From contig JAQUOU010000023.1 in the NCBI GenBank assembly GCA_028716975.1, positions 1 through 64,000 of the forward strand: 64,000 nt of DNA, read 5' to 3'. Below the pieces are notes generated by a model, which was given only the letters and a program-made list of their open reading frames with translations, was not told where the DNA came from and searched no databases. Of the stretch, positions 1 to 64,000 are shown one piece after another. The position numbers and the translations under genes are program-made. Position 1 is the stretch's first letter. Every line of letters begins with the position of its first letter. The stretch is from Methylobacter sp. Its GTDB lineage: Bacteria; Pseudomonadota; Gammaproteobacteria; Methylococcales; Methylomonadaceae.

Positions 1-196
1 TAAAGGCCAGCCGGGTCTGGTCTATGGACGCCAGGGTGGCTTCCGGCAGAGGCGTGCCGAACTGTTCAAAAGCAGCCAGACCGGCATAGGCCTCCTGCCA
101 CTGAATGGCGGCGCCGGACGCGTCAATTACTTTTACCGCTTCAGCCATAATGGAGGGCCCAATCCCATCGCCTTTTATCAATGTAACCGCGTGCAT
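1..196 (-). CDS. Isocitrate/isopropylmalate dehydrogenase family protein, N-terminal part
   Basis: The gene runs off the left edge, so only about 65 N-terminal residues are visible. They begin MHAVTLIKGDGIGPSIM, the Rossmann-like opening (KGDGIGP) typical of the NAD(P)-dependent isocitrate/3-isopropylmalate dehydrogenase family. Members oxidatively decarboxylate isocitrate or 3-isopropylmalate using a divalent metal. The start at 196 is favoured because GGAG sits six bases upstream. The ATG at 200 is out of frame. The following stretch resembles NAD-type isocitrate dehydrogenase more than LeuB, but the substrate-specificity residues lie outside the window, so the choice between the two is tentative. 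A strong hairpin with a U-tract lies just upstream in the same orientation and may control expression. Confidence 0.8.
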   Translation of the reverse strand, partial: MHAVTLIKGDGIGPSIMAEAVKVIDASGAAIQWQEAYAGLAAFEQFGTPLPEATLASIDQTRLAF

Positions 197-231
197 GCAT
201 TTCTCCAAATCTAATATTTAGGTATTTACGG

Positions 232-271
232 CAAAAAAAAGCGCATTACCCCGCCGAAAGGGGTAATGCGC
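232..271 (-). terminator. Intrinsic terminator or attenuator upstream of the dehydrogenase gene
   Basis: A perfect 12-bp stem (241-252 paired with 260-271) with a 7-base loop is followed, on the minus strand, by eight U residues (240-233). This is a textbook rho-independent terminator. It reads towards the dehydrogenase gene, about 36 bases before its start codon. No gene lies immediately upstream on this strand, so it would act on that gene's own leader, as an attenuator. A second small palindrome (about 276-291) sits just 5' of it. No leader peptide was recognised. Confidence 0.7.
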
Positions 272-765
272 CGGTGCTTTATATAAAGCAGGTATGTCAC
301 ACGAGGAGGTAAAAACACGCCGATTATTGCGTTACTATAATTGAAGCATTTACAGTGCCAACTAGAATTTTTATATCAATTAACTATAAAGCTAATCTAT
401 ATCAATTAGTTATATAGTTAACAAATCATTAAGCTAAATTGAATTAAATGGTTAGGCCATCAATATGCACCAAATAAAATCAAAAATGTCGTTTTATTCC
501 CTATAGTTGTGCACATTAAGCCTAATAACGTTGTAATTAAGCAACGTATTATCCGAAATTTTATTTTTTAAAATTTATTATTAAATGCACCACAAAAGCG
601 CATAAGATAAATGCATTAAGATTATAGGAAATAAAAAAATGTTTTTACTTCATACCTAAAACTTTAAACTTAATAATTAACAATCACTTGTTAATTATTT
701 CAGTTTAATTTTAGTTTGGTGCATTATTTGCTTATCCATTTAAAGATAAAACTTTAAAGTATTTT
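272..765. other. AT-rich intergenic region between divergent genes
   Basis: No gene is supported here. The stretch is very AT-rich and separates two divergently transcribed genes, so it should hold both promoters. Imperfect direct repeats with the core TATATCAATTA occur near 373 and 399. A perfect AT-rich palindrome at 672-699 is listed separately. Confidence 0.5.
672..699. promoter_or_regulatory. Perfect 12-bp palindrome, candidate operator
   Basis: The arms AATAATTAACAA (672-683) and TTGTTAATTATT (688-699) are exact inverted complements separated by TCAC. The site ends 66 bases before the start of the dioxygenase-like gene at 766. Size and symmetry fit a dimeric regulator site. The base composition also allows a chance hairpin in AT-rich DNA, and no matching regulator is encoded nearby. 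Confidence 0.4.
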
Positions 766-2022
766 ATGACTTGTATTTGCCCTTCTTTATCTTTTCCCGT
801 CCATGGCGATAAGGAAAATTCATCTTTCTTTAATGAGTATTTGATCAGACTGCTTGAAGAACGAGATTGCCTCGGCTTAAGCAGCCTAATTCAACAAATT
901 GATGCAATGATGCTAACAGTTGATCCTGGAAAATCAATTGAGTACATTGAAGAATTTTGTCTGATGTCTCCCTACCATTATTTGGTAACATTAGAGAGTG
1001 AATCACACTGGTCACATATTTTGCGTATTGACATGAATTCGCCGGACCTGATTGTTCGCGAAGTTAAACACGACGGAATACGGGGAATTTTTCGAAGCCT
1101 TAATGAGGTCTATCCAATTGGTTCACATAGGCCGCACAGCCGCTATATAGGCGAAATTCTCCGGGTAAATAATTTGCATGAAGTCGTTAAGTTACAACAG
1201 GGCAGAGGTTTTTGTTTTTTTTCTCAGGATGAAATACGCAAACTGGAATTGCCGGGGAATTTGGCAATCAGCAAACCTTCTCCCTATACGCACAATATTG
1301 TGGCTTATATCGAACGGGAACCTGATGAAGCACGGGTTTATGCGCTGGGTGTCAGCAGTATAAATACGGATGCCCGTGCAGCATGTGACAGGGCCAAAAA
1401 TCGGCAACAGGAATTGGGTATAGCTGAGCTGATTTTACCTGTCGATCATCTTGCTACCCGTATTTACAGCCAAAACAGAGAGGTGGCTATTTTGGAATGG
1501 TTGTCTTTGTCCAGTTATTATTATTGGGGTTCGTTCGATATTATCGACCAGAACTCATCGACAAACGTCACTAAAAGCATTCATTATCCGGAAGAACTAC
1601 AGAGTCCGGCCAAAGTGTTCACTGCCAATAATACCCCTTACTTTGTAAATCATTTTAAAATCTTTCCGTCACCCACTGAAAATTTTGTCTGTAATTATGG
1701 GCCGAGATTGCATCATCTCGCGCTGGCTGTTAAAGACGGTGATCAGAATGGTATTGAAAATATTGAATATGTTGTCCGCGCTATTCAGGAGCAAGGTAAA
1801 AGCTTTCTACTGGATGTCATTGGTTCCAAAAATGAAGGTTTAAAACAGATTTTTTCCAGCGCCTCTGAACACTCTTCATTAATTATCGAATATGTACAGC
1901 GTTTTGGTGGATTTTTAGGATTTTTTAATAAAGACAACATAGCAGAATTAACTCATGCAGCAGGAATTCAAGAAGAATTAATAAGAATACAGACTGAAGT
2001 AAAGAAAGCTGATAAGGTTTAA
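766..2022 (+). CDS. 4-hydroxyphenylpyruvate dioxygenase-like VOC protein
   Basis: The 418-residue protein has a C-terminal half resembling the catalytic vicinal-oxygen-chelate domain of 4-hydroxyphenylpyruvate dioxygenase (HPPD). Three candidate Fe(II) ligands are spaced as in that family: His228 (LPVDHLA), His317 (LHHLAL) and Glu375 (IIEYVQR). The helix after Glu375 (GGFLGFFNKDNIAEL) mirrors the GFG.GNF.ALF end of HPPD. The first 215 residues diverge strongly, so it may not be a genuine tyrosine-catabolic enzyme and could act on a related alpha-keto acid. No strong ribosome site precedes the ATG. It lies 89 bases before the transglutaminase giant in the same direction, so co-transcription is possible. 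The fold assignment is reasonably secure. The substrate is unknown. Confidence 0.65.
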   Translation: MTCICPSLSFPVHGDKENSSFFNEYLIRLLEERDCLGLSSLIQQIDAMMLTVDPGKSIEYIEEFCLMSPYHYLVTLESESHWSHILRIDMNSPDLIVREVKHDGIRGIFRSLNEVYPIGSHRPHSRYIGEILRVNNLHEVVKLQQGRGFCFFSQDEIRKLELPGNLAISKPSPYTHNIVAYIEREPDEARVYALGVSSINTDARAACDRAKNRQQELGIAELILPVDHLATRIYSQNREVAILEWLSLSSYYYWGSFDIIDQNSSTNVTKSIHYPEELQSPAKVFTANNTPYFVNHFKIFPSPTENFVCNYGPRLHHLALAVKDGDQNGIENIEYVVRAIQEQGKSFLLDVIGSKNEGLKQIFSSASEHSSLIIEYVQRFGGFLGFFNKDNIAELTHAAGIQEELIRIQTEVKKADKV

Positions 2023-2111
2023 TTACCAAGTATTTAACGATGGCAGTGAAATTTGCAGCCAACTAAACAGCAGTAAATCTGATTAACAAACCGGCAATAG
2101 GCATAAATATT

Positions 2112-5100
2112 ATGACAATTCGCGTGGCAATCCGTCACAAAACCATATACAACTTCGATAGACCGGTATCCCTGTCGCCTCATGTATTTCGCTTACGTCC
2201 GGCTGTGCACAGTCGGACGCCGATTAAAGGCTATGCGTTGCGCATTGAACCGAAAAATCATTTCATTAATTGGCAGCAGGATCCTTTTGGCAATATTCTT
2301 GCCCGCGTTGTATTCCCTGAAAAATGCCGAAAACTCAGTGTTGAAGTTGAAGTTATCGCTGATCTGACAGTGATCAATCCCTTTGATTTTTTTGTCGAAG
2401 AGTACGCGGAAACATATCCCTTTAAATATGATTCGCAAATGCAAAAAGAACTGCAACCCTATCTGGAGATTACTGAAAACGACCCTTTATTAAAAAAATG
2501 GCTAAAAAGCTTCGATATCAGCAAGCGTACTATCAATGATTTTCTGGTAGATGTGAATCGCAAGGTATTTGAAGATATTAGTTATAACATTCGCATGGAA
2601 GTAGGCATTCAAAGCTGCGCGGAAACCCTTCAAAAACGCAGTGGATCGTGTCGTGACTCGGCTTGGCTGCTGGTACAAATATTTCGGCATCTGGGGCTTG
2701 GCGCGCGTTTTGTTTCCGGTTATCTCGTGCAACTGTCGGCGGATATAAAATCGCTGGATGGACCTTCAGGACCTGAACAGGATTTTACGGATTTACATGC
2801 CTGGACCGAAGTTTATATACCCGGCGCAGGCTGGATAGGTTTGGATCCCACTTCAGGCCTGCTTGCCGGCGAAGGCCATATCCCACTGGCTTGTACCCCG
2901 AATCCGGCCAGTGCGGCTCCCGTAACGGGCGGCACCGACAAATGCGAGGTGGAATTTGAATTCAGCAATACTGTACAACGCCTGCATGAAGATCCGCGCG
3001 TCACTAAACCGTATACCGATGAGCAATGGTATTATATTGACGCCTTGGGACAGCAAGTCGACGAACAGTTAATACAGGATGACGTCAAGTTAACCATGGG
3101 TGGAGAACCTACTTTTGTGTCCGTCGATGACATGGAGGGCGATGAATGGAATACGCTTGCTGACGGTCCGCATAAACGTGAACGCGCGCAGGCATTAACC
3201 AAACGCTTGCGTGATGTATTTGCAGCGGGAGCCATGCTGCACTATGGCCAAGGCAAATGGTATCCTGGTGAGCCTTTGCCGCGCTGGCAATATGGCATTT
3301 TCTGGCGTAAAGACAGCACTCCAGTCTGGCGCAATGCCAAACTGCTGGCTGAGATTACCCAGGATTATGGCTATACCGTTAATCATGCCCATCAATTTAT
3401 TAACCAGGTCACCCATCGTTTAGGCATCCCGCTTCGCCATGTTAATACCGCCTTTGAAGACAGCTTTTATTATTTATGGCAGGAAGGCGCTTTACCGGAA
3501 AATCTTAATCCGTTAAAAACGAATTTAAAGGATTCAATTGAACGCAAAACGCTAACCAAACTACTGGATGCTGATTTAGGCCAGCCGGCTGGTTTTGCGT
3601 TACCTGTCAAATGGAACTGGTCCGAGCAATGCTGGCAAAGCGGTCCCTGGAGTTTTCGCCGCGGCCAGATGTTTCTGATCCCCGGCAATTCACCCATGGG
3701 CATGCGCTTGCCGCTGGGTAGCCTACCCTGGATTGCACCCGATAAAGTTGACATACAGGAACCGCAAAGCCTGTTTGAAGAGCTCTCCGAACTGGGTGAC
3801 TATTATGGTGAAGTGACGCGCCGTTATAGTCATTTTGAAAAAAATCCGGATGAGCATCCGGAAATTACTACTCAAGATTCAGGTGATGATGAAACAATTC
3901 AGGTTGAAGTACCGCACACTGCACTGTGTATAGAGGCTAGAGAGGGTCGTCTGCATATTTTTATGCCGCCTCTTACACTATTGGAACATTATCTTGAACT
4001 GATTGCCGTCATTGAAGCAACGGCAGAAAATCTCGCCATGGCGGTAGTGCTTGAAGGCTACGAACCGCCGCGTGATTATAGAGTAGAGCGCCTGATGGTT
4101 ACCCCGGACCCCGGTGTTATTGAAGTCAATATTCATCCGTCCAAAAGTTGGCCGGAGCTGGTGGAAAAAACCACTATCCTATATGAACAGGCGCATCAAG
4201 TCAGGCTGGGAACCGAAAAATTTATGCTGGACGGCCGCCATACCGGTACCGGAGGCGGTAACCATATTACTATGGGCGCTGAAATGCCGACCGACAGCCC
4301 GTTATTACGCCGCCCCGATTTGCTGCGGAGTTTAATAACTTACTGGCAGCATCATCCCGGTTTGTCCTATTTATTTTCCGGCATGTTTATTGGTCCTACC
4401 AGCCAAGCGCCGCGCGTCGATGAAGGCAGGGATGAAAAACTCTATGAACTCGAAATCGCTTTTCAACAAATGCCCGAAGGCGAAGTGCCTGAGCCGTGGC
4501 TGGTTGATCGTTTGCTGCGCCACTTATTAACCGATATAACCGGCAACACACATCGATCCGAGTTCTGTATCGATAAGTTGTATTCACCTGATAGTTCAAC
4601 CGGGAGACTGGGTATATTGGAATTGCGGGCATTTGAAATGCCGCCGCACGCACGTATGTCCCTGGTACAAACATTATTGTTACGATCCCTGATAGCCTGG
4701 TTTTGGCGGGAACCCTATAAATACGATTTAATACGCTGGGGAACAGAATTGCATGACCGTTTTATGCTTCCGCATTATGTACGCGAAGATATGAAAGACG
4801 TTATCAAAGACCTGCGGCGGGCCGGTTATGGTTTTGAACTGGAATGGCTGGACCCGTTTTTCGAATTCCGTTTTCCCCGTTACGGCAATACGTTGGTTGA
4901 CGGCATTGATCTGGAGTTACGCTTTGCCATCGAACCCTGGCATGTGCTGGGTGAGGAAGTAAGCAGCACCGGTACTGCCCGTTACGTAGACTCATCCGTG
5001 GAGCGACTACAAGTTAAAGTGAGCGGATTTACTGAAGGCCGATATGTATTGACCTGTAACGGACGGCGTTTACCATTACGCATTACCGGACGCAAAGGCG

Positions 5101-5510
5101 AATATGTGGCCGGCGTACGTTATCGGGCATGGCAGCCGCCTTCAGCATTGCATCCGACCATTAGCCCGCATGTGCCCTTGGTAATTGATGTAATCGATAC
5201 CTGGAATGGTCATTCCGTGGGCGGTTGCACTTATTATGTCGCTCATCCGGGAGGCCGCAGCTATGATGCTTTTCCAGTAAATAGTTTTGAAGCGGAAGCT
5301 CGACGCATTACCCGTTTCTGGGATTACGGTCATACTCCCGGACCTGTTGGGCGTCCTCCTATTGCCCTATCTCCCGTGGCATCTTCAGATAAACCGGCTA
5401 TTGCAAAATTTATTGTAAAGAATGAAGCGCCGCGCCCTATGGCGCCGCCAGCAGAGGAATTGAGCGAAGAGTATCCATTTACCCTGGATTTGCGGCACCG
5501 TAATCATTAA
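2112..5510 (+). CDS. Transglutaminase-like protein with C-terminal DUF2126 region
   Basis: This 1132-residue protein starts with a bacterial transglutaminase N-terminal beta domain (about 1-85). A papain-like transglutaminase core follows, whose triad is visible as Cys180 (SGSCRDSA), His229 (DLHAWTEVY) and Asp245 (GLDPTSG). The long remainder (about 300-1100) matches the DUF2126 type of proteobacterial fusion, with conserved stretches such as TMGGEPTFVS near 330 and TGTGGGNH. Iyer, Aravind and colleagues grouped this family with permuted ATP-grasp ligases, alpha-E proteins and Anbu as a predicted peptide-forming and peptide-cleaving system. The transglutaminase fold would cut or transfer amide bonds. 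The real substrate is unknown. It is the first of three clearly related genes on this strand and looks intact. Confidence 0.85.
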   Translation: MTIRVAIRHKTIYNFDRPVSLSPHVFRLRPAVHSRTPIKGYALRIEPKNHFINWQQDPFGNILARVVFPEKCRKLSVEVEVIADLTVINPFDFFVEEYAETYPFKYDSQMQKELQPYLEITENDPLLKKWLKSFDISKRTINDFLVDVNRKVFEDISYNIRMEVGIQSCAETLQKRSGSCRDSAWLLVQIFRHLGLGARFVSGYLVQLSADIKSLDGPSGPEQDFTDLHAWTEVYIPGAGWIGLDPTSGLLAGEGHIPLACTPNPASAAPVTGGTDKCEVEFEFSNTVQRLHEDPRVTKPYTDEQWYYIDALGQQVDEQLIQDDVKLTMGGEPTFVSVDDMEGDEWNTLADGPHKRERAQALTKRLRDVFAAGAMLHYGQGKWYPGEPLPRWQYGIFWRKDSTPVWRNAKLLAEITQDYGYTVNHAHQFINQVTHRLGIPLRHVNTAFEDSFYYLWQEGALPENLNPLKTNLKDSIERKTLTKLLDADLGQPAGFALPVKWNWSEQCWQSGPWSFRRGQMFLIPGNSPMGMRLPLGSLPWIAPDKVDIQEPQSLFEELSELGDYYGEVTRRYSHFEKNPDEHPEITTQDSGDDETIQVEVPHTALCIEAREGRLHIFMPPLTLLEHYLELIAVIEATAENLAMAVVLEGYEPPRDYRVERLMVTPDPGVIEVNIHPSKSWPELVEKTTILYEQAHQVRLGTEKFMLDGRHTGTGGGNHITMGAEMPTDSPLLRRPDLLRSLITYWQHHPGLSYLFSGMFIGPTSQAPRVDEGRDEKLYELEIAFQQMPEGEVPEPWLVDRLLRHLLTDITGNTHRSEFCIDKLYSPDSSTGRLGILELRAFEMPPHARMSLVQTLLLRSLIAWFWREPYKYDLIRWGTELHDRFMLPHYVREDMKDVIKDLRRAGYGFELEWLDPFFEFRFPRYGNTLVDGIDLELRFAIEPWHVLGEEVSSTGTARYVDSSVERLQVKVSGFTEGRYVLTCNGRRLPLRITGRKGEYVAGVRYRAWQPPSALHPTISPHVPLVIDVIDTWNGHSVGGCTYYVAHPGGRSYDAFPVNSFEAEARRITRFWDYGHTPGPVGRPPIALSPVASSDKPAIAKFIVKNEAPRPMAPPAEELSEEYPFTLDLRHRNH

Positions 5511-5640
5511 AAGGTTATTTCTCCCAAAGGTCGCAAAGAGATGAAAAAATATATTTCCTGCTCTATGCGTGGTTTCGGCTTGTTGGAATAAATGAATCGC
5601 CAATGTGCAATCATCAATAAATAGCTATAAGGAATAACTT

Positions 5641-8211
5641 GTGCGCAACCCCGATGTATCCACCAGTGATATTGGCGTGCAATATTATGCGACGCAACTC
5701 GGTACATATGACGAAATGTGTGCGACCGAAGATAAGGTTCTGCCTTATTGGGAACGCTTTATCAGCGCGCTCGAAAGCATGGGCAGTGAAGAACTTGAGC
5801 TTCGCCGCCGGGAAGCCCAGCGTTTGTTGCGTGAAAATGGAGTTACCTATAATGTTTACGGGGATTCGCAAAAACTAACCAGGCCCTGGCGTCTTGATCC
5901 AGTTCCCTTACTGATCAGCAGCGAACAATGGACTGTAATTGAAGCCGGCCTTAAGCAACGCGCCAGGCTGCTCGATCTGATTCTGAAAGATATTTATGAT
6001 AAACAGATACTGCTGAAAAAAGGCTTGCTGCCTGTCGAGCTGGTTTTTGGGCATGAAGGTTTTTTGCACCCCTGTGTCGGGGCATTGCAAAATCAGCAGC
6101 ACCAACTCATTATTTATTCAACTAATCTTGCTCGCGGGCCCAACGGCCGCATGTGGGTATTGGATGATCGCACCCAGGCACCTTCAGGCTCCGGATATGC
6201 ATTGGAAAACCGGACAGTGATGACCCGGGTTTTACCTGATATTTTTCGGGCGACCCAAGTGCATCGATTGTCAGGCTTTTTCAATGCATTGCACAGAGGG
6301 CTTGTTGAAATTGCGCCTCATAATAAAGAAGTTCCTCGCATTGTTGTGCTGACTCCGGGGTCGCTCAATGAAACTTATTTTGAACATGCCTACTTAGCCT
6401 CTTACTTGGGCTATACACTGGTGCAGGGCGGCGATTTAACTGTGCGCGACGGCCGTGTATGGCTTAAATCCCTGCAAGGCTTGCAACAGGTCGATGTTAT
6501 TTTACGCCGTGTCGATGATTCTTTTTGCGATCCGCTGGAATTGCGCAGCGGTTCCAGGCTAGGCATTGCAGGGCTACTAGAGGCTGTTAGGCTCGGCAAT
6601 GTGGCTATTGCCAATCCTTTGGGCAGTAGTATATTGGAAAACCCTGCATTGCTGGCTTTTCTGCCCCGACTAGCCCGCTATTTTTTAAATCAGGAACTGA
6701 TTCTACCTTCAGTTGCAACCTGGTGGTGCGGGCAGCGGCGCGAACGTGAGTTTGTCTTGCTCAACCTTGATCGCCTGGTTATTAAGCCGATTAACCGTAG
6801 CCAAGCCAATAAGACGGTGTATGGCGGCATGCTGAGCAGTAAAGAGAAAGAACTGTTGCGCGCAAAAATTATTGCTAAACCACATTTATATGTAGGCCAG
6901 GAACAAATCAGTTTTTCTACGGTACCTGCATTTATTGATCAGCATATAGAACCCCGTAACGCTGTTTTACGTAATTTTATAGTTGCTGGAAAAGATGATT
7001 ATGAAGTAATGCCCGGCGGGCTGACGCGTGTTGCCCGTCAAAAAGATAATTTCATTGTTTCAAACCAGGCGGGAGGAATCAGTAAAGACACGTGGGTACT
7101 AGCTTCCGAACCTGACAAACAGGTGAGTTTATGGTCACAGCCGGGACGCAATGTTATAAGTGATGCAGTTAGTGAGTCGCTGCCCAGCCGCGCCGCTGAT
7201 AATTTGTTTTGGGTCGGACGTCATCTTGAACGCATGGAAGCGGCAACACGGCTTTTACGAACGGTGTTGTTGAAACTAAGGGAAACACTTGAATTCAAAA
7301 CTCCCATTGATACTGAATGCCTGGCAATATTATTACGCTCCATTACCCATGTGACCGGTACCTATCCGGGCTTCATCAGAGGCAACCCGCAAAACCTGAA
7401 AGCGCCTCAGGGTGAACTTTTATCACTGGCTAAAGATATTAACCGCTCAGGTTCGCTGGCAGCAAATATTCATGCCTTTTCTCAAGCGGCGTTCAGTATC
7501 CGCGACTTATGGTCTCTGGATACGTGGCGCAGCGTAGATAATATTCAGCGTAGATGGCAGCAACGAGTCATTAATCATGACTGTAATATCGATCAATTGC
7601 AGAGTAGCCTTGATGAGTTGGTTACCGGCATTGTCGCCTTTAGCGGTTTGACCAGCGAGAGCATGACGCGTGAAGCGGGATGGTTAATGCTGGATAGCGG
7701 GCGCAGGCTGGAGCGTGCGCTGGCGCTTATTGCATTGTTCCGCTCAACCCTAGTGTTAAAGCACGACAGTGCTTTACAAAACCAGGTGCTTGAAGCGGTT
7801 TTGTTTTCAACTGACAGCTTAAGCATTTATCAACGGCGTTATCGTTCATTTATTCAACTGCCGATGGTACTGCAATTGCTATTGATGGATGAAACTCATC
7901 CACGTTCGCTCGTCTACCAGCTTTATCAATTATCCCGGCATATAGCGGCACTGCCGAAAGGAAAGGGCACAGGCGACTTGAGTGAGGAGGAGCGTTTAAT
8001 CCTAAAAGCTTATACTGATTTACGAATTGTCAAGGTGCTTGAGTTAACCAAACCCAATAATAATGCTGGTGTTTATACTGATCTGGATTCTCTCCTCGCG
8101 AATACGGCTGATTTGTTAAAACGAATGTCAGAAGTGATAGGGCAGGCTTATTTTAGCCATTCTCAGGTGTCGCAGATTATGGCACCTATAGCCCAAGAGG
8201 ATGAATTGTGA
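5641..8211 (+). CDS. Fused circularly permuted type-2 ATP-grasp and alpha-E protein
   Basis: The 856-residue protein fuses a circularly permuted ATP-grasp domain (about 20-490) to an all-helical alpha-E domain (about 515-840). Recognisable ATP-grasp blocks are SGYALENRTVMTRV, VVLTPGSLNETYFEHAYLA, VDVILRRVDDSFCDP and LVIKPI. The alpha-E part begins at SRAADNLFWVGRHLERMEAATR. The family is predicted to ligate amino acids or peptides using ATP. Compared with the paralogue at 16435-17886, the glycine loop after IKP is replaced by a longer segment (NRSQANKTVYGG), as in other fused members. The GTG start at 5641 is supported by AAGGA seven bases upstream. The stop overlaps the next start by four bases (GTGA), so translation is probably coupled to the following transglutaminase. 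Confidence 0.87.
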   Translation: MRNPDVSTSDIGVQYYATQLGTYDEMCATEDKVLPYWERFISALESMGSEELELRRREAQRLLRENGVTYNVYGDSQKLTRPWRLDPVPLLISSEQWTVIEAGLKQRARLLDLILKDIYDKQILLKKGLLPVELVFGHEGFLHPCVGALQNQQHQLIIYSTNLARGPNGRMWVLDDRTQAPSGSGYALENRTVMTRVLPDIFRATQVHRLSGFFNALHRGLVEIAPHNKEVPRIVVLTPGSLNETYFEHAYLASYLGYTLVQGGDLTVRDGRVWLKSLQGLQQVDVILRRVDDSFCDPLELRSGSRLGIAGLLEAVRLGNVAIANPLGSSILENPALLAFLPRLARYFLNQELILPSVATWWCGQRREREFVLLNLDRLVIKPINRSQANKTVYGGMLSSKEKELLRAKIIAKPHLYVGQEQISFSTVPAFIDQHIEPRNAVLRNFIVAGKDDYEVMPGGLTRVARQKDNFIVSNQAGGISKDTWVLASEPDKQVSLWSQPGRNVISDAVSESLPSRAADNLFWVGRHLERMEAATRLLRTVLLKLRETLEFKTPIDTECLAILLRSITHVTGTYPGFIRGNPQNLKAPQGELLSLAKDINRSGSLAANIHAFSQAAFSIRDLWSLDTWRSVDNIQRRWQQRVINHDCNIDQLQSSLDELVTGIVAFSGLTSESMTREAGWLMLDSGRRLERALALIALFRSTLVLKHDSALQNQVLEAVLFSTDSLSIYQRRYRSFIQLPMVLQLLLMDETHPRSLVYQLYQLSRHIAALPKGKGTGDLSEEERLILKAYTDLRIVKVLELTKPNNNAGVYTDLDSLLANTADLLKRMSEVIGQAYFSHSQVSQIMAPIAQEDEL

Positions 8212-9128
8212 AATACCGCATTACGCATACTACCTTTTATAATTACAGCCAGGCAGTTGGGTTGTGCCAAAATGAAGCTAAATTACAGCCGCGCGATTTC
8301 TGGCGTCAGCAATGTCAATCCAGCCACTTCGAGATCACGCCCACGCCTACGGACTTTCGTGAGCGAAATGATTATTTCGGCAACCGGGTAGTTTATTTCG
8401 CCATTCAGCAACCTCATAAGCAACTGACAGTAACTGCTATAAGTGAAGTGACGCTATTTCCCAAACAAAATATGGTGGATTTGGGTAATCCGTTATCATG
8501 GGAACACGTGCGCAATTTATTACAGGAATCATCAACGCAAGGCCAATCCCAGACACAGACTCAGTTTCAAAATCAGAGTCTTGAATTACTTGATGCCCGG
8601 CAATATATTTTTGATTCCCCTATGGTGACGACCAGCCCGGAGCTTGCGGACTATGCCAAGAACTCGTTCCTGCCGAATCGGCCTTTGGTGGAAGTCGTGC
8701 GCGACTTAATGCAGCGGATTCATATAGATTTTATTTATGATCCGACTTTTACTACTATAGCTACGCCCCTATCTGATGTTTTAGCTCATCGGCGTGGCGT
8801 CTGTCAGGATTTTGCGCATCTGGCTATCGCCAGTCTGCGCGCTTACGGCATTGCAGCTCGCTATGTCAGCGGCTACATTGAAACTGTAACCCAACCCGGC
8901 AAGCCGCGACTGGTGGGAGCAGACGCTTCGCATGCCTGGTTTGCGGTTTTTCTTCCGGGCACCGGCTGGCTGGAGTTTGACCCAACCAATAATAAATTGC
9001 CGCATGATCAGCATATCACACTGGCTTGGGGGCGGGATTATTCAGACGTTACGCCGCTCAAAGGCATTGCTTTCGGTGGCGGTCATCACACCCTTTCCGT
9101 ATCGGTTGATGTATTAAGGCTTGAATGA
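8208..9128 (+). CDS. Transglutaminase-like cysteine protease family protein
   Basis: The 306-residue protein has a transglutaminase N-terminal beta domain (about 1-90) and a core with triad Cys199 (RGVCQDFAH), His242 (DASHAWF) and Asp258 (LEFDPTN). It starts at GTG, overlapping the ATP-grasp/alpha-E stop by four bases. This order (ligase then transglutaminase) is conserved in many bacteria and points to a shared pathway in which one enzyme makes an amide-linked product and the other cleaves or transfers it. No signal peptide is visible, so a cytoplasmic role is likely. A glutamine-rich insert at about 106-125 (QSQTQTQFQNQ) is unusual and looks like a flexible linker. The gene appears intact. 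Confidence 0.88.
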   Translation: MKYRITHTTFYNYSQAVGLCQNEAKLQPRDFWRQQCQSSHFEITPTPTDFRERNDYFGNRVVYFAIQQPHKQLTVTAISEVTLFPKQNMVDLGNPLSWEHVRNLLQESSTQGQSQTQTQFQNQSLELLDARQYIFDSPMVTTSPELADYAKNSFLPNRPLVEVVRDLMQRIHIDFIYDPTFTTIATPLSDVLAHRRGVCQDFAHLAIASLRAYGIAARYVSGYIETVTQPGKPRLVGADASHAWFAVFLPGTGWLEFDPTNNKLPHDQHITLAWGRDYSDVTPLKGIAFGGGHHTLSVSVDVLRLE

Positions 9129-9228
9129 CTGAGCAATATAAATTCAGACAAAATATAAAGAAGAATGGGAACTTGATGCATCTGGCGGTGTTCTTTTAAA
9201 CTTTTTGTAACTTAAATCGTGGAGTTGT

Positions 9229-9924
9229 ATGACTACTATTCATTTCGTTGGCGGCGAGAAAGGCGGCGTAGGTAAATCCGTCGTTGCTCGTGTGTTAGCT
9301 CAATATATGATTGACAAGGAAATACCGTTTACCGGTTTTGACACGGATCGCTCGCATGGCTCGCTCCTGCGTTTTTACTCAGACTATGCGTCGCCTACCG
9401 TCATCGATAGCTACCAAAGTCTGGATGGCATTATGGAAACAGCATCAGCGCATCCCGAACAGCGCATACTGGTTGACCTTGCAGCTCAAACACATCATCC
9501 GTTGGCGCAATGGATAGATGAGTCCGGAGTACTGGAATTGGCTGAAGAACTGGGGATTTCTTTATGCTATTGGAATGTGATGGATTCGGGCAAAGATTGC
9601 GTAGACTTACTTAACAAATTGCTCGATCAATACGATACAAGGCTTAATTATATACTGGTGCAGAACCAGCTTCGGGATGATAATTTTACTATTTTAGAAT
9701 CCTCCGGCGTTAAGGATCGTGCATTGGCTTTTAACGCCAGGATTATTACTTTAAAGAAACTGCATGCGCCGGTAATGACGAAAATTGATGGGAACAGTTC
9801 GAGTTTCTGGGCGGCAAAAAACAAAGATACGGAAAATCTTAATCCATTGGGTTTGTTGGAACGGCAACGAGTTAAAATCTGGCTGAGACATGCTTATAAT
9901 GAGATCGAGTCAGTAGGCGTTTAA
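9229..9924 (+). CDS. MinD/ParA-like nucleotide-binding protein
   Basis: The 231-residue protein carries a deviant Walker A motif, GGEKGGVGKS at residues 8-17, with the signature lysine of MinD/ParA/TraL P-loop ATPases. ILVDLAAQTHH (near 80) is the Walker B-like strand. Such ATPases dimerise on ATP and often position or assemble partners. The protein resembles TraL-like accessory ATPases more than chromosome-partitioning ParA. No ParB partner or conjugation gene is nearby. A GGAG element sits just upstream of the ATG. It lies 100 bases after the transglutaminase and 396 bases before Anbu, so it could belong to the amidoligase cluster. Its role there is unknown. Confidence 0.75.
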   Translation: MTTIHFVGGEKGGVGKSVVARVLAQYMIDKEIPFTGFDTDRSHGSLLRFYSDYASPTVIDSYQSLDGIMETASAHPEQRILVDLAAQTHHPLAQWIDESGVLELAEELGISLCYWNVMDSGKDCVDLLNKLLDQYDTRLNYILVQNQLRDDNFTILESSGVKDRALAFNARIITLKKLHAPVMTKIDGNSSSFWAAKNKDTENLNPLGLLERQRVKIWLRHAYNEIESVGV

Positions 9925-9951
9925 TAATTTACTGTCAGTGCGGATTTGTCC

Positions 9952-10106
9952 GTGCAATCCGGGGGAATAAAACACCCTGGGTTGCACCTAAGCAAAGGCT
10001 GGGGGATTTAATGCTGCTTCAAAGATTGTGGAGAAATACTAGTTCACGCACACCTAAGCTATGTCCTGTTTTTATATCCACCAGCCTTTGAAAGGCGCAC
10101 AATCTT
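9952..10106 (+). other. Structured intergenic segment with interleaved inverted repeats
   Basis: The 396-base gap between the MinD-like gene and Anbu contains a hairpin (GTGCAA at 9952 with TTGCAC ending 9987) that lacks a U-tract. It also holds two perfect interleaved inverted repeats. CAAAGGCTGG (9993-10002) pairs with CCAGCCTTTG (10081-10090). AAGATTGTG (10022-10030) pairs with CACAATCTT (10098-10106). The A-B-A'-B' order would form a pseudoknot if transcribed. No known riboswitch class was recognised. The rest of the gap to 10320 shows nothing clear. Confidence 0.35.
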
Positions 10107-10320
10107 GAGTCATACAAATTAAATCTTGTTACCCAGACAGGTAGTTTAAGGTAATTTAGCTGATCAGTGGACGTTCCGGTAAATTTACTGGATAATTATC
10201 AAACCATCCCTTGTAAAATTAACATTAAAACATTTTGTTGTTAAGCACTACTAGCGTATTTCTGTATCAGAAAGATGAGGTGGGATAAAATATTACGAAT
10301 TTTGCCTTACTTTTTAATTT

Positions 10321-11076
10321 ATGACTTATTGTATTGCCGCCTCTATAAATGAAGGACTTATACTGGCTTCTGACTCAAGGACTAATGCAGGTATTGATAA
10401 TGTCAGCACCCATGGCAAGATGCATGCCTTTAGTACAGAAAGCGATCGTAAGATTATTTTATTATGCGCGGGTAATCTGGCCACTACCCAAGCGGTTTTA
10501 GAGCAATTGCACCGCGATAAAATCAAAAATACCACTATCAATATTAATACTGTGGATTGTTTATCCGCAGCGGCTGCTTATTTAGGTCATGTCAGTGTTG
10601 AAAAACAAAAGCAGCATATAAATGATGAGGGGCAATCAGCATTTAATCCGTCTGCGAGCTTTATTTTAGCCGGTCAAATCGGCGATGAGCCTCATGGCGC
10701 CTTCATGGTTTATGCAGAAGGCAACAGTATAACTACTTCTGCTCACACGCCGTTTTTACAAATTGGCGAGAGCAAGTACGGTAAACCCATACTGGACAGG
10801 TTTCTTAAACCAGGCACATCAATAGATGAAGCAGCTCGATGTTGCCTGGTTTCAATGGATTCTACCATACGAAGTAATGCCAGTGTCGGGCCGCCGGTAG
10901 AATTATTGATTTATCGCAAGGACAGCTTTAGCCTGGATGAATATTACTGCTTTGACGACGACGACGATTATATGCTGCACCTTAGACGCAGTTGGGAAAA
11001 TAAATTACGCGAAGCAATAGCGTCATTACCTAATTTAAATAAAGAATCAATCAAGCCTATGCGGGTTGATCTTTAA
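10321..11076 (+). CDS. Anbu, proteasome-like Ntn-hydrolase
   Basis: The 251-residue protein belongs to the Anbu (ancestral beta subunit, BPH) family of proteasome-type peptidases. It begins MTYCIAAS, so removal of the initiator methionine would expose Thr2 as the N-terminal nucleophile. Asp18 (ASDSRT) and Lys33 (HGKMH) occupy the positions of the proteasomal Asp17 and Lys33. There is no propeptide, as is usual for Anbu. The family is often linked with transglutaminase, ATP-grasp and alpha-E genes, exactly the neighbours here on both sides. A run of acidic residues near 219-223 (DDDDD) is notable. It probably assembles into a cytoplasmic oligomer that degrades the ligase product. The substrate is not known. 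It converges with the glucokinase gene. Confidence 0.9.
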   Translation: MTYCIAASINEGLILASDSRTNAGIDNVSTHGKMHAFSTESDRKIILLCAGNLATTQAVLEQLHRDKIKNTTININTVDCLSAAAAYLGHVSVEKQKQHINDEGQSAFNPSASFILAGQIGDEPHGAFMVYAEGNSITTSAHTPFLQIGESKYGKPILDRFLKPGTSIDEAARCCLVSMDSTIRSNASVGPPVELLIYRKDSFSLDEYYCFDDDDDYMLHLRRSWENKLREAIASLPNLNKESIKPMRVDL

Positions 11077-11139
11077 GCAGATTGGGCATGCCTTTAGAGC
11101 ATAAAAACTTTGAAGTTTGTCCCTAACAGAATGGATGCT

Positions 11140-12117
11140 TCATAAATTGAAGTAATTTAAAGCACCTATTAAGGGTGTTCGCGGATTTAAAGAGACTTTA
11201 ACAGAGACTTTATTCAGCAACGGAAGAAATCGGCCTTTGGCTTTAAAGGCCTGCATAAATTTACCATTTACCATTGCAGGCAGGATTTTTGGGGCTATGC
11301 CTCCGCCAATAAATACCCCGCCGATAGCCATTGACTTTAACGCCAAATTGCCCGCTTCAGCTCCGTAAATTTCCACAAAAAGTCTTACCGCTTCGGTACA
11401 TAATGGATCTTCCCCGGCTATACCCAGCCTCGAAATAACGGCATTTCTGTCAATATCGCTATTTATAGCTGGAACAGCCAGACAAGGAGGGGCAAATTCA
11501 TGCTCACAGAGAAAGTCATAAAGATTGCCTAAACCGTTGCCGGATATAACGCGTTCATAACTGATATGATCAGGGTATTTTTTCCTGAGATAAGCCAACA
11601 GCAAATCCTGGCTAGTATTTTGAGCGGCGAAGTCACAGTGGCCGCCTTCAGTAGCCATAAGATGATGTTTGTTGCCATCCCAATACAGAATGGCCTCCCC
11701 CAGTCCTGTTCCTGCAGCGATGATGGCGATATTTCCTGACCGGATTTCTGCGTTGGGATTTAACTCTACCAGATCCTTTTCTGGCAAATACAACATTCCC
11801 AATGCCATGGCTTCAAGGTCATTCAAAAGTTTTACTTTATCGGTTATGCCCAGTTTAGTTTTGAGCTCTACGGCATCCAGCAACCAAGGCAGATTGGTTG
11901 TATGGCTGCGTTGGTTCACGACCGGTCCGGCAACTCCAAAACAGGCGGCGTCAAGGTTAATCCCGGCTGGTAAAAAGGTTGCGAGTATATCATCAAACTT
12001 ACGATATTCCCGGCTTGCAAAGGATTGTTCCTGGATGCAAATCAATGAGCCGTCAGTTTCTCTGGTTAATAAGGATAAAACCGTTTTTGTTCCTCCTATA
12101 TCACCTGCCAGAATCAT
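11140..12117 (-). CDS. glk: Glucokinase
   Basis: The 325-residue protein is a Glk-type glucokinase that phosphorylates glucose to glucose-6-phosphate with ATP. It opens with the phosphate-1 motif GDIGGTKT (residues 5-12). The connecting motif AAGTGLGEA and the catalytic-region sequence EGGHCDFA follow. The length matches the E. coli type (about 320 residues) and it lacks the ROK zinc motif. The start overlaps the end of the GH15-like gene by 17 bases, so the two are almost certainly one operon. That arrangement suggests the kinase captures glucose released or sensed by its upstream neighbour in glycogen or storage-sugar metabolism. Confidence 0.9.
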   Translation of the reverse strand: MILAGDIGGTKTVLSLLTRETDGSLICIQEQSFASREYRKFDDILATFLPAGINLDAACFGVAGPVVNQRSHTTNLPWLLDAVELKTKLGITDKVKLLNDLEAMALGMLYLPEKDLVELNPNAEIRSGNIAIIAAGTGLGEAILYWDGNKHHLMATEGGHCDFAAQNTSQDLLLAYLRKKYPDHISYERVISGNGLGNLYDFLCEHEFAPPCLAVPAINSDIDRNAVISRLGIAGEDPLCTEAVRLFVEIYGAEAGNLALKSMAIGGVFIGGGIAPKILPAMVNGKFMQAFKAKGRFLPLLNKVSVKVSLNPRTPLIGALNYFNL

Positions 12118-15100
12118 AAGCTGTCTCCTTATTATGGGGTTTATTATTATCCAGCAGATGTATTAAAGCATCAAGAATACCGTCGGCAACTTTATTCGGC
12201 GGTAACTGATAGAAGGCTTGCCAAGCCAGTGACGCATTCTCTTCGTAGTTTTCTTTATATTCCGGATGAGACTGAAGCCAGCAAATTTTCACTGCATGCC
12301 CGACGAGTGTTTCCGTCAATAAAGTGTCATCAATATACAAAGATGAATTGTTACGAAAAATTGATGCTATCGCCTTTAATGTTTCTACCGTTAACTGCCG
12401 ATAGACAGGCGCTTGAATTTTATTAAGCAGGTGGTTGACCAGTAATTTAAAACTTTGTTCACCCGAAGTCATTTGCGAAAGCGTGGTTTCGCTATCCAGA
12501 CGCCGGTTACTGCTGAGTTTTTCACCTATCATCAAGCCGTCGCAATGATGCAGGATATCCCATACACAGGCAAAAAAAGCATTATTTTCCCTGCCCACAC
12601 TACCTTTTTGTTCACGCCATTCATACCAGTCCATAGCACCTCCCCGATCTAGAGGCTCCAGATTTTTGGGAAACCATGCATTCGCTAATTTTTGGTAATC
12701 ACCTTCAAAGCGTAGTGTTTCTGCCAGATCCAGTTGGCTTTCGGTATTGCTGTAGTCTTCCAGGGTTTCCTGAACTTTTTGGGATAATTGATACGGGGGT
12801 AAAGATAAAACTAAAGTAAAAGCCTGATCCAGTGTGCAGTTTGATTCGCGCTTTTGCCTGACTATGATCAACTGAAGTATGTGACCCACTCTTACAGTAT
12901 GCATATCAGAGAACAATTCAGGATTTGACTTGATTAACATCCCCAGGTAAAGGATTAACTCCTGAATAATGATGTGTTCACTGGCATCGTTATTGTTATA
13001 GGTGCGAATAGTTTGAAGAATTTCCGAAGAATCAGCGGGACATGTCAAAGTAGCCCTGCCGCTATAGGCGCGCCCCACCGTTAATGCATGCTGACGAACC
13101 AGGATTTCGGTTGCTGCCTGTTCCAGATTAATATCGTATTTACCCAGTAATCCTGCACAGCGTCTAACAATGTACCAGCCGTGTTGATCTCCTGCCCTCT
13201 CATAAATTTCTTCCAGCAAGTCCCGCACGGTGCAGATTTTCCCCTCTGCCGTTTCTAAACCGGTATCAAATTCCAAACCATGACGAATACTCAGCAGGCT
13301 TAATGCTTCAAGTTGTGCGTAAAGATTGGAATTATTTTTCAGTTGCTCAATGAGAACGGCATTTTCACTGACTTCCCATTCTGTCAATAAGTGGGGACTC
13401 AATGGTATTGATAGGGCGTTACTAATAGGCAGCACCTGAAAACAAGGCCGCTCAGTTTCTTGCCAGGAAGCGCTGTAGAACTTAAAGTCATGTAAATAGT
13501 TGATCTTTTCATGACTTGAAGTAGCTACGAAATCCGAAAGAAATCCCAGTTGTAAAGAAATGTCCTGGTTATGACCATTTTGCAGTTCTTTGATAAAATC
13601 AATAAGAACTTTACGGTTATGACTTCCTAACATATTTTGCTTTATGGTCATAACTACCAGTGGATTACCGGGCCTGTCCCAGTGGCTATGGATATATGAC
13701 AACTCCAGGCGTAGCCGCTGGATAAGCAATCTATTATCTATGGCAAGATAAAAACCTTTTTGATTTAGAAACTGGGGCAAGAAAACCAGACACTCACTGG
13801 CTAATACATACATTTTGGATGTTGCCAGCGTTCTAAGTTGTCTCATTGGCCGCCCCGTTAAACCAATACGGTCGTTTCTACCTACATGCGTGTAGGCTTC
13901 TGCCAGTTCATGGGCTTCTCTTACCTGCAGTGGAGAAACTTCAGCAAGTGTTTGAGTTCGGATTCCATGCCGGGCCAAATCATTTTGAACATTTTCATCC
14001 TGGGCAAGAAGGGCAATTTGCAGCTTGCAGTCGTATTTTTCCCCCACAGCCTTATATCTACCGAGCGGATCTATATCATCTTTTTCCAATAGCCCGTCCT
14101 GAATAAGACTGCCCAGGATAAAAAGGCTTTGCGCCCAAACCAACGGGATATTTTCATTGGGGACGCGCTCTTGGCTATGGGGAGTTTCTTTCTCTGCCGT
14201 AATTAAATGTTGGGGAACATAATAAAGTTCGGGTAATAATTTCTGCCCCTTTTGTTCAACCAGCAAACTCTCCAGTTTATTACGATAATTCCTGGCGGCT
14301 TCTGTATTACCTGTAAATAAATTGTTAAGCAGTAAATAGGTAAAAAATAAAGGCCATTCACATTCAACATCCATGAACTGTTTTAATTCATGCGGATGAT
14401 AATGAAGACGATGAATATCTTCTATCGCAGTTTGATGCCCGTCTAACAAAAAACGTTTGCAGCCATAGCGGCCTTCAAGCTTTTCGCAAATAATTGCTTC
14501 TGTTTTTGCCCGGATTGCCTGATTATCAACAGCAAACGCCGGAAAGCCGGTGATACTGAGAACGGCTGAATCCGCCTCTTTGGAAATAGATTCTCTGGGT
14601 AAAAGCGACTCCAGGGTAATCCGCGTCCGGGCGATGTCGTCACTGATAACGTGAACAACAGACGCTTGTCCGCCATCCTTGCCGAATAAATTAAACCCGG
14701 ACAGAGCTTCCAGCGCCGCTTTAGCCATGCCGATTGAACTGGCGTTTAATTCGGCGATGCCATGATTGATTTTATTGCCGCGCTCCCAGATGCCGTAGTC
14801 AGGCGTGCGATAAGTTCGACTGATATAGTGAACCAGGTTTTGCACAAAATTGACTTCATCAATGGTAAAGACAATTCGTAAACCCGATGCAATCATTTGC
14901 GCCAGCATCAGCAGAAATAAAGACGTTGCATCCAATTGTAAATGTCCCCACTCATGATCGCCAACGACACACCCTCCTGATTTTGTATCATACTTGGCAT
15001 GCAACGCGTCCAGTGGATTCTGGGTGTGCTTGAATTTTTCAACTTTTGGCGCCTGCCGCATCATTGCCGTTAAAAGACCGCGCATCAATTTAACAACACT

Positions 15101-15343
15101 TTGCTCCAGAAGGTAAGTTCGTTCGTTCTTTTCTTCAGTGCGGCGATAGGCCAAAGCTAATCCCCATGCAGCCAAAATACTGTAAACGTTATCTCTGACC
15201 CAGGCATCAGTATAGTTGCCATGTATATTGACAGCTGTACTGGCAGGCAGTAAACCGCTTACCCAATCCTGTCTGTTAAGAATAATCTCTTGCACCTGCC
15301 GGTAATAATTTTCCAGCTTGTCCTGTTGGCTATTCTGTTTCAT
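12101..15343 (-). CDS. GH15 / phosphorylase-kinase alpha-beta-like protein
   Basis: This 1080-residue protein resembles the glycoside hydrolase family 15 region shared with eukaryotic phosphorylase kinase alpha/beta subunits. The N-terminal block GNYTDAWVRDNVYSILAAW (near 44-62) and HEWGHLQLDATSLFL (near 130) are the substrate-binding stretches of that (alpha/alpha)6 barrel. The C-terminal half contains helical regions without an obvious second catalytic domain. Whether it hydrolyses glucan or is a regulatory pseudo-enzyme cannot be decided here. It precedes and overlaps glk, and lies 153 bases downstream of the alpha-E gene in the same direction, giving a possible four-gene operon. No frameshift is seen. 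Confidence 0.78.
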   Translation of the reverse strand: MKQNSQQDKLENYYRQVQEIILNRQDWVSGLLPASTAVNIHGNYTDAWVRDNVYSILAAWGLALAYRRTEEKNERTYLLEQSVVKLMRGLLTAMMRQAPKVEKFKHTQNPLDALHAKYDTKSGGCVVGDHEWGHLQLDATSLFLLMLAQMIASGLRIVFTIDEVNFVQNLVHYISRTYRTPDYGIWERGNKINHGIAELNASSIGMAKAALEALSGFNLFGKDGGQASVVHVISDDIARTRITLESLLPRESISKEADSAVLSITGFPAFAVDNQAIRAKTEAIICEKLEGRYGCKRFLLDGHQTAIEDIHRLHYHPHELKQFMDVECEWPLFFTYLLLNNLFTGNTEAARNYRNKLESLLVEQKGQKLLPELYYVPQHLITAEKETPHSQERVPNENIPLVWAQSLFILGSLIQDGLLEKDDIDPLGRYKAVGEKYDCKLQIALLAQDENVQNDLARHGIRTQTLAEVSPLQVREAHELAEAYTHVGRNDRIGLTGRPMRQLRTLATSKMYVLASECLVFLPQFLNQKGFYLAIDNRLLIQRLRLELSYIHSHWDRPGNPLVVMTIKQNMLGSHNRKVLIDFIKELQNGHNQDISLQLGFLSDFVATSSHEKINYLHDFKFYSASWQETERPCFQVLPISNALSIPLSPHLLTEWEVSENAVLIEQLKNNSNLYAQLEALSLLSIRHGLEFDTGLETAEGKICTVRDLLEEIYERAGDQHGWYIVRRCAGLLGKYDINLEQAATEILVRQHALTVGRAYSGRATLTCPADSSEILQTIRTYNNNDASEHIIIQELILYLGMLIKSNPELFSDMHTVRVGHILQLIIVRQKRESNCTLDQAFTLVLSLPPYQLSQKVQETLEDYSNTESQLDLAETLRFEGDYQKLANAWFPKNLEPLDRGGAMDWYEWREQKGSVGRENNAFFACVWDILHHCDGLMIGEKLSSNRRLDSETTLSQMTSGEQSFKLLVNHLLNKIQAPVYRQLTVETLKAIASIFRNNSSLYIDDTLLTETLVGHAVKICWLQSHPEYKENYEENASLAWQAFYQLPPNKVADGILDALIHLLDNNKPHNKETAYDSGR

Positions 15344-15496
15344 ATTCAGACAAAGTTTCAGATGCTAGGGATTGATTGACTCTATGTTAAATACAATGGC
15401 TAATTAACTTGAGCCCCGTTGCTTTTAAGGCCGACAAAGCGGATTTTAAGTTTGATGCAGGAATTCCAGAGGAAGCAGGCGCATCAGCGTGTATAG

Positions 15497-16435
15497 TTAT
15501 TCCGCCTCTGCTCTTAAAAACCAGTTGGCTGCAATCTGGACATGCAGTTCTCCCAACTTATTTTGTAAATCATCCAGTATTCCTCTTAATTGCAATTGCG
15601 TTGTCCGCCGGGTATCAATTGCTTGTACATATGCTTTCAATTCCACAAGTTTTTCCGGCAAAGCGTCATGATTAGGCAGCTTATTAATGCAATCCGCTAT
15701 ATCAGTAACACAACATCCTACTGAACGCGGCAGGTTTATATCGAGCAATAGGAAATTAAGTACATCATCGCCATTAATCCGGCTTCGGACATGCAGGCGA
15801 TACATTAATAAAGCGTTCAAGGCTTTCAAAATATTCATCCATAGAATTGTCTCGTACTGACGCATTTCATCGCTGCGGGAGTCTGCCAGCAGCAATGAAG
15901 CCAAATCCAGAATCCGGCTGGTCATATCGGCACGCTCAAGATTTTTTCCCAGACGAATAAACCGATAAGGATGATTGTGGCTCATGTAACCGGATAATAA
16001 ACCGGCAAAGCGTTGACAGCCTTTTAAAATCTCATTGACAAACAAGACCCTGCTACGACGGCTGGCAATGGCCTCCAGATTGTTTTTGGCGAACAGATAC
16101 ATTTCATTAACCTGCTCCCACGCTTCATCGGGTAATAAATCCCGGGAAGTGCGAATATTTTCTCTGGCGGCGCTTAAGGAGGAAAACAATGAGCCCGAAT
16201 AACTTAAATCCGTTAAAAGAAAACGGGTTACATTACGCTCGTTTATCACTTTATTTCTTTCATAGAAATCCTTTTGGGAGGCATTGATCCGGATCAGTTG
16301 CTGCCAACCCATTTCAACGCCTCTGGGTAAGTCCAAAAGCAAATTCATATGCACACTGACCAGCCTGGCGATGTTTTCAGTGCGTTCCATATATCGCGCC
16401 AGCCAATACAGACGTTCTGCGGAACGCGATAACAT
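15497..16435 (-). CDS. Alpha-E domain protein (unfused)
   Basis: The 312-residue all-helical protein begins MLSRSAERLYWLARYMERTEN, the signature of the alpha-E family (DUF403) that accompanies permuted ATP-grasp ligases. It corresponds to the C-terminal half of the fused protein at 5641-8211, so the window holds two paralogues. Its start codon shares one base with the stop of the upstream ATP-grasp gene (TAATG), indicating translational coupling and probably a physical complex. The family is thought to bind or position the ligase substrate, but no activity has been shown from sequence. Confidence 0.88.
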   Translation of the reverse strand: MLSRSAERLYWLARYMERTENIARLVSVHMNLLLDLPRGVEMGWQQLIRINASQKDFYERNKVINERNVTRFLLTDLSYSGSLFSSLSAARENIRTSRDLLPDEAWEQVNEMYLFAKNNLEAIASRRSRVLFVNEILKGCQRFAGLLSGYMSHNHPYRFIRLGKNLERADMTSRILDLASLLLADSRSDEMRQYETILWMNILKALNALLMYRLHVRSRINGDDVLNFLLLDINLPRSVGCCVTDIADCINKLPNHDALPEKLVELKAYVQAIDTRRTTQLQLRGILDDLQNKLGELHVQIAANWFLRAEAE

Positions 16436-17886
16436 TAACTCCCCTCCATATTAATAATCCAGGTATCTTTACTGCCGCCGCCCTGCGAAGAATTTACTAC
16501 TAATGAACCTCTTTTCAGGGCCACGCGGGTTAATCCGCCGGCGGTCACAAAAGTATCTGCACCCTGCAGAATAAAAGGGCGCAGATCTATATGCCGGGGT
16601 TCCAGCTTACCTTTACATAAAGTGGGGGAGGTGGAAATTGCCAAGGTGGGCTGAGCAATATAATTACGCGGATCTGCTTGAATGATCTTCCGGAATGCCT
16701 CTATTTGTTTTGCAGTTGCATGAGGGCCTACCAGCATACCGTAACCCCCTGATTCATTCGCCGGTTTAATAACCAGTTCCCCAATATGTTCCAGTACATA
16801 TAAAAGATGCTCTGCATTACTGCATAAATAAGTCGGCACATTCGGAATAATCGGCTCCTGATTCAGATAGTAGCGAATCATTTCCGGCACATACGCATAA
16901 ACGACTTTGTCGTCAGCAACGCCGGCACCGGGCGCATTAGCCAGCGCCACATTGCCGGCTTTCCAGGCTCGCATCAAGCCCGGCACTCCCAGCGCAGAAT
17001 CTTTACGGAATACCTCCGGATCAAGAAAATCATCATCTATGCGCCGGTAAATAACATCAACCTGCTCCAGTCCTTCAATCGTGCGCATATAGACACAATC
17101 ATCGTCGTTTACCACAAGGTCGCTGCCTTCAACGAGTTGCGCACCCATTTGTTGCGCCAAATAGGCGTGTTCAAAATAAGCCGAATTGTAAATACCGGGC
17201 GTTAAAACAACAATTTGCGGATTGCGGTTTTGGTCAGAGGCCAGTGATGACAGCATGTCATGCAACTGGGTGGGGTAATCGTCTATGGGCAGTATATTGA
17301 TACCCTGCAACAGTTCCGGAAAAACCCGCTTGGTAATCACCCGGTTTTCAAGCATATATGAAACGCCGGATGGAACGCGTAGATTGTCTTCGAGAACATA
17401 CATAATGCCGTCTACATCGCGCACCAGATCCGTACCGCAGATGTTGGCCCAGGCATTATGGCGGGGCTTCATGCCCACGCATTCCTTACGAAAGTTTTTT
17501 GAGCTATTGATGGTCTCGCTGGGGATTTTTCCCTCTTTGATAAAAGTTTGTTCGCCATAAACATCACTGATAAAGCAGTTTAAAGCGGCTAAGCGTTGTT
17601 TTAATCCTTTTTCTATTACTTTCCATTCTCTAGCGTCAATAATCCGCGGAATGATGTCGAAAGGCCAGGCCCGATCTATATTGCCTTCATCACTATAAAC
17701 TGTGAAGCTGATACCCATTTCTATAATGGCCAGCTCAGCGGCTATTTTACGTTGATCTATATCATTTTTTTTAAGGGAGTTTAAATACTGGCATAAGCCG
17801 TGGCTAACATGGCGCGGTTGAAATTCTGAATACATGAGCTCATCGTAAGCGCCCTCTGTTTTATAATTTTCCCAGATTGATCTCAT
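16435..17886 (-). CDS. Circularly permuted type-2 ATP-grasp protein (unfused)
   Basis: The 483-residue protein contains the full permuted ATP-grasp pattern. The blocks are RVPSGVSYMLENR, VVLTPGIYNSAYFEHAYLA, VDVIYRRIDDDFLDPE, and IKPANESGGYGMLVGPHAT as the nucleotide-binding glycine loop, followed by HIDLRPFIL and TAGGLTRVA. Family members are predicted amide-bond-forming ligases. Unlike the fused paralogue, the canonical ESGGYGM loop is retained here. If only one copy is fully active, this is the better candidate. It is the first gene of the minus-strand train and is coupled to the alpha-E gene. Confidence 0.9.
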   Translation of the reverse strand: MRSIWENYKTEGAYDELMYSEFQPRHVSHGLCQYLNSLKKNDIDQRKIAAELAIIEMGISFTVYSDEGNIDRAWPFDIIPRIIDAREWKVIEKGLKQRLAALNCFISDVYGEQTFIKEGKIPSETINSSKNFRKECVGMKPRHNAWANICGTDLVRDVDGIMYVLEDNLRVPSGVSYMLENRVITKRVFPELLQGINILPIDDYPTQLHDMLSSLASDQNRNPQIVVLTPGIYNSAYFEHAYLAQQMGAQLVEGSDLVVNDDDCVYMRTIEGLEQVDVIYRRIDDDFLDPEVFRKDSALGVPGLMRAWKAGNVALANAPGAGVADDKVVYAYVPEMIRYYLNQEPIIPNVPTYLCSNAEHLLYVLEHIGELVIKPANESGGYGMLVGPHATAKQIEAFRKIIQADPRNYIAQPTLAISTSPTLCKGKLEPRHIDLRPFILQGADTFVTAGGLTRVALKRGSLVVNSSQGGGSKDTWIINMEGS

Positions 17887-18587
17887 AGCACTTTAGTTTT
17901 TGTTTTAAGTTCATATGTATTTAGCATAAATAATGCCATTTTAAAATTTGTTTCGTTAAGCTTCTTTAGTATTTTATAAAATAGCATAACCAGCCTTATT
18001 TAATATAGAAAGGCGCAATAAGCCTAACTATTCCTGAAAAATTATTTTTATATCCGCGCCAAACTTGAGGGACTGCTTTAATCGTTCAGACTGAATTGTT
18101 AAAGGAATAGAATTTATTTATAAACGGTCTATTTTGGTATATATGCGCACTAAAGCGGTGCAATAAAAAACCATAACATAAGCTGAAAATGAACTATACC
18201 GACGGGAATAAGAATAATGGTGAGTAATCCCTTAATTTTATAAAGCTTCATGTAACTAACTCAGCAACGTACATTTATCTTACCGTCTTTTACCTCATTT
18301 GCGATATTGCTTTAGCATGAATCAAGAGCATTTAAAAGTCCTCCTCCTTCACTCTCATTAGGCAGGCTATTAATAATTTTGAACATAATACAGTTTTCAT
18401 TTGATTTTATGATTATGTTTGATTAAGTGGAAATTCGACCATATCCTATATAGTCCTGCGGTGTTTATTAGCGGCTCCCGTGCTGATGGGAGCCTAGCTC
18501 ATGATACGCTAGATATTAGGGGAAGTGGACAATGCTCATCACTTACCCGCATGAAATGAAACAATTTGCAATTTGTTGATGGCTAGG
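17887..18587. other. Long AT-rich intergenic region
   Basis: No convincing gene is present in these 700 bases. The left end must contain the promoter of the minus-strand ATP-grasp operon. A 7-bp hairpin (18473-18479 with 18488-18494, GGCTCCC/GGGAGCC) lies about 90 bases beyond the end of the EAL gene on the minus strand. It has no U-tract and is only a weak terminator candidate. Confidence 0.4.
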
Positions 18588-19790
18588 CTACGTCCATTCT
18601 GCCATGATATCAATTAGTAAAATACGTTCCGCATCCAGTCTGAGCGACAGCGTTTTGCAAAGCAGCTCGGTATTAAAGTCTCTATAGAGTTCAGAAATTA
18701 CAAACCGATAGGAATCCCCGGCTTCTTCGATCGCTAGCAATTGATAAAAATAAGGTCGCCATGACCAGTTAAAACCGACTTTCCTGGATTCCTCGAGCCA
18801 TTTTCCACCGGCAAAATTAAAATTTGATGAAATTTGATCGCCTATGTTATTACATAAGTAAAACCTTAGAACCCCGCTTTTTTCAAAGGGATGAATAGAC
18901 AATTCATTTAAATTGAAGTCCGCTTCCAAGGCCTTCTGTAGTAGTCCAATCAAGCCCTTAACTTTGTCGATATACTGAATTTTATCCCGCTCCTTAATCA
19001 TGGTTTTTTGCAGAAACTTATTTCTTAATAAATTAATCTGTTCTCGATAATGTGTTGCGTCCTTAAATTCAGCTTCGGCTGGTGAAAACAGGTAACCCTG
19101 CATATATTGGGCTCCACAGGTTAATCCAAAAAGAAATTCATCATCAGTTTCCACGCCTTCGCAAACGATACGGCAACCGGCGCGTTTGCCCAGGCGAGTT
19201 AATAGATGCACTATATCGCTTGCAATGCCGCCTTTAGTCGCCTTTTGAAATAATTGCATATCCAGTTTGATGATGTCCGGCAGTATGGCCATAACTCTTT
19301 CCAATTGCGAAAAGCCGGCCCCAAAGTCATCAATGGCTACTTTTAACCCATGGAGCTTGTATATTCTGACCACTTCTATAAGTTTGTCCAGATCGCCTTT
19401 TGATTCAGTTATTTCAATGATAATGCGGCTTCTATCTATGTTAAGCTCATCTATCATTTGTATAGTGGGCAATGCATTAATATCCGAAACATAATCAATC
19501 CATGCGGCTGAGATATTCAGTGTCAAATAACCGCTATAATTTAATTTGCTGAATTGCTGCAATGCCTGTCGTCGAATAAACCGGTCCCATTCAATCAATT
19601 GTTCAGCAGGGATATCCCTGGAAGAAAATAATTCGCCTGCAGAAATAATCTGACCCTTTTCATTATATTGCCGGGCTAATGCTTCATAGCCGATAATATA
19701 GCCGCTGGCAGCGCAAACGATGGGCTGAAAATATGGAAATAGTTTTTTGCCCGGGTTCATATTCGCGTATCTTTGAAGGGATTCTGACAC
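18588..19790 (-). CDS. EAL-domain c-di-GMP phosphodiesterase with C-terminal sensory region
   Basis: The 400-residue protein has an N-terminal EAL domain (about 15-245). The signature residues needed for c-di-GMP hydrolysis are present: YEALAR, LNISA, EITES, the DDFGAG loop, IKLDM and EGVET. This argues for an active phosphodiesterase lowering c-di-GMP. The last 140 residues do not look like GGDEF. Their position and aromatic/beta pattern resemble the PAS-like C-terminal domain of YkuI-type proteins, a tentative comparison. No membrane segment is visible, so it is cytoplasmic. It is a single-gene unit with long intergenic regions on both sides, next to EF-G. Confidence 0.85.
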   Translation of the reverse strand: MSESLQRYANMNPGKKLFPYFQPIVCAASGYIIGYEALARQYNEKGQIISAGELFSSRDIPAEQLIEWDRFIRRQALQQFSKLNYSGYLTLNISAAWIDYVSDINALPTIQMIDELNIDRSRIIIEITESKGDLDKLIEVVRIYKLHGLKVAIDDFGAGFSQLERVMAILPDIIKLDMQLFQKATKGGIASDIVHLLTRLGKRAGCRIVCEGVETDDEFLFGLTCGAQYMQGYLFSPAEAEFKDATHYREQINLLRNKFLQKTMIKERDKIQYIDKVKGLIGLLQKALEADFNLNELSIHPFEKSGVLRFYLCNNIGDQISSNFNFAGGKWLEESRKVGFNWSWRPYFYQLLAIEEAGDSYRFVISELYRDFNTELLCKTLSLRLDAERILLIDIMAEWT

Positions 19791-20153
19791 TCATGCAATA
19801 TTTTTGCCATTTCCTTCGCTTGCATCATTGCGACTCTCTGCTTATTTTTTTAAATAGGGTGTAGACTATTTTTTGTACAGAATAAACAGTTTATTTAAAG
19901 AGCTCTCTCCCCCTGAATTAACTACAGGCATCAAGTCAAATTTGCGAATTGCACCAAGTTGGCTAATTTTCGCCTTATTATGAAGCTGAGTATCTTGTTG
20001 GTTATCGGAGTTAGGAATTTTAAGCGCGGCGCAACCGGATTCTATGGCTGAGTTTGTATATTAAACGCAGACAAAAGCATCCCTATCAGCCTGGAAAAGA
20101 AATATTTCCCGACTGACCGTCAGTTTGAGTGATATTTTGAAACAAATGGAGCA

Positions 20154-20181
20154 GCCCCAGGCAGAGGGTTCTGCCCGGGGC
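20154..20181 (-). terminator. Probable terminator of the EF-G gene
   Basis: Read on the minus strand, GCCCCGGGCAGA pairs with TCTGCCTGGGGC around a 4-base loop, with one G-T pair. The hairpin starts 12 bases after the fusA-like stop codon. The following sequence is T-containing but not a clean U-tract. The remaining gap to 19790 shows no gene. Confidence 0.6.
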
Positions 20182-20192
20182 GCATTCGGAAA

Positions 20193-22277
20193 TTACTTCT
20201 TTTTGTTGCGTTCCGTCACTTCCTTGATGACTTCTTCCGCTACGTTTTTCGGGCACGGCAAATAGTGCGAAAACTCCATGGAGAACTGGCCGCGACCTGA
20301 TGTCATCGTGCGCAGATCGCCAATGTAACCGAACATTTCGCTCAAGGGAACATCGGATTTAACACGAACGCCTGTTACACCTGGATCTTGTGACTTAATC
20401 ATGCCGCGACGCCTGTTAAGGTCACCGATAACATCACCTACATGCGCTTCCGGTGTAAAGGTATCAACTTTCATGATCGGCTCGATCAATTGCGGGCCTG
20501 CTTTTGGAATCGTCTGACGGAAAGCCGCTTTTGCAGCAATTTCAAAAGCAATCGCAGATGAGTCAACCGCGTGGAAAGCACCGTCTGTCAGAATGACTTT
20601 AAAGTCCAGACACGGAAAACCAGCCAATACGCCTTTATCCAGCATGCTTTTAAAGCCTTTTTCTACCGCCGGCCAGTATTCTCTTGGCACATTACCGCCG
20701 GTTACAGCCGATTCAAAGGCAAAGCCGCTGCCGGGTTCACCGGGTTCAATGATATAGTTGATTTTACCGTATTGACCTGAACCGCCTGATTGTTTCTTAT
20801 GGGTGTATTCGTCTTCAACTCTTTTGGTGATGGTTTCACGGTAGGCAACCTGTGGTTTGCCGACGATAACATCAACACCATGCGTACGCCTGAGAATATC
20901 AACTTTAATGTCAAGATGCAGTTCGCCCATGCCTTTAAGAATGGTTTCGCCGCTGTCTTCATCGGTTTCAACATGGAAAGAAGGATCTTCCTGGATCATT
21001 TTACCCAGCGCGATGCCCATTTTTTCTGACGCGCCTTTATCTTTAGGCGTGATAGCCAATGAGATAACAGGATCAGGAAATACCATAGGTTCGAGAGTTG
21101 CAGGGAATTTTGGATCGCACAAGGTGTGGCCGGTCTGTACATTCTTCATACCGAGAACTGCAACGATATCACCCGCTTGCGCAGAATCCAGTTCATTACG
21201 GGCATCGGCGTGCATTTCCACGATACGGCCGATACGCTCCGTTTTTCCTGTGAACGTATTGAGCACGGAGGTGCCTTTTTCCAGTTTACCGGAGTAAATA
21301 CGCAAGAATGTTAAAGCGCCAAAGCGGTCATCCATAATTTTAAAGGCCAGTGCGCGCAGCGGCTTGTCGGCATCGACAATAGCGAACTTACCGGTCGGGT
21401 TGCCTTCCAGGTCAACTTCAGGCTGCGGCTTAACTTCTGTTGGAGAAGGCAGGTAATCGACAACGCCGTCAAGCACTAATTGCACACCCTTGTTTTTGAA
21501 AGAGGAGCCACAGTAAGTCGGGAAGAAATCCAGATTAATCGTACCTTTGCGTATACAGCGCTTGATAGTATCAATATCAGGTTCTTCGCCTTCAAGGTAT
21601 TTTTCCATGACATCATCAAATTGATCGGCAACATCATCAATTATTTTTTCGCGCCATTTTTCCACATCCGCTGCCATATGGGCAGGCACGTCTTCTATTT
21701 TATAATTCATCGGATCGCCGGAATCATCCCATATCCAGGCTTTGCGGGTAAGCAAGTCAACGACCCCTGAGAATTGGTCTTCAGTGCCGATAGGTAATGT
21801 CATCACCAGCGGTTTAGCCCCCAGCACATCTTCAACCTGTTTCACGACGCGATAAAAATCGGCGCCGATACGATCCAGCTTATTAATATAGATAACCCTG
21901 GCAACTTCAGAATCGTTGGCATAACGCCAGTTGGTTTCTGATTGAGGCTCAACACCGCCTGAGCCGCAGAAAACGCCGATGCCGCCATCAAGCACTTTAA
22001 GCGAACGATAAACTTCAATAGTAAAATCAACGTGCCCGGGAGTATCAATAATATTAAAACGGTAATCTTTCCAGAAACAGGTAGTCGCAGCCGATTGGAT
22101 AGTAATGCCGCGCTCCTGCTCCTGTTCCATGAAATCCGTCGTTGCAGCCCCGTCATGTACTTCGCCGATTTTATGAATTTTACCGGTAAGCTTTAATATG
22201 CGCTCGGTAGTTGTGGTTTTACCGGCGTCAACGTGGGCGAATATACCGATGTTTCTGTAATGGGATAAATCTGTCAT
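20193..22277 (-). CDS. fusA2: Elongation factor G (probable second paralogue)
   Basis: The 694-residue translational GTPase has all EF-G domains. The P-loop is AHVDAGKTT (14-22), and the switch and G3/G4 elements are [20 protein letters not shown] and NKLDR. The ribosome-binding C-terminal domains include [14 protein letters not shown] catalyses ribosomal translocation and, with RRF, recycling. It is not next to rpsL, rpsG or tuf, and its opening [20 protein letters not shown] resembles gammaproteobacterial EF-G2 proteins. The paralogue label is inference from context and sequence flavour. It could be the only EF-G of the strain. A 387-base leader region precedes it. Confidence 0.88.
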
Positions 22278-22664
22278 GTTTGTACTCTGAAGTTAGGCAT
22301 AAAAAACTTTTCTGGTAACCATTCTTGAAAAAACTCAGGCATGGTTCGCGCCGGGGTGTATGGGCCACATACAACTAGCCGCAGTCACACATCTAAGACC
22401 GCAGTAGCTGATAAGCCATCGGTTTGAATGAAATACGTCGGATAGGCAGGTAACTCAAAGCCAAGCGAGCTAAAGTACGTTTAAAATACCTTGGTTTCTC
22501 ACTTGTCCGGCTTTTAACCCCCTATTTTACCTCATAAACTATTAAGAAATACAGGAAACTTGATTAATTTCTATTGCAATAACAATAAAAATGCTGAATT
22601 TAAATAAGAGAAAACTTTAGAAATCGCTATTCTGCACTTTGCAAAGAATATAAGGCGCAATGCT
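22278..22664. other. Intergenic leader between the Hsp70 and EF-G genes
   Basis: No gene is supported in these 387 bases. Both flanking genes run on the minus strand, so the region should hold the EF-G promoter and 5' UTR plus the end of the Hsp70 transcript. No clear U-tract terminator or known riboswitch was recognised. Confidence 0.4.
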
Positions 22665-25418
22665 TTATGATTTCCTGATCAGCTTTAACCCGGGCGGCAA
22701 TGCCTCTCCAAACACCTGTTTTTCCTCTTTTTCATCCAGCTCTTTAACATGCTCAACCATGTCTATCCAGGATGACGGCGCTTTATTCAGTTTAAGTTTT
22801 TCGATGACTTGCCTGCGCATTTTTTCATCAATATCCCGCGCCCGGTCTCCGCTCATACGCGATATGAGCGTCGCGGCAAATCCGGCCTGGGGGATTTTCT
22901 TCCAATCTTCAAGCAGAATCTGCCGCATCCATTTATCTACAATATGGGCAGGAATAACATTGTGGCTGCTGCCGTGGAATGGCATGCGCGCGCCGATACG
23001 ACCGACCGCCCACCAGGTTTGATCGGGTTCGCTGGCTTTTTGCAGGCGTTTTAACAACCATTCTCCCAGTTGTATTTTCTTATTGACCGGTAACCGTTCC
23101 AGGACTGCCGCAAGACGAACCATATCATCGTAGCCGCGATTTTTGATTTGTTTGGCCATACCGGCCTGTCGTGCTGACGCAGGGTTAATATATTTGGCGA
23201 TATCAGCAAAAATTTGCTCCTGCGCCTGCCCATTCAATCCGCCGGCAATGCGCCGCCACAGCGTCCACCATTCAGTCCAGTTCTGGGTTTCATTAACAAA
23301 CTGTATGCCTTGCGGATAGGTTTTCCAAAGCTGTTCAACACGCCAGTCATCCAATGGGCAGCCAAAACCGGGCCGCAGGCAAAAACCGGCCAGACTCAGC
23401 CAGACTCTTTCGTGCGCATCGGAACGGCGGCGGTATTTCAATCCCTCTAACAGGACGGCGAACAGGGCTCTTAGTAAAGGCGTTTCCCATTCATTGCGCG
23501 AATAACCCAGTTGTTTTTCGAGATCGGCACGCAGGTTTTTTACCGCTTTAGGATCAATTTGCCTGGATTTTGAGCCAAAAACAGCCTGTATTTTTTCAAC
23601 GACTGCCGGAAATTGAACCGGTAATCCCGCCTCCGCTTGTACGGCTCCTTTCTTCCTGATCTGGAATTCAACATCCCAGCGTTGATGACTATCCTCGACA
23701 GCGACACATTGAATTTTAAGCGTGCCTACTTCAGTCTGGGTAACCGCCAACTGGACTATGGCTTCCGTATTCGACTTGTTTTCATCGCCTTCAAAGGCGA
23801 CAGCCAGAGGCGGCAAAGAATGAAACAGATCGGTAATATCTGTGATATCGCCCGGTTTGAACTCGTTATCACCGGACATGGAAACCAGGTGAAACCGTAC
23901 CGGCGTGCCTAAGCGTAAAGCAAAATGCCGATCCTTCAGGATGACCTCATCACCTTCTTCACTACCTTTTGGCAGGATACAGATGCCTTGCTGCTGACTT
24001 GAGTTATCCGTATCAACCAGCAAAAAATAACTGCGTGCAGCGCCGCCGCCGATTTTGATTTTCTTATCGCGCCGGGCTAGGGCATAACTCACCGCGCCCA
24101 AAGCTACGGAAAGCTCCGGGTATTTATTTTCAAGCAAGGCAGGCGCTTTAGAACGCCAGGAACTAATCAAGTCTACGACTCTTTGAGTAATAGGCTGGCT
24201 TCGGAACACGCCGCCGTTCAGCAAAACGGCATCGGGTACTTTGCCTCCTTGTTTTAAAGCTTCGCGGCAAGAATCTTCATGTAGCTTTAAAAATGCGGCT
24301 ATGTGCTTGCTGACTGCCGGTTCAGCCGCATAGGGCAAACCAAACTCAACCACGCCGCTGCGCTTTCGGTCGGGTAAATCATCAGCACCGGACAGGGGGA
24401 AAAAGCCATCCAGCGCAATGGCCCTGACTTCTTCCCTGGTCAGGGATACAGAACGGGAGCCGCCGATAAGCCGGGCGCCGCCGCCCAGTAAAGTGACATT
24501 CATATGTTCCGGCGCATCTTCAGCGAGCAAGCGTTCTTTAGCAAGCCGGCATTGTTCAATCAGTTGCGATAAATCAGCGGCCGACAAGCGTTTTTCATCC
24601 TGCGTCAGACGGTTTTCCGCCAAATGAGCAAGCGCCAGATCAATATTGTCTCCGCCCAGCATTAAATGATCGCCAACAGCGATGCGGGTTAGCTTGGGCT
24701 CCGGCTCGCCATGCTCAATCTTGATCAGAGTCAAATCCGTCGTGCCGCCGCCGACATCGCACACCAGCAATAAATGGACATTAGCCATTGCCTGTTTAAT
24801 ATTTCCTGTATTACGTCTTAGCCAGTCATAACAAACCGCCTGGGGCTCTTCCAACAGCCGGATATGATTGAGTCCGGCGATTTGCGCCGCCTCCAGGGTC
24901 AGTGACCGCGCCGCCTCATCAAATGAAGCAGGAACAGTAATAACAATATCCTGCTTTTCCAAAGGCGCGTCAGGAAATTTATGCCTCCAGACTGTGCGAA
25001 TATGGGCCAGGTAACTGGCGCTGGCATGAATGGGTGAAACCTTGCTGACCTCCTCGCTGCTGCCCCAGGGTAGAATTTCAGCGCTATGATCAACCGAAGG
25101 ATGAGATAGCCAGCTTTTGGCGCTGGTGACAAACCTTCCTTTGGTTTTTGCGCCTAACAAGCGGGCAGCTTCACCTATGACGGCGTCTTCGCCCGCTGGC
25201 GAAAAACTGACATCCGCTTCTGACAATTCGCCTTCGGCAGGATGGTAGCGTACCGATGGCAGCAAATTCCTGGCAGCTACTTGTCCCGGGGCAATGAGCT
25301 GCTCGATCTGAAAAATCCGTATGTCCGGATTGGCCTTATCGGCTTTGGCAAAAGCTACAACCGTATGTGTTGTGCCTAAGTCGATGCCGACTAAAAATTG
25401 AGGAGATTGAATGTGCAT
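22665..25418 (-). CDS. Large Hsp70-family protein (DUF3731 type)
   Basis: The 917-residue protein has a DnaK-like actin-fold ATPase domain. VGIDLGTTHTVVAF (11-24) is the phosphate-1 loop, VCDVGGGTTDLTLI the phosphate-2 loop, and LLNGGVFRS the adenosine-side motif. Beyond about residue 520 it departs from DnaK. Instead of the usual substrate-binding domain and lid it carries a long C-terminal region like the proteobacterial Hsp70 proteins annotated with DUF3731. A chaperone-like ATPase role is inferred. Clients and co-chaperones are unknown. No dnaJ or grpE gene is adjacent. The gene looks intact. Confidence 0.82.
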   Translation of the reverse strand: MHIQSPQFLVGIDLGTTHTVVAFAKADKANPDIRIFQIEQLIAPGQVAARNLLPSVRYHPAEGELSEADVSFSPAGEDAVIGEAARLLGAKTKGRFVTSAKSWLSHPSVDHSAEILPWGSSEEVSKVSPIHASASYLAHIRTVWRHKFPDAPLEKQDIVITVPASFDEAARSLTLEAAQIAGLNHIRLLEEPQAVCYDWLRRNTGNIKQAMANVHLLLVCDVGGGTTDLTLIKIEHGEPEPKLTRIAVGDHLMLGGDNIDLALAHLAENRLTQDEKRLSAADLSQLIEQCRLAKERLLAEDAPEHMNVTLLGGGARLIGGSRSVSLTREEVRAIALDGFFPLSGADDLPDRKRSGVVEFGLPYAAEPAVSKHIAAFLKLHEDSCREALKQGGKVPDAVLLNGGVFRSQPITQRVVDLISSWRSKAPALLENKYPELSVALGAVSYALARRDKKIKIGGGAARSYFLLVDTDNSSQQQGICILPKGSEEGDEVILKDRHFALRLGTPVRFHLVSMSGDNEFKPGDITDITDLFHSLPPLAVAFEGDENKSNTEAIVQLAVTQTEVGTLKIQCVAVEDSHQRWDVEFQIRKKGAVQAEAGLPVQFPAVVEKIQAVFGSKSRQIDPKAVKNLRADLEKQLGYSRNEWETPLLRALFAVLLEGLKYRRRSDAHERVWLSLAGFCLRPGFGCPLDDWRVEQLWKTYPQGIQFVNETQNWTEWWTLWRRIAGGLNGQAQEQIFADIAKYINPASARQAGMAKQIKNRGYDDMVRLAAVLERLPVNKKIQLGEWLLKRLQKASEPDQTWWAVGRIGARMPFHGSSHNVIPAHIVDKWMRQILLEDWKKIPQAGFAATLISRMSGDRARDIDEKMRRQVIEKLKLNKAPSSWIDMVEHVKELDEKEEKQVFGEALPPGLKLIRKS

Positions 25419-25586
25419 GAAAGTAATGTATTCTCTGCTTAATTTATTGGGCCAGGAAAGCGGTGAGCACCTGCCGCATTTTGAAAACCAGCCGGTTTAA
25501 ACTGAAATTCCTACCGGGGAATGATATTTTTCACCCTCTGCCTGACCCTCAATGAGAGAGCGATCTGACAATAGCATATCCATAAT

Positions 25587-25752
25587 CCTAAAAACCGCAG
25601 TTGAGTACTCCAAAATCTCGTTAGCCCTGAGCCTGTCGAGGGGTGAACGAGATTTTGGAATACTCAACCAATGGGTGAGCGTGTGAAAGCCGTTCGTGCT
25701 GAGCTTGTCGAAGCATGAACGGCTTTCACACGTTCCAACTGCGGTTTTTAGG
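25587..25752. repeat. MITE-like element, copy 1
   Basis: A 166-bp element is bounded by perfect 17-bp terminal inverted repeats (CCTAAAAACCGCAGTTG at the left, its complement at the right). Inside are two further palindromes, one centred near 25644 and one near 25711. The second has the arms CGTTCGTGCTGAGC and GCATGAACG. A shorter copy with the same termini and the internal AATGGGTG lies at 44405-44509. No transposase is encoded, so it is non-autonomous. The open frame across it is a by-product of the palindrome. Confidence 0.75.
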
Positions 25753-25841
25753 TTAATCATAACTCGACCCTGATCAAGTTACCTGCACCTAATCCTGATT
25801 TGCGCAAGGTAGATGAGCCATGCTTAACAGCCAAGTAAAAA

Positions 25842-26483
25842 TTAACGTATCTCCTTCATTATTTTTTGAATTTTACTCAGCACTTGCTGTTGTTGCTCTG
25901 TTGAAAGTTTACCAAAGGCTTGCTCAAAATCGGCCAGACTATAGGCTGCCTCTCCCGTAGCATTATCTGACAGCCCAATACCGCAATCGGCATATACCCG
26001 TTTAATCGGCGTTGCAGCATTTATCAGTGGGATTGAGCCGGATAATACCCTTCCAATCAGGGTATTAATGCGAATAAAAATGGCTTGTCCTCCCAACATA
26101 TCATCGGCTATGCGTTTGGCATATTCTTCTGAATAGGCACTGCGCTTGGAATCCTTGAAAGTTCTCATTTGAATCGTAACAGCGGGGTTTTTATCGATCT
26201 GATATTCCAGATTAAATGTTCGGTCTTGCGAGGTGATTAAACTGTCAGTATCAATGACAGCTTGTAATTTGTTTTCCTTACAAACGATTTCCAGCCGGAT
26301 CTCGTCATAAAGATCGCGGCGCGGAAGAGGCGATCTGGCAAAGCTGTAGGCCGCATTGGTTGATCTGTCCCTGTCCTGATTATAGCTCCAGTCTTCATCT
26401 GCCGGCACGTTAATGGAGTAGAAAATCAGGAGCGCTAAAAGGATTCGTTGAGTGATTTTGCTGAAAAAACGGCTGCATTTCAT
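25842..26483 (-). CDS. Secreted protein of unknown function
   Basis: I do not recognise this family. Starting at the ATG at 26483, which has AGGA seven bases upstream, the product is 213 residues. It opens with a signal peptide (MKCSRFFSKITQRILLALLIFY, cleavage likely near VPADE), so export to the periplasm is expected. The mature part is rich in charged residues and beta-prone segments, with a single Cys pair candidate (KENK-preceding Cys and ADCG). It ends in a glutamine-rich helix. A longer frame extends upstream, but that extension has no ribosome site and would bury the signal peptide. It is monocistronic, downstream of the MITE. Confidence 0.6.
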   Translation of the reverse strand: MKCSRFFSKITQRILLALLIFYSINVPADEDWSYNQDRDRSTNAAYSFARSPLPRRDLYDEIRLEIVCKENKLQAVIDTDSLITSQDRTFNLEYQIDKNPAVTIQMRTFKDSKRSAYSEEYAKRIADDMLGGQAIFIRINTLIGRVLSGSIPLINAATPIKRVYADCGIGLSDNATGEAAYSLADFEQAFGKLSTEQQQQVLSKIQKIMKEIR

Positions 26484-26716
26484 CTTGAAGTCCTGGAAAA
26501 TTTGAATGGTTGTCAAGTAGATCGGGAACGAATTTGGATGCGCACAGTGCATAGCAAACTCTTCTTTCAGCAGAAGCCAAGATGGCATAAAAACAGGATT
26601 TTAATGAAAAAATAGTGTGATAATTATTCGTCATGCCCATAACCTGCCCCATATATGAAAGGAAGCAGGCTATGGAATGGGTATCCTACTTATTGCCTAA
26701 AGCTTATTCCTTACTA

Positions 26717-27100
26717 TTATTCAGCGACTTTCACCAGCCAGCCGCCGCTGCCCTTACATTTACTATGACCGTCGGCGGTAATATTGATTCTGGCATAGTC
26801 CCCTTTTAGTTTATTGGGCAACTTTCCGCTTACCTGAAAACCCTGAGCCTTAGGAGTGACTTTAACATCTACGGGCTGGTCTTTTACCGTAACCTTAATG
26901 CTATCGGGATTAGTATTGGAGGAGGCCGTAAAAGAAAAAGCCGATTGCGCCGCCACCTCTGCTTTATCAGCCGGGACAAACTCGGTAAATCGTGGTTTGG
27001 TACAGGCTTTTTGGCTGCTACTGCTGCTTCCGCCATATGCCCAAACGTTGCTGCTGACAATCGTCAAAACAAGTATCCAGAATAGTTTATATGATTTCAT
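26717..27100 (-). CDS. Small secreted protein with an Ig-like fold candidate
   Basis: The 127-residue product has a clear signal peptide (MKSYKLFWILVLTIVSSNVWA) and a serine-rich linker (YGGSSSSSQ). A roughly 95-residue beta-rich domain follows, with alternating hydrophobics (FSFTASSNTNPDSIKVTVKD). Two cysteines (CTKPRF and KCKG) could form a disulphide. The pattern resembles bacterial Ig-like or CopC-like domains, but no ligand motif is seen. Function unknown. It faces the upstream end of the cas locus across about 500 bases. Confidence 0.6.
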   Translation of the reverse strand: MKSYKLFWILVLTIVSSNVWAYGGSSSSSQKACTKPRFTEFVPADKAEVAAQSAFSFTASSNTNPDSIKVTVKDQPVDVKVTPKAQGFQVSGKLPNKLKGDYARINITADGHSKCKGSGGWLVKVAE

Positions 27101-27612
27101 CGTTAAGCCTCTCGTGTGGTTATTTTTTATGAATACAGGTTCGGTAAAAATCCATCCATGCCCGAATCATTGTCCAGCTACTCCGGCTGTTGTGCTGCCT
27201 TGCCAAGTTCTGACATGAATTTTTAGTAGTAATTCGCTTAAAAAAACACTATTTAATTGCCCCCCCTTTAAACTATTTAAAGATTAGCAATTAAAAATCA
27301 CCTGCCGACACCCCAATCTACTGTCCACACTAATTTACTCAGGTCGAGCTTATCTGAAGCCTATGAGGACATCGAAGCATAGTCCTATTTCCTCTGCCAT
27401 CCCAAGATTTTTCTATCATACCGCGAAAAATCCCGGTCGTTAAAAAGCGTAGTGAGTGATTATTCTTAATAATGCCTGTTAGCTAACCGGAATAATTTTT
27501 TTACCACGCTATATTAATAAAGAACGGATTAACACACTCGACACTTAAAATTTTTATGCCCTTTGGTTTTATCAAAAGCTTGGCACTCATCAAACCTTCT
27601 GACCGAGAACGT
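27101..27612. other. Intergenic region upstream of the cas locus
   Basis: No gene is supported. The stretch must hold the promoter of the small secreted protein (minus strand) and probably that of the cas operon (plus strand). It contains a run of eight C residues near 27261 and a decayed fragment resembling the dispersed GTCGAGCTT-type repeat around 27342-27380. Confidence 0.35.
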
Positions 27613-27708
27613 ATGACAACCTATTTTGCCCATAGTGAAAACGATCATAATAACTGGCATTTGCTAAAGCTGCATCTGGCTTCAGTTGCAAGATTGGCTG
27701 GTGAATAA
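27613..27708 (+). pseudogene. Relic of a cas3 5' end
   Basis: A 31-codon frame reads MTTYFAHSENDHNNWHLL and continues to LASVARLAGE, then stops. This matches the typical N-terminus of a type I Cas3 HD-nuclease domain (xYFAHS..D...WHxLxxHLxxVAxLAxEFA). The rest of that cas3 is missing. It sits 55 bases before cas5, which is where cas3 lies in canonical type I-C loci. A different, complete cas3 is present further down at 31450. I read this as the left scar of a replacement of the interference module. The match is from family knowledge, not alignment. Confidence 0.6.
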
Positions 27709-27763
27709 TACCCATAAACTCTTTTTAAAGGTACGGATTAAAACATTATTGGAGCCTTTTAAA

Positions 27764-28399
27764 ATGTACTCAATTGAACTCGAAATTTCCGCACCTACAG
27801 CCATGTGGGCTCGACCTGACACTGGAGATTCACCAGTGAGTTACGCCGCACCGACTTATGCCGCAGCAAAAGGAATTCTTGAGTCTATTCTTTGGCTGCA
27901 ATCTGTGAATGTTGCTCCAGTGAGAGTAGAAATTTGCCGGCCTTTGGTTTTTCAAAATTACACCACCAACTATGGCGGCCCCTTACGAAAGTCAAAATCC
28001 ATAAACAAAGGCGCGGGTTATCAGCTACTCGTAACCGTATTAACCGACGTATGCTATCGAATCTATGCCGATTTATACCCACAGAACCATGGTCAATTTT
28101 CTAATAAAGCCTTGGCGCAATTACAGCGATCAACCAATTCAACCCATGCCTATAAAGACATGTTTAATCGACGATTAAAGCGGGGGCAGTGCTTTTCCAT
28201 GCCCTGTATGGGCTGGAAAGAGTTTGTGCCGGATTATGTGGGTGTTTTGAGGGAAGAAAACGGCCCGTGTGCCGATATTAATCTGGAGTTGCCCAGCATG
28301 TTGCATCAGACCTTTTCTAAAGGCTTGCACAGCGAATACAGCCCGACTTATCGGCAAAACGTCAAAATAGTGAAGGGAGTGCTGAATTATGTTGAATGA
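27764..28399 (+). CDS. cas5c: CRISPR-associated Cas5 (I-C type, Cas5d/Cas5c)
   Basis: The 211-residue RAMP protein opens MYSIELEISAPTAMWARP. It contains SYAAPTYAAAKGILESILW and the I-C hallmark AYKDMFNRRLKRGQCFSMP, followed by GWKEF. In I-C systems Cas5 replaces Cas6 and cuts pre-crRNA at the repeat stem base, then caps the crRNA 5' handle in Cascade. The start at 27764 is chosen because GGAG lies nine bases upstream and the homology begins there. A longer frame from 27686 lacks support. It overlaps cas8 by 11 bases. The sequence appears divergent from commonly seen I-C Cas5 proteins. Confidence 0.85.
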   Translation: MYSIELEISAPTAMWARPDTGDSPVSYAAPTYAAAKGILESILWLQSVNVAPVRVEICRPLVFQNYTTNYGGPLRKSKSINKGAGYQLLVTVLTDVCYRIYADLYPQNHGQFSNKALAQLQRSTNSTHAYKDMFNRRLKRGQCFSMPCMGWKEFVPDYVGVLREENGPCADINLELPSMLHQTFSKGLHSEYSPTYRQNVKIVKGVLNYVE

Positions 28400-30449
28400 G
28401 CTTTATGCCTTATCTGCTATTCTGAATGATACAGGTGTTAAAACAGAAATATGGCACAAAAACTTTGTGCCTAACCCTAAAACAGCAACATTCCGTATTT
28501 TAGTGGACGATGAGGGAAATATTGCAGGTATAGAAACTATCACAGACGAAAAGGCAAAAACAGCCATCAGAAAATGGGAAACTTCCAACGGCAATTCTTT
28601 CCCTTCTTTTAATGTCACGCCGCTATATGATTTGACCCAGAATGAAACGCTTATTGAGCAAGCTAAAGAACTCAAAAAGCAACTTGATAAAGATAAACCT
28701 ATCAATACTGAACATTTAAAGACACTCATTGAGCAAGCCGCTAATCTTTGGGAAGGTCAACAAAAATTAGCTAAATGCTTAAATCAGATTCCTCAAGATA
28801 TGGGGAAATTAATAACTGAATCTACAGCAGAAAACCAGGCTCTTCTTTCATTGACACAGCGTATTTTAAAAACCACCCCGCAACAATTTCATCAGCAATT
28901 AACGGATTGTCTTTTGAGTCAGGAAAACCTATTTCCATTTTTTGAATTGCTGTTTTTTTATACTGGCGCAAAAAAAAATACCTGTTTGGTTCTTGAGGTT
29001 TCTGACAGATCAAAATTTGAATATCCAGCCAATCACACTAAAGCTCAAAGTTGGTTTAATCAATGCTTACTTTCTGTTGGCAAAAATGCAGCGGCATCTT
29101 CTGATAAAGATGCTTATGGAGCCGTTAATAATGGCTGGCAAGAAAAATTTGGCGCAATCAGAATGAACATACTGGGCGATGTGACATTACGCGCCATGAA
29201 TGATGAGTCTCGCTGCCAATACCGGTATGGACAAATCAATGCAACGGGGAATCCGGTTGGTGTGCAAACGCGTGAGGCCATGTCCAGCGCGTTAGGCTGG
29301 CTCTCTCACCCTGATCGGAAAAAGAAAACCTGGACTGACATTTCACGAAGTAAAGGTGAGAAAGCATTATTGTTTGCGTACCCATCTGTTATGCCGGAAG
29401 AAGATGCTGAATATGCGCTGTTATTCGGGGGAGCGGTTGATGAAGATGGCGTAAAATTTGAAGCCTGTGCTGAGAGAGTGCTTAAATCGCTAAGCCAGAT
29501 TCCAAAAACCATCGAAGCACAAATGCAAATTTTTGTGCTATCCAAGCCTGACGGTTTTCGTACTAAAGTCCAATTTAGTCACAATTGCTCTATCGACCAC
29601 TTTATTCAGGCGGCGCAAGACTGGCAAACAGGTTGCCGTAATTTGCCGCCTTTAACCATCCGTACTTTTGGTGAAGATAAAAAGCCGACCTGGAGTGAGC
29701 CGCTAACGCCGTACCCGGAAGAAATTGTATGGTGCTTGAACACAGTATGGACACACTTTGGCACTCAAGCCAGTCTTATCAAGCAATTTAACATGGGTGA
29801 TGCGCTGGATTTATTGTTGGATTCCGGCTTAAAGCTCACCCACACCGTTAAAGCTTTATTGGCCGCCATTCTCAAAAACAACCAATCTTTCTTGCTGGCT
29901 TTAGGCAATGCTCATCATATCGGCAGAGTTCATAGCATACCCAAGAGCTACAACAAACAGGCATTGTTATTACCCAGTGTCCTGGCTTTATTGCTTGATA
30001 AATCGAATCTTACCAACGAGGCTTATATGAAATTACCCGCTTACCTTATTGGGCGTTTGCTCAGTGTTGCTGACCAACTGCACGATAAATATTGCAAATA
30101 TGTAAGAAAAGATTCCAGACCGCCGCAATTGCTTGGGAATGCACTAATGGCAATTGCATTGGAACACCCTAAACAGGCGTTGGCTATGTTTTCGCAGCGC
30201 ATGTTGCCTTATCAAGCGTGGGCAAGAACTTATTCTGACCCAGATCCTAAAAAAGAAGCTGGACTCGTTCATTTTTTTCTAAATGAATGGGGCACAATTT
30301 GCAGCCAATTAAAAGAGTTGGAAACAGAAATACCAATACGTTGTAGTGATATCGACAAAACTTCTATGTTGCTCGGTTATCTTGCCAGCACTGCTAAAAA
30401 AGACCAACCAGAACCCTCAACACCAGGAGAATTAAATGAGTCAAAATAA
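28389..30449 (+). CDS. cas8c: Cas8c/Csd1-like Cascade large subunit
   Basis: The 686-residue protein lies between cas5 and cas7, the position of the I-C large subunit. Its start (MLNELYALSAIL, then FRILVDDEGNIAGIETI) and its C-terminal AYLIGRLLSVADQLHDKY resemble Csd1, but the middle is divergent. It is about 80-100 residues longer than usual I-C Cas8. The large subunit recognises the PAM and recruits Cas3. It overlaps cas5 by 11 bases and cas7 by 14 bases. A strong internal start near codon 547 may yield a separate Cas11 small subunit. The subtype label rests mainly on context. Confidence 0.75.
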   Translation: MLNELYALSAILNDTGVKTEIWHKNFVPNPKTATFRILVDDEGNIAGIETITDEKAKTAIRKWETSNGNSFPSFNVTPLYDLTQNETLIEQAKELKKQLDKDKPINTEHLKTLIEQAANLWEGQQKLAKCLNQIPQDMGKLITESTAENQALLSLTQRILKTTPQQFHQQLTDCLLSQENLFPFFELLFFYTGAKKNTCLVLEVSDRSKFEYPANHTKAQSWFNQCLLSVGKNAAASSDKDAYGAVNNGWQEKFGAIRMNILGDVTLRAMNDESRCQYRYGQINATGNPVGVQTREAMSSALGWLSHPDRKKKTWTDISRSKGEKALLFAYPSVMPEEDAEYALLFGGAVDEDGVKFEACAERVLKSLSQIPKTIEAQMQIFVLSKPDGFRTKVQFSHNCSIDHFIQAAQDWQTGCRNLPPLTIRTFGEDKKPTWSEPLTPYPEEIVWCLNTVWTHFGTQASLIKQFNMGDALDLLLDSGLKLTHTVKALLAAILKNNQSFLLALGNAHHIGRVHSIPKSYNKQALLLPSVLALLLDKSNLTNEAYMKLPAYLIGRLLSVADQLHDKYCKYVRKDSRPPQLLGNALMAIALEHPKQALAMFSQRMLPYQAWARTYSDPDPKKEAGLVHFFLNEWGTICSQLKELETEIPIRCSDIDKTSMLLGYLASTAKKDQPEPSTPGELNESK
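30027..30449 (+). CDS. Candidate internal Cas11c small subunit within cas8
   Basis: An in-frame ATG at codon 547 of cas8 is preceded by ACGAGG five bases upstream, a good ribosome site inside a coding region. Translation from it would give 140 residues starting MKLPAYLIGRLLSVADQL, the helical C-terminus of Cas8. In characterised type I-C systems the small subunit Cas11c is made in this way from the equivalent part of cas8c, and is of similar length. This is inference from the motif and family precedent. No separate cas11 gene is present elsewhere in the locus. Confidence 0.5.
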   Translation: MKLPAYLIGRLLSVADQLHDKYCKYVRKDSRPPQLLGNALMAIALEHPKQALAMFSQRMLPYQAWARTYSDPDPKKEAGLVHFFLNEWGTICSQLKELETEIPIRCSDIDKTSMLLGYLASTAKKDQPEPSTPGELNESK

Positions 30450-31290
30450 TCAAATGTTACGCGCCACGGGACTATTGGTCATCGAAGTTATCAACTCAAA
30501 CCCAAACGGTGACCCAGACCGCGAAAGCGACCCAAGGCAACGCCACGATTTTAGAGGTGAAATCTCTCCAGTTTCCTTTAAACGCAAATTGCGCGATTTG
30601 ATTGCCGATAAAGAAGGCGTTGTTTGGCAAGCGTTACAACAAGAATTACAGCTAGAACAGGAACAGTTTTATATCCTTGAATCTCGCGGACGGGATAGAA
30701 AGCAAATTGAAACTGAATTAAAAGATGAAGCCAAGGAATTTAAAGAAAAATACTGGGATGGACGTGTTTTCGGTAATACTTTTTTAGAAAGCGGTGGATC
30801 AACCACTATTAAAACGGGTGTTGTCCAGTTTGGTTTAGGTGTTTCCGTCGCGCCTGTCGATATTGAACGCCACACAAATACCAACATGTCAGGCGTACAA
30901 GAAGGCAAAGACCGAGGCATGGCACCGATGGGCTATCGCTTTGTGCCGCATGGCGTGTACTGTATGCCGTTTTTTGTGAACCCTAGTCAAGCGCACAAAA
31001 CAGGCTGCACAGTCCAGGATATTGAGCTGATGAAAAAAGTCATTGCCCATGCCTATGCACATACGCGCTCCCATGCGCGGCCTTCTGTTGATCTACGTCA
31101 TGCTTGGTACATTGAACATGAAAATTCGCTAGGTTCCTGCTCTGATTTTGCTTTGATGGATGCGTTAAGACCTATAAAGAAAGCTAATCCAGATGAGGCA
31201 TCCACCAATTGGGCAGATTACGACGTGCCTACCGCTTTACCTGAAAATCTTCAGGCAAAAGTAAAGCCCTTAGTTGATTTGGTAGGTTAA
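30436..31290 (+). CDS. cas7c: CRISPR-associated Cas7 (Csd2-like backbone subunit)
   Basis: The 284-residue protein has the Csd2/Csh2 opening LLVIEVINSNPNGDPD (NPNGDPD at 22-28). It also contains TGVVQFGLGVSVAPV and HTRSHARPSVDLRHAW. Multiple Cas7 copies form the crRNA-binding backbone of Cascade. AGGAG lies about eight bases upstream of the ATG, inside the end of cas8, with a 14-base overlap. In canonical I-C loci cas4 would follow. Here a repeat element and cas3 come next. Confidence 0.85.
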   Translation: MSQNNQMLRATGLLVIEVINSNPNGDPDRESDPRQRHDFRGEISPVSFKRKLRDLIADKEGVVWQALQQELQLEQEQFYILESRGRDRKQIETELKDEAKEFKEKYWDGRVFGNTFLESGGSTTIKTGVVQFGLGVSVAPVDIERHTNTNMSGVQEGKDRGMAPMGYRFVPHGVYCMPFFVNPSQAHKTGCTVQDIELMKKVIAHAYAHTRSHARPSVDLRHAWYIEHENSLGSCSDFALMDALRPIKKANPDEASTNWADYDVPTALPENLQAKVKPLVDLVG

Positions 31291-31315
31291 TAACATGTCG
31301 TTATATATATCTTTC

Positions 31316-31432
31316 ATTCAAATCCGTCATTCCGGCAGGGATTACCGGAATCCAGGCTACATGGACGTATTCAAGCCTGCCATCCGTGGCACTGGATACC
31401 CGCTCCCGGCGGGTATGACGGCATTTGCGTGT
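31316..31432. repeat. Dispersed inverted-repeat element between cas7 and cas3
   Basis: The ends CCGTCATTCCGGCAGGGAT and CGGCGGGTATGACGG are imperfect inverted complements about 115 bases apart. The unit resembles the palindrome at 57825-57888 (CGTCATACCGGCAGGGAT). It fills nearly the whole 155-base gap between cas7 and cas3, so cas3 may be transcribed less efficiently or from its own promoter. No coding capacity. Confidence 0.6.
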
Positions 31433-31449
31433 AAAGTATGGGCTAAGTG

Positions 31450-33666
31450 ATGGAACTACTCGCCCACAGCGCCAAGATTGATAAGTGTATACCCGCCCAA
31501 TCTTATGAAGAACATATTTTAAATGCCCGTCAACTGGCTTTTAAAAAGGCGCAACAGGCGGGTAAGTTTGCGCCCAATTTAAAAGAATCGCTGGCTCAGG
31601 TTGCTTGGTTGGCCGCTGAATTTCACGATATGGGTAAGGTGGACGATAACAATCAGGCGGTACTGTCGGGTCAAAAGAAAAGCAAAAAACTACCGATAAA
31701 CCATGTTGATTCGGGCGTGGCGCATCTTTGGCAACTGGGGAAAAATAATCTTCTTGCTTTGCTAGCTGCAATGGTCTCTTATGCTCATCATATTGGTTTA
31801 CAGAGCAAAGCGGGAGAAGAGTCTAAAGGCTCTAAAAAATATAGAGATGCAAATCTAATTGAATATACTGCGGAGCATCTGCCAGGTTATTTTGAGCGGC
31901 ACAGAGCAGTTATAGATGAATGGCAAAACCAAACCAAACCGTCGCTACCAAAACCTGAACAACTGGCTTTATTTTTACGCTTCGCACTTTCTTGTCTTGC
32001 CGATGCCGATCATGGCGATACGGCAAGGCATTATGGCGAGCCTAAAGTAAATCAAACCTTTTCTTTAAAACCGGTTGAACGCTTAACGGCACTCGATACT
32101 TATGTGGCTGGTTTAGCAAAAGACAATGCCAACGAACTTCGTACTCAGCTAAGAAATTCAGTTTATGAAGCGTGCAAACAAGCTTCAACCGAATCCTCGC
32201 TTTATGCTTGCGATAGCCCGGTTGGCACAGGCAAAACCACCGCAGTCATGGCGCATATGCTCAACTCAGCCAAGACTAAAGGCTTGCAGCGTATTTTTGT
32301 AGTTTTACCTTTCACCAACATCATCGACCAGTCAGTTGATACCTATAGAAAAGCTTTGGTTTTAAAGGGCGAAGACCCGGAACATATAGTAGCCGCCCAT
32401 TATCACAAAGCTGATTTTTCTAAGCCGGAATCACGTCAATACACTTACCTATGGCAAGCTCCGATTGTCGTAACCACCGCCGTGCAATTTTTTGAAACCT
32501 TAGCTAGCAATCAACCAGCAACTTTGCGCAAACTGCATCAACTGGCAGGTTCAGCTATTTTTATTGATGAGTCCCATGCAGCCTTACCTAGCCATTTATG
32601 GCCGCAAGCTTGGCAATGGTTAAGGCAATTAAGCCAAGATTGGGGTTGTCATATCGTATTGGCTTCCGGTTCTTTAACACGATTTTGGGAATTGGATGAT
32701 TTTGTTAATCCTGTCGTTAAACTACCCGAACTGGTTAAACAAGAGATACGCCAACAATGCTTACAGCTCGAACAGGCAAGAGTTAAACCGGAAACTCGCC
32801 AGGAAGCTTTAAATTTAGCGGACTTAGCTGAATGGGTATTTGATGAAACTGGCCCCCGGTTGCTTATTTTAAACACCGTGCAATCAGCCGCTGTCACTGC
32901 CCAATATATTGCCGAACATAAAGATTACGGCAGAGAAAAAGTTGAACACCTTTCAACGGCATTAACGCCATTAGACCGTAATAAAACTTTAGATAAAGTT
33001 AAAGCCCGATTAAAAGATAAGCAAGATAACAATTGGGTTTTAGTGGCTACCTCGTGCGTAGAAGCGGGCGTTGATCTGTCTTTCAAAACAGGTTTTAGGG
33101 AGCGTTGTAGTTTGGTCAGTTTGTTGCAAACGGCGGGGCGTATTAATCGAGAAAATCTTGAAACAGAAGCTACTGTGTGGGACTTTTCGTTGAAATTTGA
33201 AGAAGGCTTAAAAAAGCATCCCGCCTTTAATGACTCGGCGCGTATTTTAGGTAAGTTATTTGAAAGTAATGAAGTTTCTCCTGAATCCTGCCGTGAAGCT
33301 TTAAAAAGGGAAATCAGACAAGGAACACCGGTTCATGGAATTATGAAGCAACTCAAAAAAGCTGAGAAAAATTTAGATTTTCCAGAAGTTGAACAACTGT
33401 TTAAGGTCATCAGTAGTTACACCATCACCGTATTAGTTGATGATGAAATTATCAACAGACTCAAAAACTGGCTATCAGTAAGTCGTGATGAAATTCAAAA
33501 AAATAGTGTGCAAATATGGAGTTATAAAAAAGAAGATTGGGGAGTCAGCGAAATACCCAATCGCCCTGAACTGTATTGTAATTTAGATTATGATGATTTC
33601 ATTGGCTATATGAAAGGAGGATTAGCTTCAGAAAATGCAAAAAGTGGTGCACCCTTGCAGATATGA
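31450..33666 (+). CDS. cas3: Cas3 HD nuclease-helicase
   Basis: The 738-residue Cas3 degrades DNA marked by Cascade. The N-terminal HD nuclease shows AEFHDMGK (His59-Asp60), HHIG (113-116) and DADHGD near 185. The superfamily 2 helicase follows: Walker A DSPVGTGKTT (255-264), DEAD-like box IDESH (372-376), and motif VI QTAGRINRE (560-568). A GTG three bases earlier could also serve as start. ATG 31450 is preferred, though neither has a strong ribosome site. Its N-terminus (MELLAHSAKIDKC) is unlike the cas3 relic at 27613, so it has a different ancestry. It lies after cas7 rather than at the head of the operon. Confidence 0.9.
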   Translation: MELLAHSAKIDKCIPAQSYEEHILNARQLAFKKAQQAGKFAPNLKESLAQVAWLAAEFHDMGKVDDNNQAVLSGQKKSKKLPINHVDSGVAHLWQLGKNNLLALLAAMVSYAHHIGLQSKAGEESKGSKKYRDANLIEYTAEHLPGYFERHRAVIDEWQNQTKPSLPKPEQLALFLRFALSCLADADHGDTARHYGEPKVNQTFSLKPVERLTALDTYVAGLAKDNANELRTQLRNSVYEACKQASTESSLYACDSPVGTGKTTAVMAHMLNSAKTKGLQRIFVVLPFTNIIDQSVDTYRKALVLKGEDPEHIVAAHYHKADFSKPESRQYTYLWQAPIVVTTAVQFFETLASNQPATLRKLHQLAGSAIFIDESHAALPSHLWPQAWQWLRQLSQDWGCHIVLASGSLTRFWELDDFVNPVVKLPELVKQEIRQQCLQLEQARVKPETRQEALNLADLAEWVFDETGPRLLILNTVQSAAVTAQYIAEHKDYGREKVEHLSTALTPLDRNKTLDKVKARLKDKQDNNWVLVATSCVEAGVDLSFKTGFRERCSLVSLLQTAGRINRENLETEATVWDFSLKFEEGLKKHPAFNDSARILGKLFESNEVSPESCREALKREIRQGTPVHGIMKQLKKAEKNLDFPEVEQLFKVISSYTITVLVDDEIINRLKNWLSVSRDEIQKNSVQIWSYKKEDWGVSEIPNRPELYCNLDYDDFIGYMKGGLASENAKSGAPLQI

Positions 33667-33781
33667 ATATATCGCCTAATGTGGATTAGATGCTGTTTGA
33701 AACGAACAACGCTGTGAGCTCCTCACTGGATCAGCTAAAGCATATTGTGTATTACAAAAACGTCAACAAGATTACTATCAT

Positions 33782-34014
<233 letters not shown>

Positions 34015-34018
<4 letters not shown>

Positions 34019-34143
34019 GTTTTCTGGTCGATGCGCATTTGCCGCGTCACTTGGCTTTAATGCTGAGAGAACAGGGCTATGATGCTATTCATACCCTGGA
34101 TTTGGCGGCAGGAATAAAGAGCCTCACTAAAGAGATTTTGTAA
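34015..34143 (+). pseudogene. Truncated DUF5615 PIN-like toxin
   Basis: Only 42 residues remain: MSFLVDAHLPRHLALMLREQ, then GYDAIHTLDLAAG and a short unrelated tail. The opening with FLVDAHLP (metal-binding Asp) is characteristic of DUF5615 toxins, which normally run to about 110 residues. The frame ends at 34143 and no remainder of the domain was found downstream, so this is a 3'-deleted toxin. It overlaps the DUF433 antitoxin by four bases, as intact pairs do. Confidence 0.75.
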
Positions 34144-34241
34144 ATACCTCTGGCAAAATAACAAAACGAAGTGAAATCCGGGAGCATGCTGGCTAATACC
34201 CCGGCTTCCATAAACACCATCCGGTCTACTTGTTGTTTTAT

Positions 34242-34288
34242 TTGTGGATAAAGGTAAACCTGCTACAATCTAGCTAACTAATTAGCTA
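34242..34288 (+). promoter_or_regulatory. Promoter and palindromic operator of the phd-type antitoxin
   Basis: A -10 box TACAAT lies at 34264-34269, with a weak -35 TTGTGG at 34242-34247 (16-bp spacing). Directly downstream is an 18-bp palindrome, TAGCTAA-CTAA-TTAGCTA (34271-34288), ending 12 bases before the antitoxin ATG. Phd/YefM antitoxins typically repress their own operons from such palindromes overlapping the transcription start. Confidence 0.6.
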
Positions 34289-34300
34289 AATGATAACCCG

Positions 34301-34531
34301 ATGAAACAAACGATTAACATCCACGAAGCCAAAACCCGGCTTTCCCAATTACTTCAGCAGGTGGAAATGGGCGATGAAATCATTATCTCACGAGCCAATA
34401 AACCCATCGCACGACTGATTGCCTATCAGGAAAAGCCGATAAAACGCCGTTTGGGAGAAGCAAAAGGCATGGTGGAAATCATGCCGGATTTCGATCAATT
34501 GCCGGAAGATTTCATGGAACATTTTGAATGA
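34301..34531 (+). CDS. Phd/YefM-family antitoxin
   Basis: The 76-residue protein begins MKQTINIHEAKTRLSQLLQQV and continues GDEIIISRANKPIARLI, the DNA-binding fold of Phd/YefM antitoxins. The C-terminus (LGEAKGMVEIMPDFDQLPED) is the toxin-neutralising tail seen in PIN-paired members. Its stop overlaps the PIN toxin start by four bases (ATGA). It is complete and has its own promoter/operator, although its toxin is frameshifted. It may persist as an autoregulated orphan antitoxin. Confidence 0.88.
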   Translation: MKQTINIHEAKTRLSQLLQQVEMGDEIIISRANKPIARLIAYQEKPIKRRLGEAKGMVEIMPDFDQLPEDFMEHFE

Positions 34532-34916
34532 AGGTTTTATTGGATACCTGTGCCTTTATCTGGCTCGTTACCGATGATCCGAAGTTATCGGAATTAGCCA
34601 AAGAAATTTTTCTGAATGATGACAACGAATTATTTCTCAGCGCAGTGACCGGTTTTGAAATTGCGGTTAAATACACAGCCTAGGCAAATTACGTTTGGCC
34701 GAATCGCCCAAGGAATTCGTGGTTAACCGTATGAACGCCAATGCCTTGACAGAATTACCGGTGTCCCTGATGCATGCCCTGTTATTACAAAATTTACCGT
34801 TGCATCATAAAGATCCATTCGATCGCCTGCTTGTTGCCCAAGCGATGATGAATCAAATACCTCTGCTAAGCGCCGATCAACAGCTTTCGGCTTATGCTAT
34901 TAATCGGCTGTGGTAA
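34528..34916 (+). pseudogene. Frameshifted PIN-domain toxin (VapC-like)
   Basis: The first frame gives MKVLLDTCAFIWLVTDDPKL and continues to TGFEIAVKY, then hits TAG at 34681. The protein resumes in another frame as SLGKLRLAESPKEF and continues through HHKDPFDRLLVAQAMM and LLSADQQ to the end. All PIN acidic positions (Asp6, the Glu of GFEI, the Asp of DPFDR) are recoverable across both frames. The lesion is at TACACAGCC (about 34674-34680), best explained by duplication of AC. The toxin is therefore inactive unless frameshifting occurs. Confidence 0.85.
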
Positions 34917-34944
34917 TTATTAACCGTCACCTTAGCGCATCATC

Positions 34945-35589
34945 ATGGAAATGACCCTGCCCGAACCACCCGACAAAATCCCGCTTTCCGCACTCAACCA
35001 ATACGCTTACTGCCCCAGGCGTTGTTATCTAATCCATGCGGAAGGTGAATTTACCGATAACATCCACACCCAAAGCGGCACGCTTGAACATGAACGCGTC
35101 GACCAATTGGCCCACGAGATTAAAAAAGGCGTTCGCGTCGAATTTGCATTGCCGGTTTGGTCTGACCTGCTCGGCATCAGCGGACGCTGCGATGCAGTGG
35201 AATTTCACCCGGACGGCAGTGTATTTCCCATTGAATACAAGCACGGCAAACGCAAGCAGTGGGACAATGGCGACATACAAGTCGCCGCCCAAGCGATGTG
35301 CCTGGAAGAAATGCTGAAAACCAGTATCCCGGCGGCCGCCGTTTATCACATACAAACCCGCAGGCGACGCGAAGTCGCTATAGACCAGGCATTGCGGAAC
35401 ACCGTCGCCATCACTGTAAAAGCCGTTGTTGACCTGCTCAACAGTCAGCAATGCCCGCCGCCTACCGAACATATCAAACGGTGTCCGCAGTGTTCGTTAA
35501 ATAGCCTGTGCAACCCGGAACTTCTTCACGAAAAAACCCGGTTACAGCAACTGTCGGCACAATTATTCAACATCGAATCAGACGCATGA
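34945..35589 (+). CDS. cas4: Cas4 exonuclease
   Basis: The 214-residue RecB-like nuclease has four conserved iron-sulphur cysteine positions: Cys23 and Cys27 (AYCPRRCYL) near the N-terminus, and Cys180, Cys183 and Cys189 (RCPQCSLNSLC) near the end. The nuclease triad appears as Asp83 (RCDAVEF) and Glu97-x-Lys99 (IEYKHGK). Cas4 trims prespacers and selects PAMs during adaptation with Cas1-Cas2. Its stop overlaps cas1 by four bases. No clear ribosome site precedes the ATG. Another ATG two codons later is equally possible. It is separated from cas3 by the TA remnants. Confidence 0.9.
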   Translation: MEMTLPEPPDKIPLSALNQYAYCPRRCYLIHAEGEFTDNIHTQSGTLEHERVDQLAHEIKKGVRVEFALPVWSDLLGISGRCDAVEFHPDGSVFPIEYKHGKRKQWDNGDIQVAAQAMCLEEMLKTSIPAAAVYHIQTRRRREVAIDQALRNTVAITVKAVVDLLNSQQCPPPTEHIKRCPQCSLNSLCNPELLHEKTRLQQLSAQLFNIESDA

Positions 35590-36620
35590 AACAACTCCTC
35601 AATACACTTTACGTTACCACGCCGGAAGCTTATTTAAGACTGGAAGGCGAAACCGTCTGCGTCATGATTGAAAAAGTGAAAAAATTACAAGTACCTCTGC
35701 ATCATTTAAATGCGTTTGTCCTGTTTGATAATGTCATGCTCAGTCCCGCGTTGCTGGGGCGTTGTGCCGCCGATGGCCGGTCCGTTATCTGGCTGAATCG
35801 CTCAGGCCGTTTTCAGGCTCGTATGGAAGGGCCTGTCAACGGCAATATTTTATTGCGCCAGGCCCAATACCGGGCCGCTGATGACGGTGAGTTAAGCTTG
35901 AAGATTGCCCTGCGCTTTATTGCCGGTAAAATTCGCAACAGCCGACAGGTTTTAATGCGCGGCGCTCGTGACAGCAAAAGCGAAGAGGAAAAAATCGCCC
36001 TGGTGCAAGCCGCCCGCTTACTGGCCGGAAATCTCAGTAAACTGGCGCATGCCCAATCGCCCGATACTGTGCGGGGTCTGGAAGGCGATTCTGCGTGCAT
36101 TTATTTTGCCGCCTTGCCCAATCTCATTCGCCCATCGGCACGCGAAACGTTTGCCTTCACGACCCGCAACCGCCGCCCGCCGCTGGACTCCTTTAACGCG
36201 CTTATTTCCTTTCTTTACGCGCTGGTATTGGGTGATTGCCGCTCAGCGCTGGAAACGGTTGGACTCGACCCGCAGCTTGGATTTCTGCATACGGTGCGTC
36301 CAGGCCGTGCCTCATTAGCGTTAGACTTGCTGGAAGAGTTTCGCGCACCGATTTGCGACCGGTTGGCGCTCACCTTAATTAACCGCGAGCAATTACAAGC
36401 CAAAGATTTCGATTACCGCGACGGCGGTAGCGTACTCCTGAACGATGCGGGCCGGAAAACCGTTATCTCCGCTTTTCAAACGCGAAAGCAGGAAGAAATT
36501 GCTCACCCTGTTTTGCAGCAACCCGTTTCCATCGGCTTATTGCCCCAGATACAAGCCCGCCTGTTAGCACGTTATTTACGCAAGGATATCGACAGCTATC
36601 TTCCTTACCTTCAACAATAA
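35586..36620 (+). CDS. cas1: Cas1 integrase (type I-C)
   Basis: The 344-residue protein begins MKQLLNTLYVTTPEAYLRLE, the usual I-C Cas1 opening. Metal-ligand candidates are Glu166 (RGLEGDSA), His235 (GFLHTV) and the acidic cluster at 247-251 (DLLEEFRAPICDR). Cas1 with Cas2 integrates new spacers. The start at 35586 overlaps the cas4 stop (ATGA). A longer upstream frame exists but lies inside cas4. The sequence looks intact, so the adaptation module may still function. Confidence 0.93.
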   Translation: MKQLLNTLYVTTPEAYLRLEGETVCVMIEKVKKLQVPLHHLNAFVLFDNVMLSPALLGRCAADGRSVIWLNRSGRFQARMEGPVNGNILLRQAQYRAADDGELSLKIALRFIAGKIRNSRQVLMRGARDSKSEEEKIALVQAARLLAGNLSKLAHAQSPDTVRGLEGDSACIYFAALPNLIRPSARETFAFTTRNRRPPLDSFNALISFLYALVLGDCRSALETVGLDPQLGFLHTVRPGRASLALDLLEEFRAPICDRLALTLINREQLQAKDFDYRDGGSVLLNDAGRKTVISAFQTRKQEEIAHPVLQQPVSIGLLPQIQARLLARYLRKDIDSYLPYLQQ

Positions 36621-36629
36621 TCCAATCCT

Positions 36630-36920
36630 ATGATGATCCTGATTACTTACGATGTATCCACCGAAAGCAGCGCAGGCCGCAGACGCTTGAGACGCGTGGC
36701 CAAAACCTGTTTAAATTACGGCCAGCGGGTACAAAAGTCTGTCTTTGAATGTCAGGTCAATGCTATGGAAATGGCTATATTGAAGGATCAATTACTGAAA
36801 GAAATTGATGAAGCGCAAGATAGTTTAAGAATTTACCGGATTATTGAACCTCTGGAGAAAAACCGCGAGGAATTTGGTAATACTCAGGCAACCAATTTTG
36901 AAAGCCCGCTTATTATATAA
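36630..36920 (+). CDS. cas2: Cas2
   Basis: The 96-residue protein has the Cas2 ferredoxin-like start ILITYDVSTESSAGRRRLRRV, with the conserved Asp in TYDV. It dimerises to bridge two Cas1 dimers in the integrase complex. It begins nine bases after cas1. The start codon is followed by another ATG, either of which could be used. The CRISPR leader begins directly after its stop. Confidence 0.93.
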   Translation: MMILITYDVSTESSAGRRRLRRVAKTCLNYGQRVQKSVFECQVNAMEMAILKDQLLKEIDEAQDSLRIYRIIEPLEKNREEFGNTQATNFESPLII

Positions 36921-37100
36921 AATCCGCGAACCTGAAGTGATGCCCAAAACCAGGTCAGGTTCGCAGCTCTTGTAATGCTATGAAACTTAAAAAAAATCCT
37001 CTTCCCTCTGCCATAATCGGCGGCACAATATGTTGAAGCCATTGACCTTCGCATTAATAGTATACATTCGCTATAATGCTCATAGCCTTGCAACAAGGCT
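36921..37100 (+). promoter_or_regulatory. CRISPR leader with promoter and repeat-adjacent hairpin
   Basis: The 180-base leader is AT-rich in its second half. A perfect -10 box TATAAT lies at 37072-37077 with a plausible -35 TTCGCA at 37048-37053. Transcription would then begin around 37084. From there to 37100 runs a palindrome, AGCCTTG-CAA-CAAGGCT, that abuts the first repeat exactly. New spacers should be inserted at this end, because the repeat at the far end is degenerate. Confidence 0.65.
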
Positions 37101-38002
37101 GTATCTCCCGGCCTAACCGCCGGGAGCGGATTGAAACTTTTTTTCCGCCAGCTCCAGCAACAAAACTTCCAGCGTATCTCCCGGCCTAACCGCCGGGAGC
37201 GGATTGAAACTGGTGAACGGACGTTATATTGCTATCAGATTTGAGTATCTCCCGGGCTAACCGCCGGGAGCGGATTGAAACATGATGACCTCTTTGCCCT
37301 GGCCCGCCAGCCGGTGTATCTCCCGGCCTAACCGCCGGGAGCGGATTGAAACTTTGATAAATTGCGAAATGGAGCGGCGGGTGTTGGTATCTCCCGGCCT
37401 AACCGCCGGGAGCGGATTGAAACTGCACATATCAACTATGGTTGGCCATAGCTCAAATGTATCTCCCGGCCTAACCGCCGGGAGCGGATTGAAACTTGTG
37501 TTTGAGGCGCAGCATAAATGGATTGTAATTGTATCTCCCGGCCTAACCGCCGGGAGCGGATTGAAACTGGCCCATCGTTTTAGATAATGCGCCTTTTAGC
37601 TGAGTATCTCCCGGCCTAACCGCCGGGAGCGGATTGAAACGATATTGAGCAGGCCGGCGTATGGTAGCTTACGCGCGTATCTCCCGGCCTAACCGCCGGG
37701 AGCGGATTGAAACTTAACAATGCGGCAAGGCTTTGACGGTAAAGAAGGGTATCTCCCGGCCTAACCGCCGGGAGCGGATTGAAACAGTCGAATCTTACCG
37801 TAATGTCAAGCCCATCTTACGTATCTCCCGGCCTAACCGCCGGGAGCGGATTGAAACGGTTGCTGATACATAGGTGGCTGATAAACCGGCGGGTATCTCC
37901 CGGCCTAACCGCCGGGAGCGGATTGAAACATGCACAAGACATTATTATTGATGCAGAACAAGAAGGTATCTCCCGGCCTAACCGCCGGGAGCGGATTGAA
38001 AT
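37101..38002 (+). CRISPR. CRISPR array, 13 repeats and 12 spacers
   Basis: The 37-base repeat starts GTATCTCCCGGCC and ends GGATTGAAAC. An internal 8-bp palindrome (CTCCCGGC and GCCGGGAG around CTAACC) gives the stem that Cas5 is expected to cut. Repeats start at 37101, 37174, 37245, 37316, 37387, 37459, 37531, 37604, 37677, 37749, 37821, 37893 and 37966. Spacers are 34-36 bases. Repeat 3 has a C-to-G change in the stem (CCCGGG). The last repeat ends in T instead of C, marking the leader-distal end. The GGATTGAAAC end fits type I-C handles. No spacer target could be searched. Confidence 0.97.
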
Positions 38003-38172
38003 GTTTCGCTTGATTCCGAAAGCCATTGCAATAACCCGTCTGCTAATTGTCCTGCATAGGCCAGGCAACCATTGGAATAGCTTAATCCGCTACTCAAATT
38101 AATGCTGTGGAAAATGGAATATTTGCTGAAGTGGAGTCATCGACCGGTCTTTGAGGCGTCGGCCTTTTAACT

Positions 38173-39370
38173 CTATTGGAAAGCCGTTAACGCGGATTCC
38201 ACCCAGCTATAGCCGATCCTTTCTTGCTCAAGACGCAGGTTTTTGCGTATCCGGTTGTCGCGTAAATCATCATAAAGCGCCATTTCCTCAGGGTTCAGTC
38301 TGGGCAGGTCGCGCAGCGTCTGTTTCTCTTCCTCACCCCATAGCAATTCGAATGCCCGCAAGGTGGTGCGGTCCATCAGAATGGACTCCACATGGTCAAA
38401 CCGGCTACGAAGCTGATCAAGGATCGCGAAACCGTGAGTGTCGATATCACCCCAATAATGAATTGGGCAGCGCGAAAGCCATTTAGCTTTACTCACCATC
38501 TCGAAACCGTATCCCTCACCGAAGGTGACCAGGCTGTCCTTGACCTGCGGAAAAGCCAGGAAGTTAATTTCGTTCTCGGTGATGAAAACACGCGCGACAT
38601 CAGGATCGAGTCGGGCAAAGCTCAACGCATCAAGGGTGATATCCTGCTGGTGATCACCCGGCAACTGCCTGCCTTGAACATAACCGAAGGGATTGTGCTC
38701 AGGATCGAGAGTGCAGAAACGGACGCGCGCCGGTTTATCGCGAAACCCGTAACGCCTGGCGAATTGGCTCACTCCTGATGATGCCGGATCAATTACCCCA
38801 GGCGGCAAGACGATATCCAGCATTTCTACGAGCACGCAGCGGTGGGCTTCGATAAATTTGCTGTGCACACCCGGAATATCCACCTGCCTGAGGTACACGC
38901 CACGGCGTGGATGGGCTTGCAGCCAGGCAACGATTTCCAGCAGCCGACTCCACACGTGAAAATACCCCAGCGCCGGCAGCGGCCTTTTGGCCAGCCAATC
39001 CAGCAATAGCGGCTGATACTGGAGTGTGACCTTAATCAACTCATTGAAGCGAACGGCATCCCGGCGCTTATCGATAAGCGCCAAAGCATCTTCGATGCTA
39101 TCGATCCAGATTTCCTGAGGTACGGCGTTTGCACCGAATACCCGATGCTTGAAATCCCGCATCTCCAGCCGGCAGAGAGGTATCGCCCGAAGCTCACCGA
39201 TCCAGGCGCGTACCTCGTCAAAACGTTCAAGCATCTCTGCCGACGCAGGGCTCTTGAGCACTAAACGCTTCGGAAATAGCGGCTCGCCAGTGACAAGACT
39301 GGCCAGCAGCCCCCCGGTTCCATAGTTTTTGCATCTGGGTACGCACATCGGCCTGCCTTGTCCAGCTCAT
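38173..39370 (-). pseudogene. jetD: Frameshifted JetD (Wadjet topoisomerase-VI-like subunit)
   Basis: The body of the gene encodes the DUF3322/DUF2220 architecture of Wadjet JetD. It has GEPLFPKRLVLK near the start, and a TOPRIM-like C-terminal half with VFITENEINFLAFP and HYWGDIDTHGFAILD (the metal-binding DxD). JetD cleaves DNA extruded by the JetABC SMC-like complex and removes small plasmids. The natural start is the ATG at 39370 (MSWTRQADVRTQMQKLWNRG), which overlaps the jetC stop as ATGA. One extra G in a six-G run (39310-39315) throws the frame after about 19 codons. The rest is open to the end. Confidence 0.82.
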
Positions 39371-40182
39371 CCGGTTATCCTCGCCTTCTCCGCGCGGTAC
39401 TCCTCAATCGAGAGATTACGCAGTTTGGAAGCGCGGCCTTCCTCATTGTGGACAAACCCCACGCTGGAAATGAAAGGTTCAATGATGTGGATTTTTTGCA
39501 GGGGCGTGACGATCAGGATCTGTAAGTTGAGCTGGGCGAACAGCCGCAGGCCGTATTGCGCTGACTCGTCCGAACCGCGGCCGAAAGCCTCGTCTATCAC
39601 TACGAAACGGAAGGGGCGGGAACGCACTGCGCCCCATTCCAGACCGAACTGATAGGCTAGGCTCGCGGCCAGGATAGTGTAGGCCAGTTTCTCTTTTTGA
39701 CCCCCCGATTTGCCGCCCGAGTCGGAATAATGCTCGTATTCGCTATTGTCCTCGCGCCAGCGCTCGCTGGCTGCGAACACGAACCAGTTGCGCACATCGG
39801 TGACCTTGGCTGCCCAGCGGCGATCCTGTTCGGATATTCCCTCCCGTCCGCGAAAGCGCCCGATGATGTGTTTGACTTGCAGGAATTTGGCTTCGGAATA
39901 TTGGCTATCCTCAGAACCGGTCAGCGCCCCTTCGGTACAGGCGCGAAGTTCGTTCTGGAAATCGCGGATGACGGCATCCGGCGTCGGCTGAGCTTCCAGC
40001 ACGATATAGCGGCCGGTGTTGTAGTCACTCCGGGTGAGCGATTCGTTGATGCGCGCGATACGCTCCTTGATCGTTTCTCTCTCCCGGTTCAACTGCGAAT
40101 GAAAGTTCGCCACTTCGCGTATGGTGTTTTCGTTCAGCAATTCCTTAAATCGCGCTTCGAAACGCGGCAGATCGTCAGCCTG
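39367..40182 (-). pseudogene. jetC: C-terminal fragment of JetC (Wadjet SMC-like ATPase)
   Basis: About 271 residues remain of a protein that normally exceeds 1000. The fragment contains the end of a coiled coil, then the ABC signature SGGQKEKLAYTILAASL and the Walker B strand FVVIDEAFGRG, typical of MukB/SbcC-like JetC. The N-terminal Walker A half and most of the coiled coil are missing. The homology starts right after an in-frame TAG at 40183-40185. The next sequence upstream is the end of hsdS, so the breakpoint lies at about 40185-40269. The fragment cannot form a working ATPase. Confidence 0.82.
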
Positions 40183-40269
40183 CTACGCGCAGACAAGCAG
40201 GATATCCATTGCGTACTATTTCCAAAACACTCCGGTCAAACAAGCAGCACACACAAAAGTATTACATGC

Positions 40270-41736
40270 TCAACTTGCCGTATTTGGCAGTCCCAAAACC
40301 TCTTGATTGAACAAACGCAATGCATCTTGTTCCTTGGTAAAAGCGTTGTAACGTAGATTACTAGCGCGAAGCACAAGGCTGTTGATTTCGCGCATAAGTG
40401 CTACATCAGCAAGCAAGGGGATGGGTACTTCGGCAAGTTGGTACTGGTCAATTTCAAACACGACTGCGCCGTAGGTGTGGCGGCGTATCAGTGGTAACGC
40501 CCATTCAGAACTCAGCCACGCATACAAATAACCTGCCCATTCTGCGCTCGCAGGTACGACTCTCAGTATATGCTGACTACCCGCCCAGCCTTGCCAATGC
40601 TTAGGCACAATATTGACTTTGCCTATCGTGCCACTGCATGTAATCAAAGTCATATTCTCGCCCAGTGTCAATTGCTCGGCAATGCGTTCACCATGATGCT
40701 TGAGTGAAAGATATTTTTCACCGCGCGGGTCAAGTTCCAGAATTTCTTTACCGCCAAGAAACGGTATACCTTGTTTTTCATCGACATAAATCCGTTTGAA
40801 ACGCCCAGCTAAAATAATTTTTTCAGTAATTTGCTTATCGCCTAATGCTAAGACTCGCTCGGCTTGTTTATGTAAGTGCTGAGCGATTGCCTGTGCTAAT
40901 GGGTTGTGATAATTGGCTTCAAGGCGGTAGTTTAAATCCGCGATATTCACGCTGAAACTGCGTAGCCCATTGTCGCCGTTTCCTGGTGGATTCAACTCTT
41001 CAACCGCTGGTAGTTTTAGCGCGGCTTGCAATTTGGCGCGGGCTTGTTCAATCAGGGCGTTTGATTCATCACGCAGACGAAAAGATTCTGTAATGGTGTG
41101 ATGGATGTGGGTTTTAAGAATTGCTGGCGCGTCTGGAACCGGTAACTTTAACAAATGCGCGGGTTCAATGTGCTGAATTACCGCGCCGTAATTATTCGAC
41201 TGTATGAGTGTCCGTCCCTGTTCGCTTTTAAAATAAGCATACAAATAACCTGCATAGCGTTCATTATGACTACGAATTCTTAACAGGTCATGACTAAAAA
41301 TATTTCCTGCGAGCGTCTTGCTTACATAAGTAATGTTACCCACTGTGCCTGAACAGGTCATTAATATCTGACCTTCTGACACTCTAAGCGCATCTAAATC
41401 TGTAAGCGTTTTATCGGAAATATAGGCGGCAGGGGTTGGGTTTAATTCACCAGCTTGAGACGGTTGATAAATTGGAAATTTTGATTTTTGTACAAAGACG
41501 CGCTTGAACCGTGGACAATGGTAAATAGCAGCCAATTTGTGAATGGGAATACACCCGTGCGGATTTGATTGGATTACTCTTTCAGCTTGTTTTGCCTCTG
41601 TTGCAGAAACACTCGCCTCCAGCCGCAAGCCGCTCTCAAAGACGCTTTGAATGGGCAGACTCACCCAGCTAAAGGTTTGCGGCTGGAGGGGCGCATCCCA
41701 AGTTACGGGAGATTGATAAACATTCGGGGCTACCAT
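40270..41736 (-). CDS. hsdS: Restriction-modification specificity subunit (HsdS-like)
   Basis: The 488-residue protein has two target-recognition halves with matching internal repeats: GQILMTCSGTVGNITYV with AGYLYAYFKSEQG in the first, and NMTLITCSGTIGKVNIV with AGYLYAWLSSEWA in the second. A helical conserved spacer (SNALIEQARAKLQAAL) follows the first. HsdS subunits bind the bipartite DNA site and position the methylase. It overlaps the methylase gene by seven bases. Its 3' end lies next to the jetC breakpoint. No hsdR gene is in the window. Confidence 0.87.
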   Translation of the reverse strand: MVAPNVYQSPVTWDAPLQPQTFSWVSLPIQSVFESGLRLEASVSATEAKQAERVIQSNPHGCIPIHKLAAIYHCPRFKRVFVQKSKFPIYQPSQAGELNPTPAAYISDKTLTDLDALRVSEGQILMTCSGTVGNITYVSKTLAGNIFSHDLLRIRSHNERYAGYLYAYFKSEQGRTLIQSNNYGAVIQHIEPAHLLKLPVPDAPAILKTHIHHTITESFRLRDESNALIEQARAKLQAALKLPAVEELNPPGNGDNGLRSFSVNIADLNYRLEANYHNPLAQAIAQHLHKQAERVLALGDKQITEKIILAGRFKRIYVDEKQGIPFLGGKEILELDPRGEKYLSLKHHGERIAEQLTLGENMTLITCSGTIGKVNIVPKHWQGWAGSQHILRVVPASAEWAGYLYAWLSSEWALPLIRRHTYGAVVFEIDQYQLAEVPIPLLADVALMREINSLVLRASNLRYNAFTKEQDALRLFNQEVLGLPNTAS

Positions 41737-43753
41737 GCGATGCCCTCATTGCGTTTCCATTCGGTAAACACGGCAGGAACGGCGCGGGTTTGGTCGTCGG
41801 GTACTTTTTCGAGACGTTTGGCGGATTTTACGGTCGTTTGTCCATCTGCGGTTTTGCTCAATTCAGTCACGGTTTCATTAACCTCAATGAGTATTTCTTC
41901 GCCATGCTCATCGCGCTGATAAATATTGCTGCCGCGTTTGTCGTGACCGGCTTTATCAATCACCGCCATGAAAATATTGTAAGGGCGCAGTATGCGGGTG
42001 CGTTGCTCTTCGGCTTTTTCTTCTAGGGATTTCTTTTGCAAAATTAAAATAGACGTTTGTACGCCTGTGTGCGGCTGAAAGGTGTCGGAATCCAAATCAA
42101 GACTGGCAATAATTTTTGCTTCGCCTAACAACCATTGCCGAATATGCCCCAACCCCGGTGAGCCAAGAATCGAGTCTGGCAAGACAATTGCCATACGTCC
42201 GCCGGGTTTAAGAAGTTGTAAGCAGCGTTCAATAAAAAGCTGTTCAGGAGGTGAAGCAGACAAAACGGTTTTCTTTTTCCATTCGCCGTTTTTTGTTTTT
42301 TAGGACTTTCCCAGCCATGCCCAATAGCGTACTGGTCGAGCATGCACTCTTCTTTGATAAGAATTTTGCTGCCAAACGGCGGATTGGTGATGATGACATC
42401 AAAAAAACCGATGCTGTCTTTATTACTTAGTTCAACGGGGTTTATTTTCAGCGGCTTAGCGAGTGATTCCTTAAAACCAACTTCCCATAAATGCGGAGGC
42501 AATAAGGAATCAGTACGGAGAATGTTACCGCTGCCGTCGTTGTTCATCACCATGTTCATTTTGGTGGCTTTGACCAATTCGGGGGCAATGTCAAAACCGA
42601 AAAACGAGCTTTCGGCCATTTCACTGATGCGGTTTTGCAGGGCTTTTTTTTCGTCGTCGTTCCATTCGTTTTCCGGTTTCCCCAAGTCTTTTGCCCAGTC
42701 TTTCTTGAGTTGTGCAACCACATGGTTCATGGCGGTAACCAGAAAACCGCCTGTCCCACAAGCAGGGTCTAATATTTTTTCGTCCAACTTTGGGTTAAGC
42801 ATGGCAACCGCCATATGCATGACATTACGTGGGGTAAAAAATTGACCTCTATCACCTTTAAGATTTGAGCCGGCAATTTCTTCATAAGCATGGCCCTTTA
42901 GATCAATATCGGTTGATAAAAAACTGTAACCTTGCAGTCCGGCCACTATTTGCGCAAGACTGCGCGGCGATAATTTGATTTCTTCGTTGCTGTCAAAAAT
43001 CTGATTGAATTTGCTTTTTACCCGCTTGAAGATGGCTTCAATACGCTGTTTGCATGCAATCTGTCCATCGATCGAAATTCGTTCATTGGAAGCGACATAA
43101 AACTCAAGCGGTTTGGGAATATTGCGTTCCTCTTCAATTTTGCAGAAGATGATTTTTAAAAACTCGAAAAAAGCATTTTCTTCGTTAAAGCCATCATTAA
43201 CATGAATGGCTTCATGACTGCGGCGAAAGGCTAAAAATAAATTATCACCATCGGCGCGTACCAGCTTGTTGCGTTTAGGTCGATCAATATCTTCGGTAGA
43301 GCCTGATACATCGGGAATATCATTAAATTCTATAAATTCAGCCTGTCCAATGGCATTCTTTAATCTGCGCCATACTTGCCTTTGCCTGCCGTTTGTCCAT
43401 AAGCCCCATTCGCAATTAAGACACGCGGACATATAGCTTTTGAGTTGCTCAATGCCGTCTTTTTTGTCGGACGGAGATACATTTTCTTTTTTACATTCTA
43501 CGATAACGTGAATGTTTTCTTGGACTTGGGGGAGTTTTTCCAGATAAATGACGACATCTGCCCGGGGTTTATTGCTGCCCAGTTGCAAAGTTATTTCAAC
43601 GCCAACTCTTTCACGCGGATACTTCAATTCATTGACTAGGCGCTTTTCCAAGTTTTGGCGTGCATATTCTTCGGGTGTATCGTTTCTAAATTTGCCGTCT
43701 ATAAAATCGCAAATTTTGCCTTCTGGGAGGGTTAGGTAGGGGGGGTCGTTCAT
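41730..43753 (-). pseudogene. hsdM: Frameshifted N6-adenine methylase with N-terminal nuclease domain
   Basis: The first frame gives 542 residues. An N-terminal PD-(D/E)xK-like domain of the HsdR_N type has Asp66 and ECK at 86-88. The helical HsdM N-terminal part follows, then the SAM motif ILDPACGTGGF, then the catalytic NPPF (DVIITNPPFGS). The frame breaks near 42289-42301, where two six-A tracts (minus strand) lie side by side. One extra A restores reading into the C-terminal part (SASPPEQLFIERCLQLLKPGGRMAIVLP). The fusion of nuclease and methylase with a separate HsdS suggests a self-contained enzyme. The lesion may be decay, phase variation or sequencing error. Confidence 0.8.
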
Positions 43754-43849
43754 AATTTAGTAAGTACGGGATAATAACGCCAACGGAGTTGGTACCATAA
43801 TATCCTTTAAACGCTGCTTCATCCATATCGTTGTCACTCGACTCCAGCT

Positions 43850-44133
43850 CGATGCCGGCAGCGGTATCGGCAATGCTCATAATTATTCCCTGCGGCTGTG
43901 ATTCTCTCATGCTAAGCGCCTTAGCCTCGATGCCGTGCAGGATGTCCATGATGCGGCGGCTATCCAGCCAGGCCTGATCGTCCAGAAAACGCCGAAACTG
44001 CTGCGAAAGCTGGGCTACCGTGCGTTGCGTATGTTCGCCGGCCTCCAGCCAGTCGTAATGTACACGCCGGGTGCGGACGCCAGGCCGGGTGGCTCTGACG
44101 CAGCAAGTCAAGGGCGCCGTAGTCCAGGCTCAT
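43850..44133 (-). pseudogene. jetA: 5' remnant of JetA (DUF3375) with internal deletion
   Basis: After GGAGG six bases upstream, the ATG at 44133 begins MSLDYGALDLLRQSHPAWR, the standard start of Wadjet JetA. The frame then jumps: the next recognisable piece, in another phase, is HYDWLEAGEHTQRTVAQLSQQF and FLDDQAWLDSRRIMDILHGIEAKAL, from further inside DUF3375. Homology fades around IELESS near 43850, just before the methylase gene at 43753. The orientation and order match a jetA-B-C-D operon whose middle has been replaced. Confidence 0.75.
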
Positions 44134-44182
44134 TGTTTAGCCTCCAAATCATGCCGGGCCGGAATCATCCTTTTAGCTTGTT

Positions 44183-44362
44183 TCATCTACCGCCACCCTG
44201 CGCTTTTACCAAAACATCAATAGCGGCGAGGTTGGTTTTGGTTACGTCGTCGGCGAAGGCGCTGTCGTGGAATATAAAGGTAGTGTCAGCCGCAGGGTTG
44301 AATGCCTGGATTTTTTGCACGGCAATTATTTTAATAATGATCTTCCAGGGTTGCTCAGGCAT
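44183..44362 (-). pseudogene. Short fragment resembling an adenine-methyltransferase C-terminus
   Basis: A 59-codon frame bounded upstream by TAG reads MPEQPWKIIIKIIAVQKIQA, later TFIFHDSAFADDVTKTNLAA, then ends shortly after. The FxDSAFxDDVxKTN pattern is reminiscent of the C-terminal end of type III Mod or related DNA methyltransferases. This is recognition by eye only. It lies immediately upstream of the jetA remnant and may be the tail of another lost defence gene. Confidence 0.3.
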
Positions 44363-44404
44363 CGGCTAAAAAGACTATTTTGTCATAGAGTCATAATCAT
44401 TTAT

Positions 44405-44509
44405 CCTAAAAGCCGCAGTTGAGCGTTCCAGAATCCCAATGGGTGGCCGTTCATGCTTCGACAGGCTCAGCACGAACGTGCTTTCACACGCTCCAACTGC
44501 GGTTTTAAG
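44405..44509. repeat. MITE-like element, copy 2
   Basis: A 105-bp copy of the element at 25587-25752. It has the same termini (CCTAAAAGCCGCAGTTG at left, CAACTGCGGTTTTAAG at right), the same internal AATGGGTG, and one inner palindrome around GCTTCGACAGGCTCAGC. TCATTTA occurs just outside both ends, a possible target-site duplication. It marks the right edge of the defence island. The sequence from here to 44710 holds no gene. Confidence 0.7.
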
Positions 44510-44710
44510 ATTCATTTAATCGATTGTTTTTGAACCAAGTGCAAATAACCGGACACGACGCATAAACATCCGGCACCATGCCTTATTTAAAGCGGTTTTA
44601 AAGTTTGAGTATAGCTGTTAGTGAATACTTTCTGGTGATTTTCAGTCATGCCGGCAAAAGTTTGAGCCGCATTGCAACGGCGTCAGTTCAAAGCCTAACG
44701 TTTACCGCGT

Positions 44711-45649
44711 TTATATTTTTCTGATTACCAGATGATCAGTAATTTCTGATAGTTTATCTTTATTAAATCGTCCCGGTTCTTTTGAAAACAAATTAGCTGT
44801 TCCGCAAGCAATGCCTAATTTTAAGGTATTGCTCAAATCCAAATCTCCAAGCGTAGCGACTGCTAAGCCAGCCACCATCGCATCGCCGCAGCCGATTTTG
44901 CTCACTATTTTTCCCGGCATCTTGTTAACGTAAGCTGCCAAAGCAATCTTTTCGCTGACGGCTATAGCGCCTTTATCGCCCCGGGAAACATAAACCCATT
45001 GAACTCCGTGATCAATAATAGCGCGGGCCGCATCGACGAGGCTCTGTTCATTCGGCAAAATCCGGCCGATCATGTCTTCGAGCTCTTGTTGATTGGGTTT
45101 GATTAAATAGGGCTTGGTTTTGATGCCTGACAGTAAGCCGGCTCCGCTGCTATCAAGAAAAGGCAGGACGGCTTTGCTGTGGCACAGCTCGATAATGGTT
45201 TGATACAAATTTTCAGGAGCACCGGCCGGAAGGCTGCCGGAAACGATTATGATATCGCCAGGTTGTGCAGAAGCATTGATTTTCTCGATTAGCTTCCGGC
45301 AATCGCCATCGGTTACGGTAAAACCGGTCGTTCGGATATGGGTTTCCTTATAGCTATCCGAATCAAGCAAGGTAATGTTGGTTCTGGTTTTACCGGCTAC
45401 CGCGATTAAGTCAACTCGCAGCAAGCCGGTTTGAATCGCGTCGAACACAGCCAGCGATTGACGCCCGACAAAGCCCAAACAAGAAACGGGGGTATCCAAA
45501 GATTCGATAGCCTTGGCGACATTGATTCCTTTGCCGCAGGCAAAATCGATACTGCTTTTCGCCAGGATATTATCACTAACCGTCAGGCTTTCGACTTCAA
45601 TAAAAAGATCAATAGCCGTATTGGCGGTGATGGTAATAATTTTCGCCAT
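44711..45649 (-). CDS. PfkB-family sugar kinase (1-phosphofructokinase-like)
   Basis: The 312-residue protein belongs to the FruK/LacC/PfkB branch of ribokinase-like hexose kinases. The opening ITITANTAIDLFIEV, the substrate-side GKGINVAKAI, and the catalytic GCGDAMVAG near 250 support this. The usual motif is GAGD, and the GCGD variant keeps the catalytic Asp. It would phosphorylate fructose-1-phosphate, fructose-6-phosphate or tagatose-6-phosphate. No PTS or sugar transporter is adjacent, so the substrate is open. The gene appears intact. Confidence 0.85.
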   Translation of the reverse strand: MAKIITITANTAIDLFIEVESLTVSDNILAKSSIDFACGKGINVAKAIESLDTPVSCLGFVGRQSLAVFDAIQTGLLRVDLIAVAGKTRTNITLLDSDSYKETHIRTTGFTVTDGDCRKLIEKINASAQPGDIIIVSGSLPAGAPENLYQTIIELCHSKAVLPFLDSSGAGLLSGIKTKPYLIKPNQQELEDMIGRILPNEQSLVDAARAIIDHGVQWVYVSRGDKGAIAVSEKIALAAYVNKMPGKIVSKIGCGDAMVAGLAVATLGDLDLSNTLKLGIACGTANLFSKEPGRFNKDKLSEITDHLVIRKI

Positions 45650-45705
45650 GATTAAAATAGACTGGGGGTTTTGGGCGAGGATTGCTGGAGGAGTTTGCGG
45701 CAGAA

Positions 45706-45782
45706 TGGCGCGCCCGAGAGGATTCGAACCTCTGACCTCAGCCTCCGGAGGGCTGCGCTCTATCCAGCTGAGCTACGGGCGC
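45706..45782 (-). tRNA. tRNA-Arg (anticodon CCG)
   Basis: The minus strand folds into a full cloverleaf. The acceptor GCGCCCG pairs with CGGGCGC. The D-arm is GCTCAGCTGGATAGAGC, and the anticodon stem CAGCC/GGCTG encloses loop CTCCGGA with anticodon CCG. The T-arm is AGAGG-TTCGAAT-CCTCT. The discriminator G is followed by an encoded CCA (45706-45708). It reads CGG arginine codons. Confidence 0.95.
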
Positions 45783-45814
45783 GTGGCGCGTATTCTAACC
45801 GATTAGCCCGGTAA

Positions 45815-47818
45815 TTACGATAACATTGTTCTTAAGCTCGCCAGGCTCGCTTTGCCGCGTTCTTTTTTGACTTCCGGGTCCAGCTGCTTTTTGTTGACCC
45901 ATTCCAGGTCATCGGCAGGCAATTCATTTAAAAACCGGCTGGGTTCGCATTCGGATACCTCGCCATAGCGTTTGCGGTGCGTGCAATAGCTGAATGTGCA
46001 GGTGCGCTGGGCGCGCGTGATGCCGACATAGGCCAGACGCCGCTCTTCTTCTATGTTACCGGTTTCTATGCTGTTTTGATGCGGCAGAAGATTTTCCTCC
46101 ATGCCGATCAGGAAAACATGTGGAAATTCCAGTCCTTTTGCCGCGTGTAAAGTCATCAGGCTGACCTGGTCGCTGGCTTCTTCCTGCTGGTTCCTTTCCA
46201 GTACATCCATGAGCATGATTTTAGCGACAATTTCAGCCAAGGGTTTTTCGCCGTTAGTTTTCTTGCCGGCAATGCGTTTAAGCCAGTCGATCAGCTCCAT
46301 CACATTCTTCATTTTGCGCTCGGCGGATTCCTTGGTTTTGCTGTTTTCCCTTAGCCATTGTTGATAACCGATTTGCTCGATGACCTGTTCGATAACGCCA
46401 AAAGTATCGCCGCGCTCAATACGGTCTGCGGTATCGACTATCCAGCCGCTGAATTTTCCGAGACGATGAATTGATTTTTCCGAAAGTTTTTGGGTCAGCC
46501 CCAACTCGGTGCTGGCGGCAAACAGGCTGAGTTGCCGTTCATTGGCGTATGCGCCGAGCTTTTCCAGGGTGGTCGGGCCGATTTCCCGCTTCGGGGTATT
46601 AATAATGCGTAAAAATGCCGCGTCATCATCCTGATTAACAAATAAACGCAGATAGCCGAGGATGTCCTTGATTTCCGAATAGGCAAAAAACGACGTGCTG
46701 CCGCTGATAAAATACGGGATATTGTTTTCCCTTAAGCCCCGCTCGAACAAGCGGGACTGGTGGTTGCCACGATATAAGATTGCGTAATCCTGGTAACGGC
46801 TGCCGGTTTTGAATTTATGATGAATGATTTCGGATACGATTTGCTGAGCTTCAATCAGCTCATCTTTGTGGCTTAAAACCCGTAGCGGATCGCCGTAGCC
46901 CAGCTCACTCCACAGCCGTTTTTCAAAGGCGTGGGGATTGTTGGCAATGAGTTGGTTGGCAACTTTTAGTATGCGACCGGTGGAGCGATAATTCTGCTCC
47001 AGCTTGATGACTTGCAGGCGAGCGTAATCTTTTTGCAATTGCGCCAGGTTTTCCGGCTGCGCGCCGCGCCACGCATAAATGGACTGGTCATCATCGCCGA
47101 CCACGGTAAACCGGCCCAGGCTGCCGGCAATTAACCTGACCAGCTGGTATTGGGTGATATTGGTATCCTGATATTCATCCACCAGCAAATAGCGGATTTT
47201 GTTCCGCCATTTTTCCAGAATCGGAGGATGTTGTTGAAACAGCAACACGGGCAATAGAATCAAGTCGTCAAAATCGACGGCATTATAGGCTTTCAGGCTG
47301 CGGGTATAGTCCATGTAAAGATGCGCCGCCGGGTATTGCTCGGCTGCCGCTAGGGTCAAAGACTGTTCCGGCGTAACAAAAGCGTTTTTCCATTGCCCGA
47401 TTTGCCGGGCGTAGCCGTCAAGATTATCCATATCGCAATCCCTGGCGCCGTGACTGATCAAGTTGCGAAGCAGTGTGTGCTTGTCCTGCTCATCAAACAA
47501 GGTAATACCTGATTTATAGTTCAGCGTTTTATATTCCGCCCGCAGTATATCCAGCCCCAAGGCATGAAAGGTCGATACCCGCAAGCCGCGGCTTTGCTTG
47601 TCATTCAGCAGTTTGGCGACGCGGCTTTGCATTTCTCGAGCGGCTTTATTGGTAAAAGTCACGGCGGCAATATTGCGCGCCGATACGCCCTGTTTGACCA
47701 GATAGGCAATTTTTTCGGTAATAACCCGCGTCTTGCCGCTGCCAGCCCCGGCCAGCACCAGTAACGGATGATCAATCGCCTTAACGGCGGCTTGTTGTTG
47801 GGGATTTAATTTGGACAT
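45815..47818 (-). CDS. rep: ATP-dependent DNA helicase Rep
   Basis: The 667-residue UvrD-like superfamily 1 helicase has Walker A LAGAGSGKTRV (22-32), Walker B LLVDEYQDTN, VVGDDDQSIYAWRGA, and the C-terminal motifs VSLMTLHAAKGLEFPHVF and EERRLAYVGITRAQ. The length matches Rep (about 670) rather than UvrD (about 720). Rep unwinds DNA in the 3'-5' direction and clears proteins ahead of replication forks. It lies just upstream of tRNA-Arg on the same strand. Confidence 0.92.
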   Translation of the reverse strand: MSKLNPQQQAAVKAIDHPLLVLAGAGSGKTRVITEKIAYLVKQGVSARNIAAVTFTNKAAREMQSRVAKLLNDKQSRGLRVSTFHALGLDILRAEYKTLNYKSGITLFDEQDKHTLLRNLISHGARDCDMDNLDGYARQIGQWKNAFVTPEQSLTLAAAEQYPAAHLYMDYTRSLKAYNAVDFDDLILLPVLLFQQHPPILEKWRNKIRYLLVDEYQDTNITQYQLVRLIAGSLGRFTVVGDDDQSIYAWRGAQPENLAQLQKDYARLQVIKLEQNYRSTGRILKVANQLIANNPHAFEKRLWSELGYGDPLRVLSHKDELIEAQQIVSEIIHHKFKTGSRYQDYAILYRGNHQSRLFERGLRENNIPYFISGSTSFFAYSEIKDILGYLRLFVNQDDDAAFLRIINTPKREIGPTTLEKLGAYANERQLSLFAASTELGLTQKLSEKSIHRLGKFSGWIVDTADRIERGDTFGVIEQVIEQIGYQQWLRENSKTKESAERKMKNVMELIDWLKRIAGKKTNGEKPLAEIVAKIMLMDVLERNQQEEASDQVSLMTLHAAKGLEFPHVFLIGMEENLLPHQNSIETGNIEEERRLAYVGITRAQRTCTFSYCTHRKRYGEVSECEPSRFLNELPADDLEWVNKKQLDPEVKKERGKASLASLRTMLS

Positions 47819-48072
47819 TGATACGTTAGTAAATTGATAAGCTGATGCCGTAAGTAATTATAAGCGGCTTTCCCGTTTCCCCGAACTCCATAGAATTAAT
47901 GAAGAAAGTCCGGGGATGGAAACCCACGGTACGATATTCATTTGCCGCCTGACTTGATAGCTTTATTGGCCCACCTAAAAGTCCGTGGTTTTTTCGATAG
48001 CTATTAATACCCCCTGATGCTGCTTATTCCTTAAGTTAAAGTACCGGTAAATTATGGCCGTTATCCGTACAT

Positions 48073-48113
48073 GCCGCCAAGAGATTACTGGCGCTTTTTT
48101 TCGGCTTGGCGGC
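48073..48113. terminator. Hairpin candidate in the rep upstream gap
   Basis: GCCGCCAAG (48073-48081) pairs with CTTGGCGGC (48105-48113). The loop contains a T7 run, and the stem is followed by GCTTTTA on the plus strand and preceded by GTACAT. It lies just after the end of the SnoaL-like gene on the minus strand and may terminate it. The rest of 47819-48117 shows nothing else. Confidence 0.4.
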
Positions 48114-48117
48114 GCTT

Positions 48118-48642
48118 TTAAGCCGTATTGTTATTAAAGCTATTTGATCCGATCAGTTTCGGATCATGCATAAACTGCCCCAGCTTTTCCCGCGCCTTTT
48201 TCTTAACGATTACTTGGAGCAATGGCGTTAGCGCCAATAAAGCTTTAGGAAAACCAAACGCCATCTTGGCGAATTCGTATTCCGAAATACTGAAAAATTC
48301 GTCATGCTGCTCGATAATCCTTCCGTCCCTGCACGTAAAACGGGCTTTGATGAAATAATCCACCGGCTTTTGGTCTTCACCGTAAAGATATTTTACCCGG
48401 TATTTCGCCACGACGGCATCGCCGCTTTCCTCAAGAATATAAAATTCCGGAACCTCGATTGGCTTTTCCCTTGGCGGGTACTTTACGCAGAACCACTGCC
48501 ACATGGCCATGCCTTCATTGCTGCGAATATCGAAGGCCTAATCCGAAAACCGGACGTTATCATCGAGACAGCTTTGCATGCCCTGGTAATCATGCTTTTG
48601 ATAGCAGGATAAAAATTTTTCGACGATTTGTTGGTTTGACAT
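48118..48642 (-). pseudogene. SnoaL/NTF2-like protein interrupted by an in-frame TAG
   Basis: The start at 48642 has GGAGG five bases upstream and reads MSNQQIVEKFLSCYQKHDYQ, then LDDNVRFSD, before TAG at 48538-48540 (codon 35). The same frame continues for 139 codons as AFDIRSNEGMAMWQWFC and RVKYLYGEDQKPVDYFIKARF. This is a typical SnoaL-like/NTF2 fold protein of 174 residues. A single base change (for example from TTG) would explain the stop. An internal start at the second methionine could still express 130 residues, but would lack the first helix of the fold. Function of the family here is unknown. Confidence 0.75.
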
Positions 48643-48753
48643 ATTGACCTCCATTAGGGAAGAAATGTTTGTATAAGTCAAGAATACGGGATACACACTC
48701 CGTTCTGAGTGAGAAGAGAATCATGCACTGCAATGCTTTGCGCTAGGGTTTTT

Positions 48754-49599
48754 TTACATCTCAAGCGTTTGTAGCCTCTCCACAATTTCTTCGTACTTGC
48801 TAAGGTGAAAAGTTTCAAGATGCTTGCTATCCAAGCCAAAGTCGAGATTATGCCCGACTTCCTCGAAATGATCGAACGGCCAAGGCTCGCCGATACTTTC
48901 CCAGCCTTCGCGATAAGCGGAAGAAATCGCCACCATTCCATCGTTTGGCTCTTTATTTCCGGTTATTGTTTCGATATAGGCATGGGTTGGCAGCAGAAAT
49001 TTACAAGTTTTTGCAGATGGATTTTTGCGGCCCTGCCCGCCCACGCAGAAATACTTGACGGTTTTGTTATCCGGGTATTTCCCGTTGAAATCATTCATGC
49101 TCGACGTTGTTAAATCCTTCATTCCATCGGTGAGACCGAGTGCGTCAAGCTCCTCATAGACGCGCTTTTCGAACGCACCTACCAGCGTGCCAATCCATGG
49201 AATACCCGATTTGCCGTCTAAGGCTGAATAACACAAATCCGCCACCGGCGAGCCCCGATGCGGAGTGCCGATGGTCGTAAGAGAGCTCACGTAATCCGCA
49301 ATGCTATTTGCATTCGCTGACAGAAGATAACGGGCATCCAGCCCGCCCATGCTGTGAGCAATGATGTGAACTTTCTTATTTGGATCAAGGATTGGCTGAG
49401 TCCCGGATAGCGCCGCCATAATCTGTTCCTGCAACTGGCCGCCACGTTTTTCTATGCCCGCGACGGGGTCGACTTTCGTGACCAGGACATGCGCCCGAAA
49501 CTTGTCCTCCAGACGCCCCTTCACGCCGTTAAAGTATTCCACATTCAGAACCGGAACTTTTTTGAAACCGAGAATACCGTGAGCAAGAACAATATTCAT
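48754..49599 (-). CDS. Lipase/esterase of the alpha/beta-hydrolase fold
   Basis: The 281-residue protein opens VLAHGILGFKK (oxyanion-hole HG motif). It has the nucleophile elbow AHSMGGLDARYL with Ser83, a probable acid Asp220 (EPNDGMV) and a base His250 (EVGHNLDF). This matches bacterial triacylglycerol lipases such as the Burkholderia/Pseudomonas I.1-I.2 type without their signal peptide. No export signal is visible, so it would be cytoplasmic or secreted by a non-Sec route. The neighbours upstream are a membrane HExxH protein and a GVYG-repeat protein on the same strand. Their link is only positional. Confidence 0.82.
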   Translation of the reverse strand: MNIVLAHGILGFKKVPVLNVEYFNGVKGRLEDKFRAHVLVTKVDPVAGIEKRGGQLQEQIMAALSGTQPILDPNKKVHIIAHSMGGLDARYLLSANANSIADYVSSLTTIGTPHRGSPVADLCYSALDGKSGIPWIGTLVGAFEKRVYEELDALGLTDGMKDLTTSSMNDFNGKYPDNKTVKYFCVGGQGRKNPSAKTCKFLLPTHAYIETITGNKEPNDGMVAISSAYREGWESIGEPWPFDHFEEVGHNLDFGLDSKHLETFHLSKYEEIVERLQTLEM

Positions 49600-49753
49600 A
49601 ATTGGTACCTCTATAAGTTAAACAAGACAGGGCTGGCGCGCAATACGAAAACCATATCGACACTTGCTCGTTCGATACCTGTCATAACTCACCGATAATC
49701 CGGCTGCTGGCGTGTTGCATGAGAATGCTAATTCGCTCTGCGGTTCTGTCCGG

Positions 49754-51003
49754 CTATGCCTGGCCCAATAGAATGTTTTCCCCAATATAATGATCATTGT
49801 CTTCATCTGCGCTTTTACTAACGCGGTCGGGAAAGGGATCGGAATCCGTGTCCCTATTGAATTTCACCAAATACCAGTCCGCGGCAATATTAGCCTGCTG
49901 TTCCATGTTATAGCTATGCCAATCAGAACCTGATGTGTATTCATAGACTACAGCTTTTCCGTATAATACTTCTTTACCCCTTGTTCCAACTATATCGCAA
50001 ATGCGCGTTAGTGTTCGCTTATGTTGATATTGCCAAGCGTGTGTAAACTCGTGGATAAATATATGCCTGGTTACATTGTTTGTCAGAAGATTGCCGAAGT
50101 CTGGAAATATCCCGGATGATGCAGCGACTACACTCTGGCCGTCGAGATTGAAGAGTGTAAACGGACGTCCGTCGAGACCTTCAAGGTTGGTGATCATTAT
50201 GCTCTCGTAATCCAGAGTATCGGCGAAAACCTTTTTTAATTCCTCTTTCTCCTCCGAATGAAGGCTGCGGCGCTTGAAAAGAGCGGCAGACACAAGCGCG
50301 CCGCCTATGAACACCGGAATAAAAAACGCTGGTCCGGCGAGAAAGAACTGGCCTTCGGCGGCAATAAGTCCGATCAAACCAAGCTCACCGGGCAGACGGA
50401 TATCAGTGAGATCACCCAGTATGCTTGCTCCCCAGATTACCAAAGCCGCAGGCGCGCCAATAGCGGAAGCTCCCAGGATGAAAGTGAGTTTATCGAGCAA
50501 CAGGGATTCTGCCCACTCCACTAAATTATTATTCCACTCTCTGTTGACTTGCAGGCTTCCCGCCGAAAAATCCGCCCAGTTGTCCCTGAGCAATTCAGAA
50601 AAGCCTTGTTGCGAGTCATCAAACTCCCGAAATCCGGTAGCTTCAGGGTGAAAAAACGCATAGTCCGAGCCGCGAACCGTTCCATGACTGTAAAGAGCGA
50701 ATACGGCGCCGCTAATTGAACGGAGAAATATGCCAAGTCGGAACGAGTAATCCGGCGCACCACTATCATGCATGTGAACTTTCAACTCATAGGTACCATC
50801 TCCGCGAATAGTCAGCTCGACATTACCGCCCAAGGCTTCCGGATCCGGCGTTGTCACGCTGGCCTGAAAAGTTTTGACTGACAGTCGCCTGAGTAATTCG
50901 ATGACGGATACGGGGGCATGAAGCCATGCGCTCCGGCTAGCGCCCGAAGGCTGATCGGCCCGCTAGTCTCCTGGACTATGGGCAGTGCGCGAACAGTTTT
51001 CAT
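49754..51003 (-). pseudogene. Membrane-associated HExxH protein with an N-terminal frameshift
   Basis: The main frame (from about 50857) encodes a beta-rich N-part and two hydrophobic segments (about 123-150 and 158-195, counted from the methionine at 50857). A zinc-protease signature HEFTHAWQ follows (His269-Glu270-x-x-His273), then YNMEQQAN as the likely third-ligand region. The pattern recalls the HExxH/DUF4157-like families, but I do not recognise a named family. The natural start is probably the ATG at 51003 (AGGAG seven bases upstream; MKTVRALPIVQETSGPI). Loss of one base in the C5 tract at 50912-50916 breaks the frame before VSVIELLRRLSVKTFQAS. The main frame itself is intact. Confidence 0.6.
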
Positions 51004-51022
51004 ACTTGTCTCCTCTGATGTA

Positions 51023-51823
51023 TTATTGCAAAGCGATCAAGATAGGAATCAAACCCTGGCCTTCCTTTAATGGCCGCAATGCCTTGCCAATCATGGCTCC
51101 CAGGGCCTTCAGCGGATCATCTACCCTCATTGCATGCCCCGGAGCGGGAGAAGTGGTCAGCAAATCCCCCACTTCAATTGAACCATACCGGGCATCGACT
51201 TTGCAGTAGACTTTACCAAGCAATGCAATAGGCTGACGGCTGCTTTCTGACGGTTGCTCGTCCAGTACAATTCCCGGCTTATAATCACCTGCTCCGGAAA
51301 CGACACCCGCCACGCGTTTATCGTTGGCTTGATTACTCTGATGTAAGGCTCCTTTTTCGCCCACCACTATGACGGTTCCAGGCTCGATAAAATCGGCATC
51401 GCCTATGTCGAAATTTTCAGCACAGTCTGCATTTATCAAACGGATGTCACCGGTCACTTCCAGGTCACCTTCAATACGGCCTGCCAGTCCCCCGCTTTTC
51501 CCGGAGACCTCAAGGCCGCCTGTCAAGCGGACATCGCCGGTTACTTCAACGCCGCCTTTAAATTGCCCAGCAAGGCTTCCGTGCTCGCCATACACACCTA
51601 CCCAGTTTTCGCTGCGGCCAAATACGCCGCAGCCTCCTTTACTAAAGCCATAAACACCTGCTGCGTTTTTGTCTTCTGTTTTGCCCTTAATAGAGGCGCG
51701 TTCTTCCGGGACGGCGTAAGAGCTGCTTTCATCAGTAGGCCGTGGTCCAATAACTTCTCCGCTAGGAGAAACGGCGCCTTGCTTTGTGGATCCGCCAAGT
51801 TTGGATATATTTTTGTCTGACAT
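51023..51823 (-). CDS. GVYG/beta-repeat protein of unknown function
   Basis: The 266-residue protein contains short glycine-rich repeats (AGVYGFSKG, CGVFGRSEN, VGVYGEHGS). Tandem VTGDVRLTGGLEV-like beta units follow, resembling phage-tail or beta-helix adhesin stalks. A conserved-looking C-terminal domain (about 130-266) includes ENFDIGD, EPGTVIVVGE, KRVAGVVSG and LLTTSPAPGHAMR. The latter is similar to the C-terminal domains of tail-fibre-like proteins that may self-cleave or chaperone trimerisation. That comparison is tentative. No signal peptide. It starts 20 bases before the HExxH gene region and probably shares its transcript. No phage genes are nearby. Confidence 0.6.
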   Translation of the reverse strand: MSDKNISKLGGSTKQGAVSPSGEVIGPRPTDESSSYAVPEERASIKGKTEDKNAAGVYGFSKGGCGVFGRSENWVGVYGEHGSLAGQFKGGVEVTGDVRLTGGLEVSGKSGGLAGRIEGDLEVTGDIRLINADCAENFDIGDADFIEPGTVIVVGEKGALHQSNQANDKRVAGVVSGAGDYKPGIVLDEQPSESSRQPIALLGKVYCKVDARYGSIEVGDLLTTSPAPGHAMRVDDPLKALGAMIGKALRPLKEGQGLIPILIALQ

Positions 51824-51896
51824 ATAAATTACCCCATTATCAAGTTAATAAATTAGGGAGGCTAATAAGCATAGCCTCCGCCGCGACTGCACTAAC

Positions 51897-52412
51897 TCAA
51901 GAAATACCAATACGTACAATCACAAACGATCCCACCGTTTCGAGCGGCATACTGTCCAGATCAAGCCCAGGTCTTGCATCAGGGCCGCGTACTGCCCTTA
52001 CAGACCCACAGCCCTGTAAAACTCTTACAGCTTGATTAACAATCGGTTCTTCAGGAAATACCCAGCCTACCAGCGAGTAAATTGCACCCTTTGCGGCGCC
52101 TTCTGTGCCTGTGCCCATGGCATCAAAAGGAGCGGGAGCATGTCCAGAACCATTCATCCCTTTTACTGAAACACTCAGCTCTAATTCTGGGCTGAAGCGT
52201 AAAATTCCATTCAGCGAATACTGTCCTTTGCCTCTCACGTTTCCAAACGCCTGACCCCATATAAAATCGCCTTTCGCCCATTTTTTGGCAGTCACTGAAG
52301 CGCCAGGAGAAACGGAATTTTCCTCCACTGTGGGAAGCATCAGAAAGCTCTGATAGATATAGTCCTGGAACTCGAATAATGGAAACCATGATAAGTCTGC
52401 ATCAGTTGTCAT
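51897..52412 (-). CDS. Hypothetical protein
   Basis: I do not recognise this 171-residue protein. The ATG at 52412 is chosen because GGAG lies seven bases upstream. An upstream extension (to 52484) lacks support. The sequence has an aromatic-rich start (LSWFPLFEFQDYIYQSF), a beta-rich centre and a C-terminal GSFVIVRIGIS, with no signal peptide or membrane segment. It is first in the minus-strand run with the GVYG-repeat protein (73 bases away), the HExxH protein and the lipase. Confidence 0.5.
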   Translation of the reverse strand: MTTDADLSWFPLFEFQDYIYQSFLMLPTVEENSVSPGASVTAKKWAKGDFIWGQAFGNVRGKGQYSLNGILRFSPELELSVSVKGMNGSGHAPAPFDAMGTGTEGAAKGAIYSLVGWVFPEEPIVNQAVRVLQGCGSVRAVRGPDARPGLDLDSMPLETVGSFVIVRIGIS

Positions 52413-52806
52413 TGTTTTTCTCCAATAAATAAAAAACACCCATCGTCTGATTTTTGCTCTACCAGAGCCTTCAGGCTTTAGCACAACGAATCCGGACGCC
52501 TGCTCCTTTCAACTCCTGCACCTACGGCCTATATCACGCATTATTTTGCTGAATTTGCCCTAGCTTTCCAGCCCATGCCTGCCACTGAAGTCTTATGCGT
52601 CTTTCTTACCGGAACGGTATCTATAACTACGCATACTGTATGAGCCGGCAGTCGCTTCTGTGCTTTGCGGATCGGTCAACGTTTCATCTCCTCTTTTACA
52701 GATGATGAATTTCATCGACGGGGCTAGAATATGTGGAAGGGGCTTACAGATAGGTTACGGATTGGAAGATTTTTGCATGTGGTGAAAAATGGCAAGGAGA
52801 AGCCGA
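52413..52806. other. Intergenic region with a probable deletion junction
   Basis: No gene is supported in these 394 bases. The right end is where the STAND regulator is cut short, so a deletion or insertion junction probably lies near 52800-52830. I looked for insertion-sequence ends and found no clear inverted repeats. The left end should hold the promoter of the hypothetical gene at 52412. Confidence 0.35.
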
Positions 52807-54474
52807 TCAGGAAAAAGTTGGACGTAAAGGTGCTACCCTATAGCCGCCGAGAAGTACCGATAGCTCCTGGTCGCCGCTATTCAAAATAGCATTGGCGCGC
52901 TCGGCCCAGACCGGCACGAACCGGTGCTGAGGCTGCCGATGTAACAGGGCGCCCATCGCCCAGTAGGTGCGCAGTTCCACTGCCCGGGATGGAAATTCCG
53001 GATAGCGCGCCCGCAATTCTTCGAATTCGGCTATCCAGCGGTCAGCCGGCCGGAGATCCTGCCACTCGTAGAAAAAAGTATCCATGATTCCGGCCCATGC
53101 CGAATAGAGACCCTCCGCTTCGTCCTTTGAATTGAATCCAGCGTAGGCCTCCTCAAAATGAATGCGTGCATCCGCCGGATTAAAAGGCAGGCGCGCCATG
53201 CCTTGCCAATAATAAAGCCACGGTGATTGATTAAACAAGTCGGCCGGCAAACAGCTAAGCCATTGCTCCAGGGTTTGATGACGGCCTGCTGAAATCAGCG
53301 CCGGTGCTTCGCGCAAGGCCAACGCTGCAAGCCCCGGCCAGTCATTCACCGTCTGGTAAAGATTCACCGCCGCATCAACTTGACCAATATCCGCGGCGAG
53401 CAGTCCGGCGGCTCTGTGCTGCAGATTGCGCCATTCATCAGGAGGGATGATTGCAATTGCCCGGTTCAACAGAAAGGCCCGAAACAATGCATGGTATTCG
53501 TAGACGGGTTCGGTTTGCCCGCACTGGACTACAAAACAATTACGGCGCTGAAGATCGGCCAGCACAGCCGCTATCTCCTGGTCGCCGGTAAGTTGCGTTA
53601 CGTTAGGGATTGTCATCACCGGCAATAAAGCCGTGCGCAACAGCCCTTGCTGCACCGCTGGCGAAAAATGTCCGAAAAGTTCAGTGGCAAAGTAATCGAA
53701 AACCAATTGCTGGTTTTCGCCCAGCTCACGAGAACTCTCGCAGAGCTCCCGGTTGTTTGTGAGCAGGAACATGAAACCTGCTACCCAACCCTTGGATTGC
53801 ATATGCACACGAGTAATTTGCCCGGCATCAAGCGGAATGACGGTCTGTTGTTGCCGAGCCTCCGTGAGTACCTGAGCTTCATCCATAGTGAGGTTTAGTT
53901 CGCCGCCGCTCAATATTTCAAGCTCGCCATGCAGGCGCATTCTGGCAAAAGCCGGGGGCGGTTCCGTTCTGCTCAAAACCAGGGTACAGATTTCCGGCGG
54001 CAGACTCGAAGCCATTTCACGAATTACCTCATGGAGTGAAGCTTTGGCGTGTACCTGCTCATAATTATCCAGGACAATCATGGCAGGTAATTTGATGCTC
54101 TTGACAATGGCTTCGGCATACATGCGGGTAAATGTCGTAAGCCCGGGCATATATTCCGGTGTGAGCAACGGCAGCGCTTGACGGTGGCAGCGAGACGCAG
54201 TCTGCTGAATAGCTTGCCTCAAATAGTGAAAAAAGTTAGCAATATCGATATCGCTTGAATCCAATTGATACCAGATATAGTTAACATTGCGCTCGGCAAT
54301 GTATGTGCTTGAAAGTGTGGTTTTCCCCGAACCGGGGGGCCCGGAAATCCATATTACAGGGTTAATCCGCAGTTTATCCAGGCGCTCAAATAATCGGTAA
54401 CGGGAAATTGCAAGATTGGATCGAGGGCAGGTAGTCTTGGTTGAGGTTATGTTTTTTGCTTGCACCTTTTCCAT
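52807..54474 (-). pseudogene. C-terminally truncated MalT-like STAND ATPase regulator
   Basis: The 555 residues contain a STAND-type NTPase domain: Walker A WISGPPGSGKTT (43-53), Walker B MIVLDNYEQV and the sensor-like LVLSRTEPPP. A winged-helix and helical repeat region follows (WLYYWQGMARLPFNPADARIHFEEAY), as in MalT-like regulators. Such proteins normally continue to about 900-1000 residues with more repeats and a LuxR or BTAD-type DNA-binding end. Here the frame stops at GGYRVAPLRPTFS with no such domain, and no continuation is found downstream. The protein probably cannot regulate transcription, though the ATPase part is whole. Confidence 0.7.
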
Positions 54475-54595
54475 AGACGCTCTCCATATGTGTTGACATA
54501 AAAATGAACACTTTTTATTGTTTAAATTATTAATTCATGTTGAGGTCAAAAAAACCGCTTAAAATAATTTTACTCCTTAACAAAGAGGATGAAGT

Positions 54596-54691
54596 ATGAC
54601 GTTGGCAGCCGGTCAAATTGCAAATCATGATCTAACGACTATTTCTGTTTGCCGGCGTTTTAAATCGTATCATCTGATAAAAAGGTTTTGA
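54596..54691 (+). CDS. Possible 31-residue small protein
   Basis: A short frame starting MTLAAGQIANHDLTTISV is preceded by AGAGGA at a good distance (about 7 bases). It lies between two minus-strand genes and could be the start of a lost gene or a real small protein. Nothing in the sequence identifies a function. Confidence 0.25.
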   Translation: MTLAAGQIANHDLTTISVCRRFKSYHLIKRF

Positions 54692-54708
54692 ACTCTTTCT
54701 GTCGGAAC

Positions 54709-56217
54709 TTATGTTTTCCTGTCTAATTTGCGGTAACTAATGGCTTCGCTTAAATGGGATATTTCAATGGATTCCGACTGCGCCAGATCAGCAATAGTCC
54801 GGGCCAGCTTTAAAATCCGGTGATAGGCCCGATGCGACAAGCCGAATTTGTCCATGGCCTGCTCTAAAAGTTGATGACCCTGCTCAGATAGCAAACAGAG
54901 TTGTTTGACTTCTTTGGCGGTTAACGCTGAGTTGGCTTTGCCGCTGCGCGCTACGGCAATATTTCTTGCGGCAACTACGCGGGCCCTGATTTTCTCGCTG
55001 CTTTCTTCACCATTAGGCGAGCCTTTGCGCAAAACTTCATGAGATACCCTGGGCACATCCAGATGCATGTCAATACGATCCAGCAATGGGCCGGATACTC
55101 TGGCCCGATAGCGCATGACTTGTTCGGAGGTGCAATGACAGCGGCCCGATGCATCACTCAAATAACCGCAAGGGCACGGGTTCATGGCCGCAATCAGTTG
55201 GAAACGCGCCGGAAAATCTACTTGCCGGGCGGCGCGGGAGATGGTGATGTGGCCGGTCTCCAGCGGTTCACGCAATACTTCCAGCACTTTCCGGTCAAAT
55301 TCCGGCAATTCGTCGAGAAATAAGGTGCCGTTATGCGCGAGCGATATTTCACCGGGCCTCGGGTTGCTGCCGCCGCCGACCAAGGCCGCTGCCGAGGCCG
55401 TGTGATGCGGGGCTCGATAAGGCGGTTTCAGCCAGTTGGCTACATCCAGGCCCTGATCGCTAATCGATGCGATGGCGGCGGTTTCCTGGGCCTGCTGCTC
55501 GGATAACAGCGGCAATATGGTCGGCAAGCGCGAAGCTATCATGGATTTACCGGTGCCGGGCGGACCCAGCATTAACAGATTATGCGCGCCTGCTGCGGCA
55601 ATTTCGAATGCTCTTTTAACATGATATTGACCGTGCACATCAGAAAAATCTATATCAACCGTTTGACCGCTTTGTTCAACCTGCTGAAACTCAGTCTGTA
55701 TCAGCTTCTGGCCGCAAAGATGGGCGCATACTTCCAGTAAATGCGTTGCCGGAATAATTTCAATCCCTTTAACCAAAGCCGCTTCAGCAGTATTTTCTTT
55801 GGGCAGAATCAGTTTTCTTTGATTATTCCTGGCCTGTATGGCAATGGGCAGAACGCCATTAATAGGACGTAATTCTCCACCTAAAGACAATTCGCCGACA
55901 CATTCATATTGATTCAGGTTAGCGGTAGGAATCTGGCCCGATGCCGCCAGAATTCCCAAGGCAATGGCCAGATCAAAACGGCCGCCTTCTTTGGGTAAGT
56001 CGGCGGGAGCCAGATTGATGGTAATGCGTTGCGCGGGAAATTCAAAACGCGAATTTAACAGGGCGCCGCGAACCCTGTCTTTGCTTTCTTTAACCGCCGT
56101 TTCAGGCAAACCAACGATGTTTAGCGCGGGCAGACCATTAGCAACGTGAACTTCGACAGTCACTAAGGGAGCCTCTATGCCGGAGCGGCCGCGGCTATAA
56201 ACAACAGCTAAAGCCAT
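54709..56217 (-). CDS. comM: ComM/YifB family Mg-chelatase-like AAA+ ATPase
   Basis: The 502-residue protein has the N-terminal Lon-like/ChlI region (VHVANGLPALNIVGLPETAVKESKDRVR), Walker A GPPGTGKS (218-225) and Walker B LFLDELPEF. A zinc-like CPCGYLSD..RCHC insert is followed by the Mg_chelatase C-terminal domain. ComM is a hexameric helicase that helps branch migration during integration of DNA taken up by natural transformation. The length equals the family norm (about 505). The gene is complete and lies downstream of ubiK on the same strand. Confidence 0.92.
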   Translation of the reverse strand: MALAVVYSRGRSGIEAPLVTVEVHVANGLPALNIVGLPETAVKESKDRVRGALLNSRFEFPAQRITINLAPADLPKEGGRFDLAIALGILAASGQIPTANLNQYECVGELSLGGELRPINGVLPIAIQARNNQRKLILPKENTAEAALVKGIEIIPATHLLEVCAHLCGQKLIQTEFQQVEQSGQTVDIDFSDVHGQYHVKRAFEIAAAGAHNLLMLGPPGTGKSMIASRLPTILPLLSEQQAQETAAIASISDQGLDVANWLKPPYRAPHHTASAAALVGGGSNPRPGEISLAHNGTLFLDELPEFDRKVLEVLREPLETGHITISRAARQVDFPARFQLIAAMNPCPCGYLSDASGRCHCTSEQVMRYRARVSGPLLDRIDMHLDVPRVSHEVLRKGSPNGEESSEKIRARVVAARNIAVARSGKANSALTAKEVKQLCLLSEQGHQLLEQAMDKFGLSHRAYHRILKLARTIADLAQSESIEISHLSEAISYRKLDRKT

Positions 56218-56289
56218 TGTTTCCCCTGTCCGGTATCCGGCAGAGTTATAGTTATGAGAATGTTATTGCCTCAACTATAAACCCGGAAT

Positions 56290-56550
56290 TTACATTTCAG
56301 CTTTATTAAGAAGTTGCCGCTCCATATCGGTAATGCGATTCTCAAGGTCTTCCAGTTTTGAACGGGTTTTGGCTAAAACCAGTTTTTGTACCTCAAACTC
56401 TTCACGGGTAACCAGGTCCAGCTTGCCCAATGCGCTCTGTAAAATGGCATGGAAATTTTTTTCAAATTCTTCTTTCAGATTATTTAGGCCCGGAGGCATG
56501 GCACTCGCCAGACGATTGGCAATATCATCAATAGATTTGGGATCAAACAT
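56290..56550 (-). CDS. ubiK: Ubiquinone biosynthesis accessory factor UbiK
   Basis: The 86-residue protein (MFDPKSIDDIANRLASAMPPG) has the BMFP/YqiC architecture: an amphipathic N-terminal region, then a C-terminal coiled coil (EEFEVQKLVLAKTRSKLEDLENRITDMERQL). UbiK works with UbiJ as a lipid-binding scaffold for the late hydroxylation and methylation steps of aerobic ubiquinone synthesis. It is followed by comM 73 bases later, a pairing seen in several gammaproteobacteria. Confidence 0.9.
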   Translation of the reverse strand: MFDPKSIDDIANRLASAMPPGLNNLKEEFEKNFHAILQSALGKLDLVTREEFEVQKLVLAKTRSKLEDLENRITDMERQLLNKAEM

Positions 56551-56654
56551 GGCAATCTCACTTTAATTAGAGTTGTAGGTCAGTTAAGTGTAGCGCAACC
56601 CAACAGCCGTAGCTATGGGATTTGAATGGATCCGGCCTTATTAAGTTTTAACTT

Positions 56655-56760
56655 CCGTTCGCCTTGAGTCCTTCGTCTACGCTCAGGAGAGCCCTGTCGA
56701 AAGGCTTATGTGCTTCGACAAGGCCCTCCTGAGCATCGTCGAAGGACTCAGCACGAACGG
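56655..56760. repeat. Dispersed palindromic repeat
   Basis: Outer arms CCGTTCG...TGAGTCCTTCG and CGAAGGACTCA...CGAACGG are complementary, and an inner pair (CTCAGGAGAGCCCTGTCGAA with CTTCGACAAGGCCCTCCTGAG-like sequence) folds within. It belongs to the same broad TTCGAC/GAACG repeat family as the cores of the MITE-like elements. It lies just after speE and could act as a transcript end. Confidence 0.65.
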
Positions 56761-56790
56761 TTCAAACATGCAAGGGCCGGATCATAATAG

Positions 56791-57642
56791 CTATTTTGCA
56801 GCAAACGACTTTTTGAAAAACTCAGGCTGCGCTAAAGACGCTTTATGGATATCGGCATTATAATAAGTAGTGTCAAAAGGCTTGTTAGCCGAATCCTGTT
56901 CCCGGAATTTGCTCAGGTCAGCTTTACCGGCGATAGTTGCGCTCCACCAGCCGGAAGGATACAGGCATTGCGGGAAGAACAAGGTCTGCAGATGCCCAAA
57001 ACCAGCTGCGCTCATGGCATTGCGCATCTCGGCTATCAATTTCATGTGATATAAAGGCGACTCGCTTTGTTGAATGACCATACCGTTTTCCGACAGGCAG
57101 TTATAGCAATCCCGGTAAAACGCCTCGCTAAATAAACCTTCCGCCGGGCCAATTGGGTCGGTGCTGTCAACGATGATAATATCGACCGAATCAGGCGCCG
57201 CATCTTTTACCCATTTGATGCCGTCAATAAATTTTAATGCGGCTCTGGGGTCATTATTGGACTCGCATAATTCGGGGAAATAAATCTCGGACAAGCGCGT
57301 GACGCGCTCATCAATATCAATCTGCACGGCCTGCTCAACCGATGGATGCTTCAAAACTTCCCTTAAGGTTCCGCAATCGCCGCCGCCGATAATCCAGACT
57401 CTTTTAGGATCAGCATGCGTATATAAAACCGGATGGCTCATCATCTCGTGGTAAAAAAAATTATCGCGGGTCGATAACATGGTGCAACCGTCAATGACCA
57501 TCAAATTACCGAAACCTTCGGTTTCATAAATTTCAATAAACTGGTATTGAGATTGTTCCTCGTGCACCTTTTGTTTAAATTTTAACGAAAAAGCTGATTC
57601 AGCTACGGGGACTTTCTCGGTAAACCACTGAGATGGATTCAT
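56791..57642 (-). CDS. speE: Spermidine synthase
   Basis: The 283-residue aminopropyltransferase contains LMVIDGCTMLSTRDNFFYHEMMSH, the nucleotide-binding VWIIGGGDCGTLREVLKH, and the catalytic DIIIVDSTDPIGPAEGLF. It transfers the aminopropyl group from decarboxylated SAM to putrescine. The length matches the E. coli enzyme (about 288). No speD is in view. Confidence 0.93.
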   Translation of the reverse strand: MNPSQWFTEKVPVAESAFSLKFKQKVHEEQSQYQFIEIYETEGFGNLMVIDGCTMLSTRDNFFYHEMMSHPVLYTHADPKRVWIIGGGDCGTLREVLKHPSVEQAVQIDIDERVTRLSEIYFPELCESNNDPRAALKFIDGIKWVKDAAPDSVDIIIVDSTDPIGPAEGLFSEAFYRDCYNCLSENGMVIQQSESPLYHMKLIAEMRNAMSAAGFGHLQTLFFPQCLYPSGWWSATIAGKADLSKFREQDSANKPFDTTYYNADIHKASLAQPEFFKKSFAAK

Positions 57643-57789
57643 TATTGTGTTCCTAAAAAATAAAAAAATTAAATTGAAGCCATTATATTAGACTTCGTCA
57701 TCTGACGGCGTAGAGACGGCAACTATTTTTCATCCATCATATCTAATAAGCAGATTATTCAAGATATTATGAGTCTCTTAAATAGTATC

Positions 57790-57942
57790 TTGATTAACAA
57801 GAATCTTCCGCTAAGCGCGGATACCGTCATACCGGCAGGGATTCACGTCAGGCACTCCTGCCTGACGTGAATCCCTGCCGGTATGACGAAAAAGGATGCA
57901 TTTTACGCATTGGCGGATGATTCTTGCTAATCAGGAATAGTA
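57790..57942. repeat. Large inverted-repeat element with a perfect 30-bp core stem
   Basis: The centre (57825-57888) is a perfect palindrome with 30-bp arms around CTCC, starting CGTCATACCGGCAGGGATTC. Beyond it the flanks are again imperfect complements (TTGATTAACAAGAATC near 57790, GATTCTTGCTAATCAGG near 57919), so the whole unit spans about 150 bp. A related but more decayed unit lies at 31316-31432. It has no coding capacity and sits between speE and the TMEM175-like gene, which are divergent. Confidence 0.75.
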
Positions 57943-58065
57943 TTGTTAAGGCAGAAATTTCCCGTAAATATATCGATAAGGTGAATCCGATGCTTACCGT
58001 GACCATCTTTTTTAAAGACTTTGCGCTATGGGCGGCAATTTTGGCAGGGCTGAAGGTTTTTAAAC

Positions 58066-58665
58066 ATGAGCAGTGCGGGAATGAGCAAGAATAGATTGGA
58101 AGCTTTCAGCGATTGCGTAATTTCCATCATTATTACTATTATGGTGTTGGGACTAAAGGTACCTCATGATAAGAGTATCGATGCCCTTATACCTTTGATT
58201 CCTGTGTTTTTGAGTTATGTGCTCAGCTTCGTCTATGTCGGGATCTACTGGAATAACCATCATCACATGCTGCAAGCAAGTCACCGGGTAACCGGATCGA
58301 TACTGTGGGCCAACCTGCATCTTTTGTTCTGGCTCTCGCTGTTTCCATTCGCGACGGCATGGATGGGAGAAAATCATTATGCTGCCGTGCCCTCGGCCTT
58401 CTATGGCTTCATTCTGCTAATGGCCGCAATCGCTTACTTGATACTACAACAACTTATCATTGTTTCACAAGGCCCCGACTCTCTCTTGAAGAAAGCCATC
58501 GGAAGCGGCTATAAAGGCAAGCTATCACCGGTCCTATATTTGATCGCGATTGTCGCGTCATTTTGGTCATTATGGATATCCAAAGGTTTATATGTACTGG
58601 TGGCGCTGGCTTGGCTCGTCCCGGACCGGCGCATTGAGAACTTGCTTTCAGGTAAAGAAATATAA
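58066..58665 (+). CDS. TMEM175-family potassium channel-like protein
   Basis: The 199-residue membrane protein carries the family signature RLEAFSD at its start. About five to six hydrophobic segments follow (VISIIITIMVLGL, ALIPLIPVFLSYVLSFVYVGIYW, ILWANLHLLFWLSLFPFATAWM, AFYGFILLMAAIAYLILQQ, LYLIAIVASFWSLW, LYVLVALAWLVP). Prokaryotic members (DUF1211) form potassium-selective or proton-permeable channels. An ATG five codons further in (MSKNRLEAF) is another possible start. It is the only plus-strand gene in this part of the window. Confidence 0.85.
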   Translation: MSSAGMSKNRLEAFSDCVISIIITIMVLGLKVPHDKSIDALIPLIPVFLSYVLSFVYVGIYWNNHHHMLQASHRVTGSILWANLHLLFWLSLFPFATAWMGENHYAAVPSAFYGFILLMAAIAYLILQQLIIVSQGPDSLLKKAIGSGYKGKLSPVLYLIAIVASFWSLWISKGLYVLVALAWLVPDRRIENLLSGKEI

Positions 58666-58749
58666 TCCTTCCCTGGAGTGGGCACGCCATTAAATTGTTG
58701 GAAGTATTCTGAATATCCGGTAGTTCCTACTCTGTCTTTCTCTGCAGCT

Positions 58750-60507
58750 TTAATCTTGATGAGGCTGTTTTAAAAGAAAGGCTTCGGCCTGGTCGGCGGA
58801 GAGGGGCTTGCTGAGCAGATAGCCCTGCATTTAGTTACAGGCTTTCTTTTTCAAAAACGCCTGCTGCACATCGGTTTCCACGCCCTCCGCCGTCACTTCC
58901 ATGCCCATGCTGTCGGCCATGGCAATAACCGCCACCACAATCGCCGCATTGTTGGCGTCCTGCTCCAGGTCGCGGACAAAGCTCTGGTCGATCTTCAGGC
59001 GGTCAATGAGGAATTGTTTGAGCCGGCTCAGGCTGGAGTAGCCGGCGCCAAAGTCGTCAATCGCCAATTGAACGCCAATTCGTTTAAGCGCCCGCAATAC
59101 TTCCAACACGGTGGCTTCATCGGCAATCAGGGCGCTTTCGGTTAATTCCAATTCCAATACCCGGGGCGCCAGGCCGGTTTCCGTCAAGATCGAGGCGACT
59201 AGCGCGGCGAAGCCTTTGTGCAGCACCTGCATCGCGGAGACATTGACGGCAATGCGGGTCAAGGCGATGCCTTGACTCAGCCAGGCTACCGCTTGGCCGC
59301 AGGCTTGGCGCAGCACCCACTCGCCGATGGTGATGATCAGGCCGGTTTCTTCGGCCAGCGGGATGAATTCCGCGGGCGTAATAGGCCCCAGCTCCGGGTT
59401 GCGCCATCTTAACAAGGCTTCCAGCGCACAAAACCGGCCGGTAGCGACATCCAGTTGCGGCTGGTAATGCACGGCCAGTTCGCCGCGTTCAATGGCTTTA
59501 CGCAGCTGATTTCCCAGGTTCAGCCGGCGTACCGCCGCCTCCGTCATTTTAACGGAGAAATACCGGTACTGGTTGCCGCCCCCGCGTTTGGCGTAATACA
59601 TAGCCAAATCGGCATGCTTCAGCAAGTCCTCAGAGGTCTCACCGTCTTCGGGGAAAATGGCAATGCCGATGCTGGGGGTGGTGGTGTACAGTTCGTGATC
59701 CCCCAGGATCAGCGGCTCACCGAGAATGAGGCGGATGCGTTCGGCCACGACGGCCGCCGCGTCGTTGCCCTCGAGCGCCGGTAACAGCACGGTGAATTCA
59801 TCGCCGCCCAGCCGCGCCAGGGATATGCCATCCTGGCTCAGCGTCGAGCGGATTAACGCATCGCTGGCCCGCAGACTGTTGCGCAGCCGTTCGCCGGTGG
59901 CCTGCAGCACCCGGTCACCCAGATGGCGCCCCAAGGTGTCGCTGATGCGCTTGAAGCCGTCCAGGTCTAAAAACAGCACGCCCAGCTTCATTTCTTTTCG
60001 TTGCGCCAGGGCGATCCTGTGCTGCAGGTGTTCCCGGAAAAACTGCCGGTTGGGCAGCTCGGTCAGGTGGTCGAAGTAAGCCATTTGATGCAGGCGCTGC
60101 TCGCTCTCCAGCAAATGCCGGGTGGTGCAGCTGGCTCTGAGCATATAGCGGACCCGGTGACTCAGCAGGGGAAAATTGATGGGTTTGGTGATAAAGTCGG
60201 TGGCCCCGGCTTCAAAGGCCTGGTTAATCGAGTCCATATCTTCAAGCCCGGTCATCATCAGCACGGGGAGGTGCCGACCGGCCGGCAGGTTTCTGAGGGC
60301 CACGCAGGTATCGAAACCGTTCCTGTCTCCGGGCATCATGACATCCAGCAAGATCGCATGGGCGCCGGTTGTTGCAAACAGGTCCAGGCCTGCTTCGCCG
60401 CTGGCGGCTTCGGTGATGGTCAGCCCGGCCGCTTGCAGGGCGCTGGCGACCAACAACCGAACCAGGGGGTTGTCATCGATGATGAGGAGATGTGAGGGGT
60501 CTAGCAT
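58750..60507 (-). pseudogene. REC-GGDEF-EAL protein interrupted by an in-frame stop near its end
   Basis: The response regulator has a receiver domain (phospho-acceptor in ILLDVMMPG), an intact GGDEF motif (LARLGGDEF) and an EAL domain with EALLRW, ELTES, DDFGAG and TAEGVET. Both c-di-GMP synthesis and breakdown sites look complete. The usual RxxD inhibitory site before GGDEF is not seen (SQDGISLARL). TAA at 58831-58833 follows ACN. The same frame then continues MQGYLLSKPLSADQAEAF to TAA at 58750, the normal EAL end. One change (GAA to TAA) explains it. The 558-residue product lacks the last EAL helix. It follows the hybrid kinase by about 30 bases. Confidence 0.8.
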
Positions 60508-60537
60508 AATGTTAAGGTCCTGATGAATGCGGATAAT

Positions 60538-63469
<2,932 letters not shown>

Positions 63470-63472
63470 TTT

Positions 63473-64000
63473 TCAATTACCGACAATTTTGGACAGCTTT
63501 AATAATCATGCGCTGATATTCAAATTCGATTCGCGTACCACAGGTAAATTGACATACAACGTGATTTTGCCATCGATATTTTCCAGGCCTACCATGCCGC
63601 CTTGTCCGGCAAAATCAGCGCTTTGACCGATGGTCAGCAGAGGCTTTTTTTAAATCTCGGCAAAAACTTGCAGCAAAACATTCTTTTTTAATTCGCTGAT
63701 ATACAAGGCGTCACATTGTTCAAAATTCCGCAAGCGCGAAAGATTGATAATATGAAGCGTTTTATTACCTACGGCTTTATTATCAATGCTGATAAAAGAG
63801 TCTTGCACAACGTTATCGCCGACGATACAAAAGTCGATTGTTTTTTTTGTGTTGGCCGGTGTTTGGGTGGGCCATGTCATGAAGCGTACTATATTCATAG
63901 CTAAAGCTGCCAAAACCGTTTGCTCCTCCAGTGATTGCGCAAGCGTTGCAGGCTGGGTGTTGATTAATAAACCCAGCCCCATAAACAAGGGCAGGAAGTT
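63473..64000 (-). pseudogene. YfiR-like periplasmic protein with in-frame stops (partial)
   Basis: The gene enters from the right edge in its signal peptide (FLPLFMGLGLLINTQPATLAQS). The mature part matches YfiR/DUF4154: LAALAMNIVRFMTWP, DFCIVGDN, NKTLHIINLSRLRNFEQCDALYIS, then GQSADFAGQGGMVGLENIDGKITLYVNL. YfiR normally restrains a CHASE8-type diguanylate cyclase in the periplasm. TAA at 63650-63652 and TGA at 63506-63508 interrupt the same frame before the final TGA at 63473. The N-terminal 112 or so residues remain intact. The end nearly touches the hybrid kinase start (63469), indicating one operon. Confidence 0.75.

Follow-up and report, generated by a model that had tools for sequence, protein, structure and literature searches.

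In the 64,000-nucleotide stretch of Methylobacter sp. DNA analysed here (the window), the interference module of a resident type I-C CRISPR-Cas locus has very probably been replaced by a divergent cassette of the same subtype, leaving a complete I-C locus of mixed ancestry that probably works. The genes follow one another in the order cas5-cas8-cas7-cas3-cas4-cas1-cas2-CRISPR (27764-38002), and every cas frame is open and intact. The sequence-only reading that preceded this analysis had placed cas8, cas7 and cas3 within 28389-33666; its gene positions and intact frames proved right, but the feature really occupies 27613-38002, with a cas3 stub, cas5, cas4, cas1, cas2 and the CRISPR array added (Table 1). 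The host genome (4.28 Mb, estimated complete) has a single such site, and the divergent Cas8, the Cas1c match and the array repeat were each found once.

Table 1. Components of the mixed type I-C locus; positions are those of the window
Feature	Position	Strand	Basis
cas3 stub	27613..27708	+	first 31 codons of canonical I-C cas3, then stop
cas5 (Cas5c family)	27764..28399	+	PADLOC Cas5c 89 bits; solved Cas5c chains 3vzi, 8g9t, 7kha
cas8, divergent long Cas8c, 686 aa	28389..30449	+	PDLC01562 503 bits; AlphaFold2 fold vs 8g9t_K
internal ORF, Cas11c-like small subunit, 140 aa	30027..30449	+	Met547 start, conserved Shine-Dalgarno, 9jhb_B match
cas7 (Cas7c/Csd2-like backbone)	30436..31290	+	Pfam Cas_Cas7 184 bits; TIGR02589 128 bits, cut-off of 182 not reached
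dispersed palindromic repeat element in the cas7/cas3 gap	31318..31420	.	45 matches in own genome
cas3 (HD nuclease-helicase), divergent lineage	31450..33666	+	PADLOC Cas3c 357 bits; HD and helicase motif residues invariant
toxin-antitoxin genes or remnants at the interference-adaptation junction	33782..34916	+	Pfam
cas4, resident lineage	34945..35589	+	84.5% identity to canonical L114
cas1 (Cas1c), resident lineage	35586..36620	+	TIGR03640 491 bits; 89% identity to L116
cas2, resident lineage	36630..36920	+	84-89% identity to L114, L115, L116
CRISPR array, 13 repeats of 37 nt, 12 unique spacers of 34-36 nt	37101..38002	+	

Upstream of the locus, a large HSP70-like protein with a DUF3731 domain is encoded on the minus strand (22665-25418). 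Beside the array, also on the minus strand, lie a Wadjet JetD gene (38173-39348), a short SbcC/JetC-like ORF with a Walker B motif, possibly a fragment (39367-40140), and the specificity subunit of a type I restriction system (40270-41736). Lying next to the array, this group (38173-41736) suggests a defence island.

The effector of the window belongs genuinely to type I-C, although it is divergent, as follows from the score of its Cas8 against a Cas8c model, from the predicted full-length Cas8c fold and from an internal start for Cas11c. The Cas8c model of PADLOC, PDLC01562 (658 positions, labelled CAS-I-C and effector_LS), matches residues 1-675 with 503 bits, and six relatives of this Cas8 from several phyla match it over their full length with 437-680 bits. 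The suggestion that only the ends of Cas8 look familiar was thus mistaken. Its description as enlarged was correct, because the length counted from the first methionine has a median of 700 aa in 39 relatives and 597 aa in 20 canonical I-C loci. The profile check proposed together with that description gave a divided answer: the PADLOC model was matched, but the standard Csd1 model of NCBIfam, TIGR01863, was missed (17.4 bits against a curated cut-off of 218.65), which places the protein outside the canonical Csd1 branch. Similarity to Pfam Cas_Csd1 is weak (29.8 bits, cut-off 27), and a profile search of Cas8 against the sequences of solved structures returned chance hits only. An AlphaFold2 model built from 32 sequences (pLDDT 87, pTM 0.82) resembles solved Cas8c (Foldseek E 1.2e-11); alignment to the Cas8c chain 8g9t_K with VIA-align gave Z 22.5 over 528 of 582 residues, with an rmsd of 4.4 and 14% identity.

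In type I-C, Cas11c is the product of an internal start in cas8c (PMC7684278). Met547 is invariant in the divergent Cas8 family and is preceded by a strong Shine-Dalgarno sequence in all 32 loci, with a mean duplex energy of -9.0 kcal/mol, close to that of annotated starts (-9.1); the mean for other internal Met codons is -3.0. When the upstream codons were exchanged among synonyms from the same gene, the mean rose to -4.4 (s.d. 0.46), and none of 300 shuffles was as low as observed. A solved small-subunit chain, 9jhb_B, resembles residues 547-669 of the Cas8 model (Z 13.2, rmsd 2.1). Because selection on the Shine-Dalgarno sequence and a structural match coincide at the same place, the 140-codon frame within cas8 very likely gives Cas11c, with the modelled fold forming part of this evidence.

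The cas5 product, with its matches to Cas5c, is presumed to be the subunit that processes crRNA, and the genes identified between cas5 and the array did not include a Cas6. In Cas3, the HD residues H60, D61, K64, H86, H114 and D188 (ORF numbering) and the helicase motifs GxGKTT, DExH and QxxGRxNR are invariant across five aligned relatives. A careful tree of Cas7 puts divergent and canonical loci on opposite sides of one branch (100/100), and quick trees of Cas3 and Cas5 are likewise split by one branch with a support of 100. Together with a fixed gene order of its own, this full support sustains the earlier proposal of a distinct I-C variant. Within the canonical loci, L012, L124, L125 and L133 form a second subgroup with cas3 first, large Cas8 proteins (open frames of 665-703 aa), a Cas5 without the usual RxQR segment and a Cas7 group of its own in the tree (99/95).

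The relatives compared were 38 loci fetched via alignment, three from a genome search and one scaffold labelled as phage; the 38 come from Proteobacteria, Desulfobacterota-like bacteria, Acidobacteria, Spirochaetes, Omnitrophota, Clostridia, Planctomycetes, Gemmatimonadota and others. Wherever the context could be read, the proposed comparison of gene order among Cas8 relatives returned the same cas5-cas8-cas7-cas3, followed, where present, by cas4-cas1-cas2 and the array. Canonical I-C controls with a complete set have cas3-cas5-cas8-cas7 in 20 of 20 cases (a 21st control, L114, has cas4-cas1-cas2 only and was left out of this count). The sequence-only reading had named two things that would jointly speak against a distinct variant: many loci in the same order were indeed found, but a strong score of Cas8 to standard Csd1 was not.

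This reading had also supposed that cas3 had changed place and now stood last among the interference genes, behind a repeat element. It was right that cas3 follows cas7 behind a gap of 157 bp with a palindromic repeat, and an ordinary I-C locus rearranged in connection with that repeat would look so in the window. Such a move is nevertheless extremely unlikely: all readable relatives share the order and most of them have no gap, cas7 and cas3 overlapping or abutting there. The Cas3 tree contradicts it, because Cas3, Cas5 and Cas7 together form a separate lineage which brings its own cas3, and the front end of the original cas3 is still in place upstream of cas5. The repeat, dispersed in about 45 copies over the host genome, is an inserted genomic repeat and incidental here.

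The space between cas3 and cas4 contains unrelated accessory genes in the relatives, and no conserved additional gene was found in these gaps. In L009, L011, L018, L019 and L052 such genes look RhuM-like or KilA-N/Bro-like by eye, and the boundary between interference and adaptation genes resembles an insertion hotspot. In the window, it holds a DUF433 antitoxin with a cut DUF5615 and a Phd antitoxin with a PIN toxin gene split over two frames, so that both toxins look broken; in L015, one antitoxin-like and one PIN-like ORF occupy the same junction.

The two halves of the locus differ in ancestry. Cas4, Cas1 and Cas2 are 82-89% identical to those of canonical I-C loci from the same bacterial order (L114, L115, L116; best values 85% for Cas4 and 89% for both Cas1 and Cas2), and the 37-nt repeat differs from that of L116 by 1 nt. 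The effector genes are closest to those of other lineages at 41-71% (L043 from Gemmatimonadota and L015 from Betaproteobacteria), the best identities being 71% for Cas7, 52% for Cas3 and 41% for Cas8. Among 311 genomes of the host's order, the Cas8 model found this genome only, apart from one weak partial match (E 1e-4) to a canonical locus; a full-score Cas1c is present in 51 of them. GC3 is 35-46% in cas5-cas8-cas7-cas3 and 55-58% in cas4 and cas1, with cas2 (43%) being cassette-like. In the Cas1 tree, the window is nested among canonical loci (100/99); elsewhere in this tree, the divergent and canonical kinds are interleaved, with nine changes, at least four of them forced, and a single clade for the divergent kind is rejected (p_AU 2e-7). 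The closest effector relatives, L015 and L043, use 37-nt repeats too, and their Cas1 proteins are related; a match to such an adaptation module may therefore have existed in the donor already. Three spacer cores were compared with viral contigs, and none had an exact match.

A short ORF of 31 codons lies directly ahead of cas5 and reads MTTYFAHSENDHNNWHLLKLHLASVARLAGE. It aligns best, Met to Met, with the N-terminus of canonical Cas3 from L116 (E 1.4e-12), and L116 is thereby the source of both the stub match and the Cas1 match. At the nucleotide level, the stub shares 71 of 90 positions (79%) with L116 cas3, a divergence equal to that of the adaptation genes (78-80%). When the 700 bp upstream of cas5 were searched with a model of canonical Cas3 N-termini, 9 of 36 loci proved to have stubs, and a tenth (L027) lies further out; in control DNA, the model found nothing beyond real cas3 genes or the stubs themselves. 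The stubs, 31-189 aa long, invariably represent the N-terminus, share one direction and resemble different canonical Cas3 groups in different loci. Their association with loci bearing adaptation genes was not significant (p 0.13). L027 retains the most: what is left of its canonical cas3 (residues 25-68 and 411-640) precedes a canonical cas7 fragment (residues 42-283), and the divergent cas5-cas8-cas7-cas3 and cas4 come next. Because these remnants stand upstream of the cassette, gene arrangement suggests that it lands between the old cas7 and cas4, the old genes then being deleted. The front of cas3 was presumably kept because it lies next to the promoter and start region of the operon, which are retained. 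No canonical cas7 remnant was seen at the right-hand junction of the window.

One may ask whether the exchange went the other way, with the divergent effector as resident and the adaptation genes and array replaced by canonical ones. The Cas1 tree alone gives no direction, and cas4-cas1-cas2 and the array are one contiguous block. We consider this unlikely, because the whole effector set separates the canonical cas3 stub from the adaptation genes, and a second event would be needed to explain it. The remnants in L027 are also upstream of the cassette, and the effector is foreign to the host's order. Remnants of the divergent cas3, which would point to a divergent effector replaced by a canonical one, were searched for in the cas7-cas4 gaps of canonical loci and did not rise above chance. 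The stub itself might be a functional short ORF, a leader peptide or mini HD protein, and no relic; its recurrence upstream of cas5 in 10 of 36 loci with constant end and direction would agree with this. Such a role is nonetheless quite improbable for a sequence that most loci lack, whose length varies from 31 to 189 aa, which resembles different Cas3 groups in different loci and which in the window has no catalytic HD. Replacement of the resident effector genes by the divergent cassette is therefore retained as the explanation, and the best reading of the compared loci is that this swap has probably recurred.

Several relatives have no cas4-cas1-cas2 within 4 kb or more. Of 11 genomes checked, most of them with loci of this kind, 6 have a full-score Cas1c elsewhere. 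In L032 (1-18067), a divergent cassette without adaptation genes is located about 4.6 kb from canonical cas3-cas5 on the opposite strand, with Cas1c nearby on the same contig. These data fit a cassette able to share or take over resident adaptation genes. It is possible, and we propose it tentatively, at slightly less than an even chance, that cas5-cas8-cas7-cas3 is a portable cassette which, in different phyla, has repeatedly inserted itself between cas7 and cas4 of resident I-C loci, displaced their effectors and left graded cas3 stubs. If true, the loci would show effectors being replaced again and again within a single subtype, at several stages of the process. Scans for close relatives with Cas8 alone gave nothing in genome or viral contigs, viral contigs scanned with the Cas8 alignment gave no match, and neither did plasmids. 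One locus deposited as 'Bacteriophage sp.' (MT837094.1, L014) was not accepted as phage, since the record has the look of a bacterial scaffold under a wrong label or of an integrative element; its divergent cas5-cas8-cas7-cas3 lies beside apparent coding sequences of an integrase and GMP synthase (guaA).

The data show the protein families and fold, selection on the internal start, the split in gene order, the mixed ancestry and the stub; we infer the order of events, the activity of the system and the compatibility of its two halves as follows. The cas4-cas1-cas2 genes, repeat and array are those of the resident canonical I-C locus of the host's order. A divergent I-C cas5-cas8-cas7-cas3 cassette, with its own Cas3 behind cas7, would have been inserted where the old cas7 met cas4; of the old cas3-cas5-cas8-cas7, only the first 31 cas3 codons at the front of the operon would have escaped deletion. 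Cas5 would trim crRNA from the I-C-type repeat, and Cascade would consist of Cas5, Cas7, the long Cas8 and Cas11c, translated inside cas8. On binding its target, Cascade would recruit Cas3 to unwind and cut DNA. The resident Cas4-Cas1-Cas2 would add spacers to the shared array.

With the known type I-C systems of Desulfovibrio vulgaris (7kha/8dej) and the Neisseria lactamica type (8g9t), this system shares the Cas5c family, Cas7, the full-length Cas8c fold, the internal Cas11c start (predicted here), the HD-helicase Cas3, Cas4-Cas1c-Cas2 and a stem-loop repeat ending in ATTGAAAC. It differs from them in a Cas8 about 100 aa longer and below the Csd1 cut-off, in its own Cas3 lineage after cas7 and in other conserved residues of Cas5. 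The Cas8c signature, Cas5c without Cas6 in the locus, the internal start and Cas1c/Cas4/Cas2 with an I-C-like repeat are all present; the usual order cas3-cas5-cas8-cas7-cas4-cas1-cas2, which is not strictly defining, is not. By the features tested, the system belongs to type I-C and would work like it; within this subtype it forms a divergent branch whose gene order is different but fixed. The existence of PDLC01562 shows that the Cas8 protein family is already known; this model names the Cas8 protein only, and gene order, a separate Cas3 and module replacement lie outside it. Other I-C variants also depart from the standard, such as that of huge phages with a helicase in place of Cas3 (PMC7162821) and the degraded ones of Bacillus cereus (PMC7242445); these have no cas1/cas2 or cas3, while the locus of the window is complete. 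The main text of the 2025 classification treats I-C as one subtype, and neither a name for the variant nor such an arrangement was found there.

Recombination between effector and adaptation genes is usually inferred only from conflicting trees. In the locus of the window, the scar has an orientation: it is the front end of a cas3, with a divergence equal to that of the resident cas1. Since other loci keep longer stubs or a half-deleted module, the steps of the swap can be put in order. Shuffling of CRISPR adaptation and effector modules is well established (PMC6452270), and the independent histories of the two gene sets are common to those cases and to this one; here, both partners in the swap are I-C lineages, and the stub gives both direction and place. 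To known shuffling, the present case adds a directed and physically visible example within one subtype, with signs of recurrence.

Surveys based on TIGR01863 undercount the divergent lineage, because Csd1 models miss it, and its loci are annotated simply as I-C. In our opinion, I-C Cascade could usefully be compared with this lineage, given its long Cas8, its own Cas3 and the different residues of its Cas5; the lineage also provides a test of the interchangeability of I-C adaptation and interference parts.
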